From: Clostridium sp.
GTDB taxonomy: Bacteria; Bacillota; Clostridia; Acetivibrionales; Acetivibrionaceae
DNA length: 39,716 bases
Direction of reading: 5' to 3'
Assembly (NCBI GenBank): GCA_012523755.1
Contig: JAAYTO010000115.1
Coordinates: 1-39,716, forward strand
Positions 1 through 39,716 of this stretch are shown here, piece by piece. The notes under the pieces are model-generated. The model was given only the letters and a program-made list of their open reading frames with translations, made no database searches and was not told the DNA's origin. A program made the position numbers and the translations under genes. The stretch's first letter is position 1, and the number at the start of each line of letters is the position of its first letter.

Positions 1-90
1 GGAGATAAATCTAAGGATATAGAATTAGATATATTTGATGAAGAGGAAGAGATAGAATACACCAAGAAGGAATTGGAGGAATTGCAATGA
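1..90 (+). CDS. C-terminal fragment of an upstream gene, probably a TepA/ClpP-like protease (truncated by window edge)
   Basis: Open frame from base 1 (GDKSKDIELDIFDEEEEIEYTKKELEELQ*) ending in TGA at 88-90 and overlapping the next ATG (ATGA). Product inferred from the conserved tepA-ylzJ-spoIIIE gene order. Confidence 0.55.
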   Translation, partial: GDKSKDIELDIFDEEEEIEYTKKELEELQ

Positions 91-317
91 TTCTATACTC
101 AATTGTACCCCCTGAAGTGGTGTTTAAGGATTTTTTCGAATGGGCTGATCAAAATAATCTTGAGTTGAATTATTTGGGGGAAAAGGTTGTGGTAGTGCCT
201 CTTTCCAACAACAGATATAGAATTGAAAGGGTTATCAGCACTTCACCAAAGGCTTATTTGAATCCAAAGCTCATGCCTGGAAGCATAATCCTGGGGAACG
301 AGTTGTCCTTCCGCTAA
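87..317 (+). CDS. YlzJ-like small protein
   Basis: 76 aa ORF overlapping the upstream stop. Size, sequence (MILYSIVPPEVVF...YLNPKLMPGS) and position before ftsK/spoIIIE fit the YlzJ-like family. Confidence 0.65.
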   Translation: MILYSIVPPEVVFKDFFEWADQNNLELNYLGEKVVVVPLSNNRYRIERVISTSPKAYLNPKLMPGSIILGNELSFR

Positions 318-578
318 AACGGCATATTTGGAGCGGCAGTATCTATCGAAGAATGAAGCAGAGGTTTCGCTGAATTTCCAATAACATTGGAAAGGGATTG
401 ATAGGTTATATAAGGGAATTATTAGTCGTAAGAATCTGGAATCCATTGCAGCCGCCGCTGTGATATGTTATATTTATTAAGTAGCGGATAAATAAAATAT
501 CAATAAAATACTAAACACAACCTGTTTGATATATTGTATAAGCTGTGGTTTATGAGGGCGGTATGTGGGGGTGTCAAA

Positions 579-2942
579 TTGAAAGTAAAAAAAGTACAGA
601 AGAAGAAGTTTACTAAAAAGAAAAGTACCATCGGTAAATACAACAATGAAATAATAGGAATTATAATGCTGGCAATCAGTATTATGGCTCTATTGGGCTT
701 TATTCTTGAAAACTCCATCGGTATATTCGGTGCATTTATAAAAAGATTTATTATGGGGCTTGTGGGTTTACCGGGCTACATAATTCCTCCTTTTTTTATT
801 GTCTATTCGGTGCTTGTAATTTTTAAAAAAAACACTCAAAAAGTGAATATGAAAGCGATTTACCTTATGAGTTTGCTTCTAATAATGACTGCAATGTTGC
901 AGACATTCTATTACAACGAACAAGATTATGTAAATATGGGCATTGCAGGATGCATAAAGAAGTTTTATAATGATGGTATTGCCATGCGTGGCGGGGGGAT
1001 TCTAGGTGGAGTAATAAGCATACCCTTTTTACTTGTGTTCAAAAACCTGGGGACAATAATTATCCTTACAACAATTGCAATAATTGACATTATTTTAATC
1101 ACAAATGTCTCAATAGCCGGAATCCTTTTAAGGCTTAAGGATGATATAAGCGGAATTATCAGAAAAATTCGAGACAGATTGGAGATTAGCAGCGGCGAAA
1201 TCAAAGAAAAGATTATTGAAGAGGGGGAAGAGGATCCCGAGGCTGAAATAGATATTGTAATGAATGGAAAAAAGCTTTCTAAGGTTGTAAGCTTAAAAGA
1301 AAAAAAGGATGAAAAGGCTAAAGAACAGCAGGATGTGAGCCCTAATAATGTGAATATAGATAATAATGGGGTTGTAGAGAAATCCTCTGATTTTGTTGCA
1401 AAAGATTCAAAGAAAAAAGATAGGGAAAGCAGTAATGTAGAAATAATGATAGACAGTGTCAATCAGGAAGTTTCCTCAATGCCCAAATTGGATTTTGAGT
1501 ATGTTTATCCCCACACTGGACTATTAGATGAAAACCGGCAGAGCACAAAAAACGAGTTGGATTACAGGAATGCTGCCATAAAGGGAGCAAAAAAGCTTAA
1601 AGAGACTCTGAAAAGCTTTGGAGTGGATGCGAAGGTTGTAAATGTAAGCATGGGACCGGCAGTTACCCGGTATGAGCTCCAGCCTAGTCCGGGGGTTAAG
1701 GTAAGCAAGATTGTAAATCTTTCCGATGACATATCGTTAAATCTGGCGGCATCGGGAGTTAGGATAGAGGCACCCATACCCGGCAAGGCAGCTATTGGAA
1801 TTGAAGTTCCCAACAAGGAGATTGTACCGGTTTTTTTAAAGGATGTTCTGGATTCCAAAGAATTTAAAGAAAATGAATCCAAGCTTGCCTTTGCACTGGG
1901 AAAGGATATATCGGGCAAGAACATGGTGGCGGATATAGCTAAAATGCCGCATTTACTTGTGGCAGGTGCCACCGGTTCTGGAAAGAGTGTCTGTATTAAC
2001 AGTATTATCATAAGCCTTTTGTTTAAGGCATCACCCAAAGATGTCAAGCTGTTGATGGTTGACCCCAAGGTGGTTGAGCTGGGCATATATAATGGCATAC
2101 CTCACCTTTTGATACCGGTGGTAACGGATCCGAAAAAGGCTGCCGGGGCATTGAATTGGGCTGTGCAGGAAATGGTAAACCGGTACAAGTTGTTTGCCGA
2201 TAGAGGTGTGAGGGATCTAAAGAGTTATAACGCTCTGTTGGCTGAAAAAGGCGAGGAAGAGTTGCTGCCTCAGATTGTTATAATAATCGATGAACTTGCG
2301 GATCTTATGATGGCCGCACCTAATGATGTTGAGGATGCTGTCTGTCGTTTGGCACAGATGGCTAGGGCTGCCGGTATGCACCTTGTAATAGCTACCCAAA
2401 GACCGTCGGTTGATGTAATAACCGGGGTAATTAAGGCTAATATTCCTTCGAGAATTGCTTTTTCTGTGTCTTCCCAGGTGGATTCAAGAACCATAATTGA
2501 TATGGCAGGAGCCGAAAAGCTTCTTGGCAAGGGGGATATGCTTTTTTATCCTGTGGGGGAACCAAAACCGATAAGGGTTAAGGGAGCTTTTGTAACCGAT
2601 AAAGAGGTGGAACGGGTTGTCGAGTTTATAAAATCCCAAGGGAATGCAGAATACAATGAAAGCATTATTGAAGAAATTAACTCAGAAAAAGAGCCAATGA
2701 ACAATGATTCGGGAGATAACGATGAACTGCTGCCTCAAGCCATAGAGCTTGTTGTTGAAGCAGGACAGGCATCGGTGTCCTTAATACAAAGGAAGTTTAA
2801 GGTTGGGTATGCCCGGGCAGCGAGGATTGTTGATCAGATGGAGGAAAGAGGAATAGTAGGGGGGTTCGAAGGCAGTAAGCCAAGACAGGTTCTGATTACG
2901 AAGCAGCAGCTTCAGGAAATGAACATGAAAAACGATCAATAG
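579..2942 (+). CDS. ftsK: DNA translocase FtsK/SpoIIIE
   Basis: N-terminal TM segments, Walker A GATGSGKS, Walker [15 protein letters not shown]-terminal gamma winged helix ([36 protein letters not shown]). ORF opens at 534, but TTG at 579 after GGGGGTG is a likely start. Confidence 0.95.
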
Positions 2943-3022
2943 TAATGCAAGTAAATATAATACAATAAAGTATACAACAAAACTGTCTTATTACAAAAGA
3001 TGATTTAGAAAGGTGGGGCAAT

Positions 3023-3880
3023 ATGGAAGTAAAGGTATTAAACGGCAAAGAATTGGCAACAAAAATAAAGGAGGAGTTGAAGCTAGAGGTTGAGGAATTA
3101 AAAAGAAATAATATAAATCCCGGTTTAGCTGTAATAATCGTTGGAAACGATCCGGCATCAAGGGTATATGTTAATTCAAAAAAGAAAGCCTGTGAGGAAG
3201 TTGGAATTAAATCTTTTGAATATGCTCTTGATGAAAATACCAGTGAGGAAGAATTGATTGATCTGATACATAAGTTGAACAGGGATGATAGGGTTAACGG
3301 TATACTTGTACAGCTGCCGCTTCCAAAACATATAGATGAAGACAAGGTAATCTTTGCTATTGATGTTCAAAAAGATGTGGATGCTTTCCATCCTGTCAAT
3401 GTCGGAAGGCTTATGACCGGTAATCCTCAGTTTCTTCCTTGTACGCCTTCCGGGATAATGGAGCTTATCCGGGAGAGTGGCATTGATGTGGCGGGTAAGG
3501 AATGTGTGGTTGTGGGAAGGAGTAATATAGTTGGAAAACCCATGGCTATGCTTTTATTAGCCCAAAATGGGACTGTAACGGTATGTCATTCTAGAACAAA
3601 ATGCATTGAAGAGGTATGCAAGAGAGCTGATATACTTGTTGTAGCAGTCGGCAAACCTGAAATTATAAAGGGTAATTGCATAAAGCCCGGTGCTGTTGTG
3701 ATAGATGTTGGGGTCAATAGGCTAGAAAACAAAAAGCTTGTTGGAGATGTGGAATTCGAATCGGCAAAAACTATTGCCTCGGCAATAACTCCCGTTCCCG
3801 GAGGAGTAGGGCCCATGACCATTGCAATGCTTATGAAAAACACAGTTAAGGCCGCAAAACTTCAGTCTCAAGCATCCTAA
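3023..3880 (+). CDS. folD: Bifunctional methylenetetrahydrofolate dehydrogenase/cyclohydrolase FolD
   Basis: [13 protein letters not shown]-type motif ([14 protein letters not shown]), [47 protein letters not shown]. Confidence 0.97.
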
Positions 3881-4037
3881 GAATTAGTGCTCTAAATAAA
3901 ACCCGTTCAACTGAAGATTGTTTAGGAGCTTGTATGTGGGATCCTAGTTTTGCAGAAGTTACAAAGGGAAGTTTTATCTTATAAGGTAAGTTTATCTTAT
4001 ATTGAAGCTTGAAATCATGAAAGAAAGAAGGGGAAAA

Positions 4038-4742
4038 ATGGAGCCGTTCAATCTTTCAAAATACCGCAACGAGATTGATATTGTAAAACTCAGGTATGAG
4101 AAAGCAAAAATATACTATTACAATCAAAAGGGTAAGATGGATCAACTAAAAGAGCAGAAAACTGCTCTTGAACAACTACTGCAGAAAACTCTTGACAATA
4201 TAGATGTTTTAGAGAAGGTGAGAATGCTGCTCCAAAAAGTATCCGAGTATGCCAGAGAACAGTCCCGGGTGCAAATAGAGTCGTTGGTAACAAATTGTCT
4301 TCAGTATATATTTGACTCAAATATTGAGTTTAAAATTGAAATAAGCGAGGTAAGGGGAAGACCGGAAGCAGAGTTTTATGTAGTTAGCAACTTTGATGGA
4401 ACAACCATTAAGACAAAGCCACAGGAAGCAAGGGGCGGAGGAGTAATTGATATTATTTCTCTTGCTATAAGGATTGCTATGCTCGAATGCAGCAATTTGG
4501 ATATTAAAGGCCCTATTATACTTGATGAACCGGCTAAGCATGTAAGTGACGATTACATTACACAGGTTGCAGAGTTTTTGAAGCAGGTTACCTATATGTT
4601 TAACAGGCAGGTTATAATGGTGACGCATAACCGGCATCTCAGTGAAATGTCCGATAAATGGTACAGGGTAGAGTTGGTTGATAGCGTTAGTCTTGTTTCA
4701 GGTAATGATGAAAGCCAGCAAAGCTGGAAAACTGATTCTTGA
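4038..4742 (+). CDS. SMC/Rad50-like ABC ATPase fragment protein lacking Walker A
   Basis: N-terminal coiled coil, signature-like ARGGGVIDIISLAIRIAMLE, Walker B GPIILDEPAKHVSDD, switch His VIMVTHN. No GxxxxGK[ST] anywhere. ORF opens at TTG 4002, but ATG 4038 follows GAAGGGG. Confidence 0.7.
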   Translation: MEPFNLSKYRNEIDIVKLRYEKAKIYYYNQKGKMDQLKEQKTALEQLLQKTLDNIDVLEKVRMLLQKVSEYAREQSRVQIESLVTNCLQYIFDSNIEFKIEISEVRGRPEAEFYVVSNFDGTTIKTKPQEARGGGVIDIISLAIRIAMLECSNLDIKGPIILDEPAKHVSDDYITQVAEFLKQVTYMFNRQVIMVTHNRHLSEMSDKWYRVELVDSVSLVSGNDESQQSWKTDS

Positions 4743-4834
4743 CATAAAATTTAAAAAAGATTAAAATTAAATGGTACTTGAATATTGTTTGTTTATTAAG
4801 CATTTAATTTGACCATTGAAAACTGAATAAGGAG

Positions 4835-6421
4835 GTGTGTGCTATTAACTTTACTAGTGGATTGTTAATAGGTATAGTAATTGCAGTAATTGCTACGATT
4901 ATTGCTTCAATTATTGCTTCAGTAATAAGTTTCCGAAGAGGTATTGAGTTTAGAAAAAGAAAGGCAGAGGCTGAGATTGGCAGTGCCGAACAGGAAGCGA
5001 AGAAGATAATTAGTGAGGCACAAAAGATGGCGGAAAGCAAAAAGCGGGAAGTGCTGCTGGAAGCTAAGGAAGAGATTCATAAAAGCAGGATGGAACTTGA
5101 TAGGGAAATCAAAGACAGAAGAAATGAGATTCAAAGACAGGAAAGAAGACTTGTTCAAAAGGAAGAAACTTTAGACAGGAAAGTCGAATCCTTAGAGCAA
5201 AAAGAAGAGGTTCTCAGCAAGAAGACAAAGGAAATCCAGGAACTTCATGAAAAGACGGCAGAGCTCCAGAAACAGCAATTGGAAGAACTCGAAAGAATAT
5301 CGGGGCTGTCTGTTGAAGAAGCAAAGGAAGTTCTTCTTAAGAATGTGGAAAGTGAAGTAAGACATGAGATGGCAATTCTTATTAAGGACATTGAAGCAAA
5401 GGCTAAAGAAGAGGCAGATGCGAAGGCGAAGAATATTGTGGCCATGTCAATTCAAAAGTGTGCTGCTGATCATGTTTCCGAAGTTACTGTTTCTGTAGTT
5501 CCGCTTCCAAATGATGAAATGAAAGGAAGAATAATTGGACGCGAGGGTAGAAATATAAGAACCCTCGAAACATTGACCGGAATTGACCTGATTATTGATG
5601 ACACACCAGAGGCTGTTATACTGTCAGGGTTTGATCCCGTAAGAAGAGAGGTAGCTAGAATTACACTGGAGAAACTTATTCTTGATGGAAGAATTCATCC
5701 TGCAAGAATTGAGGAAATGGTTGACAAGGCTAAAAAAGAGGTTGAAAACACCATTCGCCAAGAGGGAGAAAACGCTACGTTCGAAACAGGGGTGCATGGA
5801 TTGCATCCGGAGATTATTAAGCTGCTTGGAAAGCTTAAGTTTAGGACCAGTTATGGTCAGAATGTACTCAATCATTCTATTGAGGTTTCACATCTCGCGG
5901 GAATCATGGCTGCAGAGCTTGGTGCCGATGTTAATTTAGCCAAAAGAGCTGGATTATTGCATGACATTGGTAAGGCGGTAGATCATGAGATGGAGGGATC
6001 TCATGTTACTATCGGAGCTGATATTGCCAGAAAGTATAAGGAAAGCAATGAGATTATTAGTGCAATTGCTTCACATCATGGCGATATAGAAGCTACATCA
6101 ATAATTGCTGTGCTTATACAGGCGGCCGATTCAATATCAGCGGCAAGACCTGGTGCAAGAAGAGAGAGTCTGGAGTCTTACATTAAGAGATTGGAAAAGC
6201 TTGAAGAAATAGCAAATTCCTTTGAGGGAGTAGATAAGTGCTTTGCTATTCAGGCAGGTAGAGAGATTCGTATAATGGTTAAACCTGAGGATGTATCGGA
6301 TTCGGATATTTCATTAATAGCTAGAGATATAGTCAAGAAGATTGAAAATGAGCTTGATTATCCGGGTCAGATTAAGGTGAATGTTATAAGGGAAACCAGA
6401 TATATCGAATATGCTAAATAG
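4835..6421 (+). CDS. rny: Ribonuclease Y
   Basis: N-terminal TM plus coiled coil, KH domain ([45 protein letters not shown]), HD domain ([12 protein letters not shown]). Start uncertain (GTG 4835 overlaps the SD; ATT 4844 or TTG 4862 possible). Confidence 0.95.
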
Positions 6422-6444
6422 GTGTATATTTGATAGTTTGCATA

Positions 6445-6468
6445 AAAAAGCGTGAAATCACGCTTTTT
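6445..6468 (+). terminator. Intrinsic terminator after rny
   Basis: AAAAAGCGTG-AAAT-CACGCTTTTT. Confidence 0.85.
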
Positions 6469-6475
6469 ATGTTAT

Positions 6476-6526
6476 TTAGTGGGAGTTCACGAAGTGAAAT
6501 GACCAAAAAGCGATGGGAGCTCGATG
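6476..6526 (+). repeat. 51-nt intergenic repeat, copy 1
   Basis: TTAGTGGGAGTTCACGAAGTGAAATGACCAAAAAGCGATGGGAGCTCGATG; 49/51 identical to 8728-8778. Confidence 0.9.
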
Positions 6527-6553
6527 TATATACAATGAAACGGAGGACGTGGT

Positions 6554-7336
6554 TTGAAAGTTCTGTTTATTGGTGACGTTTTTGGTAATCCCGGCAGAAA
6601 AGCTGTGAAAGAAATGATTCATAAACTAAAAAAAGAGAGGCAGATTGATTTTTGTATTGCCAATGGAGAGAATGCTGCAGGTGGAAGCGGTATTACATAT
6701 GTGGTTGCACAGGAGCTGTATAGAGCCGGAGTTGATGGAATAACCCTTGGGAACCATACATGGTCAAAAAGAGAGGTAACTAACTTCATTGACTCCGATA
6801 GCAATATTGTAAGACCAGCAAATTATCCATCAGAACTTCTAGGAAAGGGATCTGCGATTCTTGAGGGCGAGAAAGGGAAAATAGGCATACTTAATCTCAT
6901 GGGAAGGGTTTATATGGATAGTATAGATTGTCCGTTTAAGGCAGCTGATAGGGAACTGGAATATCTAAAAGCCTTTGTTAAGGTGGTTGTTGTTGATATG
7001 CATGCGGAGGCAACTTCGGAAAAACATGCTCTTGCTTGGCATCTTGATGGTAGGGTAAGCTGTGTATTGGGAACCCATACCCATGTTCAGACTGCCGATG
7101 AAAGGATACTGCCTTTTGGAACGGCCTATATTTCAGATGTGGGTATGACCGGACCCTATGATGGAATTATTGGTGTAAAGAGGGATATAATTATAGAGAA
7201 GTTTATAACACATATGCCTGTTAGGTTTGAGGTTGCCCATGGACCGGTACAGTTTAATGCTGTGTATATGGATATTGATGAGAAGACTGGTAAAACTATG
7301 AGTATCGAAAGAATACATCAGGTCATGGATGTATGA
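6554..7336 (+). CDS. ymdB: YmdB-family metallophosphoesterase (cyclic nucleotide phosphodiesterase)
   Basis: MKVLFIGDVFGNPGR, GENAAGG, GNHTW, GTHTHVQTAD motifs; TTG start after CGGAGGACG; located after rny as in Bacillus. Confidence 0.93.
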   Translation: MKVLFIGDVFGNPGRKAVKEMIHKLKKERQIDFCIANGENAAGGSGITYVVAQELYRAGVDGITLGNHTWSKREVTNFIDSDSNIVRPANYPSELLGKGSAILEGEKGKIGILNLMGRVYMDSIDCPFKAADRELEYLKAFVKVVVVDMHAEATSEKHALAWHLDGRVSCVLGTHTHVQTADERILPFGTAYISDVGMTGPYDGIIGVKRDIIIEKFITHMPVRFEVAHGPVQFNAVYMDIDEKTGKTMSIERIHQVMDV

Positions 7337-7386
7337 GTCGATATAAATTGGTTTACAGAAAGAATTACTATATATTGTCTACAAAA

Positions 7387-7415
7387 AGAGGATTTATAGT
7401 TTTTTTGTAGAATCT
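7387..7415 (+). promoter_or_regulatory. Candidate sigma-H promoter for spoVS
   Basis: AGAGGATTT - 11 nt - GTAGAATCT, fits RnAGGAwWW-N11/12-RnnGAATww with one mismatch. Confidence 0.6.
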
Positions 7416-7467
7416 TTATAATATAAGGTATGTTCTATGGTCCAATAAGAAAAGGGGGTAAAAAGCC

Positions 7468-7734
7468 ATGAATATCTTAAAGGTTTCAGCAAAATCCAAT
7501 CCAAACTCTATTGCAGGAGCATTGGCAGGTTTTATCAGAGAAAATGGGACAGCTGAGATTCAAGCAATCGGAGCCGGAGCGTTAAATCAGGCGATAAAGG
7601 CGATAGCTATAGCAAGAGGTTTTGTTGCCCCGTCGGGAATAGAATTGATTTGCATCCCGGCATTTACAGATGTTGAGATCGACGGAACAGAAAAAACAGC
7701 AATTAAACTTATTGTTGAACCAAGAAAAAGTTAG
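7468..7734 (+). CDS. spoVS: Stage V sporulation protein S
   Basis: MNILKVSAKSNPNSIAGALAGFIRENGTAEIQAIGAGALNQAIKAIAIARGFVAPSGIELICIPAFTDVEIDGTEKTAIKLIVEPR, canonical SpoVS. Confidence 0.98.
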   Translation: MNILKVSAKSNPNSIAGALAGFIRENGTAEIQAIGAGALNQAIKAIAIARGFVAPSGIELICIPAFTDVEIDGTEKTAIKLIVEPRKS

Positions 7735-7750
7735 TGTCATAATTAAAGGA

Positions 7751-7782
7751 AAAAGACTGTTTCTTTGAGACAGTCTTTTTTT
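7751..7782 (+). terminator. Intrinsic terminator after spoVS
   Basis: AAAAGACTGT - TTCTTTGAG - ACAGTCTTTTTTT. Confidence 0.9.
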
Positions 7783-7938
7783 ATGTTAATTTTTTTACCA
7801 TAATACATGTAATGTGTAACCCTTTTATATATTCGTAAATATAATGATAGTGTAAATAACTCTAAAGATAAAAAAATGGATTAGTTACATGATGATTTAA
7901 ATTTGTATTAGGTATTATGTTAAAAGGAGGATTATTCT

Positions 7939-8679
7939 ATGCATGAACATGGATCCAAAATTGAAGCTGGTCAGATTTTAAATCCTGACTGCTTTCCACC
8001 ACCAAATGAATTGGTATGTATACAAGTGCCAAAGGTATTTGATCAGGTAGCTTTGAGGGATTGTGTGACAAGAACGGTGTGTTTAAAAAAGTGTTCGGAA
8101 CACTGCCATCCTGTCTATGCTTTTGAAGGTGCAACTGACTTTGATATTGTTGAGGTCAAGGTGATTTCAAAGACTGATTCCTTGTCTAAACCCGGTTATA
8201 AGAAACTTAAACTGTTTGTAAGAATAAGGTACAAGATACACTATTCCGATGGTACAGAACAGCTTACCCAAGCAGATGAGGCTACCTTTAATCTTACAAT
8301 AAACGAAATTTATTGTCCGAATTGCGTGGCACAGGTTGGGGTTATTAAATCAAATGATAATTTCTGTGACGGTTCTAGCATGACCAAAGATATCGATGGA
8401 ACCTTGATAAAGGTTGAGGCTTTGGCAGAAGCTTTCAATGATGCCATTAATCCCAATACTGGTATGTTGACCCTTGATATTGGTGTATTCTTCATCGTTA
8501 AATGCGAATGTGTTGTACAGCTGCTTATTCCTTCATACGGTTACTGCCCAGTTCCACCGGAACAATCTAATCCGGCTGTACAGAACTGTAAAACCTTCAA
8601 TGACAAAAACAAGACACCGTTTCCCAAAAAGTTTTTTCCTGATCAGAAATGGAATCCTCTAGATAAAAGAAACGGTTAA
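7939..8679 (+). CDS. Cysteine-rich protein of unknown function, possibly a spore-coat-type protein
   Basis: 246 aa with 13 Cys, RBS AAAGGAGG; VCIQVPKVFDQVALRDC motif. Sporulation role inferred from composition and the spoVS neighbourhood. Confidence 0.5.
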   Translation: MHEHGSKIEAGQILNPDCFPPPNELVCIQVPKVFDQVALRDCVTRTVCLKKCSEHCHPVYAFEGATDFDIVEVKVISKTDSLSKPGYKKLKLFVRIRYKIHYSDGTEQLTQADEATFNLTINEIYCPNCVAQVGVIKSNDNFCDGSSMTKDIDGTLIKVEALAEAFNDAINPNTGMLTLDIGVFFIVKCECVVQLLIPSYGYCPVPPEQSNPAVQNCKTFNDKNKTPFPKKFFPDQKWNPLDKRNG

Positions 8680-8689
8680 ATCTTAAAGT

Positions 8690-8724
8690 GCACAGGACTG
8701 CAATTAAACTGCAGTTCTGTGTGC
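8690..8724 (+). terminator. Strong hairpin after the Cys-rich gene, possible terminator
   Basis: GCACAGGACTGCA-ATTAAAC-TGCAGTTCTGTGTGC; no long U tract follows. Confidence 0.5.
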
Positions 8725-8727
8725 TTA

Positions 8728-8778
8728 TTAGTGGGATTTCACGAAGTGAAATGACCAAAAAGCGATGGGGGCTCGATG
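8728..8778 (+). repeat. 51-nt intergenic repeat, copy 2
   Basis: TTAGTGGGATTTCACGAAGTGAAATGACCAAAAAGCGATGGGGGCTCGATG; 49/51 identical to 6476-6526. Confidence 0.9.
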
Positions 8779-8816
8779 CACCCAGAGCTTTTATTAAAGG
8801 TGCTGGAGTGGTTTAT

Positions 8817-9083
8817 ATGGAATATTATTATGTTGGTTTAGTGTCGAGAACTTACGTGTTTTTCCTTGAACATAGAATGAAAAATGGGGGTGTGACAACC
8901 TGTGAGATTACTTTTATGCCCAGGGACATAATGACAGATTTATGCAATATGGGAGTACGGTTTAAGGAAAGGGAATTGACTCAAGCAATTAGGGTTTTGC
9001 GAAGTTTAGGATTATCCGGACTCAGATTGTTCAGGGAAATTAAAAGACCTGACAGGTGTTACTACCACGAGGTTCCATTATAG
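8817..9083 (+). CDS. Hypothetical small protein
   Basis: ORF opens at 8688, but its upstream part runs through a hairpin and the repeat; ATG 8817 gives 89 aa MEYYYVGLVSRTYVFFLEHRM... Confidence 0.5.
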   Translation: MEYYYVGLVSRTYVFFLEHRMKNGGVTTCEITFMPRDIMTDLCNMGVRFKERELTQAIRVLRSLGLSGLRLFREIKRPDRCYYHEVPL

Positions 9084-9116
9084 GCAATTACTTTTTTAGT
9101 CTTATTGTCAAAATAC

Positions 9117-9146
9117 AAACTCAAGGAGTTTATTCCTTGAGTTTTC
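9117..9146. terminator. Bidirectional intrinsic terminator between convergent genes
   Basis: AAACTCAAGGA-GTTTAT-TCCTTGAGTTTT. Confidence 0.8.
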
Positions 9147-9164
9147 TAAATAAAATCAATTAGA

Positions 9165-10148
9165 TTATTCGTTTTCAATTGTTAATGATTTTTTTAACCA
9201 GTCTATTGTCTCCCTCAATCCGTCCTCAAGTTTGAATTTGCTGCTCCAGCTAAGATTATTTCTGAGCTTATAGCTATTAAGAGCACAACGGTTTTGTGTA
9301 AGCAGCTTGTTGTCAGAAAATTCAATTCTGTCCTCAGGCTTTCTAAGAAGTCTCAAAACCATTTTTGCCAGATCCCGGTTGGATATCTCTTCTCCGGAAC
9401 CGATATTATAAATTTCGCCTGTTCTGCCATAGAATAAAGCTCTAATTAGGGCTATACAATGATCAAGGACGTATATCCATTCCTTTATATCGGAAGAATT
9501 GTCGTGTAAGTCTATGGGGGTGTTGGAAAGGGCATTTTTTATACAGCTGGGGATAAAATTCTCAATTTTTTGATGAGGCCCATAGTTTGGACAGCACCGG
9601 GTAATTATTGCAGGAAAATCGTAGGCTTCTACAAAGGATTTTACCAGAAGGTCTGCACCTGCTTTCGAGGCAGAGTAAGGATTAAGCGGCAAAATAGGAG
9701 ATTCTTCCGAAAAGAAAATCTCTTTGTCCGTGGTGTAGCCATAAACCTCATCCGTTGATACATGAATAAAGCGGTTGCCTTCAAATTGATGTTTTCCCCA
9801 AAAGTAGAGGGCACTCTCAAGTAACGATTGAGTACCCAGCACATTTGTCTGTGTAATTGAAAGAGGATTTTTAATATTTTTTTCCACACCCGACTCCGAG
9901 GCAAAATGAATTATGTAATCCGGCCGGTGTCGTTTGATTACATAGTTGACAAGATCCTGGTTTACTATGCTGCCTTTTACAAAGTGGTATCTAGGAGATC
10001 TCTCTAGAACTTTGAGATTGTCAAGGCTTGACGCATTGCTTAGGTTATCCAAATTAACAATTATGAAATTTTTATTTCGCCGAAGGAAGAACCTGATAAA
10101 GTTACTTCCTATAAAGCCTGAACCGCCTGTTACAAGCATTACTCTCAT
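9165..10148 (-). CDS. dTDP-glucose 4,6-dehydratase-like NAD-dependent epimerase/dehydratase
   Basis: GGSGFIGSNFIR Rossmann motif, STDEVYG, YSASK, CCPNYGPHQ, extended SDR family resembling RmlB/SpsJ. Confidence 0.85.
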   Translation of the reverse strand: MRVMLVTGGSGFIGSNFIRFFLRRNKNFIIVNLDNLSNASSLDNLKVLERSPRYHFVKGSIVNQDLVNYVIKRHRPDYIIHFASESGVEKNIKNPLSITQTNVLGTQSLLESALYFWGKHQFEGNRFIHVSTDEVYGYTTDKEIFFSEESPILPLNPYSASKAGADLLVKSFVEAYDFPAIITRCCPNYGPHQKIENFIPSCIKNALSNTPIDLHDNSSDIKEWIYVLDHCIALIRALFYGRTGEIYNIGSGEEISNRDLAKMVLRLLRKPEDRIEFSDNKLLTQNRCALNSYKLRNNLSWSSKFKLEDGLRETIDWLKKSLTIENE

Positions 10149-10243
10149 AAAATCACTTCCATAATACTGATTAAATTTTGTAGGATCATATGAATTGTAC
10201 CTAATCCTTTACGCAAGGATTTGTGCAATCATAAATGAGGATA

Positions 10244-10287
10244 CATGATTATCCCTTATCAAAATCATGATTATCCTTTATCAAAAT
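10244..10287. repeat. 22-nt tandem duplication
   Basis: CATGATTATCCCTTATCAAAAT / CATGATTATCCTTTATCAAAAT, one mismatch. Confidence 0.85.
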
Positions 10288-10419
10288 ACTGCATAAATGT
10301 ATTACTGCAAAACATGTAAAGTAGAATAATAGCTTTCTCTTAACATAATATTCATAAACTAAATTTATGTTACTTTAAATTTGAATCAATTCTGCGAATT
10401 GAAGGGTGCCTTATTTTGC

Positions 10420-10441
10420 AAAAAAAAAGGGTATTATACCC
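10420..10441 (-). terminator. Intrinsic terminator for the minus-strand coiled-coil gene
   Basis: Minus strand GGGTA-TAA-TACCC followed by TTTTTTTTT. Confidence 0.65.
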
Positions 10442-10448
10442 CTAAAGC

Positions 10449-10901
10449 CTAATACTTTTTATTTAGATTTCTGAGAAAGTCCGGTGTGATGTTCGAAAAC
10501 CCCGATCCCGGCATTATTGCTTTATTGTACATGTTTTCTTTTTTTGCTTGAGGCGTGTCGATGCTGTTGATTTCAAACACATTTTCTCCCTTTTTATCAT
10601 TGGAAAGCTCTGATGGAAAAAATGTTCTTCTCTCCGGGTAATCATTATCAATTTGTTGTTCTAATTGTTGTTCTAATGCATTTTGCTTGGTTTCGAGTTT
10701 TTCAACCTTTTCATTTAGGGTAGCAATTGATTCTTTAATTTTGCTAATGTTTTCCGAAATGCTTTTTAAAGAGTCAATTATCAAATCTTTTACATCTTTT
10801 TGCTCATCTTTACTTTCCTTGCGGTTGCTGTTTATATGTTCTGTCTGAGCCTTTGAGTTGCAATACCTGTTTATGTACATTCTTCGATTGTTTAATAGCA
10901 T
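10449..10901 (-). CDS. Hypothetical coiled-coil protein
   Basis: 150 aa, RBS ATAAGGAGGT upstream, heptad-like SISENISKIKESIATLNEKVEKLETKQNALEQQLEQQI. Confidence 0.6.
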   Translation of the reverse strand: MLLNNRRMYINRYCNSKAQTEHINSNRKESKDEQKDVKDLIIDSLKSISENISKIKESIATLNEKVEKLETKQNALEQQLEQQIDNDYPERRTFFPSELSNDKKGENVFEINSIDTPQAKKENMYNKAIMPGSGFSNITPDFLRNLNKKY

Positions 10902-11238
10902 AGGGCAGATACCTCCTTATCTTATTATATTATCAATTAATAGAAAATGTGTAATTTGTTCTTATTTATTTTGCATATTTAGGAAATGCTAGTATTTCAA
11001 GCTGGTGTAGTGAATGAATATTAATATTTGGATAAAAATAAAAATGGAATAAAATCTAAAAGTAAAAACAGAAAATTACAAACTTGATTAAAATTAAAAT
11101 GAATTAAACTTGCGTTTATTACAAAAGCTTTATACGAAAGCTATATTTTTTATTAATCAAAAATTTTATTTTGTAATCATAACTATTATAAATAGTTTTG
11201 TAAAGTTTATGCAAGAAATCTAAGAAAGGATGAATTAG

Positions 11239-13701
11239 ATGAAAGCAGTTATCATGGCGGGAGGAGAAGGTACCAGACTAAGACCTCTTACATGCAACAG
11301 ACCAAAACCAATGGTGCCTATTGTAAACAAGCCTGTTATGGAACATATTATTGAATTGCTAAAAAAATACGAGCTTGCAGATGTTGCTGTGACACTGCAG
11401 TACTTACCAGATATGATAAAAGACTATTTTGGCGATGGTAAGGAGTTTGGTATAAACTTAAGATATTATGTTGAAGACAAACCAATGGGTACAGCAGGAA
11501 GCGTAAAAAATGCCGAAGAGTTTCTTGATGATACGTTTATAGTAATTAGCGGTGATGCCCTTACAGACATTGACCTAAAAAAGGCAATAGATTTTCATTT
11601 CAGCAAGGGTTCTATTGCGACACTTGTTTTGAAAAAAGTTGATATTCCCTTAGAATACGGAGTGGTTGTGACCGATGAAAATGGCAGAATTACAAGGTTT
11701 TTAGAGAAACCAAGCTGGGGAGAGGTTTTTAGTGATACTGTAAATACAGGAATTTATATATTATCTCCTGAGGTTTTGGGATATTTCAATAAAAATGAAA
11801 TGTTTGATTTTAGCAAGGATCTTTTTCCCATACTTCTGAGGGAAAACAAACCAATGTATGGATATATAACCGATGAGTACTGGTGTGATATAGGAGATTT
11901 GACAGCATACAGCCAAGCCCATAAAGATGTATTGGACAACAAGGTGAAAGTAACGATTACGGGAAACCAGGTAAGGGATGGACTATGGATTGGAGAGGGG
12001 GCGGTAATAGAGGACAATGTCACTATAGAGGAGCCCTGCGTGATTGGGGCAAACACAAGGATAAAAACGGGTTCAGTTATCGGAAGTTATTCTGTTTTGG
12101 GCGATAACAATATTATTGGTGAAAGAAGTGGTGTTAAAAGAAGCATATTGTGGAAAAACAATGTTCTCGATAGTAATGTTCAACTCAGAGGTACGGTCAT
12201 ATGCAGCAAAGTTAATATTAAAGAGAATGTCTCTACCTTTGAGAACTCTGTTATTGGAGATGATACGGTTATTAACCAAAATGTACTGGTAAAACCCGAC
12301 ATAAAAATATGGCCCAATAAAATGATAGAGAGTGGAACTGAGGTAAGCTCCAACCTTGTTTGGGGTTCCAAATTCATCCGCTCTATATTCGGGTTCAGAG
12401 GTCTGGCAGGAGAAATAAATGTGGATATAACCCCGGAATACGCATCAAAGCTTGGGGCAGCTTATGGTGCAACTTTCAAAGGTAAGGGGAAAATTGGCAT
12501 AAGCTCTGATGATTCAGCACCGGCTAAAATGTTAAAAATGTCCTTTATGTCCGGTTTGATGTCTGCAGGGCTAAAGGTTCTTGATTTCGGTATCTTGCAT
12601 TTACCTGTTTTCCGGTCGGCGGTAAGGTTTTATGGTGCAGACGGAGGTATCCATATCGGTACTTCAAGCAAGGACAGCACAAAGCTTAACGTAGACTTTA
12701 TAGACAAAAACGGGAGCAATATAGAAAGAAGTATTGAAAGAAAAATTGAAAATGCCTTCCAGAGGGAAGATTTTAGCAGGTGTGAAGGAGATGCCATTGA
12801 TGATATTGAAGCAATTCCCGATTACACTGGGTTTTATTTGAGGAATATATTAAACAATACAAAATCAAAGAATATGGAATACAGGATTCTTTTAAATTCT
12901 CCTTCAGAATACATTCTTGAAACGGTGGAAAGTCTTTTGACAAGCCTTGGGTGTACCGTTGAAAAAACAGTTCTTGATTTGCATAATGCTAAAGCCATGA
13001 GTAAGGGAAATGATTCGGGTGAAATGAACTACTTTATAAGCACCACAAGAATGGGGGATTTTGATCTGGGCGTTTCCATTGAAGACACTTCGGAGAAAAT
13101 GATGCTGGTAGACAACAACGGACGGGTTATTTCCGATGATATGTTTACTGCTCTTATTTCATTGATAATGTTTAAGACTGTGGAGGGCGGAACCGTAGTG
13201 GTGCCCATTTCTGCAAGTTCTGTTATTGAAAAAATAGCAGAGCAAAATAATGGTAGGGTAATAAGAACAAAGACATCCCCTCAGGATCTAATGAATAAAA
13301 TTTTGGGCAGTGAAGTACAAGATAACGTCTATGACCAGTTTGCACTGCATTTTGATGCAATTGCCGGATTGGTTAAAATATTGGATTTCATGAAATCCAA
13401 TAATCATAAGCTTTCGGATCTTGTTGATATGATACCTCAATTTTATGTGAGTGAAAAAGAGGTTGACTGCTCATGGAATGCAAAAGGGAAGGTAATACGG
13501 CAAATTATTCAGGAAAACGATAATGAAAGCATTCAGACCCTTGAGGGCGTAAAAATATTTAAAGACGGAGGCTGGGTACTGGTTTTGCCTGATGCAGAGC
13601 AACCGGTGTGTCGGATAAAAAGTGAAAGCCACTCTGCTGAGTTTGCAGAAGAGCTTACAAATTTTTATATAAACAGGGTTAAAGAGATTAGCCAAAAGTG
13701 A
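11239..13701 (+). CDS. Nucleotidyltransferase (mannose-1-P guanylyltransferase-like) fused to a left-handed beta-helix and a degenerate phosphomannomutase domain
   Basis: [28 protein letters not shown], hexapeptide repeats, then a PMM-like region (LTPE/KLGAAYG-, GADGGIHIG-, [10 protein letters not shown]-like). Confidence 0.9.
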
Positions 13702-13734
13702 TTTATTGGTTTGAACAGGATTAAGAAAAACAGA

Positions 13735-13758
13735 TGGGGCATGTTGCCCCTCATTTTT
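13735..13758 (+). terminator. Intrinsic terminator
   Basis: GGGGCA-TGT-TGCCCC-TCATTTTT. Confidence 0.75.
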
Positions 13759-13860
13759 CCTCTTAATTATGAAATTATCCTGCTGCAAGGAGGGGCAATC
13801 CCCAAAAAAAATGGGCTCATAATCTCAAAATTGTATCTGACATGTGGCGGTCTTGCCAAG

Positions 13861-14178
13861 TCAATCCCCGAAAATAGGGTCATAATCCTCTTCTATGATG
13901 GGCTCAAAATAGAAATCAATGTACATGGGCTCTCCTTTCCCATCTTCATTGTCTGAAAAAGCAGCACGAAACTCAAATTCAGGCTCCTTTATCATGTCCC
14001 TTGCCTTTTTATCTAAAGGAATGGTTGAAATGCGGTAAATTCCATGCTCTTTAAGCTTATTAACTACCCATTCAAATTCAGCCATATCATCTACATCCAT
14101 GCAGGGTATTTTTCCATTTTTCATTTCTTTTATGACATCTTCAATTTCTCCAGTCTGATATCTGATTTGATAAAACAT
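13861..14178 (-). CDS. Hypothetical acidic protein
   Basis: 105 aa ORF, RBS TTTGGAGG upstream; no family recognised. Confidence 0.6.
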   Translation of the reverse strand: MFYQIRYQTGEIEDVIKEMKNGKIPCMDVDDMAEFEWVVNKLKEHGIYRISTIPLDKKARDMIKEPEFEFRAAFSDNEDGKGEPMYIDFYFEPIIEEDYDPIFGD

Positions 14179-14430
14179 TAGAAAAAACCTCCAAATAAAT
14201 AGATTTCAGAATATTTTAAAATTCACTATATATTTTATACCACATAATAAAGATATAAAAGCAAAATAAAACATTTATATAAATGTACTTGAAATAGTAT
14301 TTTTTTATTGTAGAATAAAAATACAAGGTTTTTTTATTATTGGAAATTTAATAAATGTACAGTTTTTCGAAAAGGAATAGTTTGAATCTGCGAATAGTTT
14401 GAATCTATTACGAATAAAGGAAGCTTGATT

Positions 14431-15141
14431 ATGAAGAGAAAAGATATAAGATTCATACTGATGATTTTGTTTATGCTTTTTGGTATCATTATATCGATTC
14501 AGTTCAGGAGCGTTTTGGATGCTAACAAAGATAAACCCTCAATTGTTTATCAGATTGAGAGCCTCAGGGATCAGCTAAATACTGAGAAAATCATCGGAAG
14601 TGAGCTTAGAGAACAGATTGATGAATATATAAAAAAAGAAGAAGAATATATCAAAAGCATTATGAACCTTAGCAATGACGGGCTTATAGAGGAGTGGAAA
14701 AATGCAAGGTTCATTGCAGGTCTTTCAGATGTCAAGGGAAACGGAGTGGTTATAAAAATTAATGATGCAGCTAATTTTGAAGAGGGCTCTATAGATAATT
14801 ATGTTGTTCATGACCGTGATCTGGTTATGGTGCTGAATGAATTAAAGAAAGCAGGGGCACAGGCTATTTCAATCAACAATGAAAGGATACTTTCTACTAC
14901 CGAGATAATATGTGCAGGGCCTACCGTAAGAATAAACAAGAACAGGTACGCTGTTCCTTTTGAAATAAAGGCGATAGGTAATCCTAAAAAACTATACGAG
15001 GCGATTGTCAACAGTCCAATTGCCATGGGATTTAAGGATTATGGGAAGGTATTTGAGGTAAGGGAAGCTAAGAATATTGTTATACCAAAGTTCGGTGGAG
15101 ATATAAATAATTTAGTCAAAGGTCTGGAGGTAGTTGAATAA
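14431..15141 (+). CDS. DUF881 family protein
   Basis: N-terminal TM, coiled coil, VKGNGVVIKINDA...VVHDRDLVMVLNELKKAGAQAISINNERI, DUF881/YlxW-like. Confidence 0.85.
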   Translation: MKRKDIRFILMILFMLFGIIISIQFRSVLDANKDKPSIVYQIESLRDQLNTEKIIGSELREQIDEYIKKEEEYIKSIMNLSNDGLIEEWKNARFIAGLSDVKGNGVVIKINDAANFEEGSIDNYVVHDRDLVMVLNELKKAGAQAISINNERILSTTEIICAGPTVRINKNRYAVPFEIKAIGNPKKLYEAIVNSPIAMGFKDYGKVFEVREAKNIVIPKFGGDINNLVKGLEVVE

Positions 15142-15851
15142 TGAGTATTTCAAGAAATCTATCCATTACTTTAATATGTTTGATATTGGGGATTATGCTG
15201 TCATGGCAATATAAAAGCATTCATAACAACAAAAAGGTGGCTTCGAATCAAACAGGAACGTTGTATACATTGCAAGAGGAACTTTTGTCAGAAAAAACCA
15301 AAAATGAGAATCTGAGAGCCAGAAATCAAGAGCTGGAACAGCAAGTATCGAAGTATATCAATGCGGAAGGAAACAATAAAAAAATTGAGGAGAGCTTAAG
15401 GGAGGAAATTCTAAGGTGCAGGACTCTTGCGGGTCTGAACGATGTTGTGGGACCGGGAGTGGAGGTAATTATTGATGATGGAGAATACAATAGTGTAACC
15501 GACAATTATTTGTTGGTTCTCATAAATGAAATCAGAGCGTCAGAAGCTCAAGCTATATCGATGAACGGAGAACGCATTGTGGCCATGTCTGAGATTAAGA
15601 TGACAAATGATAAAATTTCACCCCGTATTATTGTAGTAAATGGAAGACAAATGCAGGCACCCTTTGTTATAAAGGCAATAGCTGACCCTGATAAGCTTAA
15701 TAACTCATTAAACATGCTTGAAGGAATTGTGGACAGGTTTAGAGATTTTTATGGACTCGAGATAACTATTAAAAAAATGGATAAAATTGAAATTCCAAAG
15801 GTTAATGACGATGGTTCAGTTTTAAAATACAATCTTCTTGATCCTGTATAA
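15141..15851 (+). CDS. DUF881 family protein (second, tandem)
   Basis: Same architecture: VVGPGVEVIIDDG...NEIRASEAQAISMNGERIVAMSEI; start overlaps the preceding stop. Confidence 0.85.
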   Translation: MSISRNLSITLICLILGIMLSWQYKSIHNNKKVASNQTGTLYTLQEELLSEKTKNENLRARNQELEQQVSKYINAEGNNKKIEESLREEILRCRTLAGLNDVVGPGVEVIIDDGEYNSVTDNYLLVLINEIRASEAQAISMNGERIVAMSEIKMTNDKISPRIIVVNGRQMQAPFVIKAIADPDKLNNSLNMLEGIVDRFRDFYGLEITIKKMDKIEIPKVNDDGSVLKYNLLDPV

Positions 15852-15911
15852 AATATGGCTTTTGTTGAAGCAGTGGTTATTTTTTTAGATAGTTTAATAT
15901 ATAAATATAAT

Positions 15912-15963
15912 AGGCCTTAAATTTGTACTAATGATTTAAATTAAAGTACATAATTTAAGGCCT
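15912..15963 (+). terminator. Long hairpin, probable terminator between DUF881 pair and pdaA
   Basis: AGGCCTTAAATT (15912-15923) and AATTTAAGGCCT (15952-15963) perfectly complementary; inner TGTACT/AGTACA; TTTTT 5-10 nt downstream. Confidence 0.6.
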
Positions 15964-15990
15964 CAACTGTTTTTATAGGGGGCTTGTCCA

Positions 15991-16941
15991 ATGAAGAAAA
16001 GAATAATTGTTCTTGCAATTGTATCAGGCTTATTATTGACAATAGGCTTTTTAGGAAGAGGAAAAAAGGATAGCTTGAGTTTGCCTGATATGGGTGGGGT
16101 ATACTCGGTAAGTCTTGATAATCTGGATTTTAGTACAGAAATTACAGGTATGCTCAACGATGGGGTAATAAATGAGATACCCTATGAGGAATATGAGGAT
16201 GTCTTTGCACAGGTACAGCCGGTGAACGGATACAACAATAAGGTACTGAGGTGGGGAATTGCCAGAAGGGGATTTGGCAAAACTCCCGATGCCGATCCCG
16301 GTGCACCGGAGCTTTTAGCGAAGTATGGGGGAGTTTACCTGGGTGACACTTCAAAAAACATAATATACCTTACCTTTGACGAAGGTTATGAGAACGGCTA
16401 TACATCAAAAATCCTTGATGTATTAAGAGATAATAACGTTAAGGCAATATTTTTTATAACGGGACCTTATCTTAAGGAGCATCAGGATTTGGTAAGAAGA
16501 ATGGTGGAAGACGGGCATGTGGTTGGCAACCATACAATTCATCACCCCAGCCTTCCCAGTGTAGGAGACCGGGAGCTTGAGGAGGAAATTCTTGGCCTGG
16601 ACAGGGCATTTTATGAAAAATTCGGTACAAATATGAAATTTTTGAGACCCCCAAAGGGCGAGTATAGCGAAAGAACCTTGGCAATTACTCAAAAACTCGG
16701 TTATACCAACTTGTTTTGGAGCTTTGCCTATGATGATTGGCATAGGGACAAAGTAAGAGGACCGGAATACGCCTATAAAAAGGTAATGGATAACCTTCAC
16801 AATGGTGCTGTACTTCTTCTTCATGCTGTTTCAAAGGATAACGCCGATGCTCTTGACATGATAATTAAAGGAGCAAGGGAAAAGGGGTTTGAGTTTGGGG
16901 ATCCTAATGACTTACAGCATTCTAATCAACAAAAAAGTTAG
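15991..16941 (+). CDS. pdaA: Polysaccharide deacetylase, PdaA-like (delta-lactam biosynthesis)
   Basis: IIYLTFDEGYENGYTSKILDVLRDNNVKAIFFITG, VGNHTIHHPSL, FLRPPKGEYS, LLLHAVS. Confidence 0.9.
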   Translation: MKKRIIVLAIVSGLLLTIGFLGRGKKDSLSLPDMGGVYSVSLDNLDFSTEITGMLNDGVINEIPYEEYEDVFAQVQPVNGYNNKVLRWGIARRGFGKTPDADPGAPELLAKYGGVYLGDTSKNIIYLTFDEGYENGYTSKILDVLRDNNVKAIFFITGPYLKEHQDLVRRMVEDGHVVGNHTIHHPSLPSVGDRELEEEILGLDRAFYEKFGTNMKFLRPPKGEYSERTLAITQKLGYTNLFWSFAYDDWHRDKVRGPEYAYKKVMDNLHNGAVLLLHAVSKDNADALDMIIKGAREKGFEFGDPNDLQHSNQQKS

Positions 16942-16954
16942 AAGGAGAAAGTCT

Positions 16955-17272
16955 ATGCAGAAAAAGAGAAGGAGTTATACAAAAAAGGGCAAAGGGGAAG
17001 AAAATAAAAGAAAATTAAAGGAAAAAGTTGTGGAGATATTGGAACTTCCCAAAGAGGTGGTGATGGATCTACCTAAGATAACAATGTTCGGAAACAGAAA
17101 CCTTCTAGTGGAAAACTTCAAGGGAATTATTGAGTATGATGATAACATAATAAGGATAAATACCGGAAGAGGAATCATAAAGGTTAGCGGCGAGAAACTG
17201 GTGATTAAAGAAATTACATTGGAGGACCTTATGATAGATGGAGATATTGTTTCATTGGAATTTTTAAAGTAG
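16955..17272 (+). CDS. yqfC: Sporulation protein YqfC
   Basis: LELPKEVVMDLPKITMFGNRNLLVENFKGIIEYDDNIIRINTGRGIIKVSGEKLVIKEI, upstream of yqfD; ATG 16955 after AGAAGGAGAA. Confidence 0.93.
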   Translation: MQKKRRSYTKKGKGEENKRKLKEKVVEILELPKEVVMDLPKITMFGNRNLLVENFKGIIEYDDNIIRINTGRGIIKVSGEKLVIKEITLEDLMIDGDIVSLEFLK

Positions 17273-17287
17273 CGTGGGGGAGTAAAA

Positions 17288-18481
17288 ATGTTGCTGTTTA
17301 GGTTATGGAATTATATCAGAGGATATGTTATTATAGTAGTTGAGGGATATTTTCTGGAGAAGTTTGTAAATATATGTACAAGAAGACAGATATTACTGCT
17401 TGATATTAAGAGGCAGAAGAACAGTAAAATGACTCTTAAAGTTAGTATTAAAGGGTTTAGGATGCTAAAACCCATTGCCAAGAAGACCGGCTGCAGAGTA
17501 AAAATTCTAAAAAAACACGGTTTGCCGTTTTTAATCAACAGGTATAAAAGCAGGAAAACATTTTTACTTGGTGCAGCGTTGTTTATTGTGTTATTCTATA
17601 TAATGACATCCTTTGTATGGACTATTGAGGTTACGGGAAACAAAAAAATTGAATCACAGATTATTATTGAAAGACTGACATTCATGGGAGTAAGACCTGG
17701 GGTGTTAAAATACAGGGTTAATCCCGAAAAGATCGCAGACCGGATTATTATGGATGTGGATGGACTTTCCTATGTGAATGTAATGGTAAGGGGCACAAAA
17801 ATAAAAGTGGAGGTAGCTGAAGGGGTAGATGTTCCACCAATGGTGCCTTTAAGTGAACCCTGTGATATTGTTGCTAAGAAGGATGGGGTTATAAAGTCAA
17901 TCATAGTTAAAGCAGGTCAGGTAGCAGTTGAGGAAGGGGATACGGTTAAAAAAGGACAATTACTTGTTTCGGGAAATATACCGATAAAGAATATGGAGGA
18001 CAGTCCGAGAAAGGTTCATGCTATTGGAAGGGTTATGGCGAGAACATGGTATGAAACCACTCAGCCTGTTGAGCTTAGGGTTGTTGAAAAGATTAGAACC
18101 GGGCAGAAAAAGGATAATATATCCTTGGTGTTGTTCTCGAAAAAAATTGATTTATTTAGTGAAAAGGTTGATTATAGCGATTATGACAGGGTAGAAACGG
18201 AGAAATTCCTTTCAATAGGAGAAAACCTTGTCCTACCCTTTGGTGCTGTTATCGAAACCTATTATGAGAATGACATCACAGAGGCGGAGGTTTCTTTAGA
18301 AGAAGCAAAGGAAAACGCTGCAAGTGTTGCCTATCGGAAAGCCCTTGAGGATGTTCCCGAAGGTGCACAAATCATCGATAGAAGAATTGAGTTTGTTGAG
18401 GGCGAAAACGGTGATATAATTGCTGATGTTATTATAGAGTGTTTGGAGGATATAGGAGTTAAAAAAGAGATTGAACGCTAA
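17288..18481 (+). CDS. yqfD: Sporulation protein YqfD
   Basis: ~397 aa with TM and FVWTIEVTGNKKIESQIIIERL, position between yqfC and phoH. Confidence 0.93.
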   Translation: MLLFRLWNYIRGYVIIVVEGYFLEKFVNICTRRQILLLDIKRQKNSKMTLKVSIKGFRMLKPIAKKTGCRVKILKKHGLPFLINRYKSRKTFLLGAALFIVLFYIMTSFVWTIEVTGNKKIESQIIIERLTFMGVRPGVLKYRVNPEKIADRIIMDVDGLSYVNVMVRGTKIKVEVAEGVDVPPMVPLSEPCDIVAKKDGVIKSIIVKAGQVAVEEGDTVKKGQLLVSGNIPIKNMEDSPRKVHAIGRVMARTWYETTQPVELRVVEKIRTGQKKDNISLVLFSKKIDLFSEKVDYSDYDRVETEKFLSIGENLVLPFGAVIETYYENDITEAEVSLEEAKENAASVAYRKALEDVPEGAQIIDRRIEFVEGENGDIIADVIIECLEDIGVKKEIER

Positions 18482-18597
18482 AAGTAAATTGTATTCCTGA
18501 ATATGCGTTCAATAGCTATAGGAATATGATTTTTTGCAAAACTCTGAATAAATTATTGTAAAATGTTTTGCGAAACACACGGATTGGAGGGGAATAT

Positions 18598-19575
18598 TTG
18601 GAAAGTCTTGTGGAAGTATCCTTGGAATTTGACAGAATTGAGCATGCTATGAACCTCTTTGGCAATTTTGACGAGAATATAAATGTAGTTGAAGATGCTT
18701 TTAATGTAAAGATTATTTCCAGGGACAATGAAATTAGGGTTGTTGGTTACAGTGATGCGGTATATAAAGCACAAACGGTTCTTCAGCGGCTTATTAGTTT
18801 AGCGGCACAGGGAGATACAATTACCAAACAGAATGTAAGCTATCTTGTTCAGCTGGCCGATGAGAACCAATTAGACAGGGTTAAGGATTTTCGTGCAGAT
18901 TGCATTTGTGTAACAGCGAGGGGAAAGCAGATTAAGTCTAAGACCCATGGGCAGAAAATGTATGTGGATGCAATGAAAAACAATGATGTTGTATTCGGAA
19001 TTGGTCCAGCAGGTACTGGAAAGACGTTTTTAGCTGTTGCCATGGCGGTGACAGCTTTTAGAAATAAAGAGGTCAATAGGATTGTTCTTACCCGACCGGC
19101 TGTTGAGGCAGGGGAAAAGCTAGGGTTTTTACCCGGTGACTTACAGCACAAGGTTGATCCTTATCTTAGACCGTTATACGATGCATTGTATGAGATGATG
19201 GGATTTGAAACTTATCACAAGTATCTTGAAAAGGGAATGATAGAGGTGGCACCCCTTGCCTATATGAGGGGAAGGACACTGGATGATTCTTTTATTATAC
19301 TTGATGAAGCCCAGAATACTACCCCGGAGCAGATGAAGATGTTTCTGACGCGAATTGGTTTTGGCTCAAAGGCGGTAATTAACGGTGATGTTACCCAAGT
19401 AGACCTTCCCGGAGATAAAAAATCCGGATTAAAAGAGGTTATAAAGGTGTTAAAGGATATAAAAGGAATTTCCTTTGTTTATCTGTCTGATAGGGATGTT
19501 GTCAGGCATGAACTGGTTCAAAGAATCATACAGGCTTATGAAAGGTATGATAAGGTTGCGAAAAATCACAGATAA
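18598..19575 (+). CDS. phoH: PhoH family ATPase
   Basis: VFGIGPAGTGKTFLAVAMAV, RPAVEAGEKLGFLPGDLQHKVDPYLRPLYDAL, FIILDEAQNTTPEQMKMFLTRIGFGSK; TTG 18598 after TTGGAGGGG. Confidence 0.96.
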   Translation: MESLVEVSLEFDRIEHAMNLFGNFDENINVVEDAFNVKIISRDNEIRVVGYSDAVYKAQTVLQRLISLAAQGDTITKQNVSYLVQLADENQLDRVKDFRADCICVTARGKQIKSKTHGQKMYVDAMKNNDVVFGIGPAGTGKTFLAVAMAVTAFRNKEVNRIVLTRPAVEAGEKLGFLPGDLQHKVDPYLRPLYDALYEMMGFETYHKYLEKGMIEVAPLAYMRGRTLDDSFIILDEAQNTTPEQMKMFLTRIGFGSKAVINGDVTQVDLPGDKKSGLKEVIKVLKDIKGISFVYLSDRDVVRHELVQRIIQAYERYDKVAKNHR

Positions 19576-21829
19576 GAGCAATGGTTTAAAAGGTGATAAA
19601 AACAAGAAAAGGAACAGGGGTACTAAATCGGATAACAGCGTCTGGAGGGGATATTTTAGGGACAAGCACTTTCAGAGGGTGTTTATTGCTGCCGTGACAG
19701 TTATTCTTGCCTTTCTTATTGTATTAAACGGTGCAACTCCAAAGAGGTACCGGCTAACATTGGGCGAAAAGTCAAATTATGATATTCACGCACCCCGGGA
19801 CATAGTAAACACTGTCAAAACTGAGGAAAATGCTAAAAAAGCAGCAGCGGAAGTGACTCCCGATATGAAGGAGATAAGAAATGCATCGATAGAGGTTATA
19901 AACAGCGTTGTTAGCCTGAAGTCCTTAATCGAAAAGTCTCAAAAGGATTATAAGGCGGCTCTTGCTTCTATTGGGACAAGCACTGACAGTGAATATGAGA
20001 AGCTAGCCCAAAAAGGGCTTGAAAAAGCTTCAGCTGCTCTTGTGGAGGGTATGGGTGAACTTGGAATAACCCTTCGCAATGTTCAGGTTGAGTACCTTAT
20101 ATCTGAGGCAAGCGAGGAGGATATCAGTAATTTTGAAGACGTCCTAAGAGGCTTGGTAAGCGAAGTAATGAAGAAGGATATTACTGATGACAATCTTAAG
20201 GAAAGAACTACAGAACTTAAAAACCGTGTTGAGGACAGCAATTTGAAAGAGGAACTCAAGGATGTTGCCTTAACTGCTTCCAATTACGTGTTAAAGCCCA
20301 ATAGAACTATTAATGAGGAACTTACAGAAGCTAAGAGAAACGCTGCTTATAATGATCCTAAGAATGTGGAGATCATTAAGAAAGGACAAAGAATATTAAG
20401 TGTTGACGATACAGTTACCAAGGACAAGCTTAAGGTATTGGAAGATCTGAATCTTCTTGAGACAAAAAGCAAGTTTGATTTTACCCTTGCTGGTGGAATA
20501 CTTGTGATACTGGTGCTGTTATCCCTCCTTGTTATTCTGTATATGAACAATTTTTGCAAGAAAGTGTTTTATAACAGGAGCCACCTTATACTTTTGTCCA
20601 TTGTCATTATACTGACACTTTTAGCTGCGGTGGCAGTACATGAGTATTCTACCTTGATAATACCTATATTTATAGCCACAATGCTTATTTCGATTTTACT
20701 TGATTTGAGGCTTGCCCTTGTGGTAAATATTATATTGACTATAGCAATATCATTGATGATAGGCAGTGATGACAAATTTGTGTATATGGCTTTGATAACC
20801 GGATCTTTTTCAGCTTTCATCGTCTCAAAGGCGAATCAAAGAAACAAGCTGTCCTTTGCAGGAACCGTTGTTGCAGCACTTAATGTGCTGGTTATCACAG
20901 CCATAAACATTATTAACAAATCTGCATGGGATGTATCTTTAAGGGAAGGTATTATTGTTCTTATAAACGGTATTGCCTCAATGCTTATTACAAATTGGAT
21001 GCTTCCTTTTATGGAAAGTACCTTTAATATAATTACGCCTTTAAGGCTTTTAGAGCTTGCCAACCCAAACCAGCCGCTTCTTAAAAAACTGCTTATGGAG
21101 GCTCCGGGAACTTATCATCACAGCTTGATGGTGGGGAATCTTGCAGAGGCAGGGACGGAAGCTATTGGTGGGAATGCGTTACTGGCAAGGGTAGGGGCAT
21201 ATTTTCATGATATAGGGAAGCTCAAAAGACCCAGCTTTTTTATTGAAAATCAGATGGGGGAAAATCCTCATGACAAGATGACCCCGAACCTCAGTGCCCT
21301 TGTAATTATTTCTCATGCCCGAGATGGATATGAAATGGCCAAAAAGTATAAAATTCCTCTTGCGATTAGGGATATAATATTACAACACCATGGAACCACC
21401 TTGGTGGCATATTTCTACCATAAAGCAAAACAATGTGAAAAAATGGGGAATATAGCAGAAGAAAATTTTAGGTATGACGGTGTTAAGCCGGCATCAAGGG
21501 AAGCAGCGGTAGTAATGCTGGCCGATTCTGTGGAGGCAGCGGTAAGGTCTATGACCGACAAAACCGAAGGGAAAATTGAAGGATTGGTAAGAAAGATAAT
21601 AAAGGATAAATTAGATGACGGTCAGCTGGATCACTGCAGTTTAACCCTAAAGGATCTTGATACTATTTCCAAAGCTTTTGTAAAAACCTTCGGAGGCTTT
21701 TTCCATGGAAGAGAAGAGTATCCGGATATAAAGGATACGGCAGATAGGCTTAAATCCCAGGATTCTGGAGAATATAACGGGAATTTTGAAAAACAGGTGT
21801 CGGAAAAACAGAATATAACGAGGCAGTAA
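19538..21829 (+). CDS. YqfF/PgpH-type 7TM-HD phosphodiesterase
   Basis: 7TMR extracellular domain, multi-TM, HD motif YHHSLMVGNLAEAGTEAIGGNALLARVGAYFHDIGK; ORF opens 19475, likely start near 19538-19556. Confidence 0.93.
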   Translation: MKGMIRLRKITDKSNGLKGDKNKKRNRGTKSDNSVWRGYFRDKHFQRVFIAAVTVILAFLIVLNGATPKRYRLTLGEKSNYDIHAPRDIVNTVKTEENAKKAAAEVTPDMKEIRNASIEVINSVVSLKSLIEKSQKDYKAALASIGTSTDSEYEKLAQKGLEKASAALVEGMGELGITLRNVQVEYLISEASEEDISNFEDVLRGLVSEVMKKDITDDNLKERTTELKNRVEDSNLKEELKDVALTASNYVLKPNRTINEELTEAKRNAAYNDPKNVEIIKKGQRILSVDDTVTKDKLKVLEDLNLLETKSKFDFTLAGGILVILVLLSLLVILYMNNFCKKVFYNRSHLILLSIVIILTLLAAVAVHEYSTLIIPIFIATMLISILLDLRLALVVNIILTIAISLMIGSDDKFVYMALITGSFSAFIVSKANQRNKLSFAGTVVAALNVLVITAINIINKSAWDVSLREGIIVLINGIASMLITNWMLPFMESTFNIITPLRLLELANPNQPLLKKLLMEAPGTYHHSLMVGNLAEAGTEAIGGNALLARVGAYFHDIGKLKRPSFFIENQMGENPHDKMTPNLSALVIISHARDGYEMAKKYKIPLAIRDIILQHHGTTLVAYFYHKAKQCEKMGNIAEENFRYDGVKPASREAAVVMLADSVEAAVRSMTDKTEGKIEGLVRKIIKDKLDDGQLDHCSLTLKDLDTISKAFVKTFGGFFHGREEYPDIKDTADRLKSQDSGEYNGNFEKQVSEKQNITRQ

Positions 21830-21892
21830 GAAAATTTTACTATAATCGAAAAATTTTTTTTGAGCCGAGGTGTTATAAAGGGAGGAAAGCGG

Positions 21893-22378
21893 ATGGAAAT
21901 TTTTATAGAAGATTTACAGGATAAAATAGAGGTAACGGATGAAATCTTGAAGCTTATGGACAAGGCTGCAAGGGCATGCCTTGAAAATGAGAACTTCACT
22001 TTGCCCTATGAAATAAGTGTAATTCTTGTTGATAATGACAGAATCAGAGAAGTCAACAATGAGCAAAGAAGCATTGACAAACCCACCGATGTTTTGTCTT
22101 TTCCCATTGTCGATATGTACGAAGGAGAGATAAAATCCAGTGACGGCGATTTTGATATGGACGAAGGACACATTGTGTTGGGAGATATATTAATCTCACT
22201 GGAAAAGGCAAAAGAGCAATCCATTGAGTATGGACATTCCTTTGAAAGGGAGCTTATTTTTCTTCTGACCCATGGTGTTTTCCACTTGCTAGGTTATGAC
22301 CATGACACTGAGGAAAGAGAGAAAAAAATGCTGGAAAGACAGAATGCTGTTTTAAAGAGTCTGAACCTGGAAAGGTAA
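21893..22378 (+). CDS. ybeY: Endoribonuclease YbeY
   Basis: THGVFHLLGYDHDTEEREKKM metal-binding motif; ATG 21893 after GGAGGAAAG. Confidence 0.97.
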   Translation: MEIFIEDLQDKIEVTDEILKLMDKAARACLENENFTLPYEISVILVDNDRIREVNNEQRSIDKPTDVLSFPIVDMYEGEIKSSDGDFDMDEGHIVLGDILISLEKAKEQSIEYGHSFERELIFLLTHGVFHLLGYDHDTEEREKKMLERQNAVLKSLNLER

Positions 22379-23088
22379 TGAAGCTTATGAAAAGCAGGAA
22401 TATTATTGAGAGCTTTAACCATGCAATAAATGGCATAATTCATGCGGTAAAAAGCGAGCGTAATATGAAAATCCATATTGCATTTGGAATAGCAGTGTTT
22501 TTGTTAAGCCTGTTTTTTGACCTTACCAAGACGGAGTTTATGGTTATTTGTCTTACGGTGGCAATGGTTATTATATGTGAGATGTTTAATACGGCTATTG
22601 AAGTGGTAGTGGATTTGATAGAAGAAAAGTACAATATCAAGGCCAAAATTATTAAGGATGTTTCTGCTGGTGCGGTTTTGGTTGCTGCTTTTTTCTCGGT
22701 TATTATAGGGTATTTTATTTTTTTTGAAAGAGTGAGCACCGGGCTTGAAACAGGTGTTAAACGGGTTAAGCAGTATCCCATGCATGTTATTGTTATTGTA
22801 CTGGTTATTACCGTGTTGGTAGTTGTGGTATTAAAGGCATTTTCCCGCAAGGGTACGCCGCTGAGGGGTGGAATGCCCAGCGGACATGCGGCAGTTGCAT
22901 CGGCTTTGACCACCGCGATTGCCTTGTGGTCCATTGATATAAAAATTACAGTATTGTGTGTGATTTTATCAAGTCTTGTGATTCAAAGCCGGCTTGAAGC
23001 AAAAATACACTCATTTATGGAAGTGTTTTTAGGTGCAGTGATTGGTTTTTTGATTACATTATTTCTGTTTCAAGTGTTTTTGACATAA
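22378..23088 (+). CDS. DgkA-type diacylglycerol/undecaprenol kinase fused to PAP2-like phosphatase domain
   Basis: DgkA motif EMFNTAIEVVVDLIEEKYNIKAKIIKDVSAGAVL, then PAP2-like GGMPSGHAAVASAL and SRLEAKIHSFMEVFLG. Confidence 0.92.
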   Translation: MKLMKSRNIIESFNHAINGIIHAVKSERNMKIHIAFGIAVFLLSLFFDLTKTEFMVICLTVAMVIICEMFNTAIEVVVDLIEEKYNIKAKIIKDVSAGAVLVAAFFSVIIGYFIFFERVSTGLETGVKRVKQYPMHVIVIVLVITVLVVVVLKAFSRKGTPLRGGMPSGHAAVASALTTAIALWSIDIKITVLCVILSSLVIQSRLEAKIHSFMEVFLGAVIGFLITLFLFQVFLT

Positions 23089-23116
23089 ATTATAGCTTTT
23101 ACCGGGGGTGGAAGGA

Positions 23117-23503
23117 ATGGATGATAAAGAATTATTGCTTCTTGCAGAAGAAATAAAAAAGAACTCTTATTCCCCTTATTCCAATTTCAGGGTAGGGACT
23201 GCGGTTCTTACGCAGAGTGGAAAAGTCTACCAAGGGGTAAATATTGAGAATGCGAGCTACGGTGCCACCATCTGTGCCGAAAGAACGGCAATTTTCAAGG
23301 CGGTGTCCGAGGGGGAACGCAAAATTGAGGCTGTGGCTGTAACCGGTGACAGCGATAATTTGACTTTTCCCTGTGGCATTTGCCGGCAGGTGATTGCCGA
23401 GTTTGGAGATGAAAACACAAGGATTATTTGTGCAAATAAAAGGGGCGAGTTCAAGGTCTTTAAACTTGCAGAGCTTTTGCCCAATGCTTTTGTTTTTGAC
23501 TGA
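23117..23503 (+). CDS. cdd: Cytidine deaminase
   Basis: CAERTAIF and PCGICRQVIAEF zinc motifs; SPYSNFRVGTAVL. Confidence 0.97.
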   Translation: MDDKELLLLAEEIKKNSYSPYSNFRVGTAVLTQSGKVYQGVNIENASYGATICAERTAIFKAVSEGERKIEAVAVTGDSDNLTFPCGICRQVIAEFGDENTRIICANKRGEFKVFKLAELLPNAFVFD

Positions 23504-23601
23504 GATTTGTTAAACGAGTTAAAATTAAAATAAGGGATATTATATAGATTAGGAATCCGTTGCGTTTAAAAACATGCGAAGATTTAACCGGAGGTATACA
23601 T

Positions 23602-24495
23602 ATGGCATTTAAATCAGGTTTTGTATCAATAGTGGGAAGACCGAATGTGGGAAAGTCTACACTGTTAAATAGGTTTACCGGCGAAAAGATAGCGATCATG
23701 TCGGATAAACCTCAGACCACAAGAAATACTATAAAGGCAATTGATACGGGTGAGGATTATCAAATAATTTTTATTGACACTCCCGGTATACACAAACCCA
23801 AAACAAAGCTGGGAGACTTTATGGTTAATGTTGCTATGAACACATTAAATGAGGTTGAGCTGGTATTGTTCTTGGTTGAATCTACGGATCAAAAACCCGG
23901 ACCCGGTGATTTATATATTATTGAACAACTGAAGCAAATTAAAACCCCTGTATTTTGTTTGATTAATAAAATCGATCTTGTGGAAAAAGAGCAGGTTCTG
24001 CCTATCATATCTACTTATAATGAACTTATGGAGTTTTCTCAAATCATACCTGTTTCCGCTCTAGAGAATGAAAGTGCAGAGTTGGTAAAAGAGGAGATTA
24101 AAAAGTTTTTACCCGAAGGACCGAAATATTTCCCGGAGGATATGATTACGGATCAACCCGAAAAAGTAATAGCTGCGGAAATAATAAGAGAGAAGATATT
24201 GGAGCTTGTGAGCGAGGAAGTACCTCATGGTGTGGGAGTTGAGGTTATTTCATTCAAAAACAGGGAGGACAAGGACATACTGAATATTCAGGCAAATATA
24301 TATTGCGAAAAGAAAACCCACAAAGGCATTCTGATTGGCAAAGAGGGCAGAATGCTCAAGAAAATCGGTAGTCTGGCAAGGGTTGAGATTGAAAGGCTTT
24401 TTGGTACAAAGGTCTTTTTGGAGCTATGGGTAAAGGTTAAGACCGACTGGCGGAACAATAATCTGATGCTTAAAACTCTGGGGTATAATAAATAG
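23602..24495 (+). CDS. era: GTPase Era
   Basis: GRPNVGKSTLLN, DTPGIHKPKTKLGDFM, NKIDLV, C-terminal KH (HKGILIGKEGRMLKKIGSLARVEIERLFGTKVFLELWVKVKTDWRNN). Confidence 0.98.
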   Translation: MAFKSGFVSIVGRPNVGKSTLLNRFTGEKIAIMSDKPQTTRNTIKAIDTGEDYQIIFIDTPGIHKPKTKLGDFMVNVAMNTLNEVELVLFLVESTDQKPGPGDLYIIEQLKQIKTPVFCLINKIDLVEKEQVLPIISTYNELMEFSQIIPVSALENESAELVKEEIKKFLPEGPKYFPEDMITDQPEKVIAAEIIREKILELVSEEVPHGVGVEVISFKNREDKDILNIQANIYCEKKTHKGILIGKEGRMLKKIGSLARVEIERLFGTKVFLELWVKVKTDWRNNNLMLKTLGYNK

Positions 24496-24506
24496 GGCAT
24501 AAAAGG

Positions 24507-24547
24507 TTTGTATATGATAAATTTTCAAGTATACAAATATTTTTTTC
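24507..24547 (+). terminator. Intrinsic terminator after era
   Basis: TTTGTATA ... TATACAAA-TATTTTTTT. Confidence 0.75.
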
Positions 24548-24611
24548 GTGTAACCTAATTATTATTAAGATAAGTGTGGTTTATCAAATAATAATAAGGG
24601 GGAAGGCATTT

Positions 24612-24758
24612 ATGTTAAAAGAGTTTGCTTGGAAAATGTTCACAAAAACAGGTGACATCTCAATGTATATGTTTTTGAAGGAAATAGAGGAAAAAACCAG
24701 GACTGTTGATGAGACTGAAATAGCCAAGGATGAGGTTGCTATAAGTACTCATCATTAA
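24612..24758 (+). CDS. yqzL: YqzL family protein
   Basis: 48 aa MLKEFAWKMFTKTGDISMYMFLKEIEE between era and recO, as in Bacillus. Confidence 0.8.
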   Translation: MLKEFAWKMFTKTGDISMYMFLKEIEEKTRTVDETEIAKDEVAISTHH

Positions 24759-24876
24759 TACTTGGTAGCATAATTAATTTCCGGAGCACTTTGAGCACAA
24801 ACCCAAGGAATGCATTCTTGACATTTTTTAAGATGGGTAATTAGTTTTGTTTAAAACTTGAGGGAACATATTGGAT

Positions 24877-25629
24877 ATGAGCTACTTTAAAACAACAGGA
24901 ATTGTTATAAAAGAAATAAATACCGGAGAGGCTGACAAGATAGTTACGATATTTTCTAAAAACAAAGGAAAGATTTCCTGTTCAGCCCGGGGGGCAAGAA
25001 GGCCTAAAAGCCGCCTTGTGGCGGGTACTCAGCTTTTGTGCTATAGTGAGTTTGTGCTTTTTAAGGGTAAGGACATCTACTCGATTAACAGTTGTGATGT
25101 TATTGAACCCTTTTATGATATAAGAAATGACCTTGAAAGACTTACTTATGCCGCACACATGACAGAACTGATAAACGATGTTATTCAGGAAAATCAGCCT
25201 GCAACCAAGGTTTTGCAGCTGTTTTTAAACTCTCTTTATTTGCTTTCTAAAACCGGCAGATCTCCCATGCAAATAGTCAGGGTATTTGAATTAAGACTCC
25301 TTTCAATTTTGGGCTATGCACCTTCGGTGGGTGGTTGTGTAGTCTGTACAAACAGTCAGTTTGACAGCATGTCTTTTAGCTTTCAAAAGTGCGGTTTTAT
25401 TTGCAAAAGCTGTACAATGCAGGATAAAAGTGCTGTAGAGCTTTCTGAGGGTGCTGCGAAGGCGTTGAATTATATTGTTTACAGCCCACTAAACAGCCTG
25501 TTCAGTTTTGAGGTTTCGGACAGTGTTTTAAATGAACTCGGAAGAATATCAAGAAGGTTCACAAGGGACATATTGGAAAAGGATTACAAAAAGCTGGATT
25601 TTCTCAAAACCTTAAATATCAATACATAA
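24877..25629 (+). CDS. recO: DNA repair protein RecO
   Basis: KTTGIVIKEINTGEADKIVTIFSKNKGKISCSARGARRPKSRL, Cys zinc motif CVVC...CKSC; ORF opens at TTG 24871. Confidence 0.96.
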   Translation: MSYFKTTGIVIKEINTGEADKIVTIFSKNKGKISCSARGARRPKSRLVAGTQLLCYSEFVLFKGKDIYSINSCDVIEPFYDIRNDLERLTYAAHMTELINDVIQENQPATKVLQLFLNSLYLLSKTGRSPMQIVRVFELRLLSILGYAPSVGGCVVCTNSQFDSMSFSFQKCGFICKSCTMQDKSAVELSEGAAKALNYIVYSPLNSLFSFEVSDSVLNELGRISRRFTRDILEKDYKKLDFLKTLNINT

Positions 25630-25653
25630 AAAAAGCTTTTTAATAAAAGCTTA
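25629..25653 (-). terminator. Second minus-strand terminator downstream of the GEMM RNA
   Basis: Minus strand AAGCTTTT-ATTA-AAAAGCTT-TTTTTATG; only the minus direction is followed by a U tract. Confidence 0.7.
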
Positions 25654-25654
25654 T

Positions 25655-25879
25655 AAAAAAAAGGCGGTATAAGGAAATATCGTATGACCTATTTCCCTTA
25701 ATTTATTTTAAAGAGTATAAACAGAACTTTTAATGGTAACCTGGCAATCATGGTTTGGAGCACTCTGCCCTAAACGTTAGACCCAAGGTTTTGCGTCACC
25801 GCCTTTCAGCGATTTTGCCCTGTTTCATAAGTCACAGTTTATATCTCCTTATACCTGTCGGGAGGAAATATTGAATTAT
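25655..25879 (-). ncRNA. c-di-GMP-I (GEMM-I) riboswitch RNA, apparently without a downstream gene
   Basis: Minus strand ACAGGGCAAAAUCGCUGAAAGGCGGUGACGCAAAACCUUGGGUCUAA...AUUGCCAGGUUACC carries the GEMM-I conserved blocks (AGGGCAAA, GAAA tetraloop P2, GACGCAAA, GGNCUAA, GGUUACC). Aptamer core about 25731-25835; U8 tract at 25662-25655. Confidence 0.85.
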
Positions 25880-25885
25880 ATATTT

Positions 25886-25891
25886 ATTATA
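25886..25891 (-). promoter_or_regulatory. Extended -10 promoter element for the GEMM RNA
   Basis: Minus strand TGCTATAAT (perfect TGnTATAAT), weak -35 TTTATT at 17 nt. Confidence 0.6.
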
Positions 25892-26001
25892 GCACATAGT
25901 AAATAAAAAATAAAGATGAATTTTGGATTATTTTATGATTTGTATGTAAAATATTAATTTACGAAAAAAATAAATATAACACTGTAATTTAGAAATAATT
26001 G

Positions 26002-26010
26002 TGGTATAAT
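26002..26010 (+). promoter_or_regulatory. Extended -10 promoter element, likely for the PilZ gene
   Basis: TGGTATAAT; implies a ~295-nt leader before 26313. Confidence 0.5.
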
Positions 26011-26312
26011 TAATATATGGAGATTTATCTATTTTAATTATCTGGGTGTGGGCAGCCTGTGGCAAATAACAGATCATTGTATTCTAAAGGGTTAATTCTT
26101 ATAATAATGCTAAATCAGTAATATGAAGGTTATAAAGTGCAAAATTATATATCGGGCTAATTGATATAAAGGATGGCTGATTTTAGAAGGTATTGTTTTA
26201 TTTAAGTAGAATCTAACAAAATAATAGGGACAGAAAATGAAAGAGTTTATTACTTTGAAGATTTACTGGTCAAAAAAAAAGATTCAGAATTCAACGTGAA
26301 AGGGGCATCGGT

Positions 26313-26975
26313 ATGTCAGGATATAATCTGGATGAAAACAAGGGAATATTTAGCCTTTTTGGAATCAAAAATCTTACAAAACTTATTAAACAGGGAGCCG
26401 CAATGGATGTAAAGCATTTTAAAATGTATGAATACATGAATTGTACTGTGCTTGAAAAAAGCGAAAATGACATTAAGCTTGAAATGAAAGACCATACACA
26501 GGAGACTCTTTTCTTTCCCGGAGATCATGTTGTTTTGAACTATTCAAACAATAACGAGCTTTATGTTATAGATGGCACTATTGTTTATGTTTTCAGTATT
26601 AATCCTCCGGTGATTAAAGTCAGAATGAATAAATGTGAAAAGTTGAAAAACCTGAGGAAGCATGAGAGGTATTATGTTAGTCTTATGGCCAACATCAGGG
26701 TTTCCGGATCTAATAAGCCATTCTTTGCTGTTGTTAAAAACATGAGTTCCGGAGGAATTAAAATCAACAGTGACGAGCGTCTTATGCCGGAAGATGTGCT
26801 TGAGGTTGAGGTTATACTTGACAGGACAAACAAGCTTGTTTTCAGCGGAGCAGTAGTAAGAAAAAACAAATTAGGAAATTATTTTGAGTACGGAATCGAA
26901 ATTAAAGGAATATCCGAGTCTAATATAAAATGTCTTTACCACTATTTAAAGTGGCTTGGTTCGGAATACAGGTAA
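26313..26975 (+). CDS. PilZ domain protein (predicted c-di-GMP receptor, YcgR-like N-terminal region)
   Basis: LRKHERYYVSL (RxxxR) and VVKNMSSGGIKI ([D/N]xSxxG) PilZ motifs; RBS AAAGGGG. Confidence 0.88.
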   Translation: MSGYNLDENKGIFSLFGIKNLTKLIKQGAAMDVKHFKMYEYMNCTVLEKSENDIKLEMKDHTQETLFFPGDHVVLNYSNNNELYVIDGTIVYVFSINPPVIKVRMNKCEKLKNLRKHERYYVSLMANIRVSGSNKPFFAVVKNMSSGGIKINSDERLMPEDVLEVEVILDRTNKLVFSGAVVRKNKLGNYFEYGIEIKGISESNIKCLYHYLKWLGSEYR

Positions 26976-27204
26976 ATCACATCTTATTTTAAATCTAATT
27001 ATTGATGGGTTTTAAGGCTTGCCCAGGTATCTTTCTATTCCTGATTAAATTTATTCTGTCATTATTATCCTCTTGAAACTAATACTAAATAATAATCAGA
27101 TTATATTGGTTAAACTATATAATATGTGTTAGAATATTTTAGGTACAGTTGGTTTACGACAGTTGCCGATAACCGATATAGAAGCAAAAACAGAGAGGAT
27201 AAAA

Positions 27205-28368
27205 ATGGAAAGAGAAATATATCTGGACAACAGTGCCACTACAAGGCCCTATGATGAAGTTGTTGATTTTATAGATGATATAAACAGAAATTTTTACGGC
27301 AATCCTTCATCCTTACATACAAAGGGGATTCAAGCGGAGAAGCTGATAAGGAACTCCAGGGATATTATCGCAAGAACCCTTGGTGCAGCTAGGGATGAGA
27401 TTTATTTTACATCCGGAGGTACTGAGGCAAATAACCTTGCCATAGCAGGATATCTTTATGCCAATCCTCGAAAAGGGAAGCATATCATAACAACAAAGAC
27501 AGAGCATCCTTCAGTTTTGGAGGTGTTCAAACACATGTCCGATCAAGGCTATAATGTTGATTACCTAGATGTTGATTCGAAGGGTTCGGTTTGCATTGAT
27601 GATATAGAAAGACTTGTAAATGAGGATACTTCTCTTATCAGTATTATTGGTGTAAATAATGAAACCGGGGCGATACAACCCATCGATGAGATTGCAGCGG
27701 TTATAAATAAAATTGGAAAGGATATTATATTGCATGTGGATGGGGTTCAGGCCTATGGAAAATTAAACATTATTCTCCAAAATCAGAGGATTGATATATT
27801 GACCATGAGTTCTCATAAGATTCATGGGCCTAAAGGTGTTGGGGCAATATATATAAAAAAGGGCACTAAAGTTAAACCCTTGGTTTTAGGGGGAGGGCAG
27901 GAGAGACTTCTAAGATCTGGAACTGAAAATGTGCCGGGAATTTGCGGTTTTGGCATGGCAGCCGATATAACCTATAAAAGAATTGATAGTAACGGAAAAC
28001 ACTGCAGCTGTATCAAAAACATGTTTATTGAAAGGCTGAAGAATGAAGTTGACAGTGCTACGGTTATATCTCCGGAAAACTCATCCCCTTATATTTTAAA
28101 TGTTTCTTTTGCCGATATTCGTGCAGAAGTACTTTTACACCATTTGGAGGCGAGGAATATATTTGTGTCCACAGGATCGGCCTGCTCTTCAAGAAGACAG
28201 GTTCACAGCCATGTGCTCAAGGCAATGGGAGTCAAACCGGAACTTATTGAAGGAGCAATAAGATTCAGTTTTTCATCCTTTAACACCAAGGAGGATATAA
28301 TTGAAACTGTGGAAGCTATAAAAGATATTTTACCGAAGATTAGAATTAGGCGTGGAGGAAGAAGATGA
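27205..28368 (+). CDS. Cysteine desulfurase (NifS/IscS family)
   Basis: IYLDNSATTRP, THHVDGVQAYGK-like HVDGVQAYGK, SSHKIHGPKGVGAIY PLP lysine, STGSACSSRR catalytic Cys loop; ATG 27205. Confidence 0.95.
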   Translation: MEREIYLDNSATTRPYDEVVDFIDDINRNFYGNPSSLHTKGIQAEKLIRNSRDIIARTLGAARDEIYFTSGGTEANNLAIAGYLYANPRKGKHIITTKTEHPSVLEVFKHMSDQGYNVDYLDVDSKGSVCIDDIERLVNEDTSLISIIGVNNETGAIQPIDEIAAVINKIGKDIILHVDGVQAYGKLNIILQNQRIDILTMSSHKIHGPKGVGAIYIKKGTKVKPLVLGGGQERLLRSGTENVPGICGFGMAADITYKRIDSNGKHCSCIKNMFIERLKNEVDSATVISPENSSPYILNVSFADIRAEVLLHHLEARNIFVSTGSACSSRRQVHSHVLKAMGVKPELIEGAIRFSFSSFNTKEDIIETVEAIKDILPKIRIRRGGRR

Positions 28369-29543
28369 AAAAGGTTATTTTGATAAGATACGGAGAAATA
28401 CTTCTAAAAGGGCTGAACAGATCTATGTTTGAAAGTAAACTTATAAGCAACATTAAAAGGTCTGTTCGTAAACTGGGAAAGGTAACTGTGAGAAAGTCAC
28501 AGGCAAGAATATACATCGAGCCCCACGAAGATAATTATAACTTTGATGAGGCAATCGAGCTTGTTTCAAAGGTTTTTGGAATTGTTTCGGTAAGCCCGGT
28601 GTGGAGGATAGATTCCGATTATAATACTATAAAGGAATATTCCTTTAAAATGGTAAAGGATCTGGTCGAAAGAAAGGGTTATTCAACCTTTAAGGTCGAG
28701 ACCAAGAGAGGAAATAAGCAGTTTCCCATGGATTCCCTTGAAATAAGCAGAGATTTGGGAGCCCATATACTTAAAAATGTTCCCGAATTGAGTGTGGATG
28801 TTAAGAATCCGCAATTTATTCTGTATGTGGAAGTGCGGGATTTTACCTATATTTATTCAGAAATAATTCCTGCGGTTTGCGGTATGCCTGTTGGAACGAA
28901 TGGCAAAGCTATGCTTTTGTTATCGGGAGGTATTGACAGTCCTGCTGCCGGATGGATGATAGCTAAAAGAGGCGTTGAAATAGATGCCGTTCATTATTAT
29001 AGCTATCCCTATACCAGTGAAAGGGCTAAAGAGAAGGTTATTGAACTGGCGAAAATTCTTGCTTCCTACTGTTATAATATAAACCTTCATATTGTTCCCT
29101 TTACCGATATTCAGATGGAGATATATGAAAAATGTCCCCATGAGGAGCTTACAATAATTATGAGAAGGATAATGATGCAAATAGCCGAAAAGATAGCCGA
29201 AAAAACCGGTTCACTGGCATTGGTTACTGGTGAAAGCATCGGACAGGTGGCAAGCCAGACAATACATAGTCTTGCGGTAACAAATGCAGCGGTTAGCATG
29301 CCTGTTTTTAAACCTTTAATTGGAATGGATAAGAACGAGGTGGTAAATATCGCCAAAAAGATCGGCACCTATGAGACCTCCATTCTTCCTTATGAAGATT
29401 GTTGTACGGTCTTTGTTGCAAAACATCCTGTGACAAGACCAAAACTTGACAGGATAGTGCTTTCCGAAAGCAAATTGGATCTTGCTGGGCTTATGGATAA
29501 GGCGATAGAGAATACTGAAGTAATGACCATAACTGCAGAATAG
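28365..29543 (+). CDS. thiI: tRNA 4-thiouridine synthase ThiI
   Basis: THUMP domain, LLLSGGIDSPAAGWM P-loop, overlaps the desulfurase stop. Confidence 0.96.
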   Translation: MKKVILIRYGEILLKGLNRSMFESKLISNIKRSVRKLGKVTVRKSQARIYIEPHEDNYNFDEAIELVSKVFGIVSVSPVWRIDSDYNTIKEYSFKMVKDLVERKGYSTFKVETKRGNKQFPMDSLEISRDLGAHILKNVPELSVDVKNPQFILYVEVRDFTYIYSEIIPAVCGMPVGTNGKAMLLLSGGIDSPAAGWMIAKRGVEIDAVHYYSYPYTSERAKEKVIELAKILASYCYNINLHIVPFTDIQMEIYEKCPHEELTIIMRRIMMQIAEKIAEKTGSLALVTGESIGQVASQTIHSLAVTNAAVSMPVFKPLIGMDKNEVVNIAKKIGTYETSILPYEDCCTVFVAKHPVTRPKLDRIVLSESKLDLAGLMDKAIENTEVMTITAE

Positions 29544-29663
29544 TACTTGAAATATTAAAATATAAAAATAATGGATGTATGTAATATTATATTTAATTGC
29601 AACAATATCTATATAGTAGTAGATAAGCTTTGAAGGGTTTACTTCAGTAAAGAAGGTATAGAT

Positions 29664-31043
29664 ATGTTTGTTGCAATTATCTCAAAACATAAAATTAAAA
29701 TAAAATTAATTATAAGTGTTTTACTTTTGATATTAACGTTCTTTTTGGCACGGATTATTATTCTGTTGAGTGAAGACACTTTTTACAAGGGTGTTTTGGT
29801 GGAAGGTATTGATGTATCAGGGTTAAGTAAAAGTCAGGCAAGAGAACTTGTAGCAAAGAAGCTAAACAGGATAATTATTGAAAACAGTATTCTTTTGAAC
29901 TATGAAGACAGGACGTGGACTTTGGGATTGAGGGATATTTCCTATGGCTTTTTATTGGATGAAGCTATAGAGAAAGCATATGCGTTGGGAAGGGAAGGCA
30001 ATTTTTTAAAAAGGCTTAAGACAATACGGGAATTAAAATCCAATAAAAAGAATATGCAGGCTGGGGCAAGCTTTTCAAAACCACAACTTGAAGCTTACAT
30101 AACTGGTATAAAATATCAGATAGACAAAAAAGAGAAGAATGCCTCGGCAATGTATAAAGATGGGAATATATTGTTTGAAAAAGAGGTTATAGGCCGCATA
30201 ATGAATGTTGACAATAATGTAAATTTGTTGGAAAATAAATTATTAGGAAGAGATTTCTCGCCTTTTAGCCTAGAAGTAAGGTGGATTTATCCTAAAATAC
30301 TGTATGATGATATTTCGGGCATCGAGGAGGTTGTTACCTCTTTTTCTACCGGTTTTAACTCGGCAAATGTCAATAGAACCCACAATATTAAACTGGCATG
30401 TGAAAGAATCAATAATAAAATACTCCTTCCCGATGAGATTTTTTCGATGGATGCGTCTTTGGGAACAAGGACCAAAGAAAATGGCTATAAGGATGCACCG
30501 GTGATAGTCAAAGGCAAATTGATAGAAGGAGTTGGCGGAGGCGTATGCCAGGTTACGACAACGCTCTATGTTGCAGTTCTGGAGGCAAAACTTGAAATAG
30601 TGGAAAGGGTGAATCATTCAATACCTTTAGGGTATGTAGCGGCAGGACAGGATGCAACTATTTCAGAAGGCTATATTGATTTCAAGTTCATAAATAACAA
30701 GGATTATCCGTTTCTTATAAGTGCATCGGTTGAAGGCAGCAGAGTGGTTATCAGGCTTTTAGGAAAGAGGGACGCAGCAAGGAATAAAGTAAAACTAAGG
30801 TCGGTCATAACAGAGTATTTGAATCCTCCAAAGGATGAAATAATCATCGATGATACATTGCCTGCGGGAACGGCTGAAGTTGAAAGAAAACCTGTTCGCG
30901 GACTTAAGGTGGTAGTTTTCAGGGAAACCTATGATGAGAACAACAGGCTGATTGAAAAAGAAAAGATTTCAGAGGATGTTTACCAACCAGTAAGGGGGCG
31001 TATAAGAGTAAGTTCTGACTATTCCGCTCAAAACACTGATTGA
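29664..31043 (+). CDS. VanW family protein
   Basis: N-terminal TM, PG-binding-4-like repeats, VanW core FSMDASLGTRTKENGYKDAPVIVKGKLIEGVGGGVCQVTTTLYVAVLEAKLEIVERVNHSIPLGYVAAGQDATISEG. Confidence 0.92.
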   Translation: MFVAIISKHKIKIKLIISVLLLILTFFLARIIILLSEDTFYKGVLVEGIDVSGLSKSQARELVAKKLNRIIIENSILLNYEDRTWTLGLRDISYGFLLDEAIEKAYALGREGNFLKRLKTIRELKSNKKNMQAGASFSKPQLEAYITGIKYQIDKKEKNASAMYKDGNILFEKEVIGRIMNVDNNVNLLENKLLGRDFSPFSLEVRWIYPKILYDDISGIEEVVTSFSTGFNSANVNRTHNIKLACERINNKILLPDEIFSMDASLGTRTKENGYKDAPVIVKGKLIEGVGGGVCQVTTTLYVAVLEAKLEIVERVNHSIPLGYVAAGQDATISEGYIDFKFINNKDYPFLISASVEGSRVVIRLLGKRDAARNKVKLRSVITEYLNPPKDEIIIDDTLPAGTAEVERKPVRGLKVVVFRETYDENNRLIEKEKISEDVYQPVRGRIRVSSDYSAQNTD

Positions 31044-31099
31044 TATTATGAATTGATAGGGGGAGAATAACGCTACGAGAGGGAAAGAGAGGGAAACAA

Positions 31100-31777
31100 T
31101 TGATTGATTCATTGTATAATAAGAGTGTAGTATGTCCGGTGTGTCAGAAAAAAATAGAGGTAACTAGGGTAAAATCAAAGAATTGTATTGTCGCATCCCG
31201 GGATACCGATTTTTGTGTTTATTATGAAAGCGTTAACCCGATTTTTTATGATGTGTGGGTTTGCGGTAACTGTGGGTATGCAGCACAGGGAGAGAGATTC
31301 GAGGATATTTCGGAAAGGGATGTCAAAGCAATTAAAGAAGGCATAACCAAGCGTTGGAAGTCCAGAAGCTTCACGGGAGAAAGGGATATTGATAAGGCTC
31401 TTGAGGCTTTCAAGCTTGCCCTTTACAATCTCTCAAAGATGGATGCAAAGCCTATAGATTTTGCAAAGGTATGCTTGAGAATTGCATGGATTTACAGGAT
31501 GAAAAAGGACGAGCGGGAGACAGAATTTTTAAAGTATGCCTTAAGGTACTATAAAGAAACCTATGAAAATGAAAGGTTTCCAGTGGGAAAGCTTGATGAG
31601 TATACATGCATGTATATGATTGCTGAGCTTGAAAGGCGTGTCGGTAATTATAATGATGCCGTAGTTTGGTTCAACAAGGTTATAAGTTCACCGGAAGCAA
31701 GAAGAAATAAACTTTTGATTGAAAATGCAAGGGATCAATACCATTTAACAAAGGAACAGATGGCAAATGGGGGGTAA
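31100..31777 (+). CDS. DUF2225 family protein
   Basis: CPVCQKKIEV..., YDVWVCGNCGYAAQ, TPR-like C-terminus. Confidence 0.85.
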   Translation: MIDSLYNKSVVCPVCQKKIEVTRVKSKNCIVASRDTDFCVYYESVNPIFYDVWVCGNCGYAAQGERFEDISERDVKAIKEGITKRWKSRSFTGERDIDKALEAFKLALYNLSKMDAKPIDFAKVCLRIAWIYRMKKDERETEFLKYALRYYKETYENERFPVGKLDEYTCMYMIAELERRVGNYNDAVVWFNKVISSPEARRNKLLIENARDQYHLTKEQMANGG

Positions 31778-31780
31778 AAG

Positions 31781-32773
31781 ATGGACATAGGAAAGGTTCC
31801 AAACAGCATATTAAATGAGATAGTTTTAAATAAGATAAAAGTCAACAGAAAAGAAATTCTTATAGGTCCCAAAATTGGTGAGGATTGCGGTGCAGTGGAT
31901 TTCGGGAAGGATGTTTGCGTATTGACTTCTGATCCCATAACCGGTGCCGCCAATGAGATTGGTCATTTGGCAGTTCATGTGTCGTGCAATGATATAGCCT
32001 CAAGCGGTGCCGAACCTTTAGGTCTTCTTGTGACAATTCTTGCACCCGGCGGGACACAAAAAGAGGATATTGAATCGGTTATGCTTGAAATAGCCGAAGC
32101 GGCGAATTCCTTGAATGTTGATGTAATAGGGGGACATACGGAGATAACCACTGCTGTCAACAGAATGGTGATTATAAGTACGGCTGTGGGAAAGGTGCAA
32201 AGGGACAAGCTTGTCACTACCTCCGGTGCCCAGGCGGGGGATGATATTATTGTTACTAAGTCTTCCGGTATTGAGGGAACGGCAATAATCGCACACGACA
32301 ACGAAGCAGAGCTCGTGGACAGGCTTGGCAAGGACTTTGTTGAGAGGGCTAAGGCTTTTATCAAAAGGGTGAGCGTTGTAAAGGAAGGATTGATTGCAGG
32401 GGCTTTTGGCGTAAACTCAATGCACGATGTTACTGAGGGCGGTATTTTAGGTGCTGTTTGGGAGATTTCGGAGGCTTCAAAGACGGGGGCTGTTATATAT
32501 AAAGACCTGGTGCCCGTAGAAAAGGAAACTTTGAAGATTTGCGAAATATATGGAATAGATTATTTAAGGCTTATTTCAAGCGGATGTATGATGATTACCT
32601 GTAAGAGAGGGCCGGAGCTTGTCAAAAAGCTTAATTCCAATGGGATCAAGGCGACAATAATCGGTAAGGTAACCGGCGATGGAGAGAGAAAACTGGTTTG
32701 CGGTGACAGGGTTTTAGGTATAGGGGAAAGCGGTACCGATGAGCTGTATAAAACTCAAATCAACAGCCATTAG
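31781..32773 (+). CDS. AIR synthase-related (HypE/ThiL-like) protein
   Basis: GPKIGEDCGAVDFG, SCNDIASSGAEPLGLLVTILAPGG, DVIGGHTEIT, MHDVTEGGILGAVWE. Confidence 0.88.
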   Translation: MDIGKVPNSILNEIVLNKIKVNRKEILIGPKIGEDCGAVDFGKDVCVLTSDPITGAANEIGHLAVHVSCNDIASSGAEPLGLLVTILAPGGTQKEDIESVMLEIAEAANSLNVDVIGGHTEITTAVNRMVIISTAVGKVQRDKLVTTSGAQAGDDIIVTKSSGIEGTAIIAHDNEAELVDRLGKDFVERAKAFIKRVSVVKEGLIAGAFGVNSMHDVTEGGILGAVWEISEASKTGAVIYKDLVPVEKETLKICEIYGIDYLRLISSGCMMITCKRGPELVKKLNSNGIKATIIGKVTGDGERKLVCGDRVLGIGESGTDELYKTQINSH

Positions 32774-32859
32774 TTGTCTGCATATGATATTTTTCACATA
32801 ATTGAAGTTTAGAATTATAGCTTTCAAGAGTCATCTAGTCCCAAACATCCAAATAATCG

Positions 32860-32888
32860 TTGACATGGCGGACAATTATTAATATAAT
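32860..32888 (+). promoter_or_regulatory. Perfect consensus sigma-A promoter for glyA
   Basis: TTGACA (32860-32865) - 17 nt - TATAAT (32883-32888). Confidence 0.85.
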
Positions 32889-32951
32889 TTTATTGTTTGA
32901 TTGGGATACCAAGGAAGTGTTTTGGTTCCTTAATAATTAGGAGGTTTTTTT

Positions 32952-34190
32952 ATGTATAGTTTGGATAAAATATTAAAATTTGATCCTGAGGTTGCAAAGG
33001 CAATTGAGGATGAGGTGAACCGTCAAAGGAATAATATAGAGCTTATTGCATCGGAGAATTTTGTCAGTGAAGCTGTAATGCAAGCGATGGGTACACCCTT
33101 GACCAACAAATATGCCGAAGGGTATCCTGGAAAAAGGTATTATGGCGGTTGTGAATGTGTTGATGTTGTTGAGAATCTTGCCATTGAACGTGCGAAGAAG
33201 ATTTTCGGAGCAGAACATGCAAATGTTCAGCCCCATTCAGGAGCACAGGCAAACATGGCAGTATTTTTTGCAGTCCTAAATCCCGGGGATACAATTTTAG
33301 GCATGAATCTTGCACATGGCGGACATTTAAGTCATGGAAGTCCTGTAAACATGTCCGGTAAATATTTTAATGTGATAGCGTATGGAGTGAGAAAGGACAA
33401 TTTCAGGATAGATTATGATGAGGTAAGGAAAACGGCAAAAGAACACAAGCCCAAGTTAATAATAGCAGGTGCAAGTGCATATCCTAGGGTAATAGATTTT
33501 AAAGCTTTCAGGGAAATTGCAGATGAGGTTGGGGCATATTTAATGGTAGATATTGCACACATTGCAGGATTGGTTGCAGCAGGTATTCATCCAAGTCCGG
33601 TTCCCCATGCCCATTTTGTTACCACAACCACTCACAAGACTTTGAGAGGTCCAAGAGGTGGGATGATATTGTGCGGCAGTGAGCATGCGAAGATAATTGA
33701 CAAGGCTGTTTTTCCTGGAATTCAGGGCGGACCTTTAATGCATGTAATAGCTGCAAAAGCTGTTAGTTTTCAAGAGGTGTTGACTGACGAGTTTAAACAA
33801 TATCAGAAACAGATAGTTAAAAACGCAAGTGCACTTGCCAATGCATTGATGGAAAAAGGTCTTGAGCTTGTTTCTGGCGGAACGGATAATCATTTGATGT
33901 TAGTAGATTTGAGAAATAAGGGACTTACCGGTAAATACGTTCAGAACATTTTGGACGATGTACGTATAACGGTAAATAAAAACGGAATTCCTTTTGATAC
34001 GCAAAGTCCATTCATAACAAGCGGTATCAGAATAGGTACACCGGCTGTTACAGCAAGGGGAATGAAAGAAGAGGATATGTTGGAGATAGCAGACCTTATC
34101 AATCTTACCATTACGGATTACGAAAACTCCCAGGATGCTGTAAGAGAAAGGGTAAGAACCTTATGTGATAAATATCCGCTATATAAATAA
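32952..34190 (+). CDS. glyA: Serine hydroxymethyltransferase
   Basis: [68 protein letters not shown]. Confidence 0.99.
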
Positions 34191-34216
34191 TTACGGAACA
34201 ATTTTAATAAATATTT

Positions 34217-34247
34217 AAAAGCATCGGTAAATAAATCGATGCTTTTT
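34217..34247 (+). terminator. Intrinsic terminator after glyA
   Basis: AAAAGCATCG-GTAAATAAAT-CGATGCTTTTT. Confidence 0.9.
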
Positions 34248-34320
34248 GAATATTTTCAGACAATATTAATGTTTTTTGCGTATTATTATAATGAACTGTT
34301 AAAACAAGGAGAGATTGTTT

Positions 34321-34518
34321 ATGAGTAAAAAATTATACCTTTCAAAATCAGATAAAGTCATTGGTGGAGTATGCGGAGGCATAGCCGAGTATTTTGCAGT
34401 TGATTCGGCACTTGTAAGGATTATAACTGTGATTGTTGCTTTAATGACGGCTGTCTTACCTTGGGTTCTGATTTATGTTGTCGCATGGGCTATAGTGCCA
34501 AAACGGTCTTTCTTTTAA
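34321..34518 (+). CDS. PspC domain protein
   Basis: KKLYLSKSDKVIGGVCGGIAEYFAVDSALVRIITVI, PspC domain. Confidence 0.92.
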   Translation: MSKKLYLSKSDKVIGGVCGGIAEYFAVDSALVRIITVIVALMTAVLPWVLIYVVAWAIVPKRSFF

Positions 34519-34533
34519 TGTCACTTAAAAGCT

Positions 34534-37314
34534 TTATATCCTTCCTTGTATATATGCCATAAAAAAGTATCTAAAGCGTCCCAAGCTTTTTCGCGTTTTT
34601 TGCTCAATCGGTTTATAATATTTATAAACCGTATTTTTATCTGATTCGGTTACTTCGTTTTTGCTATACCGGGCTTTCATGAAAACTGAGGCTATGTCAT
34701 TAAATCTATGAGGCAGGAGATATTTATAGCCATCAAGCCTGTTGGCATATTCCAGCGGTGTTTCCCCTTCGATTAACGGCATATTCTGAAGTAAAAGGTG
34801 TTTGAGATAGAACTGGTATAATTCGATTACGGCTTCCTTCGGAGGCATTTTTAAAATACGTTTCAGCCTGTGTTTTCTCCTTAAGGCGTTGATGAGGAGA
34901 AAAATCAATACAATAAACATGAAAGTCAATATTACGGCGGCTGTAATGATAATTATACGTAATCTTGTACTTTTCTCATCATTTTGCTCCGGATAATAAT
35001 CAGGCATGTTTGGGTCTTTATCATTCAAGTCATTCATATCATAATTTGTGTCATAGGGGTGTGGGTACATGCCGCTCATGTCGGGTCCAAATCTTGTATT
35101 GTAGTATAGGGCTGAAAAATATGTTGAAGTGGGTTCAAAGGTGAGCCATCCAAAGCCTTCAAAATATACTTCAACCCATGCATGGGCTTGCCGGTTTGTT
35201 ACTTCATAAACCCCTTCATTATTGGCTTTTGGGGGAAGAACAAAGCCTTCGACATAACGGGCAGGCAAACCGATGCTGCGGGCAAGTACAACCATTGAAG
35301 ATGCATGATGTACACAGTAGCCCTTTTTCTGTTCAAACAGAAAATAGTCAACAAAGTCCTCGTCTGGTGGCGTATCTCCTGGGGTCAGGGAATAAGGATA
35401 GTTTGATGACAGGTATTTTTCAATTGCTTTTGCTTTATCAAAATTATTGGTTTCGTCTTTGGTTATAGATACCGCTAGGTCTTTTACCCTTTGAGGAACA
35501 CTGGGGGGTATTTCAAGATATCTTTGATAGATTGTATTTGAGTATTCGTTCAGCTTTTTAAAATCATTAAAATCGTTAACGGGATAAAGTCCCCTGAATT
35601 CGCCGATGCTTTTTAGAAAGTATATTGAGAAGTCCATATCAATGGGACTGTCTATTTCCCGTGAAAAGTAGTTTGTCAGGTATTCAAACAGTTCATCTCC
35701 AAGAGTGTATTTATTCGAGGAATTTCTGATAATATCTTTTACCTTTTCTTCATTTGAAGAGTCCCATACAGGTTCAGAGGATTCCCAGTTAATTTCTTCA
35801 ATGAGATCATCAAGACAGAGATCGTATAAAATTTCATAAATTTTGTCGGTTTGCCTGTCAATTTCATCAATATAAAATCCATGCTTGCTTTTTCTTAAAA
35901 TGTTTTGGAAAACCAAATTGCCAACTTTGGGACAGTAACTCTCAAAATAATAACTAAAATCTTTTTCCAGAGATTCTGTTGAGGTAAATATATCCTCCGC
36001 ATTTCTGTCAATATTGCTGCTTATATCCGAAAAGTATTGGAAGTTTTCCGACTTAAGAGGTGCAAATATAGTGTTTGCTTTTATGTCTGTATATTTAACT
36101 TTAATTTTAGCTATACTCGTAAGTCTGGAAAGAATATCTTCATCATACGGATAGACTGAACTTGCCTGCCAATAAGAAAGTAAGTCATCAAAATCCATCG
36201 GCCAAGGCTCGTCTTGATTGGAATAGGAATCATCTGAGGGTTTATACTCATAAAGAGCAATTGCCCCTTTTTCCAATTCAAATATATCCATGCTCTCGTC
36301 TATGTTGACATCGGGGATGTTTATGAGTGTACCGTCTGCTTTCATTATTGGAGCATTAACCCTAACTGTTTGTAGAGAGTTAAACCCTTCTATTGGTGGA
36401 GTGCTTATCCACGAATTTCCTGTGTATGAATCATAAGCATTACCACGAAGGTATATTTTATGATTGGTTTCAACCTCCATAATCTTATTGTCATTGGGGT
36501 TTATGTTTCCCCCTAGGTTATCGGCACTGTTTATAAACCCAGTGGTTTTAAGAGAAAAGTAACCAAGGTCGTAAACAGCGGAACCGGTTTTTTTGTCCGA
36601 ACGAAGGTAATCAAAAGCTAAATTAATTTTTTGATCCAGCCAATTCCACTCTAAAGGTCTTGACCTTGCGGGGATGGAGTTGGTCAACAGAAGAACCAGA
36701 ATGCATAACGGTGCAATACCTAAGATAAAGGCTGAGGGACGAACCAGATCATTTGAATCGTCTAAAATCTTTTTACTGTATACATGCATGAGGTAATATA
36801 CTACAATTGAAACAATAAAGGTATAAAACGATATATATGCCTTGTCAACAAAGAAATCAAGCATCCATTGAGAGGAGAATATTATTATTCCGCTCAATGC
36901 AATAATATAAAAGTTGAATCTTTTAATTGTAAAAATATAAACAAAAAGTGAGAAAGCTGCACAAAAGAACAGGGTAAGGACAAAGGCGTAAATATCTACT
37001 AGTTTTGCATCATCATTAATATATTTAACCAACCATGCAACAATACCGATAATATGCTGCAGCTTTTGCTTGGAAGCTAAGAGAAATATGCCCACGCCGG
37101 ATGCTGCCAATACCAATATGGCGGATATTCTTGCCGATAACCTGTTTATAAACATAACCGAATATATCATAAGGGCTATGAAGATATAACCCATGATACT
37201 TAAAGCAGAGTGTGGAAACAGCAGGGTGGTTGTCATGGGATACACTAGGCTGAAGCTCATAAACCCAGCAAGAATTATTTTAGTTAAAAAATCGATGAAT
37301 CTTTTCGATCTCAT
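34534..37314 (-). CDS. Membrane transglutaminase-like protein (TgpA/DUF3488-DUF4129)
   Basis: N-terminal multi-TM, transglutaminase core GYCVHHASSMVVLARSIGLPARYVEGF...NRQAHAWVEVYFEGFGWLTFEPT, C-terminal TM plus DUF4129-like region. Confidence 0.92.
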   Translation of the reverse strand: MRSKRFIDFLTKIILAGFMSFSLVYPMTTTLLFPHSALSIMGYIFIALMIYSVMFINRLSARISAILVLAASGVGIFLLASKQKLQHIIGIVAWLVKYINDDAKLVDIYAFVLTLFFCAAFSLFVYIFTIKRFNFYIIALSGIIIFSSQWMLDFFVDKAYISFYTFIVSIVVYYLMHVYSKKILDDSNDLVRPSAFILGIAPLCILVLLLTNSIPARSRPLEWNWLDQKINLAFDYLRSDKKTGSAVYDLGYFSLKTTGFINSADNLGGNINPNDNKIMEVETNHKIYLRGNAYDSYTGNSWISTPPIEGFNSLQTVRVNAPIMKADGTLINIPDVNIDESMDIFELEKGAIALYEYKPSDDSYSNQDEPWPMDFDDLLSYWQASSVYPYDEDILSRLTSIAKIKVKYTDIKANTIFAPLKSENFQYFSDISSNIDRNAEDIFTSTESLEKDFSYYFESYCPKVGNLVFQNILRKSKHGFYIDEIDRQTDKIYEILYDLCLDDLIEEINWESSEPVWDSSNEEKVKDIIRNSSNKYTLGDELFEYLTNYFSREIDSPIDMDFSIYFLKSIGEFRGLYPVNDFNDFKKLNEYSNTIYQRYLEIPPSVPQRVKDLAVSITKDETNNFDKAKAIEKYLSSNYPYSLTPGDTPPDEDFVDYFLFEQKKGYCVHHASSMVVLARSIGLPARYVEGFVLPPKANNEGVYEVTNRQAHAWVEVYFEGFGWLTFEPTSTYFSALYYNTRFGPDMSGMYPHPYDTNYDMNDLNDKDPNMPDYYPEQNDEKSTRLRIIIITAAVILTFMFIVLIFLLINALRRKHRLKRILKMPPKEAVIELYQFYLKHLLLQNMPLIEGETPLEYANRLDGYKYLLPHRFNDIASVFMKARYSKNEVTESDKNTVYKYYKPIEQKTRKSLGRFRYFFMAYIQGRI

Positions 37315-37332
37315 GTTAATGTCACCTCATAT

Positions 37333-38544
37333 TCAATTAAGTAAGGTCTCCAAGATATTTTTTATGTCATCTTCCGGGTCTATTCTATAAGTCGTTATAC
37401 CCATTTCAGGGAGTTCTTTCAAAATATTGTCGATATCAGCTTTATCCGAATCCAAAGCGACATTAGGTGCAATATAAATCAAATTTACATCGTATCCTGA
37501 AAGCTTAGCCTTGTATAACTTATCGTACAGTTCAAAGCTCAGATTTGATGTGAAAAGCATTATATTTGTCCTAATAAGACTGTTTTTACCTGTATAAATA
37601 TCAAGAACATCCTTTACATTAACATCATGGTCAAATTTAATTTTTGAAAGTGTGCTATAGATTCCTTCAAATTGCAGCGGATTATTGGCTTCAAATTCCA
37701 CAAAGCCTTGACTATAGTACGTAAGGTTTATTGGGATATAATTGCTAAGACAATAATATATAACTGCTATAGAGGATTCTATTAGCTTGTCTTCAATTAT
37801 AGCATTTTGTTCAATGGCGTAATTGTTCTTTTTTAAATCCAGAATAATGGCACTCATAGTATTGGATGCACCTTCATAATTTTTTACCAGAAGCTCATTC
37901 ATTTTGGAAGAAAGCTTCCAGTGTATTTTTCTGAGGCTATCGCCAATGGCGTACTTCCTGATATCTGAAATAGCCATGGTGCTTTCATACTGATTGGACA
38001 GCAAAGATTCAGATTCCGAAATGCAGTTAATATTAATGTGTAGTTTGTCAAGCTTAATAAGGCGTGGAAAAACAGTTATGGGCTTTGCAGAAACCGGTTT
38101 ATGGGTAAACTTAAAAATGCCCAAATAGTCCTCAAACACAATGCTTTTTATGCCAAGCAAGTATTCTCCGCGGTATTTGCAGGCAAGCTTAAAGTTAAAG
38201 GTTTTCTTGCTGCGGGGAAGGAGGGAAAAGGTTTTAGATTGAAACTGCTTTGAAAACACAGTGTCATTGCTGTAAAAATTAACCCTTATATAGGGATAAA
38301 GAAAAAAGTCTTCATTGTTGATGCAAAAGGAATAATTTATTTCCTCACCTTTGACCACGGTTTGTTTTGCCACATTTTCCACATACTTAAATCTTAAGAA
38401 AGCTATGGATGTTATTGTGATGGATACAATAGGCAGCAATATGACAGTATAAAACAACATATAAGGTATTTTCCCACCATAAAAATATATAAAGGATAGT
38501 GATAAAGAAAATAATATTAAGTATAAAGCTCTATTTTTTCGCAT
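37333..38544 (-). CDS. DUF58 domain protein
   Basis: Two N-terminal TMs, YAIGDSLRKIHWKLSSKMNELLVKNYEG DUF58 motif; ATG 38544 overlaps the moxR 3' end. Confidence 0.92.
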   Translation of the reverse strand: MRKNRALYLILFSLSLSFIYFYGGKIPYMLFYTVILLPIVSITITSIAFLRFKYVENVAKQTVVKGEEINYSFCINNEDFFLYPYIRVNFYSNDTVFSKQFQSKTFSLLPRSKKTFNFKLACKYRGEYLLGIKSIVFEDYLGIFKFTHKPVSAKPITVFPRLIKLDKLHININCISESESLLSNQYESTMAISDIRKYAIGDSLRKIHWKLSSKMNELLVKNYEGASNTMSAIILDLKKNNYAIEQNAIIEDKLIESSIAVIYYCLSNYIPINLTYYSQGFVEFEANNPLQFEGIYSTLSKIKFDHDVNVKDVLDIYTGKNSLIRTNIMLFTSNLSFELYDKLYKAKLSGYDVNLIYIAPNVALDSDKADIDNILKELPEMGITTYRIDPEDDIKNILETLLN

Positions 38545-39487
38545 ATTTATCCACCACTGGAACATTAACTGATCTAACAATAGAATTAATTACTTCTTCA
38601 CATAAAATCTTTTTAAGCTTTGCTTCCTGCTTTAACATAATTCTATGGGAGAGTACGGGAATGGACATATACTTTACATCCTCGGGGATTACATAGTCTC
38701 TGCCATTGTAAAATGCCCAAGCCTGCGAAGCCCGGAGTAGTGAAAGGGAACCCCTCGGGCTTGCTCCTAATCTTATATCGGAATGGAATCTTGTCTTGCT
38801 GACAATATCAACTATGTAATTGTTAATAGTGCTGTCAACATGAACTTTTTTCACATTGTTTTGCATGCATAATATGTTATCGCTGTCTGCTACAGGCTTT
38901 AAGGATTCTATAGGGTTTGCAGTCTGAAACCGTGATAATATATCACATTCTTCGCTTCTTTCAGGGTACCCTATTGAAATTTTCATAAAAAATCTGTCAA
39001 GTTGTGCCTCAGGAAGGGGATAGGTACCTAGATATTCTATGGGGTTTTGTGTTGCAAGAACCATGAAGGGACTGGGCAAGCTATATGTCACTCCATCAAC
39101 GGTTACCTGTTTTTCTTCCATTGCCTCCAAAAGGCTTGCTTGTGTCTTAGGAGAAGTTCTGTTAATCTCATCGGCAAGGATTATCTGACTCATAATACTG
39201 CCGGGACGGTATTCAAAAGTGCTTTCCTTTTGATTGTACATTGTAAAGCCTGTTATATCTGAAGGAAGAATATCCGGGGTGAACTGAATTCTTTTAAATG
39301 AAGCATTGACAGATTTAGCAAGGGATGACACAATGCTGGTTTTACCTACTCCCGGAACGTCTTCAATAAGTGCATGGCCGTCACAGATTAAGCACATGAG
39401 TATAAGCTCAATAGCTTTTCTTTTTCCCACGATAACCTTTTCAATATTCGATACGATACTATTTAAGATTTCTATTGAATGGTTCAT
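38531..39487 (-). CDS. MoxR family AAA+ ATPase
   Basis: LIEDVPGVGKTSIVSSLAKSV, ILADEINRTSPKTQASLLEAMEEKQVTVDG, VLATQNPIEYLGTYPLPEAQLDRFFMKI. Confidence 0.96.
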   Translation of the reverse strand: MNHSIEILNSIVSNIEKVIVGKRKAIELILMCLICDGHALIEDVPGVGKTSIVSSLAKSVNASFKRIQFTPDILPSDITGFTMYNQKESTFEYRPGSIMSQIILADEINRTSPKTQASLLEAMEEKQVTVDGVTYSLPSPFMVLATQNPIEYLGTYPLPEAQLDRFFMKISIGYPERSEECDILSRFQTANPIESLKPVADSDNILCMQNNVKKVHVDSTINNYIVDIVSKTRFHSDIRLGASPRGSLSLLRASQAWAFYNGRDYVIPEDVKYMSIPVLSHRIMLKQEAKLKKILCEEVINSIVRSVNVPVVDKYAKK

Positions 39488-39570
39488 AATTACCCCCCTT
39501 TTTTTGAGCTTATGACAGATATATTTTTTATTTGAATTATTTGTTCTCTATATAAAATTATAAACCAATA

Positions 39571-39599
39571 TTAATAATAATCAATATGCGAAATGTCAA
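39571..39599 (-). promoter_or_regulatory. Candidate sigma-A promoter for the moxR-DUF58-transglutaminase operon
   Basis: Minus strand TTGACA - 17 nt - TATTAA. Confidence 0.6.
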
Positions 39600-39636
39600 C
39601 TCCCACGGTAAAAGCATGAACCCATCTCCTGCCAAT

Positions 39637-39657
39637 ACTCTCACAAGAGAGTTTTTT
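39637..39657 (+). terminator. Plus-oriented hairpin plus T6
   Basis: ACTCTC-ACAA-GAGAGTTTTTT. Confidence 0.5.
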
Positions 39658-39716
39658 AAAATGCCATTTCAGCATTTAATATTCAGGCAAGAAAATCATT
39701 TTTTAAGAAATGCCCC

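Follow-up and report, generated by a model that had tools for sequence, protein, structure and literature searches.

A probable stand-alone small RNA gene with a c-di-GMP-I aptamer, convergent to recO in Acetivibrionaceae

The locus and its c-di-GMP-I aptamer

The window, by which we mean the whole analysed stretch of 39,716 nucleotides, contains recO and a gene for a PilZ-domain protein, both on the plus strand, and between them a minus-strand region (25629-25891) which the initial annotation had described as a c-di-GMP-I (GEMM-I) riboswitch that has a promoter and terminators of its own but no downstream gene. A cmscan search against Rfam 15 identified RF01051 (c-di-GMP-I) as the sole above-threshold match in the window, at 25829-25732 of the minus strand (71.2 bits, E 3.6e-12, gathering score 35), with model positions 1-87 covered in full. 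Each of the sequence blocks on which that description was based (ACAGGGCAAA, AUCGCU-GAAA-GGCGGU, GACGCAAA, GGGUCUAA and GGUUACC) is present, as are the extended -10 upstream of the RNA and, at about 25652-25628, a second hairpin with U-run that reads in the minus direction; downstream on this strand lies only the complement of recO. The run of eight U residues that had been proposed as the RNA end was also found, but it is not preceded by any local terminator hairpin (0 found): according to the predicted fold, the adjoining stem is a long-range helix (H1; 25855-25842 with 25679-25666) which encloses the whole aptamer. The features of the locus are as follows, in the direction of transcription of the RNA, with the two neighbouring genes at either end.

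26313..26975, plus strand: gene for a PilZ-domain protein (PF07238, E 2.6e-16), divergent neighbour
25886..25894, minus strand: extended -10, TGCTATAAT, recognised from sequence and kept in an alignment of 44 copies; conservation rises here (13 genomes)
~25879, minus strand: predicted transcription start, from the extended -10
25856..25879, minus strand: 5' leader, AUAAUUCAAUAUUUCCUCCCGACA, predicted to be unpaired in the full-length RNA
25873-25860, minus strand: C-rich leader motif, CAAUAUUUCCUCCC, fixed in every copy of group A (the copies beside recO)
25842..25855, minus strand: 5' strand of H1, GGUAUAAGGAGAUA, pairing with 25679-25666; 99.3% of cells paired and near-invariant sequence in 41 copies
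25827..25833, minus strand: 5' strand of helix H2, GACUUAU, pairing with AUAGGUC at 25692-25686; 92.7% of cells paired
25732..25829, minus strand: c-di-GMP-I (GEMM-I) aptamer, RF01051, with covariation in P2 and P3
25719..25724, minus strand: CUGUUU, pairing with AAACAG at 25825-25820 (helix H3) and overlapping GUUUAUACUCUU, the predicted anti-H1 strand
25696..25715, minus strand: H4, a hairpin of variable length (minimum free energy (MFE) fold and alignment)
25686..25692, minus strand: 3' strand of H2, AUAGGUC, from the pairing alignment
25666..25679, minus strand: 3' strand of H1, UAUUUCCUUAUACC, invariant in 41 copies except for the innermost bases
25655..25662, minus strand: U8 run, presumed to be the end of the transcript (T1); almost every copy has a U-rich stretch after H1
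25628..25652, minus strand: second terminator T2, AAGCUUUUAUUAAAAAGCUU followed by a U-run, recognised from sequence and probably shared with recO
24871..25629, plus strand: recO (Pfam RecO_N, RecO_C), convergent neighbour

The order of these parts from 5' to 3' is thus the extended -10, a leader of 22-35 nt, GGUAUAAGGAGAUA, GACUUAU, AAACAG, the aptamer, CUGUUUAUACUCUU, H4, AUAGGUC, UAUUUCCUUAUACC and the U-run. Changes in H2 are mostly one-sided and of the G-U type. H4 is lengthened by insertions of approximately 50 nt in two relatives belonging to genus g3 (L014 and L016), its loop therefore tolerating expansion. The divergent gene encodes a protein with the PilZ fold of c-di-GMP receptors, and this synteny is kept in the 13 placed genomes of the window's own family (f1).

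The ligand contacts G20, A47 and C92 (Vc2 numbering), which we take to be correctly transferred from the Vc2 structure, correspond to G38, A65 and C120 of L006:1538-1727, and all three are invariant in the 41 aligned copies. A G at position 20 is typical of aptamers for c-di-GMP and not of those for cGAMP. In the same alignment P2 is paired in 98.4% of cells and outer P3 in 98.3%, while 14 pairs have changed on both sides, all of them within P2 and P3 of the aptamer, a number reached in 0 of 500 shuffles. Judging by these sequence features, the RNA is very likely to bind c-di-GMP.

The genome from which the window originates harbours five GEMM-I elements, namely a tandem pair on contig C235 and single elements on C118, C66 and C121 (the latter being the window), and these copies from the same genome also exceed the RF01051 threshold. 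In almost all of the f1 genomes examined, tandem GEMM-I elements (L218 (G000:C235), L199, L201-L205, L208, L209 and L211-L214) lie upstream of a conserved gene whose product is a secreted protein of approximately 290 aa; the ribosome-binding site of this gene, GGGAGGAAUUAUU, resembles the complement of the group A leader.

Distribution of the RNA and its genomic neighbourhoods

When the 263-nt segment 25629-25891 was used as a query against 61 genomes, orthologues and paralogues with 74-91% identity over most of its length were retrieved from all 14 f1 genomes and from five genomes of a second family (f5), mostly with two or three locations in each genome; two further copies of the RNA are located in the genome of the window itself. 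Exact-pattern matches were obtained in Acetivibrio mesophilus, A. straminisolvens, A. alkalicellulosi, Herbivorax, Pseudobacteroides cellulosolvens and several MAGs. A covariance model spanning the entire RNA, with 182 positions and derived from 41 copies, recovered 45 copies with scores of 119-203 bits in 20 of the 59 genomes of the order, distributed over three families and numbering one to three per genome. Since ordinary GEMM-I elements score at most 78 bits, the full RNA constitutes a separate class; outside the order, no full-length copy was detected among 394 genomes drawn from the class, the best other matches scoring 81-87 bits.

All 14 f1 genomes have a copy beside recO, and in one of them this copy is at the end of a contig; in f5, a recO homologue likewise adjoins one copy (L051 in genome G048). 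Comparison of the window with 13 f1 genomes revealed identities of 0.2-0.5 in the flanks, 0.73 at the -10, mostly 0.8-0.96 across the RNA, 0.63-0.68 at the variable tip of P3 and at most 0.56 after the U-run, so that conservation begins to climb at the promoter and stops at the terminator. The conserved unit of approximately 225 nt, extending from the -10 box to the U-run, consequently exceeds the aptamer, and the free-standing RNA of about this size that the initial annotation had envisaged is upheld by 45 homologous copies of like design. We therefore consider it highly probable that the window holds a stand-alone RNA gene which is one member of a family.

The downstream gene is convergent in 39 of the 44 placed copies, and in the other five a same-strand gene begins 191, 461, 537, 645 or 654 nt away; none of the 44 has a same-strand gene within 150 nt downstream. 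As a control, 20 ordinary GEMM-I loci, nearly all of them from genomes carrying the RNA, were inspected in the same manner, and a same-strand ORF was seen to begin within 100 nt in 18. Same-strand ORFs of 115-122 aa beside L041, L046 and L047 were discounted because they overlap a conserved c-di-AMP receptor gene on the opposite strand. In terms of sequence, the RNA is accordingly delimited as an independent unit, with conserved promoter and terminator boundaries and without a downstream ORF. It is a member of the c-di-GMP-I class as far as its aptamer is concerned, and it lacks the defining feature of a cis riboswitch; known riboswitches almost always regulate, in cis, the gene behind them.

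The convergent genes vary across paralogues and include recO, genes for beta-lactamase-like, T2SSF/TadC-like and FeoB-like proteins, a NarL-type regulator and a c-di-AMP receptor. The last of these (PF06153) is the convergent neighbour of the group B copies L030, L041, L046 and L047 of genus g2, and L049 is divergent from a gene for a CdaA-type diadenylate cyclase, c-di-AMP genes thus flanking a c-di-GMP RNA.

Folding, leaders and the proposed output of the RNA

The RNA of the window folds with -62.3 kcal/mol (z -3.7 relative to shuffles), and the invariant 14-bp helix H1 is part of the MFE structure in 43 of 44 copies. Standard pairs occupy 97.2% of the pair cells in the alignment of 41 copies. 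H1 and H3 vary too little for covariation to speak for or against either helix, the one exception being a compensatory change from U-A to C-G in H1 of the most divergent copy (L025 in G023). P1 of the aptamer is kept in 97.5% of cells with zero covariation, and a local 3' hairpin is likewise kept across copies, with no covariation detected in it.

Folding of the growing transcript predicts that the GGAG of H1 pairs successively with the leader, with a CUCUU strand and finally with UUUCC. The second of these pairings, in which AAGGAGAUAUAAAC is joined to GUUUAUACUCUU (containing CUCUU) and which would compete with H1, is maintained in 92% of cells and covaries weakly. As GUUU is common to H3 and to this anti-H1 pairing, ligand binding could be coupled to T1. 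Keeping the aptamer core open costs 0.1-8 kcal/mol, which is within reach of a ligand bound at nanomolar concentrations, and thermodynamic folding predicts, for most copies, that H1 forms and the leader stays free irrespective of the core being held open; as equilibrium folding of these copies keeps H1 in both cases, any switching would have to be kinetic. Pairing of the leader to the GGAG strand was no better than that of shuffled leaders (p 0.07-0.56). The proposed RNA would start at its own promoter and end at the U-run adjoining H1, and the aptamer, once bound by c-di-GMP, would bias the succession of partners taken by the H1 strand that contains GGAG (leader, then CUCUU, then UUUCC), thereby altering termination at T1, the availability of the leader, or both.

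The leaders fall into five groups, with the sequences UAUUUCCUCCC (group A), UUAUACUCCCCUUU (group B), UCUACCUCCCUU (group C), AAUUCCCCUAC (group D) and AACCUCCUAUUU (group E), which are essentially identical within a group across species and genera and have only a CCUCC-like core in common. In full-length folds they are on average 72-92% unpaired, depending on the group, and the RNA therefore possesses what is expected of the seed of a trans-acting sRNA, namely an unpaired, C-rich leader that is fixed within paralogue groups. Such a leader would constitute the output of the RNA by pairing, in the manner of an anti-Shine-Dalgarno sequence, with the ribosome-binding sites of other mRNAs, different paralogues then carrying different seeds; we advance base-pairing in trans tentatively, as a mode of action with somewhat less than an even chance of being correct. 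A leader peptide starting from the AUG in UUAUGAAACAGG was also considered and rejected, its frame being dependent on the aptamer stem and its stop not being kept in all copies.

Targets were sought in 13 genomes. Extended complements of leaders B and C occur no more often there than a reversed-pattern control, while matches to the complement of leader A are enriched about twofold over the control, as expected from the resemblance of this motif to a Shine-Dalgarno sequence. The ribosome-binding site and start codon of pilM (type IV pilus) display two-block complementarity to leader C (-17.7 to -19.4 kcal/mol in the seven f1 genomes displayed). This match also occurs in genomes without a C copy, and among 384 initiation regions it ranks in roughly the highest few percent, only moderately above background, so that pilM is put forward as a lead only.

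A natural deletion bears on the location of the output. L052 (G002:C1:1394695-1394782), in a genome which, by its size, appears to be that of Acetivibrio thermocellus ATCC 27405 (3,843,301 bp), is a group B copy from which exactly the aptamer is missing, the lost stretch running from UUAUG to the AAAA before GUUCUG. Its leader and H1 match those of sister species, the flanks differing by an insertion of one or two T residues. Drift is seen in H2 and H4, which have no role left once the aptamer is gone. Retention of the leader and H1 after loss of the aptamer seems to place the output in these two parts rather than in c-di-GMP binding as such, and in this lineage the loss would leave an ungated sRNA.

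On balance we favour, with some reserve, an autonomous sRNA gene of approximately 225 nt in which the c-di-GMP-I aptamer forms part of a stand-alone non-coding RNA, and not of an mRNA leader, and in which the 5' leader represents the output. Its membership of a family which is conserved in cellulose-degrading clostridia (Acetivibrio and relatives) and has been duplicated repeatedly points to an sRNA with a regulatory role that would be directly gated by c-di-GMP, and the RNA is probably a stand-alone, merRNA-like sensor of this ligand which acts through its leader.

Of the three readings offered in the initial annotation, that of a ligand-sensing sRNA or sponge persists, the conserved paralogue-specific leaders and the natural aptamer deletion inclining the choice between these two towards an sRNA with an output of its own. 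A sponge or store, that is, an abundant and stable RNA buffering c-di-GMP as proposed for the merRNA of Bdellovibrio, would accord with the predicted intactness of the aptamer, with the one to three copies per genome and with a basic design shared with merRNA (a stand-alone GEMM-I RNA without a conserved downstream ORF). It would, however, require neither an invariant 14-bp H1 nor fixed leaders specific to each paralogue, and the copy that dropped its aptamer and retained the rest argues, by placing the output in the leader and H1, against a pure sponge, an explanation that we hold to be unlikely.

Rather less probable is a role as an antisense gate, in which c-di-GMP would disrupt H1 and T1 and a polymerase reading through would transcribe the convergent gene (recO in the window) in antisense. 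The adjacency of H1 to the U-run, the conservation of the competing anti-H1 pairing and the high proportion of copies facing a convergent gene are all compatible with such a gate, for which recO had been suggested as the object. The RNA nevertheless ends before recO, with the second terminator in between, and paralogues face unrelated convergent genes or none; moreover, a classical second terminator occurs within 160 nt downstream in 21 of 45 copies, including the four f5 copies that have no convergent gene. On present evidence, recO does not appear to be a target of the RNA.

Alternatively, the leader could be conserved because a transcription factor binds where transcription starts, the body of the RNA acting otherwise. 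The leaders do sit directly at the predicted start, and in groups B and E the motif TTGTACA occurs twice in the promoter, close to -35 and at +1, an operator-like repeat seen in L028, L040, L043-L045 and other copies of these two groups. Yet the C-rich part is located downstream, at a distance of 10-25 nt from the start, and it is the CCUCC-like core that is common to all groups while the TTGTACA part is not, which makes this an improbable account. The notion of a relic whose gene was lost, which had been raised on account of the absent cis gene, is contradicted by strong conservation in three families, by a conservation of 80-96% over the greater part of the unit among 13 genomes, by duplication, by a covarying aptamer and by invariant ligand-contact residues, and can be practically dismissed. 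Taken together, conservation, duplication and the varied context of the paralogues indicate that the RNA is neither a relic nor specific to recO.

A conserved, duplicated family present in many genomes demonstrates that selection can maintain 'orphan' riboswitches as genes in their own right. Its natural variants, including the aptamer deletion in what is apparently A. thermocellus, a cultured degrader of cellulose, offer material for asking whether c-di-GMP can act through sRNAs in trans.

Comparison with known systems

With c-di-GMP-I riboswitches (RF01051) the present RNA shares aptamer sequence, P2/P3 architecture, the GAAA tetraloop and the ligand-contact residues; unlike ordinary members of this class, it is situated outside any 5' UTR and is enclosed by its own conserved helix and terminator. 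The Bc1 c-di-GMP riboswitch of Bacillus thuringiensis possesses a dual terminator, of which T1 unfolds in the presence of ligand (PMC11218506). Both RNAs thus have a c-di-GMP-I aptamer followed by two successive terminators, but Bc1 has downstream genes.

In Clostridioides difficile, an orphan c-di-GMP-I riboswitch with no known function is located between CD2517 and CD2517.1, and RCd11 and RCd12 are riboswitch-associated antitoxin RNAs of prophage type I systems (PMC11477304). Like the present RNA, these are c-di-GMP-I elements without an ordinary mRNA behind them; unlike for RCd11/12, no toxin gene was seen beside the RNA loci examined. Two further GEMM-I elements with ordinary scores, L207 (G009:C1:4181792-4181867) and L216 (G005:C1:176834-176909), are followed about 195 nt on by a convergent gene for a 108-aa XRE-type HTH protein and possibly represent a second, unrelated orphan c-di-GMP-I RNA.

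SreA of Listeria, as cited in PMC3627812, is a trans-acting RNA that arises as a by-product of a cis riboswitch, and Rli55/EutX of the eut loci (named in PMC7602753 and PMC5821096) is another riboswitch-derived trans-acting RNA. In each case a metabolite aptamer resides in an RNA that acts elsewhere than on its own downstream gene, as is proposed for the present RNA. EutX acts through protein sequestration. The ligands of these RNAs are others, while the gene described here is stand-alone and its leader differs by paralogue.

An earlier description of the present family was not found in the open-access full-text literature. Closest in kind is merRNA of Bdellovibrio bacteriovorus, a single, massively expressed, stand-alone RNA of 445 nt which carries a c-di-GMP riboswitch, has no conserved downstream ORF, has been proposed to serve as a c-di-GMP store and is reported from Bdellovibrio only (PMC3627812). 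Although both are stand-alone c-di-GMP riboswitch RNAs without a conserved downstream ORF, the present family is set apart by its description, being clostridial, approximately 225 nt in length, multi-copy and equipped with paralogue-specific leaders and a conserved H1, and as a stand-alone c-di-GMP RNA it differs from those already known.

Follow-up and report, generated by a model that had tools for sequence, protein, structure and literature searches.

The window analyzed here, a 39,716-nt stretch of a Clostridium sp. genome assembly, carries a c-di-GMP-I (GEMM) aptamer on its minus strand in the gap between recO and a gene for a PilZ-domain protein (Table 1). The aptamer matches the RF01051 covariance model with 71.2 bits against a gathering score of 35, and it is complete, with all of the conserved core elements and with compensatory changes in P2 and P3. 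The core motifs GGCAAA, CGCAAA and CC are invariant in 42 homologs. We take the purine-binding core GGGCAAA, GACGCAAA and the C's after P3 to be of the c-di-GMP type and not the A20 cGAMP type. We read the RNA and its relatives as predicted sensors of c-di-GMP. They differ from ordinary RF01051 members in having no cis gene, in a distal closing stem that encloses the aptamer, and in the class-specific elements AAACAG and CUGUUUAU.

The predicted RNA would run from about 24 nt 5′ of GGUAUAAGG to a U tract, and the related RNAs are likewise free-standing units of ~185–215 nt. As judged from the sequence, the unit has its own promoter and intrinsic terminator, as a base-pairing sRNA should, and its aptamer lies in a noncoding transcript with no ORF. 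Unlike a cis riboswitch, it does not precede a co-directional gene as part of its 5′ leader; the gene that follows is the convergent recO. The order recO–RNA–PilZ gene is the same in 13 genomes. PilZ domains are a c-di-GMP effector type, and at this locus the PilZ gene is divergent from the RNA in all 13.

Table 1. Features of the RNA locus in the window.
Feature	Position	Strand	Basis
Promoter: TTTATT (25914-25909), 17-nt spacer, extended -10 TGCTATAAT (25894-25886)	25886..25914	-	sequence reading
Predicted single-stranded 5′ tail, putative start ~25879, with anti-Shine-Dalgarno motif CAAUAUUUCCUCCC (25873-25860)	25856..25879	-	
Closing stem, 5′ arm GGUAUAAGGAGAUAU, includes SD-like AAGGAG	25841..25855	-	
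c-di-GMP-I (GEMM) aptamer	25732..25829	-	RF01051, 71.2 bits, E 3.6e-12
Alternative helix B: UGUGACUUAU (25836-25827) with AUAGGUCAUA (25692-25683)	25683..25836	-	MFE, ligand-free predicted fold
Alternative helix C (anti-aptamer): AAACAGGGC (25825-25817) with GUUCUGUUU (25727-25719)	25719..25825	-	MFE
Aptamer P1 extension: AAGGAG-A-UAUAAAC (25850-25837) with GUUUAUACUCUUU (25722-25710)	25710..25850	-	competitor of helix C and closing stem
Local hairpin AGGGAAAUA / UAUUUCCUU, competitor for the 3′ arm	25671..25698	-	
Closing stem, 3′ arm AUAUUUCCUUAUACC	25666..25680	-	
U tract, putative terminator together with closing stem	25655..25662	-	sequence reading
Second hairpin, palindromic (AAGCTTTTATTAAAAAGCTT) and flanked by T runs; putative backstop terminator in the RNA–recO gap	25633..25652	.	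sequence reading
recO, convergent with the RNA	24871..25629	+	Pfam RecO_N/RecO_C
PilZ-domain gene, divergent from the RNA	26313..26975	+	Pfam PilZ

Extent and genomic setting of the family

A DNA search of 60 related genomes with a 281-nt stretch gave matches in 21 of them, often 2–4 each. From these copies and the remaining c-di-GMP-I aptamers in those genomes, 114 were then classified by the closing stem (GGTATAAGG[A/G]GATA...TATTTCCTTATACC or the variant found in copy L024), which was present in 44 and separated these from 70 ordinary aptamers. The 44 copies of the complete RNA are distributed over 19 genomes of the order with 1–3 per genome: 13 of the 14 genomes of the window's family, all five of a second family and one of a third. 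Acetivibrio mesophilus, A. alkalicellulosi, Herbivorax sp. ANBcel31 and three metagenome-assembled genomes are among the carriers. With a covariance model built from 42 members, family copies scored 137–203 bits and other GEMM-I RNAs at most 88 bits among the matches listed from 58 genomes of the order and from a draw of 391 genomes in the class. Searches of plasmid, phage and viral contigs returned no matches to the RNA. The copies fall into paralog groups A to E, and A+E and B form clades in the RNA tree. Genome order repeats within the groups, indicating that the paralogs are old and vertically inherited. Two copies stand apart: the most distant member (L024:1496-1642, from the third family, f11) has a varied stem (GGTGCAAGG/CCTTGTACC), no local hairpin and a shorter RNA, and L101:1376-1555, with no extended -10, anti-SD tail or U tract, is probably degenerate.

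An extended -10 (TGnTAnnnT) is located 25–45 nt upstream of the stem in 43 of the 44 copies. The next ORF (≥80 aa) is convergent for 34 of 43 assessable family copies versus 2 of 68 assessable ordinary aptamers, which have a co-directional ORF next in 66 cases. The rule is not absolute, since a short or medium co-directional ORF lies near L024, L093, L100 and L107. Neighbors of the other paralogs include a Tad-like pilus operon or a beta-lactamase-fold gene; for example, the group B copies at L251:750-5365 and L252 face the 3′ end of a Tad/Flp-like pilus operon (T2SSF, T2SSF, T2SSE, CpaE-like) in convergent orientation. Other layouts of c-di-GMP-I aptamers were also noted. Two tandem c-di-GMP-I aptamers precede a gene for a secreted transglutaminase-like protein (L001:1501-2686), and such pairs recur before genes of similar size (~280–305 aa) in other genomes of the family. 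A single aptamer lies upstream of a response regulator gene with a LytTR DNA-binding domain (L056:1510-2487), and similar layouts with a ~249-aa gene are seen at L053, L055, L069 and L114.

The closing stem and competing folds of the interior

The original prediction described a 15-bp long-range stem around the aptamer, and the pairing was reproduced in full: G25855–U25841 pairs without interruption with A25680–C25666 through 14 Watson-Crick pairs and the wobble G25845-U25676. Its assignment to the minus strand was borne out as well, given that the wobble position is a C/A mismatch on the plus strand, the G-U is invariant in homologs, and the RNA has its own promoter. It is the longest stem with arms >100 nt apart; of 300 dinucleotide shuffles, none reached 15 bp and four reached at least 13 (mean 8.8). 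The MFE fold of the window RNA includes the 15-bp stem and lies 4.1 standard deviations below shuffles (z = -4.1). For the closing helix in 42 aligned homologs, 100% of the counted cells are paired and the G-U wobble is present in 42/42. Because of this complete pairing and the invariant wobble, we consider the stem to be a genuine RNA-level feature, with the minus strand as the one that is read. Covariation in the helix, proposed earlier as a check, is minimal: the arms are always paired, 9 of 13 pairs never vary, and a single compensatory change is seen, from U-A to C-G in L024. That test has little power because the stem is almost invariant. That both arms are nearly invariant suggests that their sequence is constrained by more than pairing, and the 5′ arm contains an SD-like AAGGAG. 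The stem ends 3 nt before the U tract in the window copy, and a T-rich stretch immediately follows the 3′ arm in every copy except the degenerate L101. The closed RNA domain that had been described, with its stem abutting the U tract, is found across the 44 copies.

Less general are the pairings that were proposed to compete with this stem. The local hairpin exists, with nine pairs (A25698–A25690 with U25679–U25671), one base off from the interval first given for it (25671-25699). At least six consecutive pairs of it are retained in 37 of the 44 copies, and it is absent from L024. The complementarity of ACCGCCU (25668-25662) to the P2 strand AGGCGGU (25804-25798) holds in the window copy and even extends to nine pairs, but at least six consecutive pairs are possible in only 2/44 copies. 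The pairing is therefore private to the window copy and one other, and it was rejected as a conserved third state. What remains of the proposed three-way, ligand-controlled terminator is a mostly conserved competing hairpin, but neither a general third pairing nor a downstream gene. A conventional switch of this type needs such a gene, and it is unsupported here because transcription would enter the 3′ end of the convergent recO, and nearly all of the homologs likewise have convergent genes ahead of them.

The mean predicted probability of the closing stem fell from 0.97 to 0.69 when the aptamer was forced, dropping below 0.5 in 12 of 43 copies, but the window copy was unchanged at 1.0. On average, the aptamer-competent fold lies ~6 kcal/mol above the free fold in model energies computed without tertiary contacts or ligand; these contacts and the binding of ligand would need to make up the difference. 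In the ligand-free predictions, helix C (AAACAG:CUGUUU) has a mean probability of 0.85 with the closing stem at 0.97 alongside it. For helix B, 88% of cells are paired, and the helix is mostly invariant. The 5′ AAACAG element occurs in 0/70 ordinary GEMM-I copies, and the 3′ CTGTTT in 44/44 family copies versus 11/70 ordinary ones. This class specificity supports the view that AAACAG/CUGUUU is an evolved alternative to the aptamer. Step-wise folding of the window RNA, in a run that began at 25868, a few bases downstream of the putative start, gave the 5′ arm three successive partners: the tail, the CUCUUU element (P1 extension) and the 3′ arm. Two apparent covariation signals were discarded. 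An A25846-U25714 to G-C change in the P1 extension was found by hand inspection to be a one-base alignment shift, and the register of helix B in group E was ambiguous, so no claim is made for it. Two group A copies from one genus, L014 and L015, have an extra hairpin of ~45 nt inside the closed domain, between the CUCUUU element and the local hairpin.

A paralog-specific 5′ tail

Upstream of the closing stem, a C-rich core with anti-Shine-Dalgarno character is present in the tail of 43/44 family copies and 0/70 ordinary GEMM-I copies. Short unpaired C-rich motifs able to pair with Shine-Dalgarno regions are a feature of Gram-positive sRNAs of the RsaE/RoxS type, which resemble the family in this motif and differ from it in having no ligand aptamer. 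The core comes in one type per paralog group: CAATATTTCCTCCC in A, ACATTCTACCTCCCT in B, TACATTATACTCCCCTTT in C, GTACGTAAACCTCCTATTTCTAC in D and GAGGTTAAATAATTCCCCTACTAAC in E. It is 96–100% identical within groups A–E, and the upstream flank is 55–64% identical in A–C; for the 13 recO-locus copies, the corresponding values are 97% versus 64%. With this identity and a predicted unpaired probability of 0.89, the core has the properties of the conserved, accessible seed expected of a base-pairing sRNA. In groups A–C, the complement of the tail resembles an SD sequence followed by a 4–5 nt spacer and a start codon, as judged from the sequence.

For tails A, B and C, searches for conserved target mRNAs gave perfect matches only to the RNA genes themselves plus a singleton in one genome (G003), and recurrent one-mismatch AGGGGAGTATAATA/T matches fell within a conserved coding sequence (RDLGEYN...). 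Extended patterns of the tail complement found SD-like matches and no target gene conserved across genomes. A small ORF beginning in the tail or antisense to it was also considered and rejected, as the frames are short and not conserved. Across 43 copies, the tail has a predicted unpaired probability of 0.40 in the nascent 5′ piece and of 0.89 once the RNA is complete, with nascent locking only slightly stronger than that of shuffled tails (0.40 vs 0.50 unpaired). Formation of the aptamer changes the full-RNA value from 0.89 to 0.80, and a clear change is predicted only in group D. Tail accessibility therefore barely shifts with the aptamer, and the folding lends little support to ligand gating of the tail in the window copy.

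A natural deletion was found in group C, where one copy (L238:461-610; G002:C1 about 1394660-1394810) has cleanly lost the whole c-di-GMP aptamer. It retains an intact promoter, tail, U tract and both arms of the stem, and the partner strand of the internal hairpin has drifted. The pattern fits a separable output module consisting of tail and stem, although one genome cannot show selection.

Possible modes of action and precedents

On comparative grounds, the gene structure, the orphan position, the conserved closing stem and the conserved tail are the firm part of the analysis. Together they define a conserved stand-alone RNA family with a predicted c-di-GMP sensor in cellulose-degrading clostridia and no adjacent gene apparently under its control. 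We think it somewhat probable that the locus is a small RNA gene of ~215 nt, tuned by c-di-GMP and acting in trans, rather than a cis riboswitch. In the scheme we favor, the closing stem and U tract would form the transcription terminator and set both ends of the RNA. The interior without c-di-GMP would be a rod of closing stem, helix B and helix C in which the aptamer is dismantled; with c-di-GMP, the aptamer and P1 extension would form, and the closing stem may be weakened in some paralogs. The GGAG of the 5′ arm could pair with CUCC of the tail, the CUCUU element, or UUUCC of the 3′ arm, such that folding would decide whether the tail is locked or free. Each paralog would then use its own tail, when free, to pair with the translation-initiation regions of other mRNAs, and the ligand step could affect termination, stability or tail exposure. 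The broader proposal, that the family as a whole consists of c-di-GMP-gated trans-acting sRNAs with a shared aptamer-plus-closing-stem chassis and paralog-specific 5′ tails complementary to translation-initiation regions, is put forward at slightly less than even odds.

The main rivals are a c-di-GMP sponge and a read-through antisense switch. As a sponge, the RNA would titrate c-di-GMP with the closing stem merely stabilizing it, which would suit an orphan GEMM-I RNA with a closed, stable predicted fold and has a precedent in merRNA (PMC3627812). A sponge, however, would need neither an invariant paralog-specific 5′ tail nor a class-specific anti-aptamer element, and one copy lost its aptamer yet kept the tail and stem; we therefore regard it as unlikely. 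Slightly less unlikely, but still improbable, is a ligand-controlled terminator in which c-di-GMP chooses between termination at the closing stem and read-through antisense to the convergent neighbor, here recO. The U tract abutted by the stem, the competition from local hairpin and P1 extension, and the 12 of 43 copies in which the stem is predicted to weaken with the aptamer are consistent with such a switch, as is the S-box antisense RNA of C. acetobutylicum, cited in PMC3627812. Yet the neighbors differ between paralogs (recO, Tad-like pilus operon, beta-lactamase-fold gene), the window has a further terminator-like hairpin beyond the RNA, the window copy is predicted to keep its closing stem with the aptamer formed, and L024 has no local hairpin.

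Two further explanations concern the origin of the sequence. That it is a decayed riboswitch orphaned by loss of its gene might be argued by analogy to C. difficile, where 5 of 12 GEMM-I copies are orphans called possibly nonfunctional (PMC6200980), but promoter, tail, stem and U tract show strong purifying conservation across several genera and three families, and synteny is conserved in 13 genomes, which makes this very improbable. We give even less credence to a MITE-like mobile element with terminal inverted repeats that only resemble an RNA stem. The ~185-bp unit does lie between inverted repeats and is present in several copies per genome, but promoter, tail and U tract, which lie outside the repeats, are conserved too, positions are orthologous across genomes, the invariant G-U leaves the repeat imperfect in DNA while paired in RNA, and the searches of plasmids, phages and viral contigs gave no matches.

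The closest precedent, and the only free-standing c-di-GMP RNA described in detail, is merRNA of Bdellovibrio bacteriovorus, a noncoding RNA with a c-di-GMP-I aptamer and no downstream ORF that was reported not to be conserved outside of Bdellovibrio and was proposed to be a c-di-GMP store (PMC3627812). At 445 nt it contrasts with the ~185–215 nt of the present family, which has multiple paralogs, spans genera and carries an anti-SD tail. The C. difficile orphans Cdi-1-4, -5, -6, -7 and -10 are also GEMM-I RNAs without a detectable downstream coding sequence and are reported at very low levels (PMC6200980). Trans-acting or antisense-controlling riboswitches, namely Listeria SreA and the C. acetobutylicum S-box antisense RNA, are cited in PMC3627812 and share with the family an aptamer RNA that acts beyond its own mRNA, although SreA is the terminated leader of a cis riboswitch and the family has no cis gene. 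Beyond merRNA and the C. difficile orphans, the open-licence literature searched yielded no conserved, closed family of several paralogs with anti-SD tails. Open-licence papers on A. thermocellus sRNAs likewise contained nothing relevant, which does not prove absence elsewhere.

To our knowledge, nearly all riboswitches known so far act in cis. With its several paralogs, its spread over several genera and its conserved tail, the family offers a way to test in culturable bacteria whether a second messenger directly controls a trans-acting RNA; its lineage includes Acetivibrio, together with relatives of interest for cellulose degradation. If the proposal is true, one second messenger would govern several post-transcriptional regulons without any cis gene.
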